Shown here in pieces: positions 1-64,000 of a DNA stretch of 64,000 nucleotides. The stretch comes from Paenibacillus sp. FSL H8-0079. GTDB lineage: Bacteria; Bacillota; Bacilli; Paenibacillales; Paenibacillaceae. A program made the translations under genes and the position numbers. Numbering within the stretch: the stretch's first letter is position 1; every line of letters starts with the position of its first letter. The stretch spans positions 3,472,001 through 3,536,000 of the forward strand of contig NZ_CP150300.1 in NCBI RefSeq assembly GCF_037991315.1, given 5' to 3'. The notes beneath the pieces are model-generated. The model saw only the letters and a list, made by a program, of their open reading frames with translations. It had not been told where the DNA came from and did not search any database.

Positions 1-758
1 ATATCCTGACGACGTCTACGCCAGCTGCACCCGTTCGAGTTCGGACAAATCTGGCATTAGTGAACGACAAAGGCGGAAAGGTGAATCTCGAACGGCCTAA
101 AGTGCTTTTCAACACGTCGACAAAGAAGTTCGTCCTATGGGTTCATTATGAGAATGGTAATAATTACAACGATGCCGCATGCGCTATTGCCACATCTGAT
201 TCTCCGGATAGCCATTTCACTTACCATGGCAGTTTTAATCCGTATGGGTATATGTCGCGAGACTGCACGCTCTTTCAGGATGATGACGGGACTGCATATT
301 TTATTTCGGCTGCCAGAGACAATGCGGACCTTCACATCTACCGTCTGCAGGAAGATTACCTTAATGTCGAAAGTCTTGTCGGAAAGCTGTGGCAGGGGGA
401 ATATCGAGAAGCGCCAACCGTCTTCAAGCGGAACGGGAAGTATTATATGGTGACCTCATTTTGCACGGGTTGGGCTCCCAATCAAGGGAAATACGCGATG
501 GCTAATACGATGGATGGTCCATGGGGGATGCTCAGCGATTTTGGCGATGAAACGACGTATCGAACGCAACCAGCGTTTGTGCTGAAGCGATCAGAGGAGG
601 AGTACCTGTACTTTTCGGATCGCTGGAACGGGTCGGATTACTTTCAGTCCAGCTATGTGGTACTACCCATTGCATTCAATGGGGAAATTCCGATTCTGAA
701 TGATTATTCCACGTTATCTTTGAGAGAGGATACACATCTGATTCATTTTGAACGATAA
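1..758 (+). CDS. Glycoside hydrolase family 43, 3' part (cut by window edge)
   Basis: The frame is open from the first base with no stop, so the gene begins outside the window; a GTG at 60 is internal. The visible part has the GH43 five-bladed propeller pattern: an ERPKVLFN block, a SRDCTLFQDDDG blade carrying the acidic metal/catalytic region, then REAPTVFKRNGKYY, whose Glu fits the general acid, followed by a CTGWAPN segment. This pattern resembles the subfamily that includes exo-beta-1,3-galactanases (GH43_24), so the likely job is trimming plant galactan side chains; substrate is inferred only from family resemblance. No signal peptide can be judged because the N-terminus is missing. A terminator follows 24 bases after the stop. 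Confidence 0.85.
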   Translation, partial: ILTTSTPAAPVRVRTNLALVNDKGGKVNLERPKVLFNTSTKKFVLWVHYENGNNYNDAACAIATSDSPDSHFTYHGSFNPYGYMSRDCTLFQDDDGTAYFISAARDNADLHIYRLQEDYLNVESLVGKLWQGEYREAPTVFKRNGKYYMVTSFCTGWAPNQGKYAMANTMDGPWGMLSDFGDETTYRTQPAFVLKRSEEEYLYFSDRWNGSDYFQSSYVVLPIAFNGEIPILNDYSTLSLREDTHLIHFER

Positions 759-782
759 TTTGAACGATGAAGCGGCTAATGA

Positions 783-828
783 GAAAAGACTTTGATCCTA
801 CAGAAAATGCAGGTTCAAAGTCTTTCTG
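783..828. terminator. Bidirectional terminator between GH43 and DinB genes
   Basis: The arms AAGACTTTGA and TCAAAGTCTT form a long stem with A-rich and T-rich flanks. It sits between the convergent ends of the GH43 gene and the DinB gene and can serve both. Confidence 0.75.
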
Positions 829-836
829 TATGAATT

Positions 837-1364
837 TTATAATTTCACATCAAGCGAATAGCGATCTCGAAGCACTGAACAATGGTGGAGCTCATGTCCA
901 ACCATAATAACGGCGATTGATCGAGCTGAAGCAGGATTATCACTGACGATCCCTCTACAGAGCCAAGCTTCCGGCGTGAGACGACGAAGCATAAGAATGG
1001 TTGAGCGGCGTGTGACGGCATATTCTTCGCTCAAATCGGCCAGAGTATACGCATTGAAAGGGTGGGTCTGCATAAGCACGTCCTGATCGTAGCCGGGATG
1101 ATTCGCTTGGTCACCTCGGGCGATACGAAGCAATCGGCTGCTCATGATGCGTTCGTTATCCAAGAGGTGGCCGATGACCTCTTTCACGCTCCATTTGCCT
1201 TCGGCGTAACGATAATTTGCTTGCTCCTCTGTCAATGAAGAAAGCAAATTTTGTACGATGTTGGCCTGCTGCTCCAACATTTCGATGATGTTCCCTTCAG
1301 GAACAAGCTGGATGTACCCTTCATAATAAGCTGCATATTCCTCTGTAGTTGGTCTTTCAACCAT
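837..1364 (-). CDS. DinB family protein
   Basis: A 175-residue protein with the DinB/YfiT four-helix bundle pattern. The probable metal ligands are the His in VIGHLLDNERI near residue 66 and the His residues of GHELHHCSVLRDRY near the C-terminus. The family includes metal-dependent thiol (bacillithiol-type) transferases and many proteins of unknown function; no substrate can be read from the sequence. The start has a clear AAAGGAGG ribosome site about 7 bases upstream. It is transcribed alone; the next gene on this strand, the DinG helicase, lies upstream and is separated by a hairpin at 1432-1461. Confidence 0.85.
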   Translation of the reverse strand: MVERPTTEEYAAYYEGYIQLVPEGNIIEMLEQQANIVQNLLSSLTEEQANYRYAEGKWSVKEVIGHLLDNERIMSSRLLRIARGDQANHPGYDQDVLMQTHPFNAYTLADLSEEYAVTRRSTILMLRRLTPEAWLCRGIVSDNPASARSIAVIMVGHELHHCSVLRDRYSLDVKL

Positions 1365-1431
1365 AGTAATGCCTCCTTTGGGATTCGTAGATATGGAATA
1401 TATTGTAGCATATATCCTACAGCATGAAATT

Positions 1432-1461
1432 AGCCCCTCCGCTTTATGAGCGGAAGGGCCG
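1432..1461 (-). terminator. Hairpin after the DinG gene
   Basis: A GC-rich stem (CCTCCGCT paired with AGCGGAAGG around a TTATG loop) lies just past the DinG stop. The following T-run on the minus strand is weak, so termination is likely but not certain. The 11-mer AGCGGAGGGGC recurs in the hairpin at 27204-27250. Confidence 0.5.
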
Positions 1462-1508
1462 TTTCATGTAATTTAGGCAGTTTTTCAAGGTTACGTGTTG
1501 TACCACTT

Positions 1509-3530
1509 CTAATCCGTACGTCGTATCCTTTTAGTTTGCACAAATTTCTCCAAAACCGCAAAATCCTCCGTCACTTTTTTGAACGGCAACGTTTCCAGCA
1601 CCTGTTCCCGATAACTCTTTTTTGCTGCTGCGCTGAGACGGGAGTCAAGTATGCTGAGTATGCCAAGGTCCGTTTCACTACGAATCAAGCGTCCAGTTCC
1701 TTGCCGTAACCGCAGAAGCATGTCCGGTACAAACACCTCCATGAACGGATTCTCCGTTACAGATGCCTTATATTCATAAACAGGATCCGATGGAACAGGG
1801 AAGGGCAGCCGGAAAATAATGACCTGTGACAGGTCAGACCCCTCGATATTTACGCCTTCCCAGAATACACCGGTACCCAGGAGTACACCTTTGCTTTTCC
1901 TGAATTCAGCGATGACACTATCCTGGGAAGATCCTTCTTTTTGAACATGGACTGGCCATGTGTATTCATTAGCCTTTGAAATCAACTTCTTGTGAATGTA
2001 CTTCATGTCTTCCTTTGCTGAAAATAGGACGATTGTTCTTCCCTGAGTTAAATTACAGAGTTGAACCAATTCCTTATAAGCTGCTTCAAGATAGATTTCG
2101 CGCTGGTCATGTTGGTAATAGGGAACTTTGTTCGAAACGTACATCATGGCATGGTTGGTGTAGTCAAAAGGGGAGGGTTGGCGCTCAAGGAAATCTCCCT
2201 TATAACCGAGAGAATGTGTCATATAAGAATATTGTTCCTCCAGCGTATCCCCGCCTTGGCACAGCGTTGCTGATGTTAGGATTACAGGTACCTTGCCATT
2301 AAATAAAGTGTATTTCAAAAATTGGCTTATATCTTTGGGACAGATGCTGATCGTGGCTATTCCCAGGGGACTGCTCGCCCATAAGAGATAGTTGTCCTCT
2401 ATTTTAGCCAAGACATGGATCAGGGTAATTAGCCCGTTGATAGCTTCAAAAGCGTCATCGATCTCCCGTTCATGGCGGGAAGTCAAAATGGAAAGGCGCA
2501 GACTGAGATCTTTTAAATCGTTCCAGACCTGGTTCAAAGGTGTTCCTTTGATCTCCGACACTTTGATTCGGTCGTTATCCTGTTTGGCATGGTCGAGCAG
2601 ATCCGCGTTTACCTGTTTAAAGATGCGCTCAGCGCAGTTTTTTATAAATTTGGATTGTGAGAAGAGACTTTTATCCCCGGACTGCTTCGTTAGAAGCTGC
2701 ACCGTGGTGTCCAGAGTGCGGCAGATTGCCCGATAAGTGAACTCAAGCGTTCTGGCATCACGAACTTTTGCTTCCAGATTATGCGCTTCATCAATGACGA
2801 TCAGAGCAGGCTGATCCGAGATGATGCTCTTGGTTCCTTCTTTTTTCTTCATCAAATCCCGTATGAGCAGATCCTGGTTCACGATAATAAAATCAATCTC
2901 GTGAGCTTTTGCATTCAATTTAGCTCTCATATCGTAAAACAAACATGCAGTCTTATGATGACAACGTTCAAATTTGCAATCATTCACGGAAACGTGGGAC
3001 CATTCGGCATCACTAATTCCAGCTTTAATATCGGCTCGTTCATCAATTTCATAATCTAATATGCGCTGGGCGAGGGTGGACACGGAGGAGTTCGCATCAT
3101 CAAGATTGATCAATTCCGCTGCTCTGCTTCGGCAGGCATACTGACCCATGCCTTTTCCCACCACGGAGCGAACCGTTGAAAATCCCAACCGGCTACCAAT
3201 GATCCTTAAATCTTTATGTATCTGTTCCGAAAGCTGAATGGAGGAGGTAGCTATAATGACTGGTTTCTGAGACATTTGATTCGTGAGCAGACTTGGGATC
3301 AGGTATGCAAAAGACTTACCAATTCCAACACCAGCTTCAATCATGGCGTTATGCCCATGGATATAAGCATCGGCGATATCGAGAGACATTTCTTGCTGTC
3401 CGAACCGCTCTCTAAGACCAATTCGGGGGAACCGGTCATATATTCGGAAGATGGCATTAACCAAAGATCGTTCGATTTCCTTGTCCGGTTCCCGCTTATT
3501 TATTTTATAGAGTTCATTTAACCAATTCAT
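1509..3530 (-). CDS. dinG: DinG-type ATP-dependent DNA helicase
   Basis: A 673-residue superfamily 2 helicase of the DinG/XPD type. Visible elements in order: Walker A EAGVGIGKS at 65-73, an Fe-S cluster region with C133, C185, C190 and C196, the DEAH box at 247-250, and motif VI QGTGRLIR at about 610-617. These enzymes unwind DNA 5'-3' and are linked to repair and to resolving R-loops and replication blocks. The four cysteines with the first well separated from the other three match the 4Fe-4S domain of DinG. It lacks the N-terminal exonuclease domain of the long Bacillus subtilis DinG, so it belongs to the shorter YoaA/DinG form. Confidence 0.9.
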   Translation of the reverse strand: MNWLNELYKINKREPDKEIERSLVNAIFRIYDRFPRIGLRERFGQQEMSLDIADAYIHGHNAMIEAGVGIGKSFAYLIPSLLTNQMSQKPVIIATSSIQLSEQIHKDLRIIGSRLGFSTVRSVVGKGMGQYACRSRAAELINLDDANSSVSTLAQRILDYEIDERADIKAGISDAEWSHVSVNDCKFERCHHKTACLFYDMRAKLNAKAHEIDFIIVNQDLLIRDLMKKKEGTKSIISDQPALIVIDEAHNLEAKVRDARTLEFTYRAICRTLDTTVQLLTKQSGDKSLFSQSKFIKNCAERIFKQVNADLLDHAKQDNDRIKVSEIKGTPLNQVWNDLKDLSLRLSILTSRHEREIDDAFEAINGLITLIHVLAKIEDNYLLWASSPLGIATISICPKDISQFLKYTLFNGKVPVILTSATLCQGGDTLEEQYSYMTHSLGYKGDFLERQPSPFDYTNHAMMYVSNKVPYYQHDQREIYLEAAYKELVQLCNLTQGRTIVLFSAKEDMKYIHKKLISKANEYTWPVHVQKEGSSQDSVIAEFRKSKGVLLGTGVFWEGVNIEGSDLSQVIIFRLPFPVPSDPVYEYKASVTENPFMEVFVPDMLLRLRQGTGRLIRSETDLGILSILDSRLSAAAKKSYREQVLETLPFKKVTEDFAVLEKFVQTKRIRRTD

Positions 3531-3590
3531 AACGATCGCCTCTCTTCCGAATGATGATCTTCTTGTACTATATTTTGGAGACGATATACC

Positions 3591-5081
3591 TCACAATGAG
3601 GCTGTGACGGCATTTTTCAATCTGGATACGCCTTCCTGTAACTGTTCATCTGACAAATGTGCAAAAGATAAATATATACCATATTTCGTACCAACAGCCG
3701 TTGAACTGCTGACTTCTGAGTATACCACACCTTGTGACTTAACCGATGCCCGAAAGGCCTCATACATGGACACATTACCTCGCCACCAGCCAAACACGTG
3801 TAGACCCGCTTCATTCTCCACCCAATCAAACCATGTAGAGAGTTGCTTGTTCAAAAGTTTGAGTAACAGATCGAATTTGCGACTGTATAGACGATTCATC
3901 CTGCGCAGATGACGTTCATATTGACCGCTTGTCATAAATGCCGCTAATGCCCGTTGTTCGATCAGGTTGACGGGTCTTGGCTCGTATAATGCCTGTGCCT
4001 TTCTAAAGGTGTCTGCCAAGGTGGGGGGGAGAACCACAAAACCAAGTCGTACTTCAAAAGGCAAGGTTTTCGTAAAGCTGCCCAGGTAGATTACACGTCC
4101 TGCTTTATCAAGTGTTTTCAGAGGTTCAACATGCATTCCGCGATATCGGAATTCACTATCATAGTCATCCTCGACAATCATGGCATCATGACGATGTGCC
4201 CAGTCCAGCAAGGTTTGTCTGCGTTCAAGGCTGAGCATTTCACCAGTAGGAAACTGTCGTGACGGCGTGACAAACAACATACGCGCTTCCCAGTCTTGGG
4301 GCACAACGCCCTGACCATCGAGATTGGCTTCAATCAACTTTGCACCCGCAGCCAAAATGGCTTTGGAGATCCCGACATAACAAGGGCTTTCCGTCACGAC
4401 ATGATCCCCAGGATCTGCAAGTAATTGAGTGAGTAGAGCTATAGCTTGCATGGAGCCTGCAGTCACTGCAATATGATCCGGATCGACTTGAATTCCCCGC
4501 ATTCTTCGAAGATAGGCGGCAATGGCTTCTCTCAATCTCGGATCCCCGGTTGAACTAACCATCGCAGAGGTTGTTTCCAGGTGATGCTCACGCTGCCGTA
4601 TCTCAGCATACAATCTATTATTCCATTCATCGTAAGGAAATTTGGATAAATCAGGTTGGTATTTGCTAAAGTCGATCACTTCGTCGCGATCCATTCTGGA
4701 ATCATGTGTATGGGCATTGGCTGGTGCATTTCTTTGAATCGACTGCTGTTCAAACTGCTGAATACGATTTCCCCAGGCGGATAAGTGATGCGTACAAGCT
4801 TTCTCGGTGGACGCATCATTGCTTAAATCCAACTGATACGCAACAAAGGTTCCTCTTCCATGCTCTGATTGAATGTAACCTTGAGCAGTCAACGTATCAT
4901 AGACCTGATTCACGGTTCCTCTGGAAATGTGATACGTCGCGGCTAACTCTCTAGTCGAGGGTAACTTCTCGCCATGTATAAGATTACCTTCATGAATAGC
5001 ATCACGAATGGCATGATAGAGCGCCTTCATTTTGGTATATTTTCGGTTCAAATATGAACTGTAAGCTACATGAAATTGCAT
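3591..5081 (-). CDS. pdxR: MocR/GntR-type PLP-dependent regulator, PdxR-like
   Basis: About 496 residues: an N-terminal GntR winged helix (residues about 10-75, containing GEKLPSTRELA and SRGTVNQVYDTL) followed by a fold-type-I aminotransferase-like domain with the Schiff-base lysine in LGSFTKTLPFEVRLGF. The chosen start is the ATG at 5081, which has GGAGGT five bases upstream; a longer in-frame start at 5114 would place that ribosome site inside the gene. It is divergent from pdxS. In other Gram-positives PdxR binds PLP and activates the vitamin B6 synthase genes and represses itself, so its target here is almost surely pdxS. Aminotransferase activity is not expected. Confidence 0.88.
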   Translation of the reverse strand: MQFHVAYSSYLNRKYTKMKALYHAIRDAIHEGNLIHGEKLPSTRELAATYHISRGTVNQVYDTLTAQGYIQSEHGRGTFVAYQLDLSNDASTEKACTHHLSAWGNRIQQFEQQSIQRNAPANAHTHDSRMDRDEVIDFSKYQPDLSKFPYDEWNNRLYAEIRQREHHLETTSAMVSSTGDPRLREAIAAYLRRMRGIQVDPDHIAVTAGSMQAIALLTQLLADPGDHVVTESPCYVGISKAILAAGAKLIEANLDGQGVVPQDWEARMLFVTPSRQFPTGEMLSLERRQTLLDWAHRHDAMIVEDDYDSEFRYRGMHVEPLKTLDKAGRVIYLGSFTKTLPFEVRLGFVVLPPTLADTFRKAQALYEPRPVNLIEQRALAAFMTSGQYERHLRRMNRLYSRKFDLLLKLLNKQLSTWFDWVENEAGLHVFGWWRGNVSMYEAFRASVKSQGVVYSEVSSSTAVGTKYGIYLSFAHLSDEQLQEGVSRLKNAVTASL

Positions 5082-5103
5082 AGGACCTCCAGAGTTATCA
5101 TTG

Positions 5104-5166
5104 AAGTGGTACAATAAAAACCGAAAATATTGGATCTTTTTATATGACCATTCTCATTCTATACTA
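5104..5166. promoter_or_regulatory. Probable PdxR-binding and pdxS promoter region
   Basis: In the pdxR/pdxS divergent gap there are two related blocks, GTGGTAC (from 5106) and TTGGATC (from 5130), and an inverted GACCAT (from 5146), then a good -10 hexamer TATACT at 5160-5165 with no matching -35. PdxR sites in other species also combine direct and inverted repeats before an activator-dependent promoter. The exact boxes are a guess. Confidence 0.4.
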
Positions 5167-5231
5167 AATCATAGATTAGAGCGATGCCTTTATTGAAAAC
5201 CACCCAAAAGTTACTTAGGAGGACTACAATC

Positions 5232-6113
5232 ATGCAAACAGGTACAGATCGTGTAAAAAGAGGAATGGCTGAGATGCAAAAAGGTGGCGTCATCATGGAC
5301 GTTATGAATGCAGAGCAAGCTAAAATCGCTGAGGCGGCAGGGGCAACAGCTGTTATGGCTCTTGAACGGGTACCTTCCGATATTCGCGCAGCTGGCGGTG
5401 TAGCTCGTATGGCAGATCCAACCATCGTTGAAGAGGTTATGAAGGTTGTTTCTATCCCAGTTATGGCTAAAGCACGTATCGGTCATTACATAGAAGCCAA
5501 AGTGCTTGAATCCCTAGGTGTGGACTATCTCGATGAAAGTGAAGTTCTTACGCCTGCAGACGAAGTGTTCCATATTGATAAACATGAGTTTACTGTACCA
5601 TTTGTATGTGGGGCCAAAGATTTGGGAGAGGCTCTTCGCCGTATTGGTGAGGGTGCATCGATGATTCGTACAAAAGGTGAGCCTGGAACGGGCAACATTG
5701 TTGAGGCAGTTCGTCATATGCGTCTAATTAACAGCCAGCTCCGCAAAGTGCAAAACATGTCCAAAGACGAGCTGTACGCTGAAGCCAAAAATCTGGGTGT
5801 AGCTTATGAGTTGCTGCGCGAAGTTCATGAAAATGGAAAACTTCCTGTCGTTAACTTTGCAGCAGGCGGTGTAGCTACTCCGGCGGACGCAGCATTAATG
5901 ATGCACCTGGGAGCAGACGGTGTGTTTGTAGGATCAGGTATCTTCAAATCCGATAGCCCTGAGAAATTCGCTCGTGCAATCGTTGAAGCTACAACACATT
6001 ACACGGATTACAAACTGATTGCTGAAGTATCCAAAAACTTGGGCGCCCCGATGAAAGGGATCGAAATTTCTAAATTGGCTCCAGAAGAGCGCATGTCCAA
6101 CCGCGGTTGGTAA
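5232..6113 (+). CDS. pdxS: Pyridoxal 5'-phosphate synthase subunit PdxS
   Basis: 293 residues from the ATG at 5232, which follows AGGAGG at 5217-5222; an upstream in-frame ATG has no ribosome site. PdxS makes PLP from ribose 5-phosphate, glyceraldehyde 3-phosphate and ammonia. The TIM-barrel active site is intact: D23, K80 (MAKARIGH) and K148 ([10 protein letters not shown]), one less than the Bacillus numbering, plus the phosphate-binding GGVATPADA and FVGSGIF loops. PdxS normally works in a 12+12 complex with the glutaminase PdxT, encoded next door in most Firmicutes; here a terminator and unrelated genes follow, so PdxT must come from elsewhere or the enzyme uses free ammonia. Confidence 0.97.
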
Positions 6114-6168
6114 GAGGCAATAGAACAGCGGTTTGAGAATAAATGAAATATGAATGATATCGAGCAGA

Positions 6169-6203
6169 GCCGATCAATGGATACAAATTGATCGGCTTTT
6201 TTG
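6169..6203 (+). terminator. Terminator after pdxS
   Basis: Perfect 9-bp stem GCCGATCAA / TTGATCGGC with a loop of about 10 bases followed by six T residues, a standard intrinsic terminator. It shows pdxS is monocistronic. Confidence 0.9.
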
Positions 6204-6262
6204 TTATTCTTGACGAAAGCAAAAGCAAAGACGAAGAAGAGAATGTCCATTTTTTCACCAAT

Positions 6263-6285
6263 TGAGAATGATTATAATTATCATT
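6263..6285. promoter_or_regulatory. Fur box before the iron lipoprotein gene
   Basis: TGAGAATGATTATAATTATC followed by ATT closely fits the Bacillus Fur box (overlapping TGATAATNATTATCA units), about 90 bases before the start of the iron-binding lipoprotein gene. It predicts repression when iron is plentiful. Confidence 0.8.
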
Positions 6286-6376
6286 TACGAGATTCGACAT
6301 TTACTGTATACTGACAATAACTATTTTACATAATGCATAAATAGAAAATTAAGCATCAAAAAAGGGAGAGAATTGA

Positions 6377-7447
6377 ATGTCTACACGCTTTAGAAAAGGA
6401 ATGTTATTTTGTTTTATAGCTGCACTTGTTTTTGTACTTGCAGCCTGCTCCAGTACTAATGGTGGAAGTGATGAAGCAAACAATAGCTCACAGGAAGCAA
6501 CGAAGAATGTTGCAACAGATGAGGAGAAATCGGATGCAGATGCTTCAGGTGCTGCTCAAACCACGTATCCATTAACCGTTTCAAACTATACAACTGAAAA
6601 TGGGACATGGGTCGCTAAAGAACAAACCTTTGATAAGGTACCTGAACGAGTTGTTGCCAATACACAAGGTGCGGCTGAATTAATGATCCGTCTTGGTTTG
6701 ACTGACAAAATTGTTGGAGTGGCAGCGCTGTTCGGTAGTGTACCTGAAGACATCGCTGATGAATTCAAAAAAATTCCTGTGCTGGCTGAAGGCTATGTCG
6801 GTAAGGAAGTGACCATAGGTGCTTCGCCTGATCTGGTTGTGGGGCGTGGTGGATTGTTTGAGGATGCCGATTGGGGTGTTGGTACAGTAAGCAGCTTGAA
6901 TGATATGGGGATTAAAACGTACGTACAAGGCACCAGTGTTCCTGACGCATCGTTAGATAGTCTGTATCAGGACATTACTGAATTAGGTGAGATATTCAAC
7001 GTACAGGCGAATGCAGCAGCATATATTGAGACGCTTAAAGCACGCGAGACTGCCTTGTCGGCTCGAGCTAGCGCTGAAACGATCAACTATGCATCTTTTT
7101 CGGATAATGGTGATGGAACTATTGGAATCTACAACGGAAACGGAGATACGTTTATTGAAAGTGCAATGTCATTAATAAATATGCATAATATGCTGATTAA
7201 TGAAACAGGCACACTCAGTCTGGAGAAGCTAATCGAGATTAATCCGGATGCTATGATTATTTCTAGGTATGCTGGTGGCATCGATCCAGAAGAAACAATT
7301 GAAAAGCTGCTAGCCAACAAGCAGGTACAGAACATTAACGCAGTTAAAAACAAGAAGATCTACATTATTGATTTCAACAACTTCTGGGGATACGGAGATT
7401 CCATCTTCACAGGCGTTGAAGGACTCGCTGATGATCTCGGGTTGTAA
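6377..7447 (+). CDS. Iron-siderophore ABC transporter substrate-binding lipoprotein
   Basis: 356 residues. A lipoprotein signal peptide ends in the lipobox LAAC with C24, followed by a Ser/Asn/Glu-rich linker. The body is a FecB/FhuD-type class III binding protein: PERVVANTQGAAELMIRLGL, then a two-lobed domain ending in KIYIIDFNNFWGYG. It would sit on the outer face of the membrane and deliver ferric siderophore or haem to an ABC permease. No permease or ATPase gene is adjacent, so it must use one encoded elsewhere. The upstream Fur box supports iron regulation. The ligand cannot be told from sequence. Confidence 0.88.
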   Translation: MSTRFRKGMLFCFIAALVFVLAACSSTNGGSDEANNSSQEATKNVATDEEKSDADASGAAQTTYPLTVSNYTTENGTWVAKEQTFDKVPERVVANTQGAAELMIRLGLTDKIVGVAALFGSVPEDIADEFKKIPVLAEGYVGKEVTIGASPDLVVGRGGLFEDADWGVGTVSSLNDMGIKTYVQGTSVPDASLDSLYQDITELGEIFNVQANAAAYIETLKARETALSARASAETINYASFSDNGDGTIGIYNGNGDTFIESAMSLINMHNMLINETGTLSLEKLIEINPDAMIISRYAGGIDPEETIEKLLANKQVQNINAVKNKKIYIIDFNNFWGYGDSIFTGVEGLADDLGL

Positions 7448-7479
7448 TGAAGCCAAGAGCAAAACATAGTACCATAAAA

Positions 7480-7504
7480 AGTCGCTATTTTAGCGGCTTT
7501 TTTT
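7480..7504 (+). terminator. Terminator; copy 1 of a dispersed hairpin
   Basis: Stem AGTCGCTA / TAGCGGCT (8 bp including a conserved T-G wobble), loop TTT, then a run of T. It terminates the iron lipoprotein gene. Nearly identical hairpins occur at 28602, 44940, 46347 and 59946, with a related one at 11711. Confidence 0.88.
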
Positions 7505-7548
7505 GTTATCAGGGACCTAATTCCTGTTTCAAACTGTTCCCGGTCCGT

Positions 7549-8076
7549 TCGCTGATTGATAATGAGTTTCTGAACACTCTATTTTATTGTCACTTAATAC
7601 GCAATGTGACGCAGAAAAGAGCTGCATATTTTAATAACAGTAATGAAGATTCCCTTTACAGCTATTTCCTAACTGGCTTATTTGGTAACGTTAATGGCAT
7701 GGTGACCGAGCCACTGAATGAGTTGGAAATCAAACTAACTAAAACATTTTCATATATTCCTGAGGACATTTTACTGAAAGTATATGTGAATGTGTTAAAG
7801 GGCGAGTCATTCCCCATGATCAAGGACATTTTACGCCGAATGAGGGTTGATGGATATCTAAGGCCTGATGTTGACGACGATCTGATTTCTTTTATGTTTG
7901 AGTCAATGCAGCTTAATTTAATCTTGTTTTTTAGGGAATTCGATATTAAGGACTCTAAGCTGCAACATAAGATCAGCAAGTACTTTGCTGAATTTATGGG
8001 TCATGGGCTGCTTGAAGATCATAAATATTCTGAAATGGTTAGCGATCTCAAGGGGGAAAAAAATGAAAACCTATGA
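7549..8076 (+). pseudogene. TetR-family regulator remnant lacking the DNA-binding domain
   Basis: The reading frame encodes what looks like helices 4-9 of a TetR regulator (VTQKRAAYFN, then a C-terminal ligand domain ending SKYFAEFMGHGLLEDHK). The N-terminal helix-turn-helix of about 50 residues that every TetR protein needs is absent; in its place lie the terminator at 7480 and the 3' end of the preceding gene. The frame stays open upstream to 7447, but that part crosses the terminator and shows no TetR similarity. It overlaps the start of the next hydrolase gene by 14 bases, as a regulator-target pair would. I judge it an N-terminally deleted pseudogene; a short ligand-binding protein is the alternative. 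Confidence 0.5.
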
Positions 8077-9187
8077 CGTATTTCCAGAACCAATTGGCGG
8101 CTATTCTGTCGGTCGAACCCAGATGGATTTTGAGTACACGGCATCAGATCACTCGAAAAGAGAACTGACCGCTTTTGTGTACTATCCATCTGACAGTAGC
8201 GAAGGTAAGACTACATCAACGTACATGTTTCCTGAAGTCTACGAGATGTTTAATGAGCAGCCACTTGTCACTGCGTTGAAGGATGTTTTCTCTATAGATA
8301 TCAAGACCCAGTGTTACGACGACCTTGCTCTCTCCGGGAAGGAAAAGCGCTATCCAGTGTTATTCTATGTGTGCGGTGGGGGCGGTTCTCCAGAATGGGG
8401 TACAGTGCTCTGTACAGACTTGGCAAGCATGGGGTATGTTGTGGTAAGCATCGGCCATCAGAATAGCACGATGTATAAACGTAAAGATGGGCGCCTGTTT
8501 AATGTATCCAAGGATTTTTCGGATGTCATTACAGCCTTTGGTGAAGATCCGGAGATGCTGGCGTTGGCTGGTAAGATGGAGATGCGGCCTGACGATGAAA
8601 CTGCCTTTGAAATGTGCCGTAACGTGCTTGTACTGCCGATACTTTCCAAGTTAACAGAGTATAGTGAATTACAGGCAGAAGATGTAAGGTATGTAGCCGA
8701 TTATCTTTACAAACTGGACTCTGGAGAGCTGCATTCCATCTTTAAGGGCAGATTGTTGCTTGACATCGGCATGGGTATAGTCGGTCATTCTTATGGAGGG
8801 CCTACGACGGCGATTGTTTGCCGGGATGACGACCGGTTCGCCTGCGGGATTGGCTTGGATAGCGGTGCGTTTGGCCTTCTTGACAGCGATCTTAAGAAAC
8901 CCTTCTTGTTCCTGTTTTGTGAACCTAACTATAATATTGGCGCTAACAATAGCATGGAAACCTATTATTTCTCAGTTGATCGTGTTGCACATTTAGATTA
9001 CTGTGACATTGTGTTTACCAGTATTAATGAGGAACTCAGAGGCGAACGGGATGCTATGGAGATGCGAAATCTTGTTACAGACTATGCGAAGAACTTTTTT
9101 GATCATTACATACTGCAGAAGGCAACAAGTGTGGAAAGCCTGGCATACGATGGTGTGGAATTGATCAAGAAGACCAGCAACAAGTGA
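8063..9187 (+). CDS. Alpha/beta hydrolase, PAF-acetylhydrolase-like
   Basis: 374 residues from the ATG at 8063, preceded by AAGGGGG; in-frame starts further upstream lie inside the TetR remnant and lack a ribosome site. The nucleophile elbow GHSYGG (S243) and an Asp in GIGLDSGAFG (D266) are visible, and the overall pattern (long N-terminal region with FVYYPSD, then VLFYVCGGGGSPEWGTVLCTDLAS) resembles platelet-activating-factor acetylhydrolase type II proteins. No signal peptide is seen, so it is cytoplasmic. Substrate is unknown; an ester or lactone is expected. Confidence 0.8.
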   Translation: MKTYDVFPEPIGGYSVGRTQMDFEYTASDHSKRELTAFVYYPSDSSEGKTTSTYMFPEVYEMFNEQPLVTALKDVFSIDIKTQCYDDLALSGKEKRYPVLFYVCGGGGSPEWGTVLCTDLASMGYVVVSIGHQNSTMYKRKDGRLFNVSKDFSDVITAFGEDPEMLALAGKMEMRPDDETAFEMCRNVLVLPILSKLTEYSELQAEDVRYVADYLYKLDSGELHSIFKGRLLLDIGMGIVGHSYGGPTTAIVCRDDDRFACGIGLDSGAFGLLDSDLKKPFLFLFCEPNYNIGANNSMETYYFSVDRVAHLDYCDIVFTSINEELRGERDAMEMRNLVTDYAKNFFDHYILQKATSVESLAYDGVELIKKTSNK

Positions 9188-9254
9188 CATAACCGAGAGA
9201 CTACTGATTAATATATGTCAATTAATGCATGTCAAAGAGTTAGCCATACAGACG

Positions 9255-9294
9255 CAGAGCCGATAACCCCTATTACGCGGTTATCGGCTCTCTG
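9255..9294. terminator. Bidirectional terminator
   Basis: Stem CAGAGCCGATAACC with GGTTATCGGCTCTCTG lies between the convergent hydrolase and cupin genes. No strong T-run on either side, but stem length makes termination likely. Confidence 0.65.
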
Positions 9295-9332
9295 ATATTA
9301 CAAATTGACATCCTGGTTCCAATAACTGACGC

Positions 9333-9674
9333 TTATTCGGCCTTAGTCCCGCCAGTGTTTACTTCGCTTCCAGGCTCCATCAACATGATATGACATTCCT
9401 TTTCGGCGGAAGGCTTGATCTCGACTCCCTTTGGAACAATATACATCTCACCTTTAGCAATCTTCACTTGCCCATCACGAAAATCAATAAGCATTTCCCC
9501 TTCGAGCACGAAAAACAACTTATCGGTTTCTTCATGAACGTGCCACTCAAAATCTCCAGCAATCTTAACGATCTTAAATTGATAGTCATTCATTTCACCA
9601 ATGAGTTTCGGAGACCAAAGATCGTTCAATTTCGAAAATTCCTCATTTAATTGAATAGCTTGATAGTGCATCAT
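9333..9674 (-). CDS. Cupin domain protein
   Basis: 113-residue single-domain cupin. Motif 1 is WHVHEETDKLFFVLEGEM, with H45 and H47 as likely metal ligands. In motif 2, PKGVEIKPSA, the usual metal-binding His is replaced by Ile, so the metal site may be incomplete. AGGAGG precedes the start. Such small cupins are often isomerases, dioxygenases or sugar-binding proteins; no function can be assigned. It lies downstream of the AraC regulator on the same strand with a gap of about 77 bases and may be co-transcribed with it. Confidence 0.8.
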   Translation of the reverse strand: MMHYQAIQLNEEFSKLNDLWSPKLIGEMNDYQFKIVKIAGDFEWHVHEETDKLFFVLEGEMLIDFRDGQVKIAKGEMYIVPKGVEIKPSAEKECHIMLMEPGSEVNTGGTKAE

Positions 9675-9751
9675 AATTCCTCCTGTGTATTAAATCCTTT
9701 ATGTTCAGTATACGGATTTAATTTTTGGTATAACATGGATGCCTGGTGAAA

Positions 9752-10579
9752 TCAGGATGGATTATTGATGAACTTCTGGCGATACTCCGTAGGAGAAATA
9801 CCATTTTGTTTCTTGAACACTCTACTAAAATAAAAGGGGTCAGCAATGCCAACGGTTTCGGCAATGTGTTGTACAGACGCGTCACTTGCAGACAACATTT
9901 GTTGCGCCATGTTTATACGATATTTCAATATATAATCTGCTGGCCCCATGCCGGCATGTCTTCTAAATACATAAGAAATTCGATTGCGATTCACATTATA
10001 TTGTTCTGCCAGCGATGCTACTGTGAGGCTATGATCGTAGTTTTCATGAATATGAGTAGAGATCCGTTCGAATAAAGCATCTGATTCGTTACTATTTTGC
10101 CTATGATCTACACATATTAAGGCCTCATTCAGTACGTCACGGAATAGCATCTCGGTCTGAAACATCGACATACCTCCGCGCTGATTATACACATGCCAGA
10201 GACGCGTAATTAGTTCGATCAGACGAGGGGATTGACCCGTTGATAATTCAAAGTGCTGATGGGAAAAGCTTGATTCATCGAGATCCGAACTACATATTCG
10301 GTATAAAACAAGGATGTATTCCCAGTCATTTTTATTAAACACAGTTTGGTCTAGTTTCATTTTTGCCCCTCCGTGTACAACTTTTCCTGGTGAAAAGATA
10401 TAGGGCGTACCATCAAATTGAAATTGTATTTTTCCTGTAAGTGGAAATACAAAACCAGGAAAAGAATCGGTATAGTCAGCGTGGGGCACGCCTGGATTTC
10501 TAGCATATCGATATATTCCTTCGACTTGAAAAGGAATGTGTGCAAAATGCGCTGCTAACTGATTCACATCTACTTTCAC
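9752..10579 (-). CDS. AraC-family transcriptional regulator (iron-linked)
   Basis: 275 residues: an N-terminal cupin-like sensor (residues about 20-140) and a C-terminal double helix-turn-helix (about 175-270; SLTVASLAEQYNVNRNRISYVFRRHAG, then HIAETVGIADPFYFSRVFKK). The start is a GTG with a GAGGT site upstream. A perfect Fur box at 10655-10669 lies about 75 bases before it, so the regulator is expected to be made in iron starvation, as with AraC regulators that turn on siderophore uptake. Its target is not obvious; the iron lipoprotein gene 2 kb away is one candidate. Confidence 0.85.
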   Translation of the reverse strand: MKVDVNQLAAHFAHIPFQVEGIYRYARNPGVPHADYTDSFPGFVFPLTGKIQFQFDGTPYIFSPGKVVHGGAKMKLDQTVFNKNDWEYILVLYRICSSDLDESSFSHQHFELSTGQSPRLIELITRLWHVYNQRGGMSMFQTEMLFRDVLNEALICVDHRQNSNESDALFERISTHIHENYDHSLTVASLAEQYNVNRNRISYVFRRHAGMGPADYILKYRINMAQQMLSASDASVQHIAETVGIADPFYFSRVFKKQNGISPTEYRQKFINNPS

Positions 10580-10654
10580 ATTTCGTACCTCATTTCAAAA
10601 GTGTTTGCCGGTCATGCTGAGATGAATTGTTGTACAATCTTACTCCAACACTAT

Positions 10655-10669
10655 TGATAATCATTATCA
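10655..10669. promoter_or_regulatory. Perfect Fur box
   Basis: TGATAATCATTATCA is an exact 7-1-7 inverted repeat identical to the Bacillus Fur minimal consensus. It lies in the 340-base gap between the AraC regulator and the ankyrin lipoprotein, closer to the AraC gene. The rest of the gap (10670-10919) shows only a short GTGTC/GACAC hairpin before the ankyrin gene and nothing else recognisable. Confidence 0.88.
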
Positions 10670-10919
10670 CTGTCAACATATAAAATGAAAAATGATGCTT
10701 TTGGCTACGCTCAAACCAGCATTAAACGGTTCCATGCCGGATAACTGAACCAACATGCGAATGCGCAAGCACTTTATAAACTATGGGCAATGAGGTCCAT
10801 CTTGTGTTAACATGTGCACTAACTAATTCAATAACAAGGTACTACGTATACAATAAACCCAGTTGGGGATTGGAGTGTCGCTTCTTCGGTTACTGTGACA
10901 CTGGAGTAAAGGAGGAAGT

Positions 10920-11624
10920 ATGAATAAGTCGCTGTTGATCATTATCCTAATAAGTAGCATGTTCATCGTCCAAGGCTGCATGCCTGAAGTGAAAAACGAC
11001 TCAAATGTGGAGGAGCAGACCCTGACTTCACCAGATGAACAGCTGTTCAAGGCAGTAGAGGATGGAGATACGGAAGGCATCAAAAAATGGATTCAAGCGG
11101 GCGCCAATACCAATGCTCAAGATCAGAGTGGACGAACAGCTACAATGATTGCAACCTACAATAATGATCTAACATCGGCTAACGTATTGATTGAAGCAGG
11201 TGCAGATGTGAATATACAGGACGATATGAAGAATAACCCGTTTCTGTACGCTGGCTCTGAAGGATACGTGGATATTTTAAAGCTGACGATTGAGGCGGGA
11301 GCGGACCCAGCGATAACGAATCGATATGGAGGGACAGCACTTATTCCAGCTTCAGAGCATGGATATGTGGATGTAATACGAGAACTCCTGACCCAAACTT
11401 CAGTGAATGTGGACCATGTGAATCAATTGGGATGGACAGCACTGCTGGAAGCGATCATTCTTAACGATGGCAATGCTCAGCAGCAGGATACGATACAATT
11501 ACTCATTGACCACGGAGCAGACGTGAACATAGCGGATCGTGATGGGGTATCACCGCTCAGTCATGCGAAGAATAAAGGCTTTAAGGAAATTGAAGATATT
11601 TTGGTACGGGCTGGTGCGAAATAG
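10920..11624 (+). CDS. Ankyrin-repeat lipoprotein
   Basis: 234 residues. A signal peptide with lipobox VQGC (C20) is followed by a short linker and about five ankyrin repeats from residue 40 to the end (LFKAVEDGDTEGIKKWIQAGAN, ADVNIQDD, ADPAITNRYGGTALIPAS, and so on). It should be anchored on the outer face of the membrane, where ankyrin repeats bind partner proteins. The partner is unknown. AAAGGAGG lies just before the start. It is a single-gene unit ending at the hairpin at 11711. Confidence 0.88.
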   Translation: MNKSLLIIILISSMFIVQGCMPEVKNDSNVEEQTLTSPDEQLFKAVEDGDTEGIKKWIQAGANTNAQDQSGRTATMIATYNNDLTSANVLIEAGADVNIQDDMKNNPFLYAGSEGYVDILKLTIEAGADPAITNRYGGTALIPASEHGYVDVIRELLTQTSVNVDHVNQLGWTALLEAIILNDGNAQQQDTIQLLIDHGADVNIADRDGVSPLSHAKNKGFKEIEDILVRAGAK

Positions 11625-11710
11625 AACCGTTTAAGGATCAAAGAGATAAAACATAGAATGTTGAGTTTTCGGCGGGGAATGGGGCCGGTCCAGATCATCG
11701 TACCACACAC

Positions 11711-11735
11711 AAAAGCCGCTATTATAGCGGCTTTT
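11711..11735. terminator. Terminator; variant of the dispersed hairpin
   Basis: AAAAGCCGCTA, loop TTA, TAGCGGCTTTT form a perfect palindromic stem. It resembles the repeated AGTCGCTA/TAGCGGCT terminators but without their T-G wobble and can act in both directions (ankyrin gene and aldo/keto reductase gene). Confidence 0.8.
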
Positions 11736-11814
11736 GTAGTATAAAGAACCAAGTCCACATCCAAGCATTAACAGGATTAGAACTTACATTGTATTCAATT
11801 GGATGATTATATAT

Positions 11815-12681
<867 letters not shown>

Positions 12682-12859
12682 TTATAGCATGTCTATATTA
12701 TGGCATTCCTCATCCAAAAACAGATATCTAATTCGTCTTACATGCTTACCTAATCCTCTTAGCACCATACTTTTATTAATAACCCGTCAAAAAAACGAAT
12801 GAAAAACATCTTCAATATCTATATAGTTCGTAAATAACTGTGAACAAATCGTTAATTCA

Positions 12860-12888
12860 TTGACATTGCATGTGATTTTAATTAGAAT
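12860..12888 (+). promoter_or_regulatory. Sigma-A promoter of the purine permease leader
   Basis: TTGACA at 12860-12865 and TAGAAT at 12883-12888 are separated by exactly 17 bases, a near-consensus housekeeping promoter. Transcription should start near 12895, leaving a leader of about 170 bases. Between 12667 and 12859, upstream of it, I see nothing else that I can support. Confidence 0.75.
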
Positions 12889-12894
12889 ACGAAA

Positions 12895-13020
12895 TGGACT
12901 TCAGGTTAAAACAGATATGGGTATCCTTAGTTTTGGTTTAGACTTAGCTGTTAAATCCTAACGACGAATATAGGAGCGACAATATTACAATCCTATATGA
13001 AGATTAGGATTTTTTGTTTT
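12895..13020 (+). promoter_or_regulatory. Transcription attenuator leader (class unidentified)
   Basis: Four complementary segments are visible: A TCCTA (12956-12960), B ATATAGGA (12968-12975), C TCCTATAT (12991-12998) and D TAGGATT (13005-13011) followed by a T-run. C with D (AATCCTA/TAGGATT, 12989-13011) makes an intrinsic terminator before the permease gene; B with C (8 perfect pairs) makes a competing antiterminator; A with B would release C to form the terminator. This is the layout of a riboswitch or attenuator. The upstream portion, 12895-12955, would be the sensor. I could not fit it to the purine riboswitch core. Confidence 0.65.
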
Positions 13021-13062
13021 TAGCTTTGGAGTATAATTTGAAAGTTGGAGGCTGGCTTTACC

Positions 13063-14361
13063 ATGGACAAATGGTTCAAACTTAAAGAACGAGGCACGAG
13101 CATCCCCACAGAAATTATCGCAGGGGTTACAACATTCTTCACAATGGTATACATAGTTATCGTAAACCCAGGAATACTCAGCAGTACGGGCATGGACTTT
13201 AACGGAGTATTCATAGCAACGGTACTGGCAAGTATTGTCGGAACTCTGATTATGGGGCTCTGGTCCAATTATCCAATCGTGATCGCACCGGGTATGGGTC
13301 TGAATGCATTCTTTGCCTATAGTGTAGTTGCCGGATATGGGGTGTCTTGGCAGGTTGCACTGGGAGCTGTATTTATAGCAGGGATTTTGTTTATTATTTT
13401 ATCGCTCACTTCATTCCGTTACATGTTGCTTGATGCAATTCCTGCAAGTTTAAAACATGCAATAACCGCAGGGATCGGATTGTTTATTACAACGGTAGGT
13501 CTGCAAAATGCCGGCATTATTGCCGATTCAGAATCGAATTTGATTACGATCGGGAACTTGGCAGAGCCCATGACTTATCTGACCATTATCGGATTGATTA
13601 TCACCGTTGTGCTGATGGCTTACAATGTGAAAGGTTACCTGTTCATCGGCATGGTCGTTACAGCGATACTTGCCTGGATCATGGGACTATTCCAAATGCC
13701 GGAATCGATTGTATCCATGCCGCAAGGCCTCGCGTCAACGGCTTTGCAACTGGATCTGGCAGGGGTATTCTCGAATGGCTTGTATACGATCATATTTACG
13801 TTCCTGTTGATCACGCTGTTTGATACGACGGGTACAATGCTCGGCGTTGCTGAACAAGCAGGATTGCTGAAGCAAGGTAAATTCCCACGCTCGCGTGGTG
13901 CACTGTTGGCAGATGCGGTAGGAACAACCAGTGGCGCATTGCTCGGAACGAGCCCAACCTCGGCTTACATTGAATCCAGCACAGGGGTAGCTGCAGGGGG
14001 AAGAACGGGACTGACGGCGGTAACGGTAAGTGTGCTGCTTGCGCTTACGTTATTCTTCACACCGATCGTAAGTGTAATTTCAAGCATTCCGGCGATTACT
14101 TCTCCGGCACTGATTATTGTTGGATACTTTATGATTAACGTTATCAGCAAAATCAAATGGGATGATCTTGAAGAAGCATTTCCGGCCTTCCTGATTATCA
14201 TCCTTACTCCGTTGACGCATAGTATTGCGACAGGTATCGGCGTAGGCTTCATCTTTTATCCAGTGCTCAAGCTGCTTCGTGGTAAAGGTACAGATGTTCA
14301 TCCGATCTTCTACATTTTTGCGGTATTGTTCTTCATTCAGCTTGTATTCTTAGACCACTAA
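13063..14361 (+). CDS. NCS2-family purine permease, PbuG/AzgA type
   Basis: 433 residues from the ATG at 13063 (GGAGG at 13047-13051; a TTG at 13045 would overlap that site). A 12-14 helix membrane protein with the AzgA-branch signatures GMGLNAFFAY, LFDTTGTMLGVAEQAGLL and PTSAYIESSTGVAAGGRTGL. In Bacillus the equivalent PbuG and PbuO import hypoxanthine, guanine or adenine with protons. Expression is probably set by the attenuator leader just upstream. Terminator follows directly. Confidence 0.92.
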   Translation: MDKWFKLKERGTSIPTEIIAGVTTFFTMVYIVIVNPGILSSTGMDFNGVFIATVLASIVGTLIMGLWSNYPIVIAPGMGLNAFFAYSVVAGYGVSWQVALGAVFIAGILFIILSLTSFRYMLLDAIPASLKHAITAGIGLFITTVGLQNAGIIADSESNLITIGNLAEPMTYLTIIGLIITVVLMAYNVKGYLFIGMVVTAILAWIMGLFQMPESIVSMPQGLASTALQLDLAGVFSNGLYTIIFTFLLITLFDTTGTMLGVAEQAGLLKQGKFPRSRGALLADAVGTTSGALLGTSPTSAYIESSTGVAAGGRTGLTAVTVSVLLALTLFFTPIVSVISSIPAITSPALIIVGYFMINVISKIKWDDLEEAFPAFLIIILTPLTHSIATGIGVGFIFYPVLKLLRGKGTDVHPIFYIFAVLFFIQLVFLDH

Positions 14362-14373
14362 AATGGTCTAATC

Positions 14374-14412
14374 AAAAAGAGAACTGCTCTAACAAGCAGC
14401 TCTCTTTTTTTG
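14374..14412 (+). terminator. Terminator after the purine permease
   Basis: Stem AGAGAACTGCT / AGCAGCTCTCT with a short loop and seven T residues. Confidence 0.88.
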
Positions 14413-14518
14413 TGCAGTTCATACTCCGTTCATATTCCCGTCACGAAGGGGACATCTTCCATGGTTACACTATACCTATGTCGCAAGAGCGGCTCTACAG
14501 ATATAAAGACAGGAGAAG

Positions 14519-15514
14519 ATGGATGTGGCAAAAACAGTAGATATAACAACAACGGGGACTAAGGGCCGTAAAAAACGGAACTTATGGTTAAAAATAATTG
14601 GAGGTATTATCGGCGCGCTGGTGCTATTCATGGGCATCACGTTTGTCGTTCATACAATCAGTAATGGGATCGAGAAAAAGAAAATTGAATCGTATGGCCA
14701 ATATGTTAATGTCGATGGAAAAAATATGAATGTGTCCATCCAAGGTAGCGGGGAACAGACCATTGTGCTTCTGCCTGGACAAGGAACTCCGTCGCCAGTA
14801 CTTGATTTCAAATTGTTAATTGATGAATTAACTTCTGATTACAAAGTTGTCGCAATCGAGCCTTTCGGTTATGGATTAAGTGACGAAACCGATACGGAGA
14901 GAACAACGGAGAATATCGTCAGCGAAATTCATGAAGCTGTACAGCAGCTCGGAATTGACCGTTATATTCTGATGGGGCATTCCATCACGGGACTATACGC
15001 AGCGACTTATGTGAACACGTATCCGGATGAAGTTTCTGCTTTTGTCGGGATCGATAGCAGTGTTCCGAATCAACCTGGCATGGATGTCAAATTACCTTTG
15101 AACTTAATGAAGTTCCTTCAAAAATCAGGTCTGATGAGAGTGCTTCAAAAAGTGAGCGGAGATTCCTATAAATCACTTGCATACGATGAACATACCAAAG
15201 AACAGATGAAGTTAATTGCGAATCAAGTCTCAACGAATCCGACACTGATCGATGAGCTTAAACACCTGGGTTCCAATTTCAAAAATGGAGAAAAACTCAC
15301 TTATCCTCGTAATCTGCCGATGTTGCTCTTCGTACAATCTAATAACGAGCACAATCCACAGTGGATTCCGCTACATGAAGAACTAGTGAAACAATCGGCA
15401 CAAGGCAAAATGATCCCAATGGAGGGATCGCATTACCTGCATCATACGAAATTCAAAGAAATCGCCGAGGAATTCAAATCTTACATGAAACAAATCCAAC
15501 CCATTAGTAATTAA
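14519..15514 (+). CDS. Membrane-anchored alpha/beta hydrolase
   Basis: 331 residues. A basic N-terminus precedes one membrane segment (about 22-45), so the catalytic domain should face outward. The hydrolase fold is clear: oxyanion strand IVLLPGQGTPSP, nucleophile elbow GHSITG with S155, and a C-terminal EGSHYLHHT with the catalytic His. It resembles the many short-chain esterase/lipase-like or haloalkane-type hydrolases of Bacillus; the substrate is unknown. AGGAGA precedes the ATG. It stands alone between two terminators. Confidence 0.85.
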   Translation: MDVAKTVDITTTGTKGRKKRNLWLKIIGGIIGALVLFMGITFVVHTISNGIEKKKIESYGQYVNVDGKNMNVSIQGSGEQTIVLLPGQGTPSPVLDFKLLIDELTSDYKVVAIEPFGYGLSDETDTERTTENIVSEIHEAVQQLGIDRYILMGHSITGLYAATYVNTYPDEVSAFVGIDSSVPNQPGMDVKLPLNLMKFLQKSGLMRVLQKVSGDSYKSLAYDEHTKEQMKLIANQVSTNPTLIDELKHLGSNFKNGEKLTYPRNLPMLLFVQSNNEHNPQWIPLHEELVKQSAQGKMIPMEGSHYLHHTKFKEIAEEFKSYMKQIQPISN

Positions 15515-15533
15515 TTGCAAACGAAAAAAACAT

Positions 15534-15570
15534 AAAAAAACGAGTCACCACAAGGTGACCCGTTTTTTTT
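15534..15570. terminator. Bidirectional terminator
   Basis: AAAAAAACGAGTCACC, loop ACAA, GGTGACCCGTTTTTTTT: symmetric stem with A-run and T-run, serving the hydrolase and the convergent manganese transporter operon. Confidence 0.92.
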
Positions 15571-15572
15571 GA

Positions 15573-16505
15573 TTACTGCGATAAACCTTCTGTTACTTTG
15601 TCGATGTTCCATTTGACCATGGTAATGTATGTGTCTCCGTCTTCGCCCTTTTTAGCCAGGGAGTCTGTGAAGATTTTTGAGTGAATAGGGGCACCTGTCT
15701 CCGTAGATACCGTCTCCATCGTCTTCGGATTAACGCTGGTTTCTACAAACAGAGCTGGAATTTGGTTCGTTCTGATAATATCAATAATCCGGTTCATCTG
15801 ATCAGGTGTACCTTGGCTATCCGTATTGATTTCCCAGATATATGCGGCTTCAAAACCGTAAGCCTTGGAGAAATACTTGAATGCACCTTCACTTGTTACC
15901 AGAATCCGTTTCTCAGCGGGAACTTTAGCAATTTGATCTTTGGCATACTGATCGGCTTCCTCTAATTTGGTAACATAGGCAGCTTGGTTGTCCAAATAAT
16001 ATTGCTCATTTTCCGGATCTTTCTCAATGATACGCTTCGTAATGATGTCCACATACTTGATTCCGTTTTGAATGTCTAGCCAAGCGTGTGGATCTTCCTG
16101 TGTTTCTTTGCCTGCTTCGCTAAGATACATTGGTGTTACTTCTTCCGAAACTACGAACGCAGCATCCGTTTTGTTAGTAACCTTCAGGAGATCCTGGAAC
16201 CAGCCTTTTCCCGTTTCAAGGTTAAGTCCGTTATAGAAGACCAGATCGGCCTCTGATATTTTTTTGGTGTCTTGTGGTAAAGGGTCATACATATGTGGAT
16301 CGGTTCCAATGGGAACCATGCTGTATACTTCGGCTTTGTCACCGGCTACATTCTCCACCATATCCGCAATAACGGAATACGTGGCTACAATCTTTAGTTT
16401 TTCATCTGGAGTAGTCGATGCCTCTGTGCTATTAGATGTTGTATCGGAACATGCGGATAAAATAATCATAAGAGTAATAAAAACACCAATCATTTGTTTT
16501 TTCAT
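15573..16505 (-). CDS. mntA: Manganese ABC transporter substrate-binding lipoprotein
   Basis: 310 residues; lipobox LSAC with C19. Cluster A-I binding protein of the PsaA/MntC/TroA type. The four metal ligands are visible as H71, H140, E206 and D281, nearly the same numbering as pneumococcal PsaA (H67, H139, E205, D280). The Glu at the third position and the lack of the His-rich loop of ZnuA favour manganese over zinc. Last gene of a three-gene operon (ATPase, permease, this), overlapping the permease by 4 bases (ATGA). The operon is preceded by MntR-like operators. Confidence 0.92.
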   Translation of the reverse strand: MKKQMIGVFITLMIILSACSDTTSNSTEASTTPDEKLKIVATYSVIADMVENVAGDKAEVYSMVPIGTDPHMYDPLPQDTKKISEADLVFYNGLNLETGKGWFQDLLKVTNKTDAAFVVSEEVTPMYLSEAGKETQEDPHAWLDIQNGIKYVDIITKRIIEKDPENEQYYLDNQAAYVTKLEEADQYAKDQIAKVPAEKRILVTSEGAFKYFSKAYGFEAAYIWEINTDSQGTPDQMNRIIDIIRTNQIPALFVETSVNPKTMETVSTETGAPIHSKIFTDSLAKKGEDGDTYITMVKWNIDKVTEGLSQ

Positions 16506-17353
16506 TGTGTTTTCAATCCTTTCTTAAAAAAGTTGTTTTTCGGAGACAGAATAAACGAAATTGCGAAACCACTCACGCCAACAAGCACAATCGTTGCACT
16601 CGTCGGAAGGTTGAATTCAAAGCTAAGTATTACGCCAACGACTCCGGATAATGCTCCGTATACCGAAGCAAAGATGATCATATGAAGCAATTTATTAGTC
16701 CATAGATAGGAGGTCGCTGCCGGTATAACAAGCATTGCAATGACCAGTACAATCCCCACCTGAGAGAGGGAAGAGACGGTGACGACGGAGAGCAAAAGCA
16801 TGAGCAAGTAGTGATAAAAGTTGGTGTTCAATCCGTACGCTTTGGATACGACCGGATCAAACGAACTGATCAACAACTCCTTATAGAACAAGGATACGAC
16901 AGCGATTACGGCAAGCATGATGACAAAGGACTGCGCTAATTCTGACTGTGGAACAGCCAAAATATTACCGAACAGAATATGAGTTAAGTCCAGACCGCTT
17001 TTCGCAAACGTGATGAGAACGATGCCTAATGCGAAGAACGAGCTCAAAACAATGCCGATGGACGTATCGCTTTTAATCGTGCTGCGGTTGGTGATAAATT
17101 GAATCAGAATTGCTGCAATGAGTCCGAACACTGAAGCGCCGAGCAGTACGTTGATCCCCAAGATGTAGGATATGGCTACCCCCGGCAAGACGGCATGCGA
17201 CAAGGCATCACCCATCAACGACATTTTCCGAAGTACGATGAAACTGCCGAGTACCCCTGATACAATCCCCAATATAATCGCAGATAGACCTGCGTTCAGT
17301 GCATAGACTGGAATATCAAGCCATGTTGACAACATGTTAATCATTCTGAACAT
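16502..17353 (-). CDS. mntC: Manganese ABC transporter permease
   Basis: 283 residues, 8-9 predicted membrane helices of the ABC-3 (ZnuB/MntB/TroC) family. It contains the conserved LMGDALSHAVLPGVA segment that contacts the ATPase and ends with a short basic tail. It overlaps the ATPase gene by 17 bases and the binding-protein gene by 4, so the three are translated together. It passes Mn(II) across the membrane with the neighbouring subunits; a homodimer is expected since there is only one permease gene. Confidence 0.92.
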   Translation of the reverse strand: MFRMINMLSTWLDIPVYALNAGLSAIILGIVSGVLGSFIVLRKMSLMGDALSHAVLPGVAISYILGINVLLGASVFGLIAAILIQFITNRSTIKSDTSIGIVLSSFFALGIVLITFAKSGLDLTHILFGNILAVPQSELAQSFVIMLAVIAVVSLFYKELLISSFDPVVSKAYGLNTNFYHYLLMLLLSVVTVSSLSQVGIVLVIAMLVIPAATSYLWTNKLLHMIIFASVYGALSGVVGVILSFEFNLPTSATIVLVGVSGFAISFILSPKNNFFKKGLKTQ

Positions 17354-18083
17354 CTCCCAACCCTTTAATCTGGATATTGCCTAGAGATGATCCATACGCG
17401 GCCTGTATGTTATCCGTTGTAAAGGTGGTAGATACGTCTCCAAAAGCAACCAGTGTTTTGTTCAGAATGATGATCTTGTCAAAGTACTCTTCAACCTCAT
17501 GCAAATCATGGTGAACAATTAAGATTGTTTTACCTTCTTCCCGAAGTTTCTTCAGCAGATCCACAATGATTCTTTCACTCACGAGGTCAATGCCTACAAA
17601 GGGTTCATCCAGGAAGAAGATATCTGCCTGCTGGGCGAGCGCCCTTGCAATGAATACACGTTGCAGTTGTCCCCCAGAAAGGTTGCTGATTTGTTTGTTC
17701 GCCAGATCTGCGATATCCACCAGTTCCATACAGTGGTCCACGTAGGCTTTTTCTTTTTTCCCCGGTCTTCTAAAAAGCTTCAGCTTAGGGTACGTTCCAG
17801 TCAGGATCGTGTCCCGCACCGTGATGGGGAAAGTCAGATCAACATCACTTTTCTGTGGTACGTATGCAATGTTCTTTTTTTCATGAGCAATCGTGGTGCC
17901 GTTAACGGTAACGTTACCCGTACGTTTCTTGATGACGCCCAATAAAGATTTGATAAACGTTGATTTTCCCGCTCCATTAGGTCCGATGATGCCGATCGTG
18001 TATCCGAGTGGAATATCGATATCTACATTTTGAAGCGCAGGATTACCAAAGTAATCCACATTCAGTTGACTGATTTGTATCAT
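17337..18083 (-). CDS. mntB: Manganese ABC transporter ATP-binding protein
   Basis: 248 residues from the ATG at 18083, after a GAAGGGG ribosome site; an in-frame TTG at 18101 would contain that site. Walker A GPNGAGKST at 34-42, Q-loop in YVPQKSDVD, signature LSGGQLQR, Walker B IFFLDEPF and the switch His in IVHHDLHEVEEYFD are all intact. First gene of the manganese operon; MntR-type operators lie about 40-95 bases upstream. Confidence 0.95.
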   Translation of the reverse strand: MIQISQLNVDYFGNPALQNVDIDIPLGYTIGIIGPNGAGKSTFIKSLLGVIKKRTGNVTVNGTTIAHEKKNIAYVPQKSDVDLTFPITVRDTILTGTYPKLKLFRRPGKKEKAYVDHCMELVDIADLANKQISNLSGGQLQRVFIARALAQQADIFFLDEPFVGIDLVSERIIVDLLKKLREEGKTILIVHHDLHEVEEYFDKIIILNKTLVAFGDVSTTFTTDNIQAAYGSSLGNIQIKGLGDVQND

Positions 18084-18121
18084 GGTTTTTCGCCCCTTCA
18101 AACGTTGACTCTATTAAAATA

Positions 18122-18176
18122 TATTTCCTTAGTATAAAAAACATTCGCAAGCGCTAGTTTGTTTCCTTAGGGAAAC
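18122..18176. promoter_or_regulatory. MntR-like operators
   Basis: GTTTCCTTAGGGAAAC (18161-18176) is a near-perfect palindrome close to the Bacillus MntR site TTTGCCTTAAGGAAAC; a second partial copy, TATTTCCTTAGTATAAAA, begins at 18122. Both lie upstream of the transporter ATPase gene and predict repression by manganese. Confidence 0.75.
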
Positions 18177-18280
18177 TTTATTTCTTTAACCAATATATTA
18201 TTGAGTCGGGCTTTTTGTCAACCATAAAAAAAATTGTACAGACAACTGATTGATCACAACGTATGGCTTTAATGGCACAA

Positions 18281-18320
18281 CAAAAACCCTTCTATAATTT
18301 CTTGGGAAAGAAGAGAAGGG
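18281..18320 (-). terminator. Terminator after the MATE gene
   Basis: Minus-strand stem CCCTTCT / AGAAGGG followed by TTTTTG. It lies about 65 bases past the MATE stop. Confidence 0.65.
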
Positions 18321-18384
18321 CTGATGCTGATTATTTTAAAAGTTGAATGGTGTCATCCAATCAAATAAAACGTATTTTTATTTT

Positions 18385-19737
18385 CTACTGTACCAAATGT
18401 TCCAAATCCGGCTGTAACTTGTTCCGCAGAACATAGAGCATGATGGCACCAACAAGAAACGCGACGACATCCGCAATGACGAGTGACCAGATCACTCCAT
18501 GAAAGCCATTCATTTGATTAGCGATATACAATACAGGAATTAGCGTAACTCCTTGAATTATGGACATAACAAACGCGGCGGTTCCTTGGGCTGTTGCTTG
18601 GAAGATCCCCATAAACAAAGAAGTCATTCCTGTAATAAACAAGGATAAGAAGGTCACATGAAGAATGTAGCTACCCATTTCAATTAATTGCGGGTCAGTC
18701 GTAAATAAACCAATCAAATGGTCCGAGATCAGATAGACGATAACGCCGAACAGGACGGCTAACCCCAAAATAGATTTGATCGTAAATCCAATGGTTTGCT
18801 TCATGCGTAATTTATTCGCTGTGAATGAGAAGGCAATCAACGGCACAACTCCCTCGCACAAGCCCATCAGAATAAACTCAGGAAATTGCAATAAACGTGA
18901 TGAAATTCCATACCCCGCTATAGCCTGATCCCCATATTCAACAAGAAAAAGGTTAAGAATAAGCGACATCGCACCCAAGAAGACACTCATAACAAAGACG
19001 GGAACTCCGATTTTGAACACATTGCTCAGAATGTCTTTAGAAACTTTGAACCATTTTAAGGAGATGGTTAAGAATTGACTCTTATAACTCATATGGTAAG
19101 CGTAAAATGCACTCGCAACCAAGTTGGAGATCACGGTAGCAGATGCAACGCCAATCACGCCCCAATGGAAGACAAAGATGAATAGCGCATCGAGAATAAT
19201 ATTCACAACAACACTGAGAATCATACCGGTCATCGAGGTGATTGCTGCCCCCTCTGAGCGTACGATATTCTCCAGCGTGAAGAATAAGATGACGAATGGT
19301 GAACCAATAAGCATAATCGTGACATAGTCTTTCGTAAATCCAAAGGATTCAGGCGTTGCCCCCAGCCCATGAACGATTGGCTCGATCAACGGGAGGCCAA
19401 CGGCAATCACAATAAGTCCGAGAACTAAGCTGCTGTAAAAGGCAAATGAAGATACATGCTTCAGATCATCGACTTTTTTCTCTCCCAGCAAACGAGAAAT
19501 GAATGTACCGCTGCCTATACCAATTAAATTACCAAGCGCCATGATAACCGCGAATAAAGGTAAAGTTAATGCGAGTGCGGTTAACATTGCCGTATTACCC
19601 AGTGTGCCAAGGAAATAGGCATTCAAGATGGAATAGATGACACTCATTGACGTGCCTAGCATCATCGGGACAGCAAAGTGAGCTACAGCTTTGGCGATGG
19701 GTGCTTTTTCAAAGTAATGGAGGTTTTCTGCATCCAT
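18385..19737 (-). CDS. MATE family multidrug exporter
   Basis: About 450 residues with 12 membrane helices in two MatE halves (PMMLGTSMSVIYSILNAYFLG in the first, the equivalent GVPVFVMSVFLGAMSLILN in the second). MATE proteins expel cationic drugs or metabolites using Na+ or H+ gradients. The ATG at 19737 is preferred over a GTG at 19746 because of its spacing to GAAGAAAG. It is divergent from a TetR gene, and three copies of one palindrome lie between them, so that TetR almost surely represses this gene. Confidence 0.9.
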   Translation of the reverse strand: MDAENLHYFEKAPIAKAVAHFAVPMMLGTSMSVIYSILNAYFLGTLGNTAMLTALALTLPLFAVIMALGNLIGIGSGTFISRLLGEKKVDDLKHVSSFAFYSSLVLGLIVIAVGLPLIEPIVHGLGATPESFGFTKDYVTIMLIGSPFVILFFTLENIVRSEGAAITSMTGMILSVVVNIILDALFIFVFHWGVIGVASATVISNLVASAFYAYHMSYKSQFLTISLKWFKVSKDILSNVFKIGVPVFVMSVFLGAMSLILNLFLVEYGDQAIAGYGISSRLLQFPEFILMGLCEGVVPLIAFSFTANKLRMKQTIGFTIKSILGLAVLFGVIVYLISDHLIGLFTTDPQLIEMGSYILHVTFLSLFITGMTSLFMGIFQATAQGTAAFVMSIIQGVTLIPVLYIANQMNGFHGVIWSLVIADVVAFLVGAIMLYVLRNKLQPDLEHLVQ

Positions 19738-19770
19738 GTGGATCACTACTTTCTTCGTTAAAATTGATCT

Positions 19771-19855
19771 AATCTAACACTGTTAGATTGAACCTTACAG
19801 TGTTAGATGTTATCATGAACTTATGAACCTGTAAAGCATAAACTTACACTGTTAG
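19771..19855. promoter_or_regulatory. Three TetR operators between MATE and TetR genes
   Basis: The 13-mer occurs three times: CTAACACTGTTAG (19774-19786, extended to a perfect 9-1-9 palindrome AATCTAACA-C-TGTTAGATT), CTTACAGTGTTAG (19794-19806) and CTTACACTGTTAG (19843-19855). They fill the divergent gap. Confidence 0.85.
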
Positions 19856-19873
19856 ATAAAAGGGCGGATACTG

Positions 19874-20554
19874 ATGAAAAAACAACAGCCTCAGATTTCG
19901 GAAGATAAAATTTTGGAAACTTCGTGGGAGCTTTTGGCGGAAGAGGGCATCGAGAAATTCAGCATGAGACGCTTGGCAGACAAGCTGGGGATTCAGGCTC
20001 CATCTCTATACTGGTACTTCAAGAGCAAGCAGACACTCTACCAACGGCTGGCCAACCAGATATCGAAAATTATTTTGGACGAGTTTCAGTCTGAAGGGGA
20101 CTGGAAGGAGCAGATGGAGGGGCTTGCGATCACCGTAAGGAGTGTGCTCAGCCGATACCCGTGTTCCACACAACTCATGATGATGACGCTGCCCCACGAG
20201 CCGGACATGATACGATTCACCAACCGCATGTTGCTCTGTATGGAATCAACACCACTAGAGCAAGAGCAGAAATTACAGGCCGTTCTCACGCTTGTGAACT
20301 ATGTATTCTATTTCGTTCTGGACGATTATCAGCATCAGCGTAATATCTCTACTGTTCTTAAGAACCAGGAAGCAATTCCGGATGAAGAGATGATCAGCCT
20401 TCTGGACTCTATGAGTGAGCAGGAAGCTGGACTCTTCAGTAGGATGTATAAGAATGGTCTGTTTGAGGTGATGGGAACCGACGGATCGTTTGAGTTCGGC
20501 TTGAAGCTGATTCTGTTGGGGATCGAACAAGTGGTTAAGGAACGAGAGAAGTAA
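19874..20554 (+). CDS. TetR-family repressor of the MATE exporter
   Basis: 226 residues. N-terminal helix-turn-helix at about 12-58 (ILETSWELLAEEGIEKFSMRRLADKLGIQAPSLYWYFKSK), C-terminal ligand domain resembling TetR_C of tetracycline-type repressors. It is divergent from the MATE gene and flanked by three matching palindromes, which implies auto-repression and control of the exporter by a ligand, probably an exporter substrate. Confidence 0.9.
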   Translation: MKKQQPQISEDKILETSWELLAEEGIEKFSMRRLADKLGIQAPSLYWYFKSKQTLYQRLANQISKIILDEFQSEGDWKEQMEGLAITVRSVLSRYPCSTQLMMMTLPHEPDMIRFTNRMLLCMESTPLEQEQKLQAVLTLVNYVFYFVLDDYQHQRNISTVLKNQEAIPDEEMISLLDSMSEQEAGLFSRMYKNGLFEVMGTDGSFEFGLKLILLGIEQVVKEREK

Positions 20555-20596
20555 AACACCACGATTTTCGCAAAGTAAACTCGATCATTTAAAACA

Positions 20597-20634
20597 AGAA
20601 ACCCACCGAGTATAAAACTCCGGTGGGTCTCTTC
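20597..20634. terminator. Bidirectional terminator
   Basis: ACCCACCG (20601-20608) pairs with CGGTGGGT (20621-20628), with A-rich and T-rich flanks, between the convergent TetR and csaA genes. Confidence 0.85.
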
Positions 20635-20637
20635 TTA

Positions 20638-20970
20638 TTATCCGATCACAGTACCATTTGGTAGCTCGAAATCAGGTTTCAACAAAACAACATCTCCCTG
20701 TTCGGGCAGCCCGCCAAGCACCAACACTTCTGAATTGAATCCTGCTATACGACGCGGAGGGAAATTAACTACACCTATAATCTGCTTTCCGACAATAGAT
20801 TCGGATGAATACCTTTTGGTGATTTGTGCACTGGATGTTTTTAATCCAATTTCGGGTCCAAAATCAATTTCAAGTTTAATAGCGGGTATTTTCGCTTTTG
20901 CAAAAAATTCGGCTTTGGTGACCGTGCCGACACGCAGATCTAATTTTAAGAAATCATCAAAAGTTGCCAT
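20638..20970 (-). CDS. csaA: CsaA-type tRNA-binding domain protein
   Basis: 110 residues, a single EMAP/tRNA-binding OB fold ([32 protein letters not shown], later [19 protein letters not shown]). This is the exact length and pattern of Bacillus CsaA, proposed to act as a secretion chaperone, with a dimeric OB fold able to bind peptides or tRNA. It lies 21 bases downstream of the EamA exporter gene, so they are probably co-transcribed. Confidence 0.92.
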
Positions 20971-20991
20971 TTAAATTCACTTCTTTCTTAA

Positions 20992-21924
20992 TTATCCTAA
21001 TTTTCTGAATCGATTAAAGCGCAGGAACTTCGGCAGTTGAACATGGTAAGATTTCAGCCCAAAGTACATCAGCATACCTAACAATGTAATTAATCCGCCT
21101 ACGAATTGAAAAGCAGAGATGGTTTCTCCCAACAGTAGATAAGCCAGCATAATCGCCAGAACGGGTTCACCGATAATGCCTACAGAAACCATTGTTGCAC
21201 CAATGGATTTGAGCAGCAGATTGAAAATGTACTGACCAAAAACGGTGGGTATGATCGCAAGTAGCAGGAAGTACATCCAATCGGATGAGTCGTAATTGGT
21301 CAAAGAAAAGTTATTCAATAAACTGTAGACCAGCAGGACACTTCCACCAATAATAAAGACAACAACACTGTATATATTCGCGTCAATTTTCCGACTCACT
21401 TTCTGTCCCACCAGCATATATGCAGACACCAGTATGGTGCCTACCAGTGACAGACTATCTCCAATCAGAGCCTCTCTCGAAACGCCTATATCACCCCAGG
21501 CGATAATCACCGAACCGAACAGGGCGGTAATCAAACATAGAATGGTAGGTATACTCGCTCTTTCCTTAAACATAAAGTATGACCCGATCATCACAAACAA
21601 AGGTTGCAGCGCCAGAATGACCATGGAACTAGCCACAGAGGTATACACCAGCGATTCCATCCAAAACAAAAAATATAGACCTAGTAGGAGGCCAGCCAGA
21701 AAAACTGTGATCCAATCCTTTGAATCCATATTTAATAAGCGGATCGTTTTCCAGGGGATAAAAGGAAGCATAATAATGGCTGATATATAAAGCCTGTACA
21801 TACCGGCTATGGCGGTGGGAGTATCCGAAGATTTAATCATGATTGAAGAGACGGATACCGACAAAATGGCGATAAAAAGCAGTACATAAGGATGAAAAAG
21901 CAGCGACGTTTTATTTTCTTTCAC
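20992..21924 (-). CDS. EamA/DMT-family transporter
   Basis: About 310 residues, ten membrane helices in two EamA repeats (first ending in IIAWGDIGVS, second with TVFGQYIFNLLLKSIGATMVS and EPVLAIMLAYLLLGE). The GTG at 21924 follows TGGAGGC and is chosen over an in-frame start at 21963. DMT exporters of this branch move metabolites or amino acids outward; the substrate is unknown. Upstream gene of a likely pair with csaA. Confidence 0.88.
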   Translation of the reverse strand: MKENKTSLLFHPYVLLFIAILSVSVSSIMIKSSDTPTAIAGMYRLYISAIIMLPFIPWKTIRLLNMDSKDWITVFLAGLLLGLYFLFWMESLVYTSVASSMVILALQPLFVMIGSYFMFKERASIPTILCLITALFGSVIIAWGDIGVSREALIGDSLSLVGTILVSAYMLVGQKVSRKIDANIYSVVVFIIGGSVLLVYSLLNNFSLTNYDSSDWMYFLLLAIIPTVFGQYIFNLLLKSIGATMVSVGIIGEPVLAIMLAYLLLGETISAFQFVGGLITLLGMLMYFGLKSYHVQLPKFLRFNRFRKLG

Positions 21925-22078
21925 ATATAAGCCTCCAAAGTTCTTATCCGGTCGTCTGTGCACAGGCTATTGTGATAAGTCAAAGATTTGATATAATAAT
22001 ATCATTATTTTTGTGGATTTCGTGCAATTAAATCGCTTTATAATATAGATATATCGTCAAAGAAAGGAACGTCATAGC

Positions 22079-22966
22079 ATGGTGAAGCAACTTTATGAGG
22101 ATATTTTGTATTCGGATCTTTCGTTTCCCTATATCATGTACACACATACACGTCATACAAGTATCCCCGCAGGCAGAGGGTTCAACGATCTACATTGGCA
22201 CGAAGATCTACAGATCACATTAGTCACGAAAGGTAAGCTGGTTATTCAAATTAACGGAATTGATCATACATTGGAAACGGGTCAGGCAATCCTGATCAAC
22301 AAGAGAATTCTTCACATCACAACAGAGCTGACACAGGATGGTCAATATGTTAGTTTCAATTTTCCCGAAAAGCTATTAGCCTTTCATGTAGACAGTGCAA
22401 TGGAAAAAAATTATGTATTGCCGTATACAAATTCTTCCTTGGTTTCACTTGTGATTAAAAAAGATTCGGAGTGGGAAACACAGATATTAGACATGCTTTG
22501 GGGAATGAGGGAGACGTTTAATGCAGAGAAAACATGGGGATGGGAATATGAAATTTCTATTAAAACGGTACAATTATGGTTTGTATTGATATCCAACATT
22601 TCAATTCCTTCAGGTGAAACTCCAAGAAGCGAGAAGCGTCAGCAGGAGAGACTACAGTTAATGCTCAGTTTTATCCATCAAAATTACGCTCATCCGGTTA
22701 CGCTTCGTGAGATTGCTGATGTCGCACATTTGAGCATTTCAGAGTGCACCCGATGTTTTAAGAAAACGGCTCATATGACGCCATACGAGTACTTGATCAA
22801 ATACCGGATTAAGAAGAGCAAAGATCTCTTATTATCGACGAATGATACAATAACCGAGATCGCCGAGAAAGTAGGCTTTAATCACGTTAATCACTTTATC
22901 CAGTCTTTCAAAAAGCACGAAGAAAGAACACCGAAAGAGTTTCGGTGCTCTCCGTACCCTGTATAA
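22079..22966 (+). CDS. AraC-family transcriptional regulator
   Basis: 295 residues. N-terminal cupin (about 30-110, LHWHEDLQITLVTKGKLVIQINGI), C-terminal AraC double helix-turn-helix (about 195-290, VTLREIADVAHLSISECTRCFKK and TEIAEKVGFNHVNHFIQSFKKHE). AAAGGA precedes the ATG. Divergent from the EamA gene 154 bases away, which it may control. It converges with the LysR gene, the two stops being only 3 bases apart with no terminator. Confidence 0.88.
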   Translation: MVKQLYEDILYSDLSFPYIMYTHTRHTSIPAGRGFNDLHWHEDLQITLVTKGKLVIQINGIDHTLETGQAILINKRILHITTELTQDGQYVSFNFPEKLLAFHVDSAMEKNYVLPYTNSSLVSLVIKKDSEWETQILDMLWGMRETFNAEKTWGWEYEISIKTVQLWFVLISNISIPSGETPRSEKRQQERLQLMLSFIHQNYAHPVTLREIADVAHLSISECTRCFKKTAHMTPYEYLIKYRIKKSKDLLLSTNDTITEIAEKVGFNHVNHFIQSFKKHEERTPKEFRCSPYPV

Positions 22967-22969
22967 ATG

Positions 22970-23860
22970 CTAAACAAATTTAGCCTGAATTTCTTTTAAA
23001 AACAAATCCGCAGCAGTCGAAAAGACCTGATGTTTTTTCCAAACGATATTTAAGCCAGATTCAAGTCTTGGCTCTAGCGGTCTGAAACAAAGGTCGCTTT
23101 CACTGGACGTATTCACTATTTTATCAAGTGTTAATGCATAACCAATGCCTTCTTCAACCATAATGGCAGCATTATATGCAAGATTGTATGTAGTAACGAC
23201 GTTTAATTTGTCAAAATCTTCACCAAACCAGTCCGCAAATTCATTTTTCGAAAATGTCTGCTTCATTGACTGTCGTGAACAGATCAGTGGAACATGTAAT
23301 AAGTCTGTAGATCGAATCGTATCTTTGGAGGCGAGTGGACTTTCTTTTCTCATAACCACTCCCCAAACATCCTTGTCGGAGAAATTGATATAGTTATATT
23401 TGGAGACATCCGCTGGCTGGATTAGAATACCGAAGTCAAGGAGTCCCTTGTCAAGCCGCTCAGTTACATCATCTTCGTTACCACTGTATAGGTGATAGCG
23501 TATATTGGGATGTTTATTCTGCACCTCTTTTGCCACTCTTGCAATCTGTTTCATGGCTTCCGTTTCTCCACCGCCAATATAAATATCTCCACTTATGGTT
23601 TCTTCCATGGATTCAAATTCTGCCTCTAATTTATCGACCATACCTACAATTTCTTCAGCTCTATTTCTTAAAAGCATACCTTCGTCTGTGAGAATAATAC
23701 TGTAACTACTACGAATAAATAATTTCTTTCCCAACTCTTGTTCAAGGTCTTTCAATTGTCTGGACAAGGTGGGCTGCGTAACATGCAAGAAATCAGCAGC
23801 ACGTGTAATGCTTCCTTCTCTGGCGACCGTAAGAAAATAACGCAATACTCTAATCTCCAT
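22970..23860 (-). CDS. LysR-family transcriptional regulator
   Basis: 296 residues from the ATG at 23860, preceded by AAAGGAGGAG; an in-frame start at 23917 lacks a site. Winged helix at 1-60 (ITRAADFLHVTQPTLSRQLKDLE), then the periplasmic-binding-type effector domain. Divergent from an SDR-MFS pair, with a 7-5-7 palindrome between them. The truncated LysR at 58520-59322 is a paralogue, and it too sits next to a paralogous MFS. Confidence 0.92.
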   Translation of the reverse strand: MEIRVLRYFLTVAREGSITRAADFLHVTQPTLSRQLKDLEQELGKKLFIRSSYSIILTDEGMLLRNRAEEIVGMVDKLEAEFESMEETISGDIYIGGGETEAMKQIARVAKEVQNKHPNIRYHLYSGNEDDVTERLDKGLLDFGILIQPADVSKYNYINFSDKDVWGVVMRKESPLASKDTIRSTDLLHVPLICSRQSMKQTFSKNEFADWFGEDFDKLNVVTTYNLAYNAAIMVEEGIGYALTLDKIVNTSSESDLCFRPLEPRLESGLNIVWKKHQVFSTAADLFLKEIQAKFV

Positions 23861-23919
23861 CTTAACTCCTCCTTTATCCTTATATTCTACAATAGACCTA
23901 TAAGAAATGCCTTTCAAGC

Positions 23920-23938
23920 ATATCTTGTTATAAGATAT
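23920..23938. promoter_or_regulatory. LysR-type operator
   Basis: ATATCTT-GTTAT-AAGATAT is a perfect 7-5-7 palindrome with the T-N11-A core of LysR sites, between lysR and the divergent SDR gene. Confidence 0.75.
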
Positions 23939-24016
23939 GAGTATTTGCTATGTGGTGCATAAACGCTAAACTAAAAAGCGAGGCAACTGGAGAAGAAATT
24001 GAAGGGAATGAATGAT

Positions 24017-24856
24017 ATGGATAAGAAAAAGGTATGGTTTATCACTGGCGCTGGTCGAGGTATGGGCACAACTATTGCGAAGGCTGCTTTAACTGCTGGA
24101 CACAAGGTTGTGGCTACCGGCCGGAATCCGGATGCGGTGGTTCGTGCGATCGGTGATTCCGAGAATGTAATGGTTGTCCCATTAGATGTTTGCGAGCCTG
24201 CAGATGCACTTTCTGCAGTTAAGGCGGCAATTGAACGGTTCGGGGCAATCGATGTACTCGTAAATAATGCGGCGCATTTCTGTGGAGGGTATTTTGAGGA
24301 ACTGACCCCTGACCAGATTGAACATCAGCTACAGGTGGCGTTGGTTGGTTCCATGCACGTTACCCGGGCCATATTACCTGTGATGCGTAACCAACGTTCA
24401 GGTCATGTGATCTCGATCTCTTCAGGCGCTGGCATTTCAGGATTTGAGTTTAATTCGGCCTATAGTGCTGCAAAATTTGCTCTTGAGGGATGGATGGAGG
24501 CATTGGCTCCTGAGGTAGCTCCTTTCGGTATTCATACGACTATAGTCAATCCCGGATTTTTCCGAACAGAATTTCTTACGGATACATCGTCAACTTTCGC
24601 TAAGCCCTCGATTAAAGACTATGATGACCGGAGAGCTGGTCATATGGAATTTTTCAAGAATCAGAACGGGCAACAACCTGGAGATCCAAAAAAACTTGCT
24701 AATGCCCTCCTCAAGATTGCAAACGAGGCCCAACCGCCGCAACGCTTTATTGCAGGAGCCGACGCGATAGACATTGCAGAGCAGAAAATAGCCAACCTTC
24801 AGTTAGAGATCGATGCTTACCGGGATCTCTCTAGATCCATGGCATATGACAACTAA
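24017..24856 (+). CDS. Short-chain dehydrogenase/reductase
   Basis: About 279 residues from the ATG at 24017, 9 bases after GAAGGGA; ATG at 24008 is closer to that site and less likely. Classical SDR: cofactor motif TGAGRGMG, NNAA motif, catalytic Ser in SISSGAG and YSAAK with the Tyr and Lys. Lys rather than Asp/Gly context around VATGRNPD suggests NADP(H), not firmly. It overlaps the MFS gene by 11 bases, so they form an operon opposite a LysR regulator. Confidence 0.9.
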   Translation: MDKKKVWFITGAGRGMGTTIAKAALTAGHKVVATGRNPDAVVRAIGDSENVMVVPLDVCEPADALSAVKAAIERFGAIDVLVNNAAHFCGGYFEELTPDQIEHQLQVALVGSMHVTRAILPVMRNQRSGHVISISSGAGISGFEFNSAYSAAKFALEGWMEALAPEVAPFGIHTTIVNPGFFRTEFLTDTSSTFAKPSIKDYDDRRAGHMEFFKNQNGQQPGDPKKLANALLKIANEAQPPQRFIAGADAIDIAEQKIANLQLEIDAYRDLSRSMAYDN

Positions 24857-26024
24857 ACGAAATCACCTGCTTGTCTTCATACTGACCTTTGGTGTATTCA
24901 GTATTTTAAATACGGAGATGGGCGTAATCGGAATCTTGCCTTTGATTGCAGACCATTACCAGGTCAGTATCTCAACCGCTGGTTTGATTGTGAGTCTTTT
25001 TGCGCTTGCGGTTGCTGTATCTGGTCCCATTTTGCCCTTATTATTTTCGGGCATGAACCGCAAGCATGTCATGTTGTTCGTGCTTGGCATTTTTATTGTG
25101 GGCAGCCTGGTTTCCGCCATCACATCAAACTTTACGGTATTGGTCATTGCACGTGTCGTTCCGGCTTTTTTCCATCCTGTCTATTGTTCATTGGCATTTA
25201 CGGTCGCAGCGGCGTCGGTCCCCAAGAAAGAAGCGCCGAAGGCAGTGGCTAAAGTATTTCTAGGCGTGTCGGCAGGAATGGTACTTGGAGTACCCCTTTC
25301 GAGCTTGATTGCTACCACCACATCGTTGTTCTATGCAATGTTATTCTTTGCCGCCGTAACGATCATCGCATTCGTAGCAACACTTCTGTTCGTGCCCTCA
25401 ATGCCAGTTACGAAAAAACTCTCAATGGGTACTCATCTGTTTGTATTGAGAAGGTCCGTGATGTGGCTATCCATTGCTGGTGTGATTTTCATGAACGGAG
25501 CCGTATTTGGGGTCTATAGTTACCTTGCCGAGTTCCTGAAAACCGTGACAAGATATGACTGGAACACCGTCAGTGTGATGTTATTTCTATATGGCTTGGC
25601 TAACATGGTTGGGAACATGCTGGCAGGGAAACTTCTCGCTAATCACCCGTTAAGAACAGTCAAGATGTATCCATTTGCACTAATTACTGTTTACATCTTG
25701 CTGTTCACCTTCGGACAATTCAGCGTGCCAACAGCCTTCATTATTATCATTTGGGGGATTTTAGGCGGCATAGGGGGCAATATCACTCAATATTGGGTGG
25801 TATCTGCAGCACCAGAGGCACCCGAATTGTCGAATGGGATCTTTCTGACCTCTTCCAACCTGGGAACAACATTTGGTGCAAGTATATGTGGACTAATCGT
25901 AACTGGAATAAGTACACAATATATCGTAGTTGGAGGAATCGTATTTCTAATATTTAGTATTGTAACGAATTACTTCAGAATCTCCATGACTTGTCGAATA
26001 AAGAGTTCAAATGTCGAAGGATAA
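24846..26024 (+). CDS. MFS exporter (AraJ/YdhP-like, DHA1)
   Basis: 392 residues, 12 membrane helices; the start at 24846 overlaps the SDR end. The first helix (VFSILNTEMGVIGILP) and the helix 4-5 region (RVVPAFFHPVYCSLAFTVAA) match the AraJ/YdhP branch of drug exporters. The protein at 57258-58427 is a close paralogue by eye along its length. Part of an SDR-MFS operon that may modify and expel one compound. A 7-bp CAGGGTT/AACCCTG hairpin follows (26026-26041) but has no T-run. Confidence 0.9.
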   Translation: MTTKRNHLLVFILTFGVFSILNTEMGVIGILPLIADHYQVSISTAGLIVSLFALAVAVSGPILPLLFSGMNRKHVMLFVLGIFIVGSLVSAITSNFTVLVIARVVPAFFHPVYCSLAFTVAAASVPKKEAPKAVAKVFLGVSAGMVLGVPLSSLIATTTSLFYAMLFFAAVTIIAFVATLLFVPSMPVTKKLSMGTHLFVLRRSVMWLSIAGVIFMNGAVFGVYSYLAEFLKTVTRYDWNTVSVMLFLYGLANMVGNMLAGKLLANHPLRTVKMYPFALITVYILLFTFGQFSVPTAFIIIIWGILGGIGGNITQYWVVSAAPEAPELSNGIFLTSSNLGTTFGASICGLIVTGISTQYIVVGGIVFLIFSIVTNYFRISMTCRIKSSNVEG

Positions 26025-26121
26025 GCAGGGTTTGAACCCTGGGAGTGTTCTCTATATAATAACCATAATACTTACTTCACTTACCCAAGTTAGGGATAAT
26101 TTGAAAAGAAGGTGATGGTTA

Positions 26122-27147
26122 ATGAGTGAACCTTGGGCTGCTTCAATGAGTGGTGCTCCCTGGAATGATGACAAAATGAGTAACGCTATCACTCAATTGC
26201 GAAACCGCGCTACGGTAAGTTTTGTTGCTGGGCTGGACGAGGTGCATGATCTACGTCAACTGGATGAACATGTGTTTGCCAAACGCCCGGATCTGATTCT
26301 ATCCATCTCAAACACTGATGTGAAAGGGCGTTATACCGAGGAACTTTTGGAGATTCTCGCTGCACTAAAGCATGTCACCGCTGTACAGCTGGATCTCAAG
26401 CAACCACAAGATCTGAATATCTTAAGTACGATGCAGAGGATGGTCTTTCTCACCATTCGCTCACCCAAAATTCAAAATTTGGATTTCATACGTAACTTTA
26501 AGTATTTAGATTATCTCGCACTTAGCGGGAAATTCTCTGATCTCTCACCAATTGAGGACTGTATTCGCCTGCGTACCCTTGTTTTGAATTGTGCCATTGA
26601 TCAGCTTGATTTTGTTGTGGACTTACCGTTAATCGAATATTTGGCTATCGATCAGTGTACTTTGAGCGGTTCGCTTGAGGGACTGGCTGAATCGAATATA
26701 AGCATGCTGAGATTATCCTCTGTCCGTAATCTGACCGATATTGATGCAGTGGGGACGCTACATAACCTGGTCTATCTACATCTGTCATTACCTAAGATTG
26801 AGCGATTGTGCGACTTTTCAGGTATGAAAAATCTCCGTCAACTAGAATTGGATTTCATGAAATCATTACAGGAGATTGACAATCTGTGGACTGCGGGTCA
26901 ATTAGAGGTACTGGTCTTGAAAGAGATACAAAAGGGGATCAAGGCGGAAGCTTTTGAGGGTTTGCTAGAAATGCAAAGTTTGCGTCAGGTGGATTTCCGT
27001 TTTATCGATCACAGTAAAGGTCGTATAGCTGCTATGCGTAAACGAATGATGGATGCAGGAAAAGAACATCTTCTCTATGAGAATATCGCTGAGGAAGAAC
27101 GAATACATTCCTCGGGACTCGTGCATCTGTCAAAAATCCTGACGTAA
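26122..27147 (+). CDS. Leucine-rich-repeat protein
   Basis: 341 residues without a signal peptide, so cytoplasmic. From about residue 75 to 300 there are irregular leucine-rich repeats of about 22 residues (VTAVQLDLKQPQDLNIL, MVFLTIRSPKIQNLDFI, LDYLALSGKFSDLSPI, LRTLVLNC and so on), as in internalin-like LRR folds. The ending is a short helical cap. LRRs bind protein partners; nothing nearby points to a partner. AAGAAGGTGA precedes the ATG. I do not recognise a specific family. Confidence 0.75.
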   Translation: MSEPWAASMSGAPWNDDKMSNAITQLRNRATVSFVAGLDEVHDLRQLDEHVFAKRPDLILSISNTDVKGRYTEELLEILAALKHVTAVQLDLKQPQDLNILSTMQRMVFLTIRSPKIQNLDFIRNFKYLDYLALSGKFSDLSPIEDCIRLRTLVLNCAIDQLDFVVDLPLIEYLAIDQCTLSGSLEGLAESNISMLRLSSVRNLTDIDAVGTLHNLVYLHLSLPKIERLCDFSGMKNLRQLELDFMKSLQEIDNLWTAGQLEVLVLKEIQKGIKAEAFEGLLEMQSLRQVDFRFIDHSKGRIAAMRKRMMDAGKEHLLYENIAEEERIHSSGLVHLSKILT

Positions 27148-27203
27148 ACATGACCTTACTACTTATTCAGTAGGGAAAGTAAGTTAACTTGCTCAAAAGC
27201 GGA

Positions 27204-27250
27204 GGGGCCGTCCTACGAGTCATTATATGACTTATAGGGCGGCCCCTTTG
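27204..27250. terminator. Long hairpin between convergent genes
   Basis: GGGGCCGTCCTA (27204-27215) pairs with TAGGGCGGCCCC (27235-27246), with an inner AGTCAT/ATGACT stem. It separates the LRR and nitroreductase genes; the T-run is short. Confidence 0.7.
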
Positions 27251-27301
27251 AATTGAAATAGATCTATTCAAACTTAAGAAATGAACACCTTAAGTATCTA
27301 A

Positions 27302-27967
27302 TCAGTTTCCTTTGAAATGAATGACTTCCTCAAGTGCTACTCTTGGCATGACTACTTGAGAGTCCTTGTCTTCGAGTACTGGATAGCCAAAGATGATGCC
27401 AGCCACAATTTTTTTGTCATCGGGTATACCTAGGATCTCACGCTGGAACTTAGGATAAGAGATAGAAGTATATGCTGGAAGACTGCCGAGACCATGGGCT
27501 TCAATGGATAGCATCAGGAACCCGGAGAATATGCCAAGATCGTGCATGGACCATTCCGTTAAGGATGCATCTAAAGTAAGAAAAGCAACGACTGGTGCGT
27601 CGAAAAATTGGAAATTGGCTTTCATTCTCTCTGCTTTGGCTTCATGATCCCCACGAGCAATGCCGAGTTGGCTGAAACGAGCTTCACCAGCTTGATTCAT
27701 ACGCTGTTGAAAGAGCTCCGGCCATTCCGTCGGCATAGGGATATCAGATTGGAAGGGTTCTCCGTCCTCGAAGGCCTTTAAATATGCACTCCGCAGTTCT
27801 TCAAGTTTCTCCCCAGTAGCGACATACACTTCCCAAGGTTGGGTATTGCCCCAGGACGGCGCGTTAATGGCATCCTTAAAGATGGATTCCAGTGTTTCTC
27901 TATTGACCGGTTTATCTGCATGAAATTTACGTTTGGAATGACGGTTTTGAAAAATGGATTGTGACAT
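27302..27967 (-). CDS. Nitroreductase family protein
   Basis: 221 residues; FMN-dependent nitroreductase fold. Phosphate-binding RHSKRKFHADKP at the N-terminus, NAPSWGNTQPWEVYVA, and GLGSLPAYTSISYP with the flavin contact. It reduces quinones or nitro compounds with NAD(P)H. Divergent from an HxlR regulator with a perfect palindrome between, an arrangement like HypR and its nitroreductase HypO in Bacillus subtilis. GGGGGA precedes the start. Confidence 0.9.
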   Translation of the reverse strand: MSQSIFQNRHSKRKFHADKPVNRETLESIFKDAINAPSWGNTQPWEVYVATGEKLEELRSAYLKAFEDGEPFQSDIPMPTEWPELFQQRMNQAGEARFSQLGIARGDHEAKAERMKANFQFFDAPVVAFLTLDASLTEWSMHDLGIFSGFLMLSIEAHGLGSLPAYTSISYPKFQREILGIPDDKKIVAGIIFGYPVLEDKDSQVVMPRVALEEVIHFKGN

Positions 27968-28087
27968 TTATATTCCCCCATATGCTTATTTAAGTGATTA
28001 CTAGGGAAGTAGTGTTAGGCGCCTTAACATCTGCTTTACCTCTGTTCAAATCCAAGATTATAATATAGTATGATTCATTACAAGTAC

Positions 28088-28122
28088 GCACAAGTTTGTG
28101 CTATAGGTACAAAAAGTATACT
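28088..28122 (+). promoter_or_regulatory. HxlR operator and promoter
   Basis: GCACAA-GT-TTGTGC is a perfect 6-2-6 palindrome (28088-28101), overlapping a weak -35 (TTTGTG, 28095) that is 16 bases from a good -10 TATACT (28117-28122) of the HxlR gene. Confidence 0.6.
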
Positions 28123-28147
28123 TTATCGGAGTAAAGGGGCTACGAAA

Positions 28148-28534
28148 ATGAGCGAAGAACTGGATCATGTTTGTCCGCAATCATATGAATGTAAGATTCT
28201 AGTCACCCTTGAGGTCATCGGGGGAAAATGGAAAGGAATCATCCTCTTCCACCTAATGAACGGCCCCTTACGTTTCAATGAACTAAAGAGACGAATTCCG
28301 GCTGTTACACAACGGATGCTGACTCTGCAGCTGCGCGAATTGGAGAGTGATGGAATTGTAAGTCGCCATATATACCGTCAAATTCCGCCAAAGGTAGACT
28401 ATACTCTTACTCCATTCGGAGAATCGCTGAAGCCACTTATTGATGAGATGCGCAACTGGGGCGAAAAGTATGAAAACATATTATTGACTGAACGAAACAA
28501 AGAAACACAGGAACACCAGCCATCCCAAGTATAA
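28148..28534 (+). CDS. HxlR-family (DUF24) regulator
   Basis: 128 residues from the ATG at 28148 (AAGGGG upstream); an in-frame start at 28070 would lie across the operator. Winged helix typical of HxlR: LEVIGGKWKGIILFHLMNGPLRFNELKRRIPAVTQRMLTLQLRELE. Cys9 and Cys15 flank the N-terminal helix where YodB and HypR carry their redox-sensing Cys, so it is probably a quinone or thiol-stress sensor for the divergent nitroreductase. Confidence 0.9.
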   Translation: MSEELDHVCPQSYECKILVTLEVIGGKWKGIILFHLMNGPLRFNELKRRIPAVTQRMLTLQLRELESDGIVSRHIYRQIPPKVDYTLTPFGESLKPLIDEMRNWGEKYENILLTERNKETQEHQPSQV

Positions 28535-28601
28535 AGAAGATGCCCAGCACAAACGTTGAGTCTCACCGCTCAGATAACAAAAGCAAAGGTACTTCTCTAC
28601 A

Positions 28602-28626
28602 AGTCGCTATTTTAGCGGCTTTTTTT
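28602..28626 (+). terminator. Terminator; copy 2 of the dispersed hairpin
   Basis: AGTCGCTA, loop TTT, TAGCGGCT and seven T residues, identical over the stem and loop to the copies at 7480 and 44940. Confidence 0.88.
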
Positions 28627-28776
28627 CGTATCATAATGGTTTTCGATTGAACATTTTGTTTGAAAATAGCCCTTCATTTGAATTAATATTGATCAATTAT
28701 ACCTTTTTGCCCATCCTGTCTTCACACGTCCATTTTTTCTCGTATAATAACAAAAAAGATATAAGGGGGAACTCAA

Positions 28777-29796
28777 ATGCTTACAGTTGGATACATTGGC
28801 AATGGCAAAAGCACAAATCGATATCATCTTCCTTTCGCGTTGAACCACGATCATGTGAAGGTAAAAACAATATATGCCCGTAACCTGGATAAAACGGAAT
28901 GGGATCGCGTACCGGATGTACAATACACGAGTGATCTTGATGTCTTGATGAATGACGATGAGATTCAGCTGGTTGTTGTATGTACGCATCCAGAATCACA
29001 CTTTGATTATGCCAAGACAGCACTGGATCACGGTAAAAATGTACTTGTTGAGAAACCCTTCATGTTGGACAAGAAGCAAGCTGAAGACATTTTCCAGTAC
29101 GCCAAGGAGAGAAATCTAATTGTCGAATGTTTTCAAAACAGACGTTATGATTCGAACTTCCTGACCACACAAAAGGTAATTGAATCCGGAAAACTTGGAG
29201 AGTTACTGGAAGTAGAAATGCATTATGATTACTATCGTCCTGAGATCCCAAACAACACCAACCATTTTTCCAAATACAACAGTTATCTGTACGGACATGC
29301 CAGCCACACGCTTGATCAAGCCATATCCTATTATGGTAAGCCGGAACGAGTTCATTACGATGTCCGTCAGTTGCTGGGCGAAGGAAGAATGAATGATTAC
29401 TTTGACCTCGATCTGTATTATGGAACGTTAAAAGTGTCTATTAAATCGAGTTTCTTCCGTTTAAAACCTCGTCCGTGTGCGATCGTTTATGGTAAAAAAG
29501 GGATGTTTGTCAAAGAAACGGAGGATCGTCAGGAAGAGCATCTAAAGTTATTCCACTTGCCTAAGGGTCATCCTGACTTCGGAATCGACCTGCCCCACCA
29601 TTATGGGACCTTAACGTACATGGATGATGAGGGAGTGTATCATGAGGAGAAAGTTGTCTCGGAAAAAGGAGATTATACCCGTGTGTATGATGCTCTCTAT
29701 CAAGCCATCGTTCTTGGCAAGGAGAAAGTCGTCAAAGACGAGGAAACGTTAGCTGTTATGGAAATCCTTGAAAAAGGAATTGAAGCTTGCCGCTAA
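28777..29796 (+). CDS. Gfo/Idh/MocA family oxidoreductase
   Basis: 339 residues. N-terminal Rossmann domain (MLTVGYIGNGKSTNRYHLPFA; the usual GxGxxG is GNGKS) and the EKP motif (VLVEKPFMLD) whose Lys is catalytic, then a C-terminal beta-sheet domain with HASHTLDQAISYYG placing the catalytic His. Resembles scyllo-inositol dehydrogenase IolW-type proteins, which oxidise or reduce sugars or inositols with NADP(H); the real substrate is unknown. AAGGGGGA precedes the start. Single gene between terminators. Confidence 0.88.
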   Translation: MLTVGYIGNGKSTNRYHLPFALNHDHVKVKTIYARNLDKTEWDRVPDVQYTSDLDVLMNDDEIQLVVVCTHPESHFDYAKTALDHGKNVLVEKPFMLDKKQAEDIFQYAKERNLIVECFQNRRYDSNFLTTQKVIESGKLGELLEVEMHYDYYRPEIPNNTNHFSKYNSYLYGHASHTLDQAISYYGKPERVHYDVRQLLGEGRMNDYFDLDLYYGTLKVSIKSSFFRLKPRPCAIVYGKKGMFVKETEDRQEEHLKLFHLPKGHPDFGIDLPHHYGTLTYMDDEGVYHEEKVVSEKGDYTRVYDALYQAIVLGKEKVVKDEETLAVMEILEKGIEACR

Positions 29797-29879
29797 GATA
29801 GGCTGGACTTACTCAAGTAGATTAGATACTCCCTTCGGATCTCAATATGTCCGTGGGGGGGACACTTTTAACAAAGAAA

Positions 29880-29893
29880 AGAAAGCGCTTGCT
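29880..29893. promoter_or_regulatory. CcpA (cre) site before licT
   Basis: AGAAAGCGCTTGCT closely fits the catabolite-response element around its GAAAGCGCTT core, 100 bases before licT. It predicts glucose repression of the beta-glucoside operon. Confidence 0.65.
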
Positions 29894-29989
29894 AGAAAGT
29901 TTAACACATGTATGATCGCCAAGAAATGACTGCTCCCACCTAAAACACAACATTTTGCGAGTTTTAAACTTGATGAAGGGAGGCATTGG

Positions 29990-30826
29990 ATGATCATCCA
30001 AAAAATCTTTAACAATAACGCCATTGTAGCTAAAGATGCGCTCCGGGAAGAGTTTGTAGTTATGGGTAAAGGCGTTGGATTCAAGAAAAGTGTAGGAGAC
30101 GCGCTTGATGAAAACCTGATCGAAAAACTATTCATCCTGAAACCCAATGAAACGTCAGAAAAATTCAAAACGTTGCTGGAAGATATCCCAACTGACTATG
30201 TTTCATTATGTTACGACATTATAGAATACGCCAGAAATAGACTCAAAACGCCCCTCAGTGATTATATATATGTGACACTTACCGATCACATTAACAACAT
30301 GATCAAGCTGTATGATGAGGGAATCAAAATTGTAAATCCGTTAACTTGGGAGATTAAGAAGATCTACCCCAAAGAATTCGAGGTAGGTCTGAAGGCACTG
30401 GAATTCATTGAAGAATCCCTAGGCAAGCGATTTCCTGAAGACGAAGCAGCCAATATTGCACAGCATCTCATTAATCCCAAAGTGAACAGTGAGTATCCCG
30501 AGATTGCAGATTTAGGGCGACAATTAGAGAAGATTAATGATATTTTGTCCATCATCCAATATACCTTTAATGTTGTTCTGGATGAAAAAGAGGTAAGTTA
30601 CGAACGGTTCATTAGCCATCTAAAATTCTTTTTCCAAAGCTTGAATCAGCGGAGAGAAGCGTTGATCGAAGACGATTTCCTGTTTGGACAGGTCAGAACC
30701 AAATATACCAAAGCATATGAGTGCATGTTGAAAATCGAGAAGTATCTCAATACTACTTTGTCAGATGAAGATCAATTATATCTAACGATTCACATTGAAA
30801 GAATCACACGAAAATCAATTGAATAA
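29990..30826 (+). CDS. licT: LicT/BglG-family antiterminator
   Basis: 278 residues. RNA-binding CAT domain at 1-56 (KIFNNNAIVAKD), then two PTS regulation domains. The four phosphorylatable His are at H100, H159, H210 and H268, almost the same as LicT of Bacillus subtilis (100, 159, 207, 269). It binds the RAT RNA at 30832 and stops termination when a beta-glucoside is being taken up, controlled by phosphorylation from the PTS permease and HPr. GGGAGG precedes the ATG. Confidence 0.95.
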   Translation: MIIQKIFNNNAIVAKDALREEFVVMGKGVGFKKSVGDALDENLIEKLFILKPNETSEKFKTLLEDIPTDYVSLCYDIIEYARNRLKTPLSDYIYVTLTDHINNMIKLYDEGIKIVNPLTWEIKKIYPKEFEVGLKALEFIEESLGKRFPEDEAANIAQHLINPKVNSEYPEIADLGRQLEKINDILSIIQYTFNVVLDEKEVSYERFISHLKFFFQSLNQRREALIEDDFLFGQVRTKYTKAYECMLKIEKYLNTTLSDEDQLYLTIHIERITRKSIE

Positions 30827-30831
30827 AATTC

Positions 30832-30909
30832 GGGATTGTTACTGGTCATGCAGGCGAGACTCATTGGACAAGGCGTTTACTGCTTTGTTCCTGTGGTCTT
30901 GCCTTTTTG
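30832..30909 (+). promoter_or_regulatory. RAT antiterminator overlapping a terminator
   Basis: GGGATTGTTACTGGTCATGC (30832-30851), continuing through AGGCGAGACTC, is the conserved ribonucleic antiterminator of the LicT/SacT type. Its 3' part AGGCGAGAC (30852-30860) pairs with GTCTTGCCT (30896-30904) to form a terminator ending in a T-run. Binding of LicT to the RAT blocks that hairpin and permits transcription of the PTS gene. Confidence 0.9.
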
Positions 30910-30934
30910 TGTATATCAATTATTGGAAGGATGA

Positions 30935-34251
<3,317 letters not shown>

Positions 34252-34281
34252 TGAATGAATTAACGAAATGATCATGTGGTT

Positions 34282-34326
34282 ACGACCGTTCTCTGGAATA
34301 CTTCCGGAAAACGGTCGTTTGTTTTG
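34282..34326. terminator. Terminator after the glucoside operon
   Basis: ACGACCGTT pairs with AACGGTCGT, followed by TTGTTTTG; it also faces the convergent TetR gene. Confidence 0.75.
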
Positions 34327-34336
34327 TTTAGATTCA

Positions 34337-34900
34337 CTATTGCATAAATGAATGTTCAACCGAACGACTTACTTTTTCAATAAATCGAGCTATTTCTCGC
34401 GGCGTTTCCTTCATTCCATGTTTAATCCAATTTTTGATGACTGCTGCACTGCCGCTTGAAATGAATGAATAGTATGATTCAAGCGTATTCACATCCATGT
34501 GAGGCATTTGTTCCCTCCATACTTCAATACTTCGATCATGCAAAATATAGATCACCCGTTCCAAATAATCTCCATTCCCATGATCAGAGAACAGGATGGT
34601 ACACAGGTCACTGTTATCTGCGATATGTTCGCAGATTTCAACGAATGAACTTTTAACATGTACATCATCCAGTATAGAACGTTCTATAAGCTCCTTAATA
34701 ACCGCAAAAAATGATTCTTCAATGCTTGAAAGCAAATGAACTGGAGAATGATAGTGCATATAGAACGTATTACGATTAAGATTCGCTTGTCTGCATAAGT
34801 CAGTCACGGTAATTTTGTTAATTGGACGCTCTTTCATAAGTGCTAACAGACTTTCTCTTAATACCATTTTGCTATATTGAATTCTGCGGTCTTCTTGCAT
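34337..34900 (-). CDS. TetR-family regulator
   Basis: 187 residues. N-terminal helix-turn-helix (INKITVTDLCRQANLNRNTFYMHYHSPVHLL) and a C-terminal domain of the DhaS/TetR_C_8 type (residues 75-187, YYSFISSGSAAVIKNWIKHGMKETPREIA). It is divergent from an esterase gene; GTTCGWTAAC-type repeats in the gap are probable operators, and the repressor probably controls both genes. Confidence 0.9.
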   Translation of the reverse strand: MQEDRRIQYSKMVLRESLLALMKERPINKITVTDLCRQANLNRNTFYMHYHSPVHLLSSIEESFFAVIKELIERSILDDVHVKSSFVEICEHIADNSDLCTILFSDHGNGDYLERVIYILHDRSIEVWREQMPHMDVNTLESYYSFISSGSAAVIKNWIKHGMKETPREIARFIEKVSRSVEHSFMQ

Positions 34901-34964
34901 TCCCCTTAATTACCCTCCTAATGATGCAAAATCATCGAGCTAACAGACATAATCCGTTGTTTCG

Positions 34965-35026
34965 TTCGTTAACTATCATTTGTTATCGAACTGCCTGTTG
35001 TTTATCGAACAGCGTGTACATATACT
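34965..35026 (+). promoter_or_regulatory. Operator repeats and esterase promoter
   Basis: GTTCGTTAAC (34965-34974) and GTTATCGAAC (34982-34991) form an inverted repeat (9 of 10), and a third TTTATCGAAC starts at 35001. A promoter TTGTTT (34998) - 17 bases - TATACT (35021-35026) overlaps the third copy, so a bound repressor would block it. Confidence 0.65.
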
Positions 35027-35068
35027 ATAACCAGAGTAACAGATTATTACCTTTTGGAGGAACAATTA

Positions 35069-36052
35069 ATGAAAGTAACCTATGCAATGATAGATAAAGA
35101 ATTACGTCTGAAAGGTAGGATTTTGAACATCTTAATGAGTTCCTCAAGTGAAGACCGATTTCTAAAAGATATGCTCAAAAGAAAAAAACAAATTGAAAAA
35201 CGAAAAGGGAAGCATCTGGAAGGGATGCACTGTCGGGAAGAATGGATTGAACGTAAAGACGGATCTAAACAGCGTATGCTTATCTATAGACCTCATCATG
35301 TCCAAGAAAACCTTCCGGGTATTCTTTGGTTACATGGAGGAGGCTACGCACAGGGAATACCAGAACTGTTCGAAAACATGTACCAAAAGTTAATGGACAC
35401 AAGTAATTGTGTTATTATCGCGCCGGATTATCGTTTATCTATTGAAGCACCGTATCCAGCAGCGTTAGAGGATAGCTATGACGCTCTTCTATGGATGAAG
35501 CAGCATGCCAAGGAGCTGGGAATTCGGAGTAATCAACTTATGGTAGGTGGGGAAAGTGCAGGAGGAGGGTTAACCGCAGCTCTTACTCTCTATGCGAGAG
35601 ATCAGGGGGAAGTGAATATCGCATTTCAAATGCCGCTGTACCCCATGATCGATGACAGAATGATCACTGAATCAGCCCAAGATAATAATGCCCCCATATG
35701 GAACTCTGACATGAATGAATGGGCTTGGAAGCTTTACCTCGGAGAGAATTACGGAAAAGAGGTATCTCCTTATGCGTCAGCTGCAAGAGCTACCGATTAT
35801 AGTAACCTTCCACCCACAGTGACTTTCGTCGGTGATGTGGAACCCTTCCGGGATGAAACGATCGAATACGTTAAGCAATTAAAAGAAGCCGGCATTCCCG
35901 TTGAATTCACGCTATATAAAGGCTGTTACCATGGATTTGATATCATTAATCCCAAAGCCAAGGTAAGCCAGGAAGCCACTTTATTCTTAATGAAATCTTA
36001 CAAGTATGCAGTAGAGCATTATTTTACCGAGCAACATGCCACACTTGAATAG
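35069..36052 (+). CDS. HSL-family esterase (alpha/beta hydrolase)
   Basis: 327 residues from the ATG at 35069, with GGAGGAA upstream; an in-frame TTG at 35054 is the ribosome site region itself. Oxyanion HGGG at 89-92, nucleophile GESAGG with S163, acid Asp in FVGDVEPFRDE and His in CYHGFD show the hormone-sensitive lipase family, which hydrolyses short-chain esters. Cytoplasmic; no signal. Divergent from a TetR gene that probably represses it. Confidence 0.9.
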   Translation: MKVTYAMIDKELRLKGRILNILMSSSSEDRFLKDMLKRKKQIEKRKGKHLEGMHCREEWIERKDGSKQRMLIYRPHHVQENLPGILWLHGGGYAQGIPELFENMYQKLMDTSNCVIIAPDYRLSIEAPYPAALEDSYDALLWMKQHAKELGIRSNQLMVGGESAGGGLTAALTLYARDQGEVNIAFQMPLYPMIDDRMITESAQDNNAPIWNSDMNEWAWKLYLGENYGKEVSPYASAARATDYSNLPPTVTFVGDVEPFRDETIEYVKQLKEAGIPVEFTLYKGCYHGFDIINPKAKVSQEATLFLMKSYKYAVEHYFTEQHATLE

Positions 36053-36080
36053 AGGGATGTATGTATGGAATGGAAACAAA

Positions 36081-36118
36081 CCAAAAGAGCAATCTCCAAT
36101 GAGGTTGCTCTTTTGGTC
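36081..36118. terminator. Bidirectional terminator
   Basis: CCAAAAGAGCAA (36081-36092) pairs with TTGCTCTTTTGG (36105-36116) between the convergent esterase and SufR-like genes. Confidence 0.88.
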
Positions 36119-36776
36119 ATGGTTTATTTTGCGTAACGATGTATACGCAGTTTCTTCCTCCGGCTAAAATGTATTCTCCTCGTTCAATACGAACATTATC
36201 GCCTAAAACCGTTTTGAATAAATGTAATTCATTCTTGCATAACCCGGTACATACCACGGCCGCTTCACAGATGGGGCAATGCTTCTCAATGAGTAGGAGA
36301 CTGCCATCATCCTGCTCCTTAACCTCGGCCATATAACCCTCATTGGTGCGAATCTCGGCCAATTTCTCCAATTTCTCTCGAACATCCGATGCATCGCCAA
36401 GATGCTGAAGATATTGTTCTTGCATATTTTTATTTCGCACATCCAGCAGCTTGTCCAGCCCTTCATGACCAAAAGCTTCTTTCATCGAATTGATGAGGCT
36501 GACGGATAAATCCGAATATCCACTTGGGAAAAAACGATTAGCCGCGGGAGTTAATATCCATAGCTTGGTGGGGCGACCCATGGGACGGGCCTCTTCCACA
36601 GTGGTAACCAATCCTTCTTCTTTTAGCGCATTCAGATGTTGCCGAATAGCCATTCCAGATAACGAAAACTGAGTGGAGAGTGCCATAACATCCATTCCCC
36701 CGCGCTCTTTTAACAGATTAATAATTGCTCTCCGGGTACTGGTCGAGGCATCCTTTTTGGTTTGATTTCCGCTCAT
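36117..36776 (-). CDS. SufR-like Fe-S-sensing transcriptional regulator
   Basis: 219 residues. N-terminal winged helix (about 14-75, GGMDVMALSTQFSLSGMAIRQHLNALKEEGLV, then RPMGRPTKLWILT), a helical middle and a C-terminal Cys cluster: C167, C170, C176, C180 and C210 in HCPICEAAVVCTGLC and GGRNCVY. The spacings C167-C180 and C180-C210 resemble those of the 4Fe-4S ligands of SufR (mycobacterial C179, C192, C220). It is divergent from an operon with two Fe-S carrier-like proteins, and twin AACA-N4-TGTT elements lie between. I infer that it senses Fe-S or redox state; that it represses this operon is likely but unproven. Confidence 0.82.
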   Translation of the reverse strand: MSGNQTKKDASTSTRRAIINLLKERGGMDVMALSTQFSLSGMAIRQHLNALKEEGLVTTVEEARPMGRPTKLWILTPAANRFFPSGYSDLSVSLINSMKEAFGHEGLDKLLDVRNKNMQEQYLQHLGDASDVREKLEKLAEIRTNEGYMAEVKEQDDGSLLLIEKHCPICEAAVVCTGLCKNELHLFKTVLGDNVRIERGEYILAGGRNCVYIVTQNKP

Positions 36777-36825
36777 CGTGCACCTCCTTGTGAAGCAACT
36801 GAATCTACATGACTAACTACATTTT

Positions 36826-36890
36826 AAACAAAAATGTTGACAAAGTCAAAGTCGAACTGTAGCTTAGACATTATAAACAAAAATGTTTAC
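36826..36890. promoter_or_regulatory. Twin operator repeats before the MFS/Fe-S operon
   Basis: AAACAAAAATGTTGAC (36826-36841) and AAACAAAAATGTTTAC (36875-36890) differ at one base, each with an AACA-N4-TGTT dyad, 49 bases apart. The first overlaps a -35-like TTGACA (36837-36842). They are probably operators for the SufR-like protein. Confidence 0.65.
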
Positions 36891-36942
36891 TAAGTATCCG
36901 GATACGATGTATACATACCAATTTTCTTGGAGGTCACATGTC

Positions 36943-38301
36943 ATGTCGTCTAATCATCAAAGTATTTTCAGCCCGCGTTATTTTGCATTATCCATAGGAA
37001 TCATTTTGTCAGTGATGGCCGTTGGATTCGAAGGTCTATCTGTCACCACCATTGCTCCTTCGATTGCTGGAGACTTGAACGGCCTTAGCCTGTTCGGGTG
37101 GATATTCAGTACGTATCTGCTTGCGCAGATTATCGGGACGCTGGTCGTCGGTCGAATCATTGATAAAAGAGGACCTGCAGCACCGTTCACTTTTGCACTT
37201 CTGTTGTTTATCGTAGGGCTGATCGCTGCCGCAACCGCAGGCGATATGTATACCATGATAGGATCACGGGCCCTTCAGGGTTTGGGTGCCGGAGCTATGA
37301 TGACTTGTGTATATACGGCTATATCCTTAAGTTACCCAGATGAGTTACGTGCCAAAATACTTGGAGCATTTGGTACTGCCTATGTTCTTCCGTCCATGCT
37401 TGGTCCATATGTAGCCGGTCTTATCGCAGATCAGTGGTCCTGGCGCTTTGTTTTCTGGGGGATCTTACCCGTGCTGGTGGTTTCAGCATTGCTTAGTTTA
37501 CCTGCCTTTAGGAAATTGAAAGTGCAGAAGACGGGAGTGGATACCGGATCTTCATCCACTTGGATGGCGCTACTCTTAACGTTAGGTACAGGGATTTTCC
37601 TGGTTGGTTTAAGTATGCTTCCGAACATTATGGGATTTGTTTTAGTCGCGATTGGCCTAGTATTGATGTTATTTCCGCTCCGTAAATTGCTACCGAAGGG
37701 AACACTTACGTTGCGAAGAGGTATGCCAGCAATTCTGGCAACACGTGGGTTGTTCTTCGCTGCCTATACCAGCACACAGAATTTCCTGGTATTGGCTCTA
37801 ATCGACGTGAAAGGAATTACACCTTCACAGGCCGGATTAATTGTCGCGAGTGCTGCATTAAGTTGGTGTATCATTGCGTATCTACAAGGACGGTGGGATG
37901 CGGCAGATCAGGGCCGTGGACGTCATATGAGAATCATTCTGGGGGTATTGCTGCTTGCGATAGGGATTGCTATCGTATTTTGGGTACCTGTTGTGACCGT
38001 TACCATCGCAGTTCTTGGTCAGATCATTGCTGGAGTTGGTATTGGATTGGCGCATCCGATTAGCGGTGTTGTCGCATTTTCCCAAACGGGGGAGGAAGGC
38101 GTAGGCCAGACCTCGGCCAATCTGCAATTTGCAGATTCGTTTACACCTGGGGTAGTGATCGGTATTGGTGGTTCCATCCTTGTCGTGTGTCAGGCTGGCG
38201 GTATGTCACTTCAATCCGGCTTAATTGTAGCCATGGGGTTCCATCTCTTGTTGATCGTCATGAGTATCATTGCCAGCACTCGGATCTCACCACGCAGATG
38301 A
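36943..38301 (+). CDS. MFS exporter, first of a paralogous pair
   Basis: 452 residues from the ATG at 36943 with TTGGAGGT upstream; the frame is open to 36883 but without a ribosome site. About 14 membrane helices of the DHA2-like drug exporters; motif A appears as GRIIDKRGP and motif C region as LPSMLGPYVAGLIAD. Paralogous to the exporter at 39401-40882 (shared EGL-TTIA, GWIFS, IGTLV, IDKRG, ADQ/DARDQG, SANLQF-DSF). First gene of the operon opposite the SufR-like gene. Substrate unknown. Confidence 0.9.
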   Translation: MSSNHQSIFSPRYFALSIGIILSVMAVGFEGLSVTTIAPSIAGDLNGLSLFGWIFSTYLLAQIIGTLVVGRIIDKRGPAAPFTFALLLFIVGLIAAATAGDMYTMIGSRALQGLGAGAMMTCVYTAISLSYPDELRAKILGAFGTAYVLPSMLGPYVAGLIADQWSWRFVFWGILPVLVVSALLSLPAFRKLKVQKTGVDTGSSSTWMALLLTLGTGIFLVGLSMLPNIMGFVLVAIGLVLMLFPLRKLLPKGTLTLRRGMPAILATRGLFFAAYTSTQNFLVLALIDVKGITPSQAGLIVASAALSWCIIAYLQGRWDAADQGRGRHMRIILGVLLLAIGIAIVFWVPVVTVTIAVLGQIIAGVGIGLAHPISGVVAFSQTGEEGVGQTSANLQFADSFTPGVVIGIGGSILVVCQAGGMSLQSGLIVAMGFHLLLIVMSIIASTRISPRR

Positions 38302-38313
38302 ATATGAAAGTGG

Positions 38314-38661
38314 GTGTACAGACCATTGCTCACTGAAGATCCGGATAAACTATTTACAGCTTATCGCATCATCGGAACTAAATGGACGATCCATATTTTA
38401 TGTGCTCTGTCTCAAGGCCCGAAGAGATTCGGTGAAATATTCGATAACATTCCTTCCATTTCCGAAATGATCCTCTCCAGACGTTTAAAGGGTCTTCAAC
38501 ATGATCATTTGGTCAAAAGAACAATACGGACACGCCCTACACAAATTATTTATGAACTTACGCCAAAAGGAGCTGCTCTTGCAGCATTCATACCCTGTCT
38601 AATGGACTGGGATACCAAATTTCAAAATGATACCACCGGGAGGAATAAAAATGATCATTGA
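38314..38661 (+). CDS. HxlR-family regulator inside the operon
   Basis: 115 residues with a GTG start 12 bases after the MFS stop. Winged helix: YRIIGTKWTIHILCALSQGPKRFGEIFDNIPSISEMILSRRLKGLQ. It lacks the N-terminal Cys of redox-sensing HxlR proteins; a Cys in HILCALS is in the first helices. The start is uncertain because the ribosome site is poor; a TTG near 38326 is an alternative. It overlaps the next gene by 11 bases. Role probably in autoregulation of this operon. Confidence 0.8.
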   Translation: MYRPLLTEDPDKLFTAYRIIGTKWTIHILCALSQGPKRFGEIFDNIPSISEMILSRRLKGLQHDHLVKRTIRTRPTQIIYELTPKGAALAAFIPCLMDWDTKFQNDTTGRNKNDH

Positions 38662-39010
38662 GGTCAGTGATACAGCATCGGACAAAATCGTTGAGATCTT
38701 ATCAAGTGCGGATATCCAAAATGCCTTTCTTAGAGTAGGCGTTGATGAAGGGGGATGCAGTGGTTTATCTTATACCCTTATCGTGGATGAACAGCAGGCA
38801 GAAGAAGACACTGTGTTAAATAAAAAGCAATTTAAGATATTGGTTCACGCAAACAGTATTCCATATATTGATGGTCTTGAGATTGATTATGAAGAGAGCG
38901 GAATGTTAGGCGGATTCACCATGAATAATCCAAATGCCAAAGTTTCGTGTGGATGCGGGGCTAGTTTCAGAATGGCCAATTATCGTGGCGAAGTGAAAAA
39001 ATGCGATTAA
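38651..39010 (+). CDS. A-type Fe-S cluster carrier (IscA/HesB family)
   Basis: 119 residues from the ATG at 38651 (GGGAGG upstream). The three cluster-binding Cys of the A-type carrier fold are present: C36 in GGCSGLSY and C100, C102 in SCGCG; C118 lies at the end. Such proteins hold and deliver Fe-S clusters to target enzymes. It is not with suf genes but inside an exporter operon controlled by a SufR-like protein, which is unusual. Length and motifs fit ErpA/SufA. Confidence 0.92.
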   Translation: MIIEVSDTASDKIVEILSSADIQNAFLRVGVDEGGCSGLSYTLIVDEQQAEEDTVLNKKQFKILVHANSIPYIDGLEIDYEESGMLGGFTMNNPNAKVSCGCGASFRMANYRGEVKKCD

Positions 39011-39033
39011 ACTGAAGGAAGGAGTGCAGGGCA

Positions 39034-39321
39034 ATGATTTCATTTGTAGTATCTGATCAAGCGATCGATTCATTTAAGAATGAATGGGATTTGGAAGAGG
39101 GCCAATATGTAAGGATTTATGCAAAATATGTCGGAGGAGGCTCTGATGCTTTTACAATTGGCATAAATGCGAGTGCTACACCGGTCGATCCCGCATTAGT
39201 TCAATCCATTGGAGGATTTCAATTCTTTGTTAAAAAAACAGATGCATGGATACTGGAGGATGAACTTCTCCAAATTGACTGTAATGAACATGGCATATTT
39301 TCAAGCAAAATCTCCTATTGA
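39034..39321 (+). CDS. HesB/YneR-like protein
   Basis: 95 residues. The pattern (ISFVVSDQAIDSFKNEWDLEEGQYVRIYAKYVGGGSDAFTIGI, then FFVKKTDAWILED) matches the YneR/HesB-like branch of the Fe-S biosynthesis fold, which lacks the three ligand cysteines; only one Cys is present near the end. Function unknown in this family. 23 bases after the A-type carrier gene; GGAAGGAG precedes the ATG. Tandem HesB-fold genes here suggest a joint job. Confidence 0.8.
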   Translation: MISFVVSDQAIDSFKNEWDLEEGQYVRIYAKYVGGGSDAFTIGINASATPVDPALVQSIGGFQFFVKKTDAWILEDELLQIDCNEHGIFSSKISY

Positions 39322-39400
39322 ACATGTGAATCATTTTCTAGAGCACGATTCCACTTTTTAAACATTCAACTTTACAAAGTAGAGAGCTTAATGTATATTC

Positions 39401-40882
39401 ATGGAGTTAAAAGGTTTAATTTACCATAATAACCATCAAATTACGGAGGTGTGGGAGACAAACAATAATCAAATTGGGATTTTTGATGCTCAATACAGGG
39501 CAACTACAATTGGTATTATGCTGGTTCTGGCAACCGTAGCTTTCGAAGGACTGGCTATCACAACGATTGCCGCGAAAATGGCACAAAGTTTAGAGGGTAT
39601 TCATTTATACGGTTGGATCTTCAGCGCATTTTTGTTATCTCAGCTTATTGGAACCTTGGTTATGGGTCAGCAGATTGACAAGCGCGGCGTTTTTACATCC
39701 ATGCTGATATCTTTTAGTGTTTTTGTATTAGGAACTGTGGTCTCCGCTATTTCTTTCGATATGCACATGCTTATTGCGGGAAGAGCCCTTCAAGGTTTTG
39801 GAGCGGGGGCCCTGATCACATGCGTTTATACCTGTGTGACATTACATTATCCAGATACACTTCGTACTCAAATCCTGGCCGCATTCTCCCTGGCATTTGT
39901 CCTGCCTACCTTAATCGGACCTTATGCAGCAGGCCTTATAGCTTCCTACATCTCGTGGCGATATGTTTTCTGGATCGTTTTACCCTTGATTGGAATAGCG
40001 TTGAGTCTCACATTCCGTTCTTTCCGTAATTTGCAGCTTCAGCAAGATCTGTCAGGTCCGCCACGAGCAACCGACTCAAAGATTATGTATGCGATTCTGC
40101 TTGCCGTTGGAACTGGACTGTTACTCACAGGACTTGGTATGATAACCGATTGGAAAGGTATAGTACTCACTTTGGCTGGATTAGTCATCATGATCACACC
40201 AATGCGTAAATTGCTGCCTGTGGGCACTTTTTCGGTAAAAAAAGGATTGCCTGCTACTCTGGTTTCGAGAGGCCTATATGTTGCTTGTTATTTTACAACG
40301 GAGAGTTTTGTGATCTTGGCGCTAACCGAAGTGAAGGGGTTATCAGCTGACCTTGCTGGCCTCATTGTAGCAGCAGGTTCTCTGAGCTGGTCCGCCGCAG
40401 CGTGGTTGCAAGCCAAGCTTGATGCACGAGATCAAGGTCATGCCCGAAAGGGCAGGGTCATAACGGGCATTGGGATTATGATCGTTGGAACTGTACTTGT
40501 GATCCTGGCTCTTATTTTGACGGACGGCGGGATTATACTCATCCTTCTCTCACAAATGATTACAGGGTTTGGTGTTGGATTGGCCAACCCTACAACGGCA
40601 GCCATTGCTTTACAACATGCCTTGCCCAGGAAAGAGGGAGAAATGTCCGCGAATCTACAATTTGTGGATTCCTTCTATATGGGAGTAAGCATTGGCGTTG
40701 GTGGCGCTCTGATTGCCTTGTCCGAAACGTTACAGTGGGGCATATCGACAGGTGTCTTGATCGTGTTAACACTGCAATTACTATGGGTCTTGTTAAGTTT
40801 CTTAGCATCACTACGAATTACCCAACTCGTTCATCAAGAACATCATCCAATCAGCCAAGTGAAGGATAACATCTCCATGTAA
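39401..40882 (+). CDS. MFS exporter, second of a paralogous pair
   Basis: 493 residues, 14-helix-type MFS with an N-terminal extension of about 30 residues. The ATG at 39401 has no good ribosome site nearby; GGAGGTG lies inside the frame at about 39445 without a usable ATG after it, so the start is uncertain. Similar along its length to the exporter at 36943 (EGLAITTIA, GWIFSAFLL, LIGTLVMGQQIDKRG, PTLIGPYAAGLIASY). Fifth gene of the operon, 79 bases after the HesB-like gene. Confidence 0.88.
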   Translation: MELKGLIYHNNHQITEVWETNNNQIGIFDAQYRATTIGIMLVLATVAFEGLAITTIAAKMAQSLEGIHLYGWIFSAFLLSQLIGTLVMGQQIDKRGVFTSMLISFSVFVLGTVVSAISFDMHMLIAGRALQGFGAGALITCVYTCVTLHYPDTLRTQILAAFSLAFVLPTLIGPYAAGLIASYISWRYVFWIVLPLIGIALSLTFRSFRNLQLQQDLSGPPRATDSKIMYAILLAVGTGLLLTGLGMITDWKGIVLTLAGLVIMITPMRKLLPVGTFSVKKGLPATLVSRGLYVACYFTTESFVILALTEVKGLSADLAGLIVAAGSLSWSAAAWLQAKLDARDQGHARKGRVITGIGIMIVGTVLVILALILTDGGIILILLSQMITGFGVGLANPTTAAIALQHALPRKEGEMSANLQFVDSFYMGVSIGVGGALIALSETLQWGISTGVLIVLTLQLLWVLLSFLASLRITQLVHQEHHPISQVKDNISM

Positions 40883-40952
40883 CGGATGACGACCGCGTCG
40901 TTAAATACATCATGAAGAACGGGGGGACTAATTGCATTGGGAGGTGGATAAG

Positions 40953-42173
40953 ATGGCACGTGTATTAGTAGTCATTACTCCGGCTGAAGGACATGTGAAT
41001 CCATCGTTAGGATTAGTTACTCAATTGATAGACAATGGTGAGGAAGTCATCTATGTGTGCACGGAGGAGTACCGTTCCCGAATTGAACAAACCGGTGCCC
41101 AGATACTTACCTATCCGTTTCCACAAGATGCCTTCTCTCATGATCCGGTGTTGAAACCCCAGGAGTATAAGCATTCTTATCAGTTCACCTATATGATGGT
41201 AAGTATTATCCGGAGGATCATCCCCAATGTGCTGCAGGTGGTAGAGGATCAAAAGTTCGATTATATGATCTTTGATTCCCTGATGGGATGGGGAGGGACT
41301 ATTCTTGCAGAAAAACTGGGAATTCCTGCGGTGTGCTCGATTGCGTCCTTTGCTTTTGTGGAGCCTCTGGGATCTAACTCAGGTCTGAATGAGACGGAGA
41401 CAAAGGAGCTTTATGAGGCTACGATGAAGATAACAATGGAGTTAGCCGAAGAGTTTCAAGTGAGTATTCCAGCCATGGAAGAGATTCCGGCCCATGCAGG
41501 TCAGTTAAAGCTCGTGTACACCAGCCGTTATTTTCAGCCACAGGCAGACAAGCTGGATGATCGTTTTATTTTCACGGGTCCTTCGATCATAACACGTCAA
41601 GATGCTCCTGCCTTCTCGTTCGAGCTGCTTCGTGAACAGTACCCACAAACCGTGTACATTGCGATGGGTACGATCTTAAATAAAAACTTGGATTTCTATC
41701 AGCTTTGCTTTGAAGCATTAGGAGATCTACCCGTTAATGTTGTTTTATCTTCGGGAAAATACACGGACATGGAGCCGCTGGCGGAACAAATTCCTCCTAA
41801 CTTTATCGTCAAGCCATACATTGCCCAGTTGGACATGCTGCAGCATACCGATGTTTTTATTACACATGCTGGAATGAACAGCACGAGTGAGGCTTTATAT
41901 TACAACGTTCCGATGGTAATGATTCCATTAACATCGGATCAGCCTCTTGTCGCCAATCGGGTACAGGAGTTGGGCGCAGGGATTACTTTAAATAAACATA
42001 ACCTCAGTGAAACTCATTTGAGGGAGGCACTAATAGAAGTACTACACAATTCGCAATATAAACGGCAGGCTTACCTCATCGGTGAATCTTTACGCCAGGC
42101 AGGCGGTTACAAGCGAGCTGCCGAAATGATTATGAATCGTATGGGTTCAGGAGTAGAACTTTATGAATTTTGA
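40953..42173 (+). CDS. Macrolide-type glycosyltransferase (UGT/MGT, GT1)
   Basis: 406 residues from the ATG at 40953 (GGAGGT upstream). GT-B fold: acceptor domain start RVLVVITPAEGHVNPSLGL with the catalytic-base His in EGHVNP, donor domain motif THAGMNSTSEALYYNVPMVMIPLTSDQPLVANRV (about 300-335) which binds the UDP-sugar. Close to Bacillus YjiC/YojK and OleD-like enzymes that glucosylate macrolides, flavonoids and other aglycones, often to detoxify them. Last gene of the exporter/Fe-S operon. Confidence 0.93.
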   Translation: MARVLVVITPAEGHVNPSLGLVTQLIDNGEEVIYVCTEEYRSRIEQTGAQILTYPFPQDAFSHDPVLKPQEYKHSYQFTYMMVSIIRRIIPNVLQVVEDQKFDYMIFDSLMGWGGTILAEKLGIPAVCSIASFAFVEPLGSNSGLNETETKELYEATMKITMELAEEFQVSIPAMEEIPAHAGQLKLVYTSRYFQPQADKLDDRFIFTGPSIITRQDAPAFSFELLREQYPQTVYIAMGTILNKNLDFYQLCFEALGDLPVNVVLSSGKYTDMEPLAEQIPPNFIVKPYIAQLDMLQHTDVFITHAGMNSTSEALYYNVPMVMIPLTSDQPLVANRVQELGAGITLNKHNLSETHLREALIEVLHNSQYKRQAYLIGESLRQAGGYKRAAEMIMNRMGSGVELYEF

Positions 42174-42200
42174 TATAGCAGCCAGCTTCATTTAGGCATT

Positions 42201-42241
42201 GAAAATAGACGATCCTGTTAATCCAGGGTCGTCTATTTTTT
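42201..42241 (+). terminator. Terminator closing the MFS/Fe-S/GT operon
   Basis: AAATAGACGATCC pairs with GGGTCGTCTATTT, followed by T residues. It is the first strong terminator after 36943. Confidence 0.88.
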
Positions 42242-42318
42242 AACGTTGATTAATCTTCTGTGAACTTTCAACCAAGTTATACGAAATATATGATGTCTGT
42301 GATCCATGATCAGTGAGT

Positions 42319-43500
42319 CTAGTTTGTCACCTCTGACTTTTTAATTGGTAGTAAACGATTTGTTGCGAATACGACCATTACAACCAGAAGAGCTGTTATC
42401 CCGATTAAAAGTTGGATATTGCCTAAAGGATACAAAAAACTTCCAATTAGTGGAGCAGTAGCCATACCAAGATAACGAACAAAGTTATAGACACCCATTG
42501 CCGTAGCACGCTCTTCAACAAACTCTGAGGACAAGAGGGTTGGCATCACTGGTGTTGCAAGTCCCATCACGAATCCAGTAAGCATCAGAGAGAGAAGCAA
42601 TCCAATTAGAGAGTAATCTGCAGCAAAAATAAAAATCACAAGACTCAAAATGGTCATTATACCGGCCCAGAAGAGTGTTCGTACTGAGCCTATACGGGTT
42701 TGTAAACTTCCACTCATTTTACTTCCAACAAGATTGAATATCATGAGGGCGAGGGAGAAAAATCCAATGCTTGCAGCGCCTAAAGCATACTTCGTTTGTA
42801 ATATTGTAGGTAGAAATACAATGAATGTGTAAAAGACATCATACATGATGAAACCGCTCAAAAGAACTACAACGCCGGTTTTGTTCCCCAGAATTTTCCC
42901 AAATGCTTTTAAACCTAGTCTTGTTCCCGCTGGTTTTATGTTGACTGGTTTTGTCTCAGGTAACATAAATATGGCTGCTATCAGGATGAGAAGAGCACTG
43001 ACTGCTGCAAAACCAAACGTACCCGTGTAACCGAATTGACTACCGATAATACCACCGATGAGCGGACCAATAGCTGGTGAAATTCCAAGAATCATCTGAT
43101 ATGTAGCCATACTTTCGGCACGCTCTTTACCCTCAAAAACATCTCCGATCATTGTAGCAGCTACTAATGGAACAGATGATGCGCCTATTCCTTGAATGAC
43201 TCGAAAAATGAGTAACATTTCTATTGAACCTGAAAACATGCATCCTATAGTAGCAATTACATAAATAATTATACCCGGGACTAGGATTTTCTTACGTCCA
43301 TTACGATCAACAATGGGGCCAAGTATGATCTGCATGGTTGCCATGGCCACAGTGAATAAAGTAACCGTTAGATTAACTAAATGTAATGACGTATTTAGAT
43401 CTTGTTGCAGATCAGGTAGCAAAGGAATATACAGGCTTTGAGCAAGAGATACAATAGCGGCAGAAATCCCCAAGATAAAGAGCAATCGTCGTTTGTTCAT
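42319..43500 (-). CDS. MFS exporter (DHA1, drug/H+ antiporter)
   Basis: 393 residues, 12 helices. Motif A GPIVDRNGRKKIL and motif C GISPAIGPLIGG place it in the drug:H+ antiporter-1 branch, close to Bcr-like exporters. Divergent from a TetR gene with two palindromic operators between, so it is likely induced by its own substrate. Ribosome site GGAGGTG before the ATG. Confidence 0.92.
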   Translation of the reverse strand: MNKRRLLFILGISAAIVSLAQSLYIPLLPDLQQDLNTSLHLVNLTVTLFTVAMATMQIILGPIVDRNGRKKILVPGIIIYVIATIGCMFSGSIEMLLIFRVIQGIGASSVPLVAATMIGDVFEGKERAESMATYQMILGISPAIGPLIGGIIGSQFGYTGTFGFAAVSALLILIAAIFMLPETKPVNIKPAGTRLGLKAFGKILGNKTGVVVLLSGFIMYDVFYTFIVFLPTILQTKYALGAASIGFFSLALMIFNLVGSKMSGSLQTRIGSVRTLFWAGIMTILSLVIFIFAADYSLIGLLLSLMLTGFVMGLATPVMPTLLSSEFVEERATAMGVYNFVRYLGMATAPLIGSFLYPLGNIQLLIGITALLVVMVVFATNRLLPIKKSEVTN

Positions 43501-43520
43501 AAAACACCTCCAAATTATAT

Positions 43521-43578
43521 TGACTGACTGTCAGTCATATTGTATATTGAGCTTATAACATTGACTGACAGTTAGTCA
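43521..43578. promoter_or_regulatory. Two TetR operators
   Basis: TGACTGAC-T-GTCAGTCA (43521-43537) is a perfect 8-1-8 palindrome; TGACTGAC-A-GTTAGTCA (43562-43578) has one mismatch. They are 41 bases apart between the MFS and TetR genes. Confidence 0.88.
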
Positions 43579-43626
43579 AGTTGTACATTTAAACTAATAT
43601 AAAGGAGTGACAAAGGAGATCTGACA

Positions 43627-44220
43627 ATGACACGAGTAAGCAAGAATCCCCAGGAACGAAAAAATGAAATACTGACTGTGGCTATGGAATTATTCAACTC
43701 GAAGGGCTACGAAAATACATCTGTCAGTGAAATCGTAAGAAAAGTTGGTGTTTCACAAGGAACTTTCTACAATTATTTTCAATCTAAAGAAGATGTACTT
43801 CATGCTGCTTGTGAACGAACATTATCATCTCGTTTGGAAGCCATACATCATTTAGTTGAAAATCGTGATCTCAAAGCGAGAGAAAAACTTATTCGTATTT
43901 TTATGGATGCAACCCCTAACGAACAGGATGAAGATGTATTTGAATATCTTCATAAGGAAAGTAACAGTACCTTGCATCAAAAATGGATTGTGATCGAAAT
44001 TAATGCATTGATTCCTTACATCAAAAAAATCGTTCAGCAGGGGGCAGAAGAGGGAGAATTTCTTGCTCAACAACCCGAGCTTAAAGCGGAGTTTCTTTTG
44101 GTAGGTGCTGCATTTTGGCTTGATCGTGGTGTGTTTACCTGGAATGAACAAGATTATCTGGAGAGAAAAAATGCTTTGAACGGGATCATTGATCAGCTAC
44201 TTGCTGTTAATAAGCAATGA
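43627..44220 (+). CDS. TetR-family repressor
   Basis: 197 residues. Helix-turn-helix at 10-57 (NEILTVAMELFNSKGYENTSVSEIVRKVGVSQGTFYNYFQSKED); C-terminal ligand domain. The paired TGACTGAC palindromes (a common TetR/AcrR operator type) upstream suggest it represses itself, the nitroreductase behind it, and the divergent MFS exporter. Confidence 0.92.
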   Translation: MTRVSKNPQERKNEILTVAMELFNSKGYENTSVSEIVRKVGVSQGTFYNYFQSKEDVLHAACERTLSSRLEAIHHLVENRDLKAREKLIRIFMDATPNEQDEDVFEYLHKESNSTLHQKWIVIEINALIPYIKKIVQQGAEEGEFLAQQPELKAEFLLVGAAFWLDRGVFTWNEQDYLERKNALNGIIDQLLAVNKQ

Positions 44221-44261
44221 ATTGCATCGTTCAACAGACTATAGGAAGAAGGAAGACGAGA

Positions 44262-44894
44262 ATGAATTCAATAACAAAAGATTTTAGTGAGGTTTTGCAT
44301 GGCCGTCGTACGATAAAGAAATACGATCCGAATTATAAAATTAGTCGGGAAGAAATCACTGAAATGCTCGAAGATGCTGCTTTGGCTCCATCAGCATTCA
44401 ATTTACAGCCTTGGCGATTTGTCGTTATTGACAGTGACAAAGGTAAGGAAGACCTGCTCGAAATTGCGCCTTTTAACTTTTCACAAATTAATACTTCGTC
44501 AGCAGTTATCGCCGTCTTTGGTGACCTGAATTTTGTCGACAGTGCAGAAGACATTTACAAGGAAACCGCTGATCTTGGCTATATAACGCAGGAAATTAAA
44601 GATAAGATGCTTGCTATGGTTGTACCCATGTATAATCAATTTTCGATGGATAAGAAAAGAGAGTCTGTGTTGCTGGATGGCGGACTTGTCTCTATGCAGT
44701 TTATGCTTACGGCACATGCTCATGGTTATGCGACAAATCCAATGTCAGGCTTTAACAAAGAGAAGATTGCAGCAGTATTGGGATTAGATCCAGAGCGATA
44801 TGTTCCAATACTGCTCATTTCAATCGGCAAGGCAGCTTCAGATGCGCGCCCGCCTGTTCGTCTTCCGATCAGCCAAATTACAGAGTGGAAATAA
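44262..44894 (+). CDS. Nitroreductase family protein
   Basis: 210 residues from the ATG at 44262, after GAAGGAAG; an ATG at 44217 overlapping the TetR stop is a weaker alternative. FMN-dependent fold: RRTIKKYDPNYKISREEI, LAPSAFNLQPWRFVVID, and GGLVSMQFMLTAHAHGYATNPMSGF. Co-transcribed with TetR, so reduction of a nitro or quinone compound and export of it may be linked through the divergent MFS. Ends at the dispersed hairpin copy 3. Confidence 0.9.
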   Translation: MNSITKDFSEVLHGRRTIKKYDPNYKISREEITEMLEDAALAPSAFNLQPWRFVVIDSDKGKEDLLEIAPFNFSQINTSSAVIAVFGDLNFVDSAEDIYKETADLGYITQEIKDKMLAMVVPMYNQFSMDKKRESVLLDGGLVSMQFMLTAHAHGYATNPMSGFNKEKIAAVLGLDPERYVPILLISIGKAASDARPPVRLPISQITEWK

Positions 44895-44939
44895 CAGAAT
44901 TTTCACTCGAAAAAATGCCTCAACTATAGTACCAATGAA

Positions 44940-44964
44940 AGTCGCTATTTTAGCGGCTTTTTTT
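44940..44964 (+). terminator. Terminator; copy 3 of the dispersed hairpin
   Basis: AGTCGCTA, loop TTT, TAGCGGCT, then seven T residues. The left flank AGTACCA at 44929 is shared with copy 1 (7469). Confidence 0.9.
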
Positions 44965-44983
44965 GTTTTAATAGTCTCAAGAC

Positions 44984-45014
44984 TTGACCTACAGTCAACT
45001 CTATGTCTTATACT
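44984..45014 (+). promoter_or_regulatory. MerR-type promoter/operator before the Bcr-like exporter
   Basis: TTGACC (44984-44989) and TATACT (45009-45014) are 19 bases apart, too long for normal promoters and typical of MerR activation. The spacer lies in a dyad whose halves are GACcTAcAG (44986-44994) and CTcTAtGTC (44999-45007). No MerR gene is adjacent. Confidence 0.65.
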
Positions 45015-45060
45015 TCGAATAGCCTTGAAAATTATATAAAGAATTGGAGATTTATTTAAC

Positions 45061-46290
45061 ATGACGAAGAGTACAAATTGGAGTGTTTTTGGATTGGCAA
45101 TACTCCTTGGTTTATTTTCTACATTAGGTCCATTTACGATTGATATGTATTTACCGGCTTTTCCGGAGATTGCACAAAATATGAATACAACGGCATCACT
45201 TGTACAATTTAGTCTTACTGCCTGTTTATTAGGACTCGGTGTAGGACAACTCGTAATGGGTCCTTTGAGTGACGCGTACGGTAGACGTAGACCATTGTTA
45301 ATCTGCATGGCAGCCTATATTATTTGTTCCTTGGCATGTGCTTTTGCTCCGAATATCGGACTATTGATTTTGTTTCGTTTCACGCAAGGATTTGCGGCTT
45401 CAGCTGGAATTGTCATTTCCCGTGCGATAGCTAGAGATCTGTACAGTGGACATGAACTCACTAAATTTTTCTCTTTGCTTTTGCTTGTAGGGAATTTGGG
45501 CCCTTTGGCAGCACCGATTGCAGGAAGTGGGGTTCTTTCATTCACGACATGGATTGGCGTGTTTATCTGCCTTTCATTCTTGGGGATTTTCTTATTAATC
45601 ATGACAAAGTGGAGCTTAAAAGAAACACACCCCGTAGAAAAACGTATGGTTCCAGACTTCAAACAACAATTGGGTAATTACAGAATGCTTCTGCGTGACC
45701 GTAAGTTTGTAGGCTACATGCTGGCACAGGGAATTATGACGGCAGGGGTCTTTGCTTATGTGGCCGGAACACCATTTATTTACCAAAATATATATGGCGT
45801 CACACCCACTGTTTTTGCTATTCTGTTTGCTTCGAACGGAATCAGCTTGATCATCGGATCTCAAATCGTGGGGCGATTGGCCAAACGTATCCCTGAGCAG
45901 ACCCTGCTATTATCTGGGCTATGGCTTGCTATAATTGCAAGTGTTGCTGCTTTGGTGGTAACTCTGGTTCATGGTCCACTTTTCGCTTTGGTCATTCCAT
46001 TGTTCTTCTTCGTCTGCTCGATCGGGATTACGTCTACAGCGGCATTCCCACTTGCCATGGAGAGTCAAGCTAAGATGGCCGGAAGTGCAGCAGCACTGCT
46101 CGGAGTCGTTCCTTTTCTTCTGGGTGCACTGGTTGCTCCTCTGGTCGGTATCGCGGGTGAGGACACTGCCGTCCCGTTAGGACTCACTTTATTAATGACC
46201 AGTATCATTGCGATTGTTACTTATTTCCTACTCGTTAAAAACGTCACGCAGCATACACCTAATCATGCCCAATCTAATGCTGACTTTTAA
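45061..46290 (+). CDS. MFS exporter, Bcr/CflA family
   Basis: 409 residues, 12 helices. TLGPFTIDMYLPAFP and GPLSDAYGRRRPLL are the helix 1 and motif A signatures of the Bcr/CflA branch (bicyclomycin, sulfonamide, chloramphenicol exporters). Expression appears to depend on a MerR-type promoter at 44984. Ends at dispersed hairpin copy 4. Monocistronic. Confidence 0.92.
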   Translation: MTKSTNWSVFGLAILLGLFSTLGPFTIDMYLPAFPEIAQNMNTTASLVQFSLTACLLGLGVGQLVMGPLSDAYGRRRPLLICMAAYIICSLACAFAPNIGLLILFRFTQGFAASAGIVISRAIARDLYSGHELTKFFSLLLLVGNLGPLAAPIAGSGVLSFTTWIGVFICLSFLGIFLLIMTKWSLKETHPVEKRMVPDFKQQLGNYRMLLRDRKFVGYMLAQGIMTAGVFAYVAGTPFIYQNIYGVTPTVFAILFASNGISLIIGSQIVGRLAKRIPEQTLLLSGLWLAIIASVAALVVTLVHGPLFALVIPLFFFVCSIGITSTAAFPLAMESQAKMAGSAAALLGVVPFLLGALVAPLVGIAGEDTAVPLGLTLLMTSIIAIVTYFLLVKNVTQHTPNHAQSNADF

Positions 46291-46346
46291 ATAGAAGGAA
46301 CAGCTCGCCAAGCATTGGCGTGAGACATGAATATGGCCCCATTACA

Positions 46347-46371
46347 AGTCGCTAACATAGCGGCTTTTTTT
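46347..46371 (+). terminator. Terminator; copy 4 of the dispersed hairpin
   Basis: AGTCGCTA, loop ACA, TAGCGGCT and seven T residues; stem identical to copies 1-3. Confidence 0.88.
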
Positions 46372-46374
46372 GGT

Positions 46375-47337
46375 TTAAGGGCAGAATAAGTTTAATCTCT
46401 CTTTTACAGCATTCAGGACTTCTTCCGGGATCTCCTTGACCTTGATATCTTCACCTAGAAACAGCAACCAATTGGTCATTTCGGTTAATTCTTCTGAGTT
46501 ATGAACATTCATATATGCCTTTAAGAGGGCTGTAGTTTGGTACGGATTCGTATAGGCAATTGTGAGCTTTAAAGGATGGTATTTTTTGAATTCGGCGATC
46601 GCCTTTGGACCAAGTTCCAGGACTAGGTTGATAACTTCTTCCTGTGTACTTAGTTGCTCTATAATCTTCTTAGGGCTTAACCTTTTTTTCGTCGGGTATA
46701 CTTCTACATGAATGAGGTTGTCGACAGATACGATTCGTCTCTTTTCCTCCTCTAAGTCAAAACCTTCAATGATCCAATGGCCTTTTTGATGATGAAGGTG
46801 CAAGAGAACAATGGGATACGACTTTGTTTCCTTCTCTTCTTGGACTGTAACTAACAAATAACTCTCTGTAAGAAGAATTTGGATGAGTTTTTCCAAAGTA
46901 GGGTGGGGCAGGTCTGACAGGTCAAGCAAGTCTGGATTATGGGGATTGGTCCCTTCAAAAAGCAATATTTGATTCAAATGCACCAGATCATCTTGCTGAT
47001 TTTCGGAGATAAGGCCCAATAATTTTTCAGCCAAAGATTGACGACTCTTCAGATAAGGAAGTTGTTGATTTCTTGTTGCCATAAAGGCAATAAATAGCGC
47101 TTTGATTTCATTATCGGTAAAGCGGACCGTGGGCAGGAGGGAGTTGTTCATGACAAAATAACCGCCATCTCTTCCTACTTCAGCGACAAGTGGCATTCCC
47201 ATGGCTTCAATTTCTCTGATATCTCGAATAGCCGTTGAACGAGAAATGCTAAATTCTCGCATGATTTCAGAAATGGTAAAGTGGGCACGGTTATTGATAT
47301 ACCGCGTGATGATATTAATGCGTTCAACTTTTTTCAT
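46375..47337 (-). CDS. WYL-domain transcriptional regulator (YafY/DeoR type)
   Basis: 320 residues. N-terminal winged helix (1-60, HFTISEIMREFSISRSTAIRDIREIEAMGMPLVAE) followed by a WYL domain (about 140-220, with YPIVLLHLHHQKGHWIIEGFDLEEEKRRIVSVDNL, where the WYL motif is W-I-I) and a C-terminal WCX extension. WYL regulators respond to small ligands or nucleic acids. It is divergent from a GyrI-like gene, a frequent pairing in which the regulator controls the effector-binding protein. Confidence 0.9.
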   Translation of the reverse strand: MKKVERINIITRYINNRAHFTISEIMREFSISRSTAIRDIREIEAMGMPLVAEVGRDGGYFVMNNSLLPTVRFTDNEIKALFIAFMATRNQQLPYLKSRQSLAEKLLGLISENQQDDLVHLNQILLFEGTNPHNPDLLDLSDLPHPTLEKLIQILLTESYLLVTVQEEKETKSYPIVLLHLHHQKGHWIIEGFDLEEEKRRIVSVDNLIHVEVYPTKKRLSPKKIIEQLSTQEEVINLVLELGPKAIAEFKKYHPLKLTIAYTNPYQTTALLKAYMNVHNSEELTEMTNWLLFLGEDIKVKEIPEEVLNAVKERLNLFCP

Positions 47338-47442
47338 GGGGCCCCCTAAACAGTATCAACTTTTGACATGATTTAAGGTTATTATAAACCCATCAAGTGA
47401 AAAGACAAATCAATTGATAAACTAAAGAGGACGGTGTAAACC

Positions 47443-47922
47443 ATGAGTAATTATCATTTCGAAGAAAAAGACAGCTTTATCGTATTAGGTATTGGAACGG
47501 ATCTTAAGAGCGACTATACAGACTATGCTGGCATCAGCAAGGAGAAGGCGGATTTTTGGTCCACAGTGAAAGAGGATGGAAGCCTGGACAAATTAAAGTC
47601 TCTGGCAACAAACGACTACATTTTTGCCGTAAACGAAGCAGTGAATAACAAGATGATGCATTATGCCGGTGTCATGACAGAAGAATCTCTGCCAGAAGCA
47701 ACGAGAGTGATCCAATTTCCTAAGGGAGAATACTTGGTTGTGAAGGGCGAAGCTGAAACGGCAGATGCGCTCAGTAACATGCTTACTGGCATTGCCTTTG
47801 GTCAAGCCCTCCCCGTAGAAAAAGATTATGCCTATGTTGGTGGTCCAAACACAACGGTTGAGATGGGAGAGAGAAACGGCTTAGTATATGGTGAAATGTG
47901 GATTCCTGTTGTAAGGAATTGA
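47443..47922 (+). CDS. GyrI-like small-molecule-binding protein
   Basis: 159 residues, a stand-alone effector-binding domain of the GyrI/BmrR-C fold (FIVLGIGTDL, ATRVIQFPKGEYLVVKGEAE, ending YGEMWIPV with the characteristic acidic Glu). Such proteins bind or hydrolyse cationic drugs. Divergent from the WYL regulator with a gap of about 105 bases. No HTH domain. Confidence 0.8.
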   Translation: MSNYHFEEKDSFIVLGIGTDLKSDYTDYAGISKEKADFWSTVKEDGSLDKLKSLATNDYIFAVNEAVNNKMMHYAGVMTEESLPEATRVIQFPKGEYLVVKGEAETADALSNMLTGIAFGQALPVEKDYAYVGGPNTTVEMGERNGLVYGEMWIPVVRN

Positions 47923-48023
47923 TGAGAAGGAGAACGCGGAAAGTCGGTCGTATTGGCGTTATTAAATAAAGAATGAGTATTTGAACACAAGCAAATGGAA
48001 CGGGGCTATTGTTTTTTTAGTAG

Positions 48024-48075
48024 GGAACGCAGTTGTTATCCCAAACTGGGGATAAAGAACTGCGTTCCTTTTTTA
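48024..48075 (+). terminator. Terminator after the GyrI-like gene
   Basis: GGAACGCAGTT pairs with AACTGCGTTCC, with an inner ATCCC/GGGAT stem, followed by six T residues. It also lies past the end of the convergent GH1 gene. Confidence 0.9.
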
Positions 48076-48087
48076 ACCTTGAACAGG

Positions 48088-49512
<1,425 letters not shown>

Positions 49513-49557
49513 TCACTTATAAGTGATGCTCTGCTGTTTTAAATGAATAGCGACTGA

Positions 49558-51438
49558 CTAAGGTACAAGCGTAATGACTGGATTCGGATGGCTGGTTTGG
49601 ATATCCTCTGTTGGCAAAACTGACTTATAGATCTCGGTATTAGTAACAACGACGGGAGTTGTCAGATCAAATCCAGCTTTCTGTATTTCAACTATGTCGA
49701 ACTCCATCAGCAACTGACCCGTTGAGATCTCATCACCTTCCTTAATGTGAAGAATGAAATGCTCTCCTTTTAATTTGACCGTGTTCAGGCCAACGTGTAT
49801 AAGCAACTCGGCACCATTATGTGACAACAGTCCAATCGCGTGCTTAGACGGGAATGTGGTGACGATTTTACCATTAAAAGGAGCGAAAACCTTACCTTCA
49901 GTCGGTACGATTGCAATGCCTTTACCCATAGCCTCTATTGAGAACGCAGCATCATTCACGTCTTTTAGAGCTTTAATTGTTCCGTTAATTGGGGTACTAA
50001 TCATTTCTTGGGTTACACTTGAACTGGTGGAGTCCTGAATCTCCTCGGTTGTATTTCTCTTGTGGGACGCATTTGTGGCGGTATTTTCTCCAATTCCAAA
50101 AATCAGTACAAGCACCGTTGCCACGATCAAGGACACGAATGCGCCAAAAATAGCGTACCCGATTGGAGTAAAAGCACCGAAGGAAAAAACACTCTGGAGA
50201 ACAAAGGAGGTCGCATTGACTTTAAATACAGCAAGGAGGACCCCACCGGTGGCACCCGCCAAAATCATTAGCGGAATTAACCTTTTATAACGGAGAACGA
50301 TACCATATAGAATCGGTTCTGTAACTCCTGCGAGTAATGCAGTCATAGTTGAGGAACCTGCCGCTGCTTTCAGCGAGGAATCCTTAGTTTTCAGGAAAAC
50401 ACCTAATGCGATACCCGTTTGTGCGAATGTCGCTGCCAACCACATGCCGATGATAGGATCTGCTCCAAGCTCGCTCAGGTTCAACAAAATAATGGGTACC
50501 AACCCCCAGTGTACGCCCAGAACGACGAGAAACGGAACAAGTCCTCCAATAACTAGACCGGCAACAATACCACTGTTTTCCACCAGAAACGCTATACCAC
50601 TGGCGATGCCCTGGCTTACGTAAACACCAAATGGACCAAATGCAATAACTGTTAATGGTACAACAATAATAAGTGACAACATGGGAACGAGGAATAACTG
50701 AACACTTTTCGGAATAATTCTTTTCAGATGTCTTTCCAATACCGTAAAGATTGAAACTGCAATAAAGACGGGGAACACGGTAGATGCATAGTCAGCAACG
50801 ATGACTGGTATGCCGAGGAATGTTGTTCGTTCCACACCGGAAGTTAGGATACCTGTAAAATTAGGTTCCATTAATGCAGCACCGATGACCCCGCCTAGGT
50901 ATGGATTAGAGCCAAGTTTGGTAGCTAACGTAATCCCTAGTAGAATGGGGAGGAAATAAAACACCGCATTACTTGCAGCAGCAAGGATCAGGTACGTGTG
51001 TGACTCCGCAGTAATCCAACTAAGTGTGATCAAGATACTCAATAATGCTTTAATCATACCTGAGCCGGCCAAAGCTGGAAGAAGGGGAGAAAAGCTGCCT
51101 GAAATGATTTCGAAGATTCGCGAAGTAATGCTTCTCTTTTTCGTATTAGACTGCTTTTCTTGGGGAGAATTCACATTAAGTTGCTCCATAATAGCGCTGT
51201 AAACTTCGGGGACCTGATTTCCAATTACAACTTGATATTGCCCACCACTCTCTACAACTGTTAAAACTTCTTTCACTTGCTCCAATGAAGGCTTATCCGC
51301 TTTGCTTGTATCGTTTAGAACGAATCTCAAACGTGTCGCACAGTGTACCAGACTTTCAATATTAGACTCACCACCGACCAAGCGAACAATATTCGATGCT
51401 ACTTTGTCATATTTCTTACTGCTGCTCTCATTTGCCAT
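49558..51438 (-). CDS. Beta-glucoside PTS permease EIIBCA
   Basis: 626 residues. EIIB with phosphocysteine in VHCATRLRFVL, EIIC with about ten helices (from residue 105 to 465) and EIIA with active His548 in ELLIHVGLNTVKLKGEHF. Paralogue of the permease at 30941-32866. There is no LicT gene or RAT leader here: the operon instead begins with an EthD gene and a MerR-type promoter. Confidence 0.95.
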   Translation of the reverse strand: MANESSSKKYDKVASNIVRLVGGESNIESLVHCATRLRFVLNDTSKADKPSLEQVKEVLTVVESGGQYQVVIGNQVPEVYSAIMEQLNVNSPQEKQSNTKKRSITSRIFEIISGSFSPLLPALAGSGMIKALLSILITLSWITAESHTYLILAAASNAVFYFLPILLGITLATKLGSNPYLGGVIGAALMEPNFTGILTSGVERTTFLGIPVIVADYASTVFPVFIAVSIFTVLERHLKRIIPKSVQLFLVPMLSLIIVVPLTVIAFGPFGVYVSQGIASGIAFLVENSGIVAGLVIGGLVPFLVVLGVHWGLVPIILLNLSELGADPIIGMWLAATFAQTGIALGVFLKTKDSSLKAAAGSSTMTALLAGVTEPILYGIVLRYKRLIPLMILAGATGGVLLAVFKVNATSFVLQSVFSFGAFTPIGYAIFGAFVSLIVATVLVLIFGIGENTATNASHKRNTTEEIQDSTSSSVTQEMISTPINGTIKALKDVNDAAFSIEAMGKGIAIVPTEGKVFAPFNGKIVTTFPSKHAIGLLSHNGAELLIHVGLNTVKLKGEHFILHIKEGDEISTGQLLMEFDIVEIQKAGFDLTTPVVVTNTEIYKSVLPTEDIQTSHPNPVITLVP

Positions 51439-51465
51439 AAGGTTCCGCTCCTCTGAAATCTATTC

Positions 51466-51813
51466 TTACGATTGAGTAAACACCGTTCTGATCGTTACAG
51501 GCATCGTTATCATCGTCGATACATCCAACATTCTCAAAGTATCGTCATCCAGAATTTTTCCTGTCTCGGAAGTCCAGGCTACTGCCGCTGCTTCGGCGCT
51601 TTCAAATGTGTAGGTGGAAATGGCATCATAACCCTGAAGTTTATCCGCATAATCTCCATCACCTGATCCAGCTTCTCTTACAGGATGCTGTCGATATTCA
51701 ACTAGCCCCGGCAGTTGTCGAGCAATCGGACCATGTACATGCTCATAGTGATGATAAAATTCCTCCAGTGTGAGTTCAGCGTGTCGCTTAAATATGAAAA
51801 CAATGGAATGCAT
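51466..51813 (-). CDS. EthD-domain protein
   Basis: 115 residues, a ferredoxin-like dimeric alpha/beta barrel of the EthD family (FKRHAELTLEEFYHHYEHVHGPIARQLPG, where the conserved HxxHxP-like segment is visible). First gene of the second glucoside operon, 27 bases before the PTS gene; GGGGGG precedes the ATG. EthD was first linked to ether breakdown, and relatives act on aromatic or polyketide substrates; here it might handle the released aglycone, which is my inference. Confidence 0.85.
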   Translation of the reverse strand: MHSIVFIFKRHAELTLEEFYHHYEHVHGPIARQLPGLVEYRQHPVREAGSGDGDYADKLQGYDAISTYTFESAEAAAVAWTSETGKILDDDTLRMLDVSTMITMPVTIRTVFTQS

Positions 51814-51866
51814 ATGAATCCCCCCCTTTATTGATTGTGAACTACAATTCAGTTGTTCATGATGGT

Positions 51867-51897
51867 ATAATAAAGTCTATTGTTACAATACAGTCAA
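51867..51897 (-). promoter_or_regulatory. MerR-type promoter of the second glucoside operon
   Basis: On the minus strand TTGACT (51892-51897) and TATTAT (51867-51872) are 19 bases apart, with the 6-1-6 palindrome TATTGT-A-ACAATA (51878-51890) inside the spacer. This is the layout of MerR activation sites; the divergent MerR gene at 51956 is the obvious regulator. Confidence 0.72.
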
Positions 51898-51912
51898 GAG
51901 TAATTTGTCGAA

Positions 51913-51926
51913 TGTAAGCGCTATGT
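51913..51926. promoter_or_regulatory. CcpA (cre) site
   Basis: TGTAAGCGCTATGT fits the cre consensus at its TGTAA-CG-T positions, just upstream of the operon promoter, and suggests glucose control in addition to MerR. Confidence 0.5.
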
Positions 51927-51955
51927 GATATGAAACATTACACGGGAGTGACCCT

Positions 51956-52795
51956 ATGAATACATACTTATCCATTGGAGAAATGGCTAAATTAAACAAC
52001 GTCACCATTCAGACACTTCGTCATTACGATAAGTTAGATATATTCAAGCCTGAATATGTAAATAAAGATAACAACTATCGTTACTATAGTGTAAGACAAA
52101 TTTTTTATCTGGATATCATCAAGTATTTGAAGTTTATTGGTACGCCGCTTGACCAAATTAAGCAGGTCATCGAATTGGCACCTGAAGAGATTTATCTGTT
52201 TTTGGACAAACAGGGGAGTATTGTGGAGGAAAAGATCATGCAACTCCAGGATTCTCATCGCATTTTGAATCAACGTAAAGGTCAATTAAAAGAACAACTT
52301 TTACTGGGGAGACAGACAAAGGGAGTTCCTTACCAGCGGAGGATAGCAGAGCGAAAGGTATTGAAATTGCAATTAACCAACCAGGTCACCCCTCTCGATA
52401 ACCCGGATATGTTATTCCGTAATCTCGCCAATATCCTGGAAGTCGAAGGGATGATTATTGATAATTTGTATGGCTGCATCTATCCGCTTCAAGATTATAA
52501 ACAAACTGCAGATATCCAATATAGCGCTTTGTACACTAATGTACACAAAGAGGCCATTTCTTCCATGCACACTGATGTTGCCTTGACATCCATCCCAGAA
52601 GGGAGATATCTATGCATTACCTTCAAGTGGTCTATTGAGGCATACTATGGTTACTTCTCCAAACTAAAGGAGGCTTATATGGAAATGGGATTACCGATGC
52701 TAAACGATGTGTACGAGGTGTCACTTCCAAATAATTATGCTGTTGCCAAAGACGAGGACTTTATTTCCGAATTGCAAATCCGAATAGATCAATAA
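51956..52795 (+). CDS. MerR-family regulator of the glucoside operon
   Basis: 279 residues. MerR winged helix at 4-75 (LSIGEMAKLNNVTIQTLRHYDKLDIFKPEYV, then YRYYSVRQIFYLDIIKYLKFIG), a dimerisation coiled coil (about 80-118) and a C-terminal BmrR-type ligand domain (120-279, IPEGRYLCITFKWS). Divergent from the EthD-PTS-GH1 operon, whose promoter has the 19-base spacer MerR proteins act on. The ligand may be a glucoside or its aglycone. Confidence 0.9.
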   Translation: MNTYLSIGEMAKLNNVTIQTLRHYDKLDIFKPEYVNKDNNYRYYSVRQIFYLDIIKYLKFIGTPLDQIKQVIELAPEEIYLFLDKQGSIVEEKIMQLQDSHRILNQRKGQLKEQLLLGRQTKGVPYQRRIAERKVLKLQLTNQVTPLDNPDMLFRNLANILEVEGMIIDNLYGCIYPLQDYKQTADIQYSALYTNVHKEAISSMHTDVALTSIPEGRYLCITFKWSIEAYYGYFSKLKEAYMEMGLPMLNDVYEVSLPNNYAVAKDEDFISELQIRIDQ

Positions 52796-52843
52796 GAGCA
52801 TAAAGAAAGGAGCTGATGAAATCCAGTTCCTTTCTTTATGCTC
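52796..52843. terminator. Bidirectional terminator
   Basis: GAGCATAAAGAAAGGA pairs with TCCTTTCTTTATGCTC, a 16-bp stem between the convergent MerR and arginase-family genes. Confidence 0.9.
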
Positions 52844-52849
52844 AATTAA

Positions 52850-53725
52850 CTAGTCGTTCAGCAATGGTAACTTATTCAACATAGAAGAAAGCGCAATTGA
52901 ATCCCAAGGCAAATGCTCTGTAATTCCAAGTCCAACAACATCAAATTCAGAAGAAACCTCTTGGATCAGACGTGTTACGGATTCTATGGAAGCACCTTTC
53001 GGCATTGTGTCCATGTGTTTCTCATATTCTCCAGGCTGAGCAAAGTAAGTAGAGCGAAGTTGGTGAATATCCAGAACGTCCAGGTCAAAATGAATGGCTA
53101 CTCGGGAAACACCCATTTTCTTCAGTAATGACAGTACCGAATGGCTAGAGGTACCGAATTCCGCAGCAGGGACATTCGGAAAACCGAATTTTTGATAAAC
53201 AGATCGATCTTTTTCACTCTCATCGTTGATACCCGCAAAAACAATGCGATTGGGATTTACCTTACTCGGAACCAACGCAGCAAAATCCAGATCCCCCTCA
53301 CCCAGCAATGTTGCCAACACCATCGCATGATAATGCGGAAATACATCCGGTGTTGTAATGTCAGGGTGTGCATCGATCCACAAAATGGCAAAGTCATTCT
53401 CGTATTTTTCGGCCAGATATGCAAAAGGAGCAAGTTCGACACTGCAATCTCCACCAAGTACTACAAGACGATCCGGTTGACGCTCATGGATAATTTCAGA
53501 GGCATGTTTTGTCTGGGCGAGCAGCTGTTGCTTGGCGATAATGCCATCTTCTTTCACTTGGTCAAGCGATTCCGTAACCATAATGGGAACTTCAACTGTC
53601 TCTTGTTGGGTCACTGGAGCGAGCCATGCAAGTAATTGTGCGCCGAAGTGATAAGCAGGATTGTTACCTCCTTGCCACTGCGGCATAATCAGACGTAGCG
53701 TTCGTTTATCGTTCTTTTCACTCAT
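52850..53725 (-). CDS. Arginase/agmatinase-family protein
   Basis: 291 residues, ureohydrolase fold. Metal motifs: GGDCSVE (residues 92-98, C94 replacing the usual His), WIDAHPD (D118, H120, D122) and FDLDVLD (D214, D216, D219). Arginase-family enzymes use two Mn ions to hydrolyse guanidino groups. The His-to-Cys change at the first ligand is shared with some uncharacterised members and could mean a changed metal site. No Arg, agmatine or His pathway genes are adjacent. GGAAGG precedes the ATG. Confidence 0.85.
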   Translation of the reverse strand: MSEKNDKRTLRLIMPQWQGGNNPAYHFGAQLLAWLAPVTQQETVEVPIMVTESLDQVKEDGIIAKQQLLAQTKHASEIIHERQPDRLVVLGGDCSVELAPFAYLAEKYENDFAILWIDAHPDITTPDVFPHYHAMVLATLLGEGDLDFAALVPSKVNPNRIVFAGINDESEKDRSVYQKFGFPNVPAAEFGTSSHSVLSLLKKMGVSRVAIHFDLDVLDIHQLRSTYFAQPGEYEKHMDTMPKGASIESVTRLIQEVSSEFDVVGLGITEHLPWDSIALSSMLNKLPLLND

Positions 53726-53799
53726 TTATATCATTCCTTCCAATCAAGAATATACTAAGCATAAACTCTATACAAAGAAGAGAGTCAAGACTAGTATTT

Positions 53800-53904
53800 T
53801 ACCCTCTTGGAGGTAAGTACTCAGGAGTAGCTTCTTGTGAACAGATGGTATTGTGCTACAAAGGGTCATCTGGTGAGAGCGTAACGATTCTTTTCTCTTA
53901 CGCG
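53800..53904 (+). pseudogene. C-terminal remnant of a paralogue of the following secreted protein
   Basis: In one frame this stretch reads YPLGGKYSGVAS and then CEQMVLCYKGSSGESVTILFS, matching the end of the 54107-56332 protein (NPRGGKYSGVA, then SEQSVLYRTGSFGESVTILFS) with an in-frame loss of 18 codons between the two blocks. No start, no upstream body: a fragment of a lost tandem copy. The rest of the 380-base gap (53726-53799 and 53905-54106) holds no other recognisable feature. Confidence 0.8.
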
Positions 53905-54106
53905 TGTTACGTACGTAGGCAACGGTCTCTTTTTTAAGAAAATTGTATAAACATTAATCTATTAATAAGTGAAAACCATTTAATAGCTGCAATACATCCA
54001 TAATTCACAATCAAATTAGAAACTTTTTCCTAAATCTAGCGTCTAATATTATGACTTTTTGAGGGGATACAAATTACTAGAGAGCAGAAGGAGCCAAAGA
54101 CAAAGC

Positions 54107-56332
54107 ATGAATATGAAGAAGAAATTGTCCATTTTTACCGCTTTAGCCGTTTTCCAAGCATTTGCAGTCGGTTCCGTGAGTGCGCAGTCAGCGCCGCAAA
54201 GTGACGCAGCGTCCGTAAACACAGCCAACGTAGAATCGGTTGAGGTGATAAAGGAAGTGCAACCGATTGCAGAGCGTGAAGTGAAGACGGAGAGCACTAA
54301 CGCACCTATCGATACTCCGACCTCTGATGAAACGAAACCTGAGTTAGAGAAACCCGCGGATTCTACAACCCAGGAAGGAAGTACGGAGGAGGTTGAAACG
54401 CCAGCTACGCCTGCTCAAGTAGAGCAACCATCCGTTGATGGGAAGTCTCCAGTAGGTTCAGGCGGAAATCTCACGCTTTACATGAATAGCAACAAAATGG
54501 AACAGGATGGAAAAACGTATCTTGCTGGCCAACCAATGGCTGTAAGAAACGGTGTATCCTATGTTGCAATCCGTGCGCTGGTTGACCGCGTGGGATACGG
54601 GGTTAAATACGATAACCAAACCAAGGAAACTATCATTATTAGTGGTGACGATGAACTCCGATTCAAGACCAACAGTAAGGACTATACTGTAAATGGAGAG
54701 ATCAGAACGATGAAAGGCCCTGCTTATCAGCAAAAGAATACGTTCATGGTGCCTTTAACTTCCATTACTCAAGCTCTGAACATCACCTATAAAGTCAATC
54801 AGCCAGCTAAGACGGTTGTGCTGAATCTAAATACGAAACCTGTTGCAAGCTTTACCATTTCCCAAAAAGAAATCTTTGCGGGCGATAAAGTGGACTATGT
54901 GACTTCTTCCAGTTCTCCAAATGCGCTGGATATCGTTGACGAGCGCTGGACAGGTCGTCAGGAATCATTTGATCAAGCAGGTACATATACAATTTCATAT
55001 GAGGTTCAGGATTCCAATGGTCAATGGAGCGATCCCTATTCCATTACGATTGAAGTTTTGACTCCTAATCTTCCTCCTGTAGCCATGTTCGCCACGGATA
55101 AAGAAGAATACAAAATGGGCGAAAAAATAACATACACAGACCAAAGCACAGATGATGAAGATAATATTGTTAAAGCCGTTTGGGAGAACAATTCACTTGC
55201 TTTCTTTGAACCGGGTCCAAAAACGGTGACACTTACGGTTACTGACAATCACGGCGCTACGAACACATACTCCAAAGTCATCACCATAACGAATGAGACC
55301 TTATATTCATTCACCGATTTCAATTTACTCTTCACGCCGGTAGGACAGAAATTTACCTTTAACGGCGGCGAAGTGACTACAATGGAAAAAGTGCCTTATA
55401 CGTACCTGGATGAGCCAAGTTTGCTGATCCGCAGCAACAGTCCGGAAACCGTGAATACGGAAGGTATCGTATATAAAGAATCATCTTTGGGGCAGACCCG
55501 TTTCATGATTCACCATGTAAATAATACAGGCAAAAGAGTAAAAATGTATGTGATTGCAACCAATAACAATCCTAATCCGGCCGTATTCGAACAACAAAAT
55601 ATGGGCTTTGCAGGACCTACACCGTATGCTACCGTGGCTGGGAAATTGTCTATTGATAAATGGTTCAAGTCGATCCAGACCGGAGCTGATCAAAAGAAAG
55701 AATACCTTCAACCTGGAGAAAGCAAACTGATCTTGACCGAACTTAATAAAACGCCGATGAAAGAAGGACAAGTGATCTCCCTCTATTCGGACGCTTATAG
55801 TGATTATTCCCTGGACTATAACGTTATCCTGGTCGAGGAAAATAAAGATCCGTTTGAGGCTCTACCATTACTACCTGTGCTTGATCGTGACGGAGTGCAC
55901 AACCGAGGAACGTACCCGAATGCGACTCGCGTCATAACGTACGATCAGCAAGTGGGAACCAAACCAGCGCGTCTGCCACTTGGCGATAATTCAAGCGATC
56001 CCAATCTGGTTGGAACAGATCCTATGGCTTACACAGACGCATCCAATGCGGGCAATTTCGGTGTATTGTACAAAATCACGCTGACCAATGTCGCTCCGCG
56101 TACGCTAATCTCATTTAACCCTCGTGGAGGGAAGTACTCCGGAGTAGCTCTGGTGAACAATCAGTTGGTAGCGATTGCCGAAGGCAACGTTGCAGTTACC
56201 AATTCAAGTGAACAAAGCGTTCTTTACCGCACAGGATCATTTGGAGAGAGTGTAACGATTCTTTTCTCTGCCGCCCCAGGAAGTAACCTGCCGGTCAATC
56301 TGCTCTTTACACCACTCCCATCGGAGAAGTAA
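54107..56332 (+). CDS. Secreted protein: copper-amine-oxidase N-domain plus two PKD-like domains
   Basis: 741 residues from the ATG at 54107, 13 bases after AAGGAG. Signal peptide to about residue 27 (FAVGSVSAQSA), a Pro/Thr/Glu-rich spacer (to about 120), a Cu_amine_oxidN1-type domain (about 125-245, VAIRALVDRVGYGVKYDNQTKETIII and FMVPLTSITQALN), two PKD-like domains (about 260-335 and 338-415, starting PVASFTIS and PVAMFATD) and a C-terminal domain of about 320 residues that I do not recognise. No catalytic amine-oxidase domain. Probably a cell-envelope binding protein. Confidence 0.85.
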   Translation: MNMKKKLSIFTALAVFQAFAVGSVSAQSAPQSDAASVNTANVESVEVIKEVQPIAEREVKTESTNAPIDTPTSDETKPELEKPADSTTQEGSTEEVETPATPAQVEQPSVDGKSPVGSGGNLTLYMNSNKMEQDGKTYLAGQPMAVRNGVSYVAIRALVDRVGYGVKYDNQTKETIIISGDDELRFKTNSKDYTVNGEIRTMKGPAYQQKNTFMVPLTSITQALNITYKVNQPAKTVVLNLNTKPVASFTISQKEIFAGDKVDYVTSSSSPNALDIVDERWTGRQESFDQAGTYTISYEVQDSNGQWSDPYSITIEVLTPNLPPVAMFATDKEEYKMGEKITYTDQSTDDEDNIVKAVWENNSLAFFEPGPKTVTLTVTDNHGATNTYSKVITITNETLYSFTDFNLLFTPVGQKFTFNGGEVTTMEKVPYTYLDEPSLLIRSNSPETVNTEGIVYKESSLGQTRFMIHHVNNTGKRVKMYVIATNNNPNPAVFEQQNMGFAGPTPYATVAGKLSIDKWFKSIQTGADQKKEYLQPGESKLILTELNKTPMKEGQVISLYSDAYSDYSLDYNVILVEENKDPFEALPLLPVLDRDGVHNRGTYPNATRVITYDQQVGTKPARLPLGDNSSDPNLVGTDPMAYTDASNAGNFGVLYKITLTNVAPRTLISFNPRGGKYSGVALVNNQLVAIAEGNVAVTNSSEQSVLYRTGSFGESVTILFSAAPGSNLPVNLLFTPLPSEK

Positions 56333-56360
56333 AGGTATATAAGGTTTTATATCTAAATCA

Positions 56361-56398
56361 AAGGCAACCGAACAGGAATGATTCGGTTGCCTTTTTTT
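56361..56398 (+). terminator. Terminator after the secreted protein
   Basis: AGGCAACCGAA pairs with TTCGGTTGCCT, followed by seven T residues. Confidence 0.92.
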
Positions 56399-56442
56399 GC
56401 GTTGGAAGAAATCAGACTGTAGTTGGGAATGAATCATTTCGT

Positions 56443-56991
56443 TTAGGAGAGGTTATTTTCCAACAACATTCCCACTTGTTTCCCCATAACTTGAGGTGAA
56501 TGGGGCATGTCATTAATGAACCACCATTCTACAATTCCTACATAAGCTGGTGAGATAAATTGAATAAGAAGCTCTTCATCTATTCCTTGTCTTTTTCCCT
56601 CGGACATATCCCAACCATTCTTAATATCGTCTGTGACAAAATCGAGGAACCGGCTACGGAAAAAAGGAGCTCCTTTACTAGCTAACATCGCTGAAAAGAA
56701 TGAATAATGTTGTTCAAAATATAAAAACCATGTTGCATCGCCCTCTAATGAATCCACTTCAGTTTCCAATTCACACAATCTCTTTAATTCCTCAATATGC
56801 TCTTCAATAAGCTTATCCAGTAAATCATACTTATCCAAGTAATGCAGATAGATCGTTCTACGATTAACATTTGCTTGATCAGCAATATCCTGAATTGTAA
56901 TGTCATCAAAACTTTTCTCAGACATGAGTTCTATCACTGCTTTTTTGATAGCTTCTTGAGATTTCAAACTTCTTCTGTCCACTTTAAGCAT
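56443..56991 (-). CDS. TetR-family regulator
   Basis: About 182 residues, starting at the ATG at 56991, which is better spaced from AGGTGG than the ATG at 56997. Helix-turn-helix: FDDITIQDIADQANVNRRTIYLHYLDKYDLLDKL. C-terminal TetR_C_8-type domain (DATWFLYFEQHYSFFSAMLASKGAPFF). Divergent from an MFS exporter; inverted repeats lie between. Confidence 0.9.
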   Translation of the reverse strand: MLKVDRRSLKSQEAIKKAVIELMSEKSFDDITIQDIADQANVNRRTIYLHYLDKYDLLDKLIEEHIEELKRLCELETEVDSLEGDATWFLYFEQHYSFFSAMLASKGAPFFRSRFLDFVTDDIKNGWDMSEGKRQGIDEELLIQFISPAYVGIVEWWFINDMPHSPQVMGKQVGMLLENNLS

Positions 56992-57040
56992 GTACATCCA
57001 CCTAACTTTCTTGAAAATAATTCACAATTTAAGTCATGTT

Positions 57041-57120
57041 GTGTATTAATGCACGAATCCTGATGTTTTGTGGTTGTTGATACATTTTATTTATATATAA
57101 TAATACACGAACGAGTATTA
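57041..57120. promoter_or_regulatory. Inverted repeats between TetR and MFS genes
   Basis: TAATACACGAACGAGTATTA (57101-57120) has 6-bp arms TAATAC/GTATTA, and GTGTATTAATGCAC (57041-57054) is a palindrome with one mismatch. Both share a TATTAAT/GTATTA core and are likely repressor sites. Confidence 0.6.
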
Positions 57121-57257
57121 AACCCTCAATGTGAATTTAAATTAAAATAGGTGATTACGTCAAAAGGAGGAGAGTTTGGTTTCAATCATTTGAATATCAT
57201 CTTGGGCGGAGTACAGCATGAGAAAGAGAATATTGAACAACGGTGGGGGTAACAATC

Positions 57258-58427
57258 ATGTCTAAACGAAATAATTTATTTATATTTATATTAACTTTGG
57301 GTGTCTTCGGAATCTTAAATACTGAAATGGGCGTTATTGGGATATTGCCTCAAATTGCTGAACAGTTCAATGTTAGCGTGTCTCAAGCGGGATTGTTAGT
57401 AAGTCTGTTTGCACTTGCAGTTGCAATATCGGGTCCCATTCTGCCTTTAGTGTTTTCGCGTTTTAATCGCAGAGGGGTAATGCTACTTGTACTCGGTGTG
57501 TTCGTGATCGGTAACATTTTCTCTATATTTGCAACAAACTTTACATTCGCAATAATTGCTCGTGTTATCCCAGCATTTTTACATCCCGTCTATATCTCGA
57601 TCGCTCTGACAGCAGCAGCTAGTTCGGTTAGTGAGAAAGAGATTCCTAAAGCAGTGTCAAAAGTTATCATGGGTGTATCTGCTGGTATTGTGCTAGGTGT
57701 ACCCATCACAACTTTTATTGCCAGTATCGCTTCAATTGATGCTGCTATGACATTTTTTGCTATCGTGAATGCTGTAGCATTCATTGGTGTATTGCTATTT
57801 GTTCCATCCATGCCTGTCAGAGAAAGGCTTTCCTACGGATCTCAACTACGTGTATTGAAGAAAGCAATAACTTGGCAATCTATTGTTGCCGTTATATTTG
57901 TAAATGCAGCAACGGCTGGAGTGTATAGTTACTTTGCTGAATATCTCGCAACCATTACTCATATCTCTGGTAAAGGCCTCAGTCTAATGTTAGTTATATT
58001 TGGTGCAGCTAGTTTGATTGGTAACGTATTAGGAGGAAGATTGCTTTCCAGAAATGCAATTAAGTCCGTAATGATCTATCCATTTGTATTTGGAGTAGTC
58101 TACATCTTCCTGTTCTTCATGGGCCAATTCACTGTCCCTATGTTCATTATTGTTGTTATATGGGGAGTACTGTATGCAATCGCAAGCAATATTAGTCAAT
58201 ATTGGATTACGTCAGCAGCTCCGGAAGCCCCTGAATTCGCGAATGGATTATTTCTAACATCTGGTAATCTGGGCGTAACCATTGGAACAACTGTCGGAGG
58301 GTTGTTTATATCAGGAATGGGGGTTCGGTACATTGTAGTAGGTGGACTGCTATTTTTGATATTGAGCTTGGTATTTATCCTTCTAAGAATTTATATGTAC
58401 AACCCTAAAAAACAACTGTCTCATTGA
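57258..58427 (+). CDS. MFS exporter (AraJ/YdhP-like, DHA1)
   Basis: 389 residues from the ATG at 57258 (GGTGGGGG upstream). 12 helices; ILTLGVFGILNTEMGVIGIL and RVIPAFLHPVYISIALTAAA closely match the exporter at 24846-26024, so they are paralogues. Divergent from a TetR gene on its left, and a truncated LysR paralogue lies on its right, so it carries regulators on both sides. Confidence 0.92.
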   Translation: MSKRNNLFIFILTLGVFGILNTEMGVIGILPQIAEQFNVSVSQAGLLVSLFALAVAISGPILPLVFSRFNRRGVMLLVLGVFVIGNIFSIFATNFTFAIIARVIPAFLHPVYISIALTAAASSVSEKEIPKAVSKVIMGVSAGIVLGVPITTFIASIASIDAAMTFFAIVNAVAFIGVLLFVPSMPVRERLSYGSQLRVLKKAITWQSIVAVIFVNAATAGVYSYFAEYLATITHISGKGLSLMLVIFGAASLIGNVLGGRLLSRNAIKSVMIYPFVFGVVYIFLFFMGQFTVPMFIIVVIWGVLYAIASNISQYWITSAAPEAPEFANGLFLTSGNLGVTIGTTVGGLFISGMGVRYIVVGGLLFLILSLVFILLRIYMYNPKKQLSH

Positions 58428-58452
58428 GAATTTAATCTTTTGTTATCCTGAG

Positions 58453-58485
58453 GACACGTTTAACAACGTGTCCCTGTTTTATTGA
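58453..58485 (+). terminator. Terminator after the MFS gene
   Basis: GGACACGTT, loop TAAC, AACGTGTCC, then CTGTTTTATT: a perfect 9-bp stem. Confidence 0.85.
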
Positions 58486-58519
58486 AGAATAACCATACTC
58501 CAGGTACAGCGCAATCCTT

Positions 58520-59322
58520 TTATGAGTCATAGATATCCTTTATAAATTGAATAAAGTGAGCGGTAGCTGAGCTAAATATCCTATTCTTTTTCCAAGCGAG
58601 TACATGGTTTGTTATTCGTTCAGGTTCAAAGGGAACAAAACATGTGCTATTACTTTCCCGAATTGTATATGATCCGCTTACACATATGGCATACCCCAGT
58701 TTCCGTTCTACCAACTGCATCGCATTAGTCAATAAATTATGGGATGCGAAAATAGTAAGACGATCATTCTCCACATCAAGCCAACTTGCAATCTCATTCT
58801 GCACAATTGTCCGACGGGGTGGAATTAAGGGTAAAGAAAGTATTTCTTGAATCCCAATGGATGATTTCTGAGCAAGAGGATCATCTCGTCTCATTAGAAT
58901 ACCCCACTTTTCCGGATAGGGTAATCGAACATAGTCATATTTGGCAGTTTCAATGGGTTCCAATAATATGCCAATATCGATATTTCCTCGGTCAAGCTTT
59001 TCTCTAATATCATCTCCATCAGCACTATACAGTTCATATTGTACTCTAGGATGCCGGTTGGAGAATTTCTCTACGATTTCTGCCAACGCTCCGGATACAA
59101 TGGACTCCACACATCCAATAGAAACTACTCCACCAATCAAATCTTCCTGCTCTGCCAGATCTCTTTCTGTCTTGTCTAAAAGGGACACGATCTCTTTTAC
59201 CCGTTGCTGATACAAGAGACCTTTATCTGTTAGTGTAATCTGCCTTTTTCCTCGTATAAACAACCTAGCACCCAGTTCTTCTTCAAGATCCATAAGCTGC
59301 CTGCTTAGTGTTGGTTGCGAAC
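58520..59322 (-). pseudogene. LysR-family regulator truncated at its 5' end
   Basis: The frame shows a full LysR effector domain and, at its start, only the tail of the winged helix: QPTLSRQL just upstream of the ATG at 59293. The preceding 30 residues of the normal LysR N-terminus are absent, and beyond 59322 the DNA matches a MATE gene on the other strand. An ATG at 59293 could start a 257-residue protein without a DNA-binding domain. Paralogous to the LysR at 22970-23860 (YHLYSGNEDD vs YELYSADGDD, WGVVMR vs WGILMR). Confidence 0.82.
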
Positions 59323-59890
59323 AGCTGCTATAGCTGCAAATTCGGTTGGCAGTACGATTACTTCATTGCAAGCTTTACCTGGAATGGCAATCGGTTTAGG
59401 TATGTCCATAGTCATTTCCAGATGTGTAGGAGCTGGAGATTTCACACAGGCTAGATACTATACGAAAAAGATACTTGGTATCATGTTTGTGGCACAGATT
59501 GTGAGTTCCTTGGTTAGTTTAGCCTTGTTTCCGAGTATATTGAGCATTTATCATTTTTCAGCAGAAGCAACGCAATGGACTACGGAGATTGTGTGGAGCC
59601 ATGCGATTGTCATGATATTGATTTGGCCTTTCGGAAATGCACTTCCATCGGTATTTCGCGCTGCTGGAGATGCAAAGTACCCCATGGTAGTGAGTATGAT
59701 TACTATGTTTTGTTGCAGAATTATGTTCGCTTATGTCTTGGTGTACCTATTTGATATGGGGATGTTTGCAACATGGATAGCTATCTATTGTGATTGGTTG
59801 ATAAAAGGAGGGCTGTTCATTTGGAGGTATGTTAATGGGAGATGGACTACATTCCAAGCTATTGAGCTAACTGGCAGGAAAGCTGAATAA
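59321..59890 (+). pseudogene. MATE-family exporter, C-terminal fragment
   Basis: About 190 residues equal to the last two-fifths of a MATE exporter: AAIAANSV, LPGMAIGLGMSIVISRCVGAGDFTQARYYTKK and SVFRAAGDAKYPMVVSM, followed by the last helices. The first 250 or so residues are missing and the fragment starts exactly where the truncated LysR ends. No plausible start with a ribosome site; only a TTG at 59315. Not expected to function. Confidence 0.82.
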
Positions 59891-59945
59891 TTAATCGAAT
59901 TGCTTGAAGGGATGGCTTTAAGTAACGAAATATGATCCCGCTGAA

Positions 59946-59970
59946 AGTCGCTAATTTAGCGGCTTTTTTT
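59946..59970 (+). terminator. Terminator; copy 5 of the dispersed hairpin
   Basis: AGTCGCTA, loop ATT, TAGCGGCT and T residues. It follows the MATE fragment. The rest of the 304-base gap (59891-60194) contains only the MerR promoter described next. Confidence 0.88.
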
Positions 59971-60134
59971 GTTGCATCCGTACAAGATCTTTCCCCGAAT
60001 CAAGAACCTTATACTTCAAAAAAAATGAACGTTTTATTCAAAAACGGTTCTTTGACTTGCCGATGACATCAACATAGAGTGATGACAAGACAGGCACTCG
60101 ATTTCAGCTATGAAAAGAAGAGACATTCACACCC

Positions 60135-60166
60135 TTGACTTTCCCCTGCACGGGAGACTGTATACT
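60135..60166 (+). promoter_or_regulatory. MerR-type promoter
   Basis: TTGACT (60135-60140) and TATACT (60161-60166) are 20 bases apart, with a dyad TCCC-C-TGCA-C-GGGA (60142-60155) in the spacer. The length and dyad are typical of MerR/BmrR activation and probably serve the MerR-MFS operon. Confidence 0.72.
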
Positions 60167-60194
60167 CGCATTATGTTAATAGATTGGAGATGAT

Positions 60195-61016
60195 ATGTTG
60201 TTCAAAATCAGTGCGTTTTCCAGGCTTAGTAGGATTTCCTTAAAAACACTGCGTTATTATGACCAGATCGGTATACTCAAGCCGAGTAAGGTAGATCGTG
60301 ATACCGGCTATCGTTACTATTCCGCAGATCAGCTTCTTGAGCTTAACCGAATCTTGATCTATAAGGAATTAGGCTTCACATTGCCCCAGATTACACAGTT
60401 GATCCAGGAAGAAATTACAGTGGAGAATATTCAAGGCATGTTTAGGCTGAAAAGAAGCGAAATCCAGCGAATCATTGACGCAGAACAAGCCAAACTGATC
60501 AGGATTGAGGAGCGTATACAGCTTATAGAAGTAGAGGGGCAAGTCGAAACAGGGCAAGAGATCAGAATCAAAGCAGAAGATGCTCAGCCGTTTCTTTTCC
60601 AGAGCGCATGCGGGAGAGAAGAGGACATTCCAAATTTGTTACATCAGTTTGATCCGTTCGTAACAAAGGAAATTCGCCAATTGATTCAAGGTCCTCAGGT
60701 TGTTTTATGGAAAGAAATCGACGGAAAAGAGGATGAGTTTGAGTTCGAAATTGGTTATTTCTTAACCTGTGAGCTGCGATCACCCCCAGATCCATTGCAG
60801 CTGCGATTTCTTCCTCCTGAGCCCATGATGGCTACAATGGCTTTTCTTTCGAATGCTAATTTTGATTGTGCAGCTTGTGTTCATCTAGCGAGATGGATTG
60901 AGAAGAATAACTATCAGATCAAGGAAACCGCGTCTGGCAGGGAGCTATATTTCCCCTTATCTGAAGAACAAGAGGCACAATTTATAGAAATACAAATCCC
61001 AATACGAAATAGATAA
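60195..61016 (+). CDS. MerR-family regulator, BmrR-like
   Basis: 273 residues. MerR winged helix at 3-72 (ISLKTLRYYDQIGILKPSKVDRDTGYRYYSADQLLELNRILIYKELG), coiled coil (about 75-115) and a ligand domain. GGAGA is only 4 bases before the ATG; TTG at 60198 is an alternative. The upstream promoter has a 20-base spacer, consistent with auto-activation. The MFS gene begins 24 bases after the stop, as with BmrR-Bmr. Confidence 0.9.
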   Translation: MLFKISAFSRLSRISLKTLRYYDQIGILKPSKVDRDTGYRYYSADQLLELNRILIYKELGFTLPQITQLIQEEITVENIQGMFRLKRSEIQRIIDAEQAKLIRIEERIQLIEVEGQVETGQEIRIKAEDAQPFLFQSACGREEDIPNLLHQFDPFVTKEIRQLIQGPQVVLWKEIDGKEDEFEFEIGYFLTCELRSPPDPLQLRFLPPEPMMATMAFLSNANFDCAACVHLARWIEKNNYQIKETASGRELYFPLSEEQEAQFIEIQIPIRNR

Positions 61017-61040
61017 CTGAAGAAAGCGGAGTGGAGTGAA

Positions 61041-62195
61041 TTGAGAAATAAATGGATCATTTATGTCCTGGCATTGGCTGTTTTTCTGATCGGAACAATA
61101 GAATACATTATTACGGGAGTCATTGAAATGATCGCCGAAGACTTGAGCGTATCTACTTCTGAAGTTGGTATGCTGGTGACTGTATTCGCTTTGGCAGCGG
61201 CGATCGTTGCTCCTATTCTAATTACATTTACCATAAATATGGATCGCAAGAAGTTACTGATAGCCGCCCTCAGCGTGTTTATTGCCAGCAACGGACTTAT
61301 GCTTGTAGACCTTTCTTATGAAACATTACTATGGGTGCGAATGATTCAAGGGGCAAGCGGAGGAATCGCCACCGTTATAGCTATGGCAGTATCGACGCGA
61401 CTGGTTGAAGAAGAGAAGAGAGGCAATGCCATTGGTATCATTTTAATGGGGCTTAGCAGTTCGCTAGTACTCGGCGTTCCCATGGGCACATTCTTTAGTG
61501 AGATGTTTGGGTGGAGAGTACTATTTGTTTTGATCGGGTTGTTAAGTATTATTCCATTACTTATCATCTACAACAAGGTTCCGGCAATCAAAGAGGAAGA
61601 AAAGATGACTCTCAGAATGCAGCTCGCCATTTTGAAAAATCCAACCATTCTGACTGCCTTGCTTATTACTTTATTGTATATCGGCGGCTATTCTACACTG
61701 TTCACTTATATTACGCCCTTCTTACAAGCCACGTCCTCACTTTCCATGACGGAAATAAGCGGTATTCTGTTTCTGGCTGGGATTTGCAGTTTTGTTGGAT
61801 CAAAAGTGGGCGGACAATTGGCAGATGCAAAGGGATCGAAATTTACAATTTGTATAGGTCTTCTGTTACAAGGGGTGACTCTTCTTTTGTTCGCTCTAGC
61901 CGGTGTGAATCTATTGGTTTTACTGCTAGTTTTAATGATTTTCATGTTAGCAACGTGGAGTATTTCCCCGGCTCAGCAACTGTATCTGGTCACTTTAGCA
62001 CCTCGCAATCCGGATATTGCCCTTAGCGTCAATACTTCGTTCATCCAGTTTGGTTTTGCACTGGGATCTGGATTAGGCGGGTTTGTCATCAGTCGTACAT
62101 CTGTCTTTTACTTGAATTGGCTGGGTTTTGCTGCTGTGAGTATAGCCTTTCTTCTTGCCATTTTATTATTTAAGAGAAGGAGAAGTGAGATTTGA
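61041..62195 (+). CDS. MFS exporter downstream of MerR
   Basis: 384 residues, with a TTG start at 61041 (no in-frame ATG nearby; a GGAGTGGAG region precedes it). 12 helices of the AraJ/NepI-type branch (IGTIEYIITGVIEMIAEDLSVSTSEVGMLVTVFALAAAIVAPIL). Probably activated by the MerR protein together with which it is transcribed; MerR-type drug sensors usually bind the exporter's substrates. Confidence 0.9.
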   Translation: MRNKWIIYVLALAVFLIGTIEYIITGVIEMIAEDLSVSTSEVGMLVTVFALAAAIVAPILITFTINMDRKKLLIAALSVFIASNGLMLVDLSYETLLWVRMIQGASGGIATVIAMAVSTRLVEEEKRGNAIGIILMGLSSSLVLGVPMGTFFSEMFGWRVLFVLIGLLSIIPLLIIYNKVPAIKEEEKMTLRMQLAILKNPTILTALLITLLYIGGYSTLFTYITPFLQATSSLSMTEISGILFLAGICSFVGSKVGGQLADAKGSKFTICIGLLLQGVTLLLFALAGVNLLVLLLVLMIFMLATWSISPAQQLYLVTLAPRNPDIALSVNTSFIQFGFALGSGLGGFVISRTSVFYLNWLGFAAVSIAFLLAILLFKRRRSEI

Positions 62196-62199
62196 ATAA

Positions 62200-62240
62200 A
62201 AAAAGCCCTTCTCTTCTTTCATTCGAAGAGAAGGGCTTTT
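62200..62240. terminator. Bidirectional terminator
   Basis: AAAAGCCCTTCTCTTC pairs with GAAGAGAAGGGCTTTT, between the convergent MFS and alkaline phosphatase genes. Confidence 0.92.
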
Positions 62241-62253
62241 CCTGAATATTGGA

Positions 62254-63612
62254 TTACTGATGCTTTCTAAGAATATCGAATATGATCTTTGCGTTATCTG
62301 TATTGTCGATCAACCCGGAGAATCGATGACTTGCAGGACCGTAGGCATAGACTGGAACATCTTCTCCTGTATGTCCACCTGTTGTCCAGCCCGTAAACGA
62401 ACGGTTATCAATAATCGCTTCAATAGCATTATCAATCTTCGTTACATCCACACTTTGGGCTGCTTCTTTCACCGATTGAATCTCTTCAGCCTTTAACTCC
62501 AGTTTCAGATAACTTTTCAAAGTTTCTTCAACCGAAGCACCTTTCGCAATTTGCGCTGCCATGAAGTCTGGCGTACGCAGTGCAGCTTTGATCGGATCTA
62601 CGAAGAAGTTGTATTCTCCATCTTTTCCTAGCGTAAGTCCTCCTGTGGAGTGGTCTGCAGTAGCTACGACAAGCGTTTCACCGTCTTTTTTGGCGAAATC
62701 AATGGCTGCCTGAAATGCTGCTGCAAAATCTTCCATCTCACTCATCGCGCCAACGATATCATTATCATGTCCTGCCCAGTCGATCTGGCTGCCTTCAACC
62801 ATAAGGAAGAAACCTTTGTCGTTAGAGCTAAGGCGATCAATAGCTGTATTGGTCATCTCGGCCAATGATGGAGTTGCGTCAGTTCGATCAATCAGCTTGT
62901 CCAAGCCTCCATCCGCGAACAGTCCAAGTACTTGTTGATTCTTATCGGCAAGTAGAGCGGAGCGATCCGTCACATAGCTGAAGCCAGCCTTCTGGAACTC
63001 CTTGGTCAGGTCACGGCCCTCGCGTACAAAATTGGATTTTCCTCCTCCTAGGAGCACATCAACCTTATGCTTGCCATTAATCAACTCATCATAGTAATCA
63101 TCCGCAATGGCATCCATGTTTTTCCGGCTAATGTCATGGGCACCGAATGCAGCTGGTGTGGCATGAGTAATCTCCGATGTAGCCACGAGCCCCGTAGATT
63201 TCCCGTTTTCTTTTGCCTGTTCCAGTACGGTTTTGACTTCTTTCTGTTCAGGATCTACAGCAATGGCCGCATTATAGGTTTTTACGCCTGCCGACATAGC
63301 CGTTGCTGCGGAAGCGGAATCCGTCACATTTTGCTTGTCATCATCCGGATAGGTCATTTGTGCCCCTACCAGATAAGGGTCAAATACAGTTTTGTCCATG
63401 CCTTTCGTCGAAGGATCATCCTTCATATAACGGTAGGCGGAAGTATAAGAGGTTCCCATACCATCCCCAATGAGGAAGATGATGTTCTTGACTTGTTTTT
63501 TCTCCACACTTACGGCTTGAACCGCACTTGCTTGTCCGGCTGACCAGAGAGTAGAAGCCGATACAGCTAGAGTCAACGCTACCGCTGGTAGTACTCTTTT
63601 GGATAATTTCAC
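62254..63612 (-). CDS. Secreted alkaline phosphatase
   Basis: 452 residues. Signal peptide to about residue 31 (SGQASAVQA-type site). Motifs: GDGMG at 49-53, nucleophile S99 in TDSASAATA, EITHATPAAFGAHD, WAGHDND and TADHSTGG for the two Zn and one Mg, and TTGGHTGEDVPVYAYGP near the end. It frees phosphate from organic esters outside the cell. AGGAGG precedes the ATG. In the 265 bases upstream (63613-63877) I see no clear TTAACA PhoP repeats, so Pho control is not shown. Confidence 0.95.
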   Translation of the reverse strand: MKLSKRVLPAVALTLAVSASTLWSAGQASAVQAVSVEKKQVKNIIFLIGDGMGTSYTSAYRYMKDDPSTKGMDKTVFDPYLVGAQMTYPDDDKQNVTDSASAATAMSAGVKTYNAAIAVDPEQKEVKTVLEQAKENGKSTGLVATSEITHATPAAFGAHDISRKNMDAIADDYYDELINGKHKVDVLLGGGKSNFVREGRDLTKEFQKAGFSYVTDRSALLADKNQQVLGLFADGGLDKLIDRTDATPSLAEMTNTAIDRLSSNDKGFFLMVEGSQIDWAGHDNDIVGAMSEMEDFAAAFQAAIDFAKKDGETLVVATADHSTGGLTLGKDGEYNFFVDPIKAALRTPDFMAAQIAKGASVEETLKSYLKLELKAEEIQSVKEAAQSVDVTKIDNAIEAIIDNRSFTGWTTGGHTGEDVPVYAYGPASHRFSGLIDNTDNAKIIFDILRKHQ

Positions 63613-63877
63613 AATAATTCCTCCTCGTTATATCTCAAACATGAATGCATGAATCTATACTCATTTGTTCAACATTAAGAAGATTATCATTTATTTGTAA
63701 ATAATAACCAGTATTTTTGTATACTTGAGGTAAAAACAAAATAAGGAGGTTCCTTCATTACTGTACAAAAATATACTCATCCCCGTGTTTTTGAAGTATG
63801 ATAAAACATAGTAGAACGCTTTCATTCTTGTATTACGACTATCAAAAATCAACTTCATTATCAGGAGGCTCTTACCA

Positions 63878-64000
63878 TTGACTAAAACAACTCCAAATTA
63901 TGCTGGATATCTTTTTGTACATTTTATTGGTGAACAACCCGACGGAGAGCAAGTTTATTTCTCCTATAGCGAAGACGGCCTTCACTGGAAGGACCTTCAT
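63878..64000 (+). CDS. Glycoside hydrolase family 43, 5' part (cut by window edge)
   Basis: A TTG start at 63878 with AGGAGG at 63863-63868 opens a frame that runs past the end of the window. The 41 visible residues (YLFVHFIGEQPDGEQVYFSYSEDGLHWKDLH) are typical of the first blade of GH43 arabinosidase/xylosidase proteins. No signal peptide is visible. Family is well supported; substrate is open. Confidence 0.8.
   Translation, partial: MTKTTPNYAGYLFVHFIGEQPDGEQVYFSYSEDGLHWKDLH

Follow-up and report, generated by a model that had tools for sequence, protein, structure and literature searches.

SoxR belongs to a protein family other than that of SufR, and in the E. coli SoxR axis the A-type carrier is encoded in suf, with SoxS relaying the control. 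Under prolonged redox-cycler stress, E. coli SufA is needed for SoxR maturation (PMC7671543, excerpt). According to a review, suf is all that SufR controls, and the regulator is limited to Cyanobacteria and some Actinobacteria; the excerpt of a 2009 paper reports that no sufR turned up in the genomes of Firmicutes (PMC2644719). The cyanobacterial SufR motif is C-x12-C-x13-C-x14-C (PMC8593673, excerpt). Among the matches listed in our literature search, titles and abstract openings described no SufR-type regulator of exporters, and a search on SufR with Paenibacillus returned unrelated titles only. Here we analyze a locus in a window (the whole 64,000-nt stretch of DNA studied) of a soil-type Paenibacillus. 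At this locus, one clade of SufR-type regulators is linked to exporters of the drug type and has a predicted operator of its own.

A SufR-type regulator facing exporter and carrier genes

The regulator gene faces a run of six genes, MFS1, HxlR, A-type carrier, small protein, MFS2 and glycosyltransferase, closed by a strong terminator. An earlier note on this DNA had given the same order, strands and spacings and a single terminator at the end of the run, all of which our annotation reproduced:

36080..36117, strand not assigned: stem-loop 3' of the regulator gene, likely terminator (consensus scanner; -26.1 kcal/mol, z -7.95)
36117..36776, minus: predicted SufR-type repressor, winged HTH plus C-terminal Cys domain (TIGR02702, conserved Cys, AlphaFold)
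36943..38301, plus: MFS1, drug-exporter-like MFS protein (PF07690, 134.2 bits)
38314..38661, plus: HxlR/DUF24 regulator, GTG start 12 bases after MFS1 (PF01638, 82.8 bits, above the cut-off of 20.8)
38651..39010, plus: A-type Fe-S carrier, ATG at 38651 in an ORF opening at 38627, overlapping HxlR by 11 bases (TIGR00049, 116.1 bits, cut-off 58.8)
39034..39321, plus: 95-aa small protein, distant A-type carrier relative (hhalign), 23 bases after the carrier
39401..40882, plus: MFS2, predicted MFS1-like exporter, 79 bases past the small protein (PF07690, 111.7 bits; true start uncertain)
40953..42173, plus: macrolide-family UDP-glycosyltransferase, YjiC type, ATG 70 bases past MFS2 (TIGR01426, 345.1 bits, above the cut-off of 260)
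42203..42240, plus: intrinsic terminator (fold -21.3 kcal/mol, z -7.95), not among the calls of the consensus scanner

Rfam searches of 34000-44500 gave zero matches, and zero tRNA genes were found across the window. The SufB/SufD genes of the same genome lie at about 2.094-2.098 Mb, some 1.4 Mb from the window at 3.472-3.536 Mb, which bears out the claim that none of the carriers is with suf.

The regulator has the five C-terminal cysteines previously noticed (C167, C170, C176, C180 and C210), and its description as a SufR-like sensor is supported: the SufR ligand triad C167-x12-C180-x29-C210 is kept in 92/92 aligned rows, and TIGR02702 aligns over profile positions 1-208 of 208 with 114.6 bits, though under its curated cut-off of 178.8. 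That cut-off is reached in 0/299 genomes of the regulator's class, where SufR-type proteins match the profile in 111/299 (E <=1e-15), all below it; matching control genomes were Synechococcus, Deinobacterium and C. glutamicum, one of the three above it. The 92-row tree and alignment do not include the L066 and L098 copies, which are truncated and in which some Cys are absent as read, and the tree also omits five of the 30 class loci (L164, L173, L177, L184 and L186) together with L110 and L111, for which an overlapping frame was picked. The C-x12-C gap is that of C203/C216 in M. tuberculosis Rv1460, whose third Cys is C244; from the second to the third ligand the regulator has a gap of 29, while both Rv1460 and the own-genome paralogue have 27. 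No Cys lies between C180 and C210 that could supply the fourth position of the cyanobacterial motif. The remaining two cysteines mark the regulator's own clade, with C170 in 56/57 and C176 in 57/57 of its rows and each in 0/35 rows of the sister clade.

Readings of these cysteines that do without Fe-S (zinc, direct ligand) also fit. The C-terminal domain would then be a V4R-like pocket that senses aromatics directly, as MopR does with phenol, with the Cys zinc-binding or structural and the Fe-S genes as passengers. Foldseek searches with the AlphaFold model (pLDDT 80.1, pTM 0.61) placed a TRAPP-subunit fold (6aq3) third, with E 9.9e-4, and the phenol-sensor domain of MopR (5kbe) 30th, with E 6.1e-3 and TM 0.42, both of which we take to be V4R-related; PF14196 and MetOD1 matched 12/30 and 7/30 members weakly, and glycosyltransferase and aromatic-type reductase partners suit phenolic ligands. 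However, the fold matches are weak, with 3/1590 at E <=0.001, two of those winged-helix proteins, and the SufR triad and the linkage to an A-type carrier at 28/37 loci favor a cluster. We consider the pocket reading unlikely as a replacement for the cluster; a cluster and a ligand pocket in the regulator are compatible with each other.

The A-type carrier scores above its family cut-off and has the family ligands C44, C108 and C110; Cys 44, 108, 110 and 126 (127-aa numbering) are kept in 27, 28, 28 and 28 of 28 rows. Its relatives (at least 73% identity) occur in 30/295 family genomes, and the regulator is present in 30/30 of these. To call the 39034-39321 product a HesB/YneR-like carrier, as had been done before, overstated the case: PF01521 scores 13.3 bits where the cut-off is 26.3, the carrier ligand Cys are absent, and its single Cys, C83, is found in 11/12 rows and is not invariant in the A2 alignment. 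Comparison with the carrier profile yields an hhalign probability of 86% (E 4.9e-6, 18% identity), and no solved structure matched the small protein.

Both MFS proteins are drug-exporter-like by profile, both below cut-off; the best profiles for MFS1 are DHA2/EmrB and SdrM (TIGR00711, 85 bits versus 230.2). The glycosyltransferase matches a solved YjiC chain at E 4.9e-57.

Predicted operators and predicted transcription units

Twin AACA-N4-TGTT repeats before the first gene had been reported earlier and are present, but they are only half of what can be recognized: AACA-N4-TGTT is the core of a 28-bp dyad, ACTTTGTAAA-N8-TTTACAAAGT, which we take as the predicted operator and which occurs in three copies:

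36819..36846, no strand: predicted operator 1, ACATTTTAAA-N8-TTGACAAAGT, between regulator and MFS1
36821..36849, minus: regulator promoter-like site TTGACT-17-TAAAAT, overlapping operator 1 (consensus match only)
36837..36842, plus: possible MFS1 -35 (TTGACA) within operator 1, read from sequence and conserved in relatives
36868..36895, no strand: predicted operator 2, ACATTATAAA-N8-TTTACTAAGT
36894..36905, no strand: conserved palindrome GTATCCGGATAC beside operator 2 (one window match, 0/100 shuffles; conserved in relatives)
39353..39380, no strand: predicted operator 3, ACTTTTTAAA-N8-TTTACAAAGT, overlapping the -35 of the MFS2 promoter-like site
39371..39399, plus: internal promoter-like site TTTACA-17-TATATT for MFS2-glycosyltransferase (consensus scanner and conservation)

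The short repeat itself, with NAC added, was set aside in favor of the dyad, as it gave 20 genome-wide matches against 27 for a backward control. The dyad is found without mismatch at three places in the genome, all at this locus, and no other place has two or fewer mismatches. At three mismatches the pattern returned 11+10 matches versus 20+16 for the backward control. One of these, at 2098342, lies after sufB at background level, and we rejected suf as a regulon member; at the level of sequence, the 10-kb stretch with SufB/SufD has no good dyad upstream of suf.

The pattern was derived from the regulator's clade, where the score out of 20 arm positions is 19-20 for 50 of 54 distinct upstream regions and never falls below 17. 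Scores of at least 17 arose in 4/1080 Markov samples (18 in 1/1080) and in 5/34 sister-clade upstream regions, with at least 18 in 2/34. The dyad is kept where the first divergent gene differs, and also in another family (L174), which is the only clean independent case because the distant members L096-L109 had been seen before the pattern was written. At L105 the called start is too far upstream, so the 200-base cut missed a dyad that another alignment shows.

We infer that the regulator may be autoregulated through its promoter-like site. For MFS1, no good -10 was found after the TTGACA at 36837..36842; its ORF opens at 36883, inside operator 2, and ATG 36943, with GGAGG, is the likelier start. 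HxlR is unsupported as owner of GTATCCGGATAC since the palindrome is kept at loci where HxlR was not found. Nor is GTATCCGGATAC strictly tied to MFS1, as HxlR and the carrier come next at L114 and an MFS2-like gene at L026.

Operator 3 is the third-best dyad place in the window, equaled in 0/20000 Markov samples. It scores 19-20 of 20 in 8/10 MFS2-bearing relatives and is absent in L061 and L068. Because the promoter scanner found fewer sites than chance (6 versus a mean of 15.9 in shuffles), the evidence for the internal promoter is its conservation, not its consensus match: both boxes are present in 8/8 aligned sequences, the locus itself included. The earlier note had expected no promoter to split the run, yet this conserved site at 39371-39399 lies inside it. 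With operator 3 on an internal promoter before MFS2, MFS2-glycosyltransferase would form a second unit, and we rejected one uninterrupted six-gene operon as the sole reading; what had been taken as a single set becomes two transcription units under three predicted operators.

The same promoter-like site would also suit two unrelated adjacent operons, one for exporter, HxlR and carrier and another in which MFS2 and the glycosyltransferase deal with macrolide-like antibiotics. MFS2 and the glycosyltransferase each occur at only 10/37 loci, and L061 has MFS2 without operator 3. This separation is nonetheless very improbable in our judgment, given operator 3 on the MFS2 promoter here and in the 8/10 relatives and given L068, where the regulator directly faces MFS2-glycosyltransferase.

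Linkage across loci

Across 37 separate loci, which are not phylogenetically independent, our computation places the module genes on the divergent side of the regulator: MFS1 at 29 and 0 on the other side, carrier 28/0, HxlR 19/1, small protein 12/0, MFS2 10/0 and glycosyltransferase 10/0. Co-conservation with the regulator stands for the exporter (MFS1 or MFS2 at 31/37 loci) and the carrier, but not for all six genes together, a set found at only 7/37. The six-gene set is lineage-specific, and what recurs is regulator with exporter and regulator with A-type carrier. Among 14 stretches around carrier relatives, 12 have a SufR-type gene, the exceptions being L146 and L153. Since the carrier is missing at 9/37 loci, repair is not obligatory; at seven of the nine, MFS1 is the only module gene (among them L053, with only 2.2 kb on the divergent side), L067 has another MFS and L068 has MFS2-glycosyltransferase.

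Sister-clade loci that we looked at lie near SodA, AhpCF, A-type carriers, MurB-like or rhodanese genes, and also pyridine-nucleotide reductases. Some near homologues have other partners, with azoreductase, MFS and ene-reductase beside the L107 regulator, the same order in the L098 sequences, and an MFS, a flavodoxin-fold azoreductase-like protein and a sub-threshold glyoxalase at L067. Together these sister-clade and near-homologue partners point to redox stress. A general Fe-S or iron-starvation regulator would account for the A-type carriers and for the Rrf2 and MurB genes beside regulator homologues at some loci, with the MFS proteins exporting a siderophore, citrate or a metabolite that piles up when Fe-S enzymes fail; cyanobacterial SufR does respond to iron starvation (PMC8593673, excerpt). 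We find this improbable, as the exporters are drug-exporter-like by profile, if below cut-off, and azoreductase and ene-reductase partners suit xenobiotics better.

A proposed module and its relation to known systems

Based on sequence analysis, we think the locus probably encodes a SoxR-like "expel and repair" module under an Fe-S repressor, which gives way when redox-active aromatics damage its cluster. Bound to the three dyads, the SufR-family repressor would keep two units off, MFS2-glycosyltransferase and the divergent operon MFS1-HxlR-A-type carrier-small protein. An aromatic that is redox-active or electrophilic (a quinone, a phenazine or the like) would oxidize or strip the cluster on C167/C180/C210 and so free the repressor from DNA, after which MFS1 and MFS2 would pump the compound out. 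The dedicated A-type carrier would also be made; it would mend clusters that had been damaged and might return one to the repressor, which would complete a feedback loop. A second input, based on thiols, probably comes from HxlR. This model retains the SufR-type sensor, the exporter-carrier linkage and the distance from suf that the earlier note had proposed, but glycosylation, with its gene at 10/37 loci, moves out of the core and would be an addition in this lineage. More tentatively, the five-Cys SufR-derived clade as a whole might be a SoxR-like sensor of redox-active chemicals whose private A-type carrier re-inserts the repressor cluster. Losing the cluster would then turn the exporters on and regaining it would turn them off, which would give Bacilli an Fe-S switch that resets itself.

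These results suggest that bacteria reuse a SufR-type sensor for a second task, in which chemicals that cause redox damage are recognized and pumped out. If so, efflux in Gram-positives would be gated directly by Fe-S status, and the pairing with a carrier would allow a direct test of sensor reloading.

Among described systems, the YodB/CatR/HypR (HxlR/DUF24) regulons of B. subtilis share an HxlR-type regulator, here in the operon, and azoreductase partners, here in relatives (PMC6943732, excerpt), whereas our divergent regulator is SufR-type and the operon at this locus has no azoreductase. Sister-clade SufR-like regulators, including the own-genome paralogue (G000:C1:6305892), share the ligand triad and are linked to A-type carriers at several loci, but differ in their partners (SodA, AhpCF, rhodanese, MurB-like), in the absence of C170 and C176 (35/35) and in a dyad that reaches at least 18/20 in just 2/34. 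The SoxR-SoxS/AcrAB/SUF axis of E. coli likewise has an Fe-S sensor that ties efflux during redox-cycler stress to an A-type carrier, which also matures the sensor (PMC7671543, excerpt). SufR itself (Synechocystis, M. tuberculosis Rv1460, S. avermitilis) has in common with our regulator a winged HTH and C-terminal ligand Cys with C-x12-C, and its two sites in Synechocystis lie in a divergent promoter region, as here (PMC6034842 and PMC8593673, excerpts). In contrast to SufR, the regulator described here is linked to exporters and a carrier and not to the suf operon, has two extra Cys and a Bacilli host, and is predicted to use ACTTTGTAAA-N8-TTTACAAAGT where SufR uses CAAC-N6-GTTG.

A SufR-type regulator facing an exporter run

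We rate this locus as a known sensor family, SufR, with a new target set and a new predicted operator. The gene layout claimed in the earlier note was borne out on the sequence, which lies in a single 6.7-Mb contig, and profiles supplied the family assignments within the six-gene run.

36117-36776, minus strand: SufR-type regulator
to 42173, facing the regulator: MFS protein (MFS1), HxlR, A-type Fe-S carrier, 95-residue protein, second MFS protein (MFS2), macrolide-family glycosyltransferase (MGT)
39034-39321: the 95-residue protein
36819, 36868 and 39353: predicted 28-bp dyads, operators 1, 2 and 3
36894-36905: palindrome GTATCCGGATAC, adjoining operator 2
42319-44220, beyond the terminator: converging Bcr/CflA-like MFS gene and divergent TetR regulator, an apparently separate second efflux pair

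Profile searches placed the 95-residue protein in no family above cut-off, and it lacks the ligand Cys of A-type carriers; therefore we do not term it a carrier. Of its earlier description as HesB/YneR-like, a distant relation to A-type carriers stands (86% probability by profile comparison).

The regulator covers the TIGR02702 (SufR) profile end to end at 114.6 bits, below the cut-off of 178.8. Among 299 genomes from the class none reaches that cut-off, and one of the three control genomes with a match surpasses it. A tree built on 92 rows, 88 of them distinct, with truncated and mis-picked copies excluded, separates, at 100/100 support, the window regulator's clade from a sister clade that includes a paralogue in the same genome. 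C167, C180 and C210 are kept throughout both (57/57 and 35/35), and C170 (56/57) and C176 (57/57) are confined to the window regulator's clade. C203, C216 and C244 are reported as required in Rv1460 (PMC6034842); the first gap, x12, is common to both proteins, whereas the second is 27 in Rv1460 and 29 here.

The AlphaFold model (pLDDT 80.1, pTM 0.61) has a winged helix at its N terminus, one long helix, and a C-terminal alpha/beta part that bears the Cys. Foldseek returned E values of 0.001 or less for 3 of 1590 matches, two of them winged-helix proteins and the third a TRAPP subunit, and the MopR phenol-sensing domain appeared at 6.1e-3. The TRAPP and MopR matches, which are weak, underlie the main rival to cluster sensing: a V4R-like pocket that would bind an aromatic directly, with the Cys zinc-holding or structural.

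Predicted operators and two transcription units

Aligning 38 divergent intergenic regions (the window and 37 separate loci of relatives) revealed long conserved blocks, and comparing these with the MFS2 upstream region yielded the dyad ACTTTGTAAA-N8-TTTACAAAGT. Operators 1, 2 and 3 are the only mismatch-free matches to its IUPAC form in the genome; no other place matches with one or two mismatches, and matches with three do not exceed the backward control. Operator 3 is the third-best match to operator 1 in 64 kb, equalled in 0 of 20000 Markov samples. Among 54 distinct upstreams of the window regulator's clade, 41 scored 20/20, nine 19, two 18 and two 17, for a pattern built from close relatives and fixed after the distant members L096-L109 had been viewed. 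Sister-clade upstreams scored 18 in 2/34 and at least 17 in 5/34; the corresponding Markov counts were 1/1080 and 4/1080. The clean independent case is L174, a locus from another family, with ACTTTATAAA-N8-TTTATAAAGT (19/20).

Before MFS2 is a promoter-like site whose boxes are kept in all eight aligned sequences (window plus seven), and its -35 box shares bases with operator 3. This operator scores 19-20 of 20 in eight of ten MFS2-bearing relatives and is absent in L061 and L068; the gene next to operators 1 and 2 in L068 is MFS2. The run, earlier taken for a single operon, therefore divides into two units under one predicted repressor.

The GTATCCGGATAC palindrome keeps its position in many relatives, occurs also where no HxlR was found and in L114 and L026, where the next gene is not MFS1, and may serve as a further operator or as a leader element. 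MFS2 may have an unusual true start: across 39401-39520 and in L035 and L038-L040, GGAGG is conserved and a clear start codon is absent. In those four relatives the GTG that follows directly precedes TAG, and the window's ATG at 39401 lies one base from the -10 box.

Linkage and partner genes

Linkage was counted over the 37 loci, which a single scan of GTDB contigs had supplied; their record titles name Paenibacillus in 36 and Bacillus in one. Counts on the regulator's divergent side were 29 for MFS1, 28 for the carrier, 19 for HxlR, 12 for the 95-residue protein, 10 each for MFS2 and MGT and 7 for MurB; on the opposite side HxlR occurred once and the rest never. The regulator (E 1e-40 or less) occurs in 56 of 295 family genomes and the carrier (at least 73% identity) in 30, all within those 56 (hypergeometric 6.5e-26, phylogeny ignored). 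By coordinates, a regulator gene lies no more than about 3 kb from each of the 31 carrier places. The complete set of six genes is found in 7/37 loci. Among 14 chosen stretches around carriers of 50-68% identity, ten had a sister-clade regulator (several kb away in some), two the window clade's and two none, which counts against exclusive pairing. G292, a relative's genome, has a copy of the 95-residue gene with an internal stop about 1 Mb from the regulator. Degraded loci also occur: MFS1 is fragmented in L034, and L066 has a truncated regulator and MFS1 remnants.

Partner genes were surveyed in chosen stretches, not a random sample. Within the window regulator's clade, profiles gave an FMN-dependent azoreductase, an MFS protein and an ene-reductase at L107, an order that sequences repeat at L098; L067 has an MFS protein, an azoreductase-like protein and a glyoxalase match slightly below cut-off, and L096 and L101 have other putative MFS-like proteins. 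L044-L050 carry MurB (seven loci), FMN reductase (six) and Rrf2 (three). Sister-clade regulators accompany SodA (L147, L150 by Pfam; L166, L171, L179 by BLAST), rhodanese (L151 and the window's own genome by Pfam; L155, L157 by sequence) and, at L152, AhpC/AhpF, flavokinase, a pyridine-nucleotide reductase and DUF1450. SodA, AhpC/AhpF, azoreductase, ene-reductase and similar partners go with redox and electrophile stress. In B. subtilis, YodB, CatR and HypR, relatives of HxlR, are described as sensors of HOCl, quinones and diamide (PMC6943732).

In both clades, MurB or a MurB-like flavoprotein (cell-wall reductase) recurs in the neighborhood of SufR-type regulators and A-type carriers (L044-L050, L148, L149, L151). 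The sister-clade genes of L160-L189, from other families of the class, adjoin SodA in the three BLAST cases and mutually similar proteins of about 145 residues in L172 and L187; they may inform Gram-positive control of Fe-S stress.

Proposed mechanism and comparison with known systems

In our preferred reading, modeled on SufR biology, a cluster-bearing regulator would repress both units and cluster damage would release it. Judging from their families, the MFS proteins would expel a compound that, in the window's lineage, may also be glycosylated. The private A-type carrier could then reload the repressor, ending the response. E. coli offers a close parallel to this carrier role: SufA is reported to keep SoxR mature under prolonged phenazine methosulfate stress, and SoxR to raise AcrAB efflux (PMC7671543). 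We rate the system as one that would work in a SoxR-like manner, with a regulator outside the SoxR family.

According to a review, SufR occurs only in Cyanobacteria and certain Actinobacteria and acts only on suf (PMC8593673); in an earlier paper, sufR was reported as not found in genomes of Firmicutes (PMC2644719). The open-access literature matches listed, with subscription literature mostly outside their scope, included no exporter-controlling SufR. Whereas SufR in that review controls suf, the predicted targets of the window regulator are exporters and a carrier.
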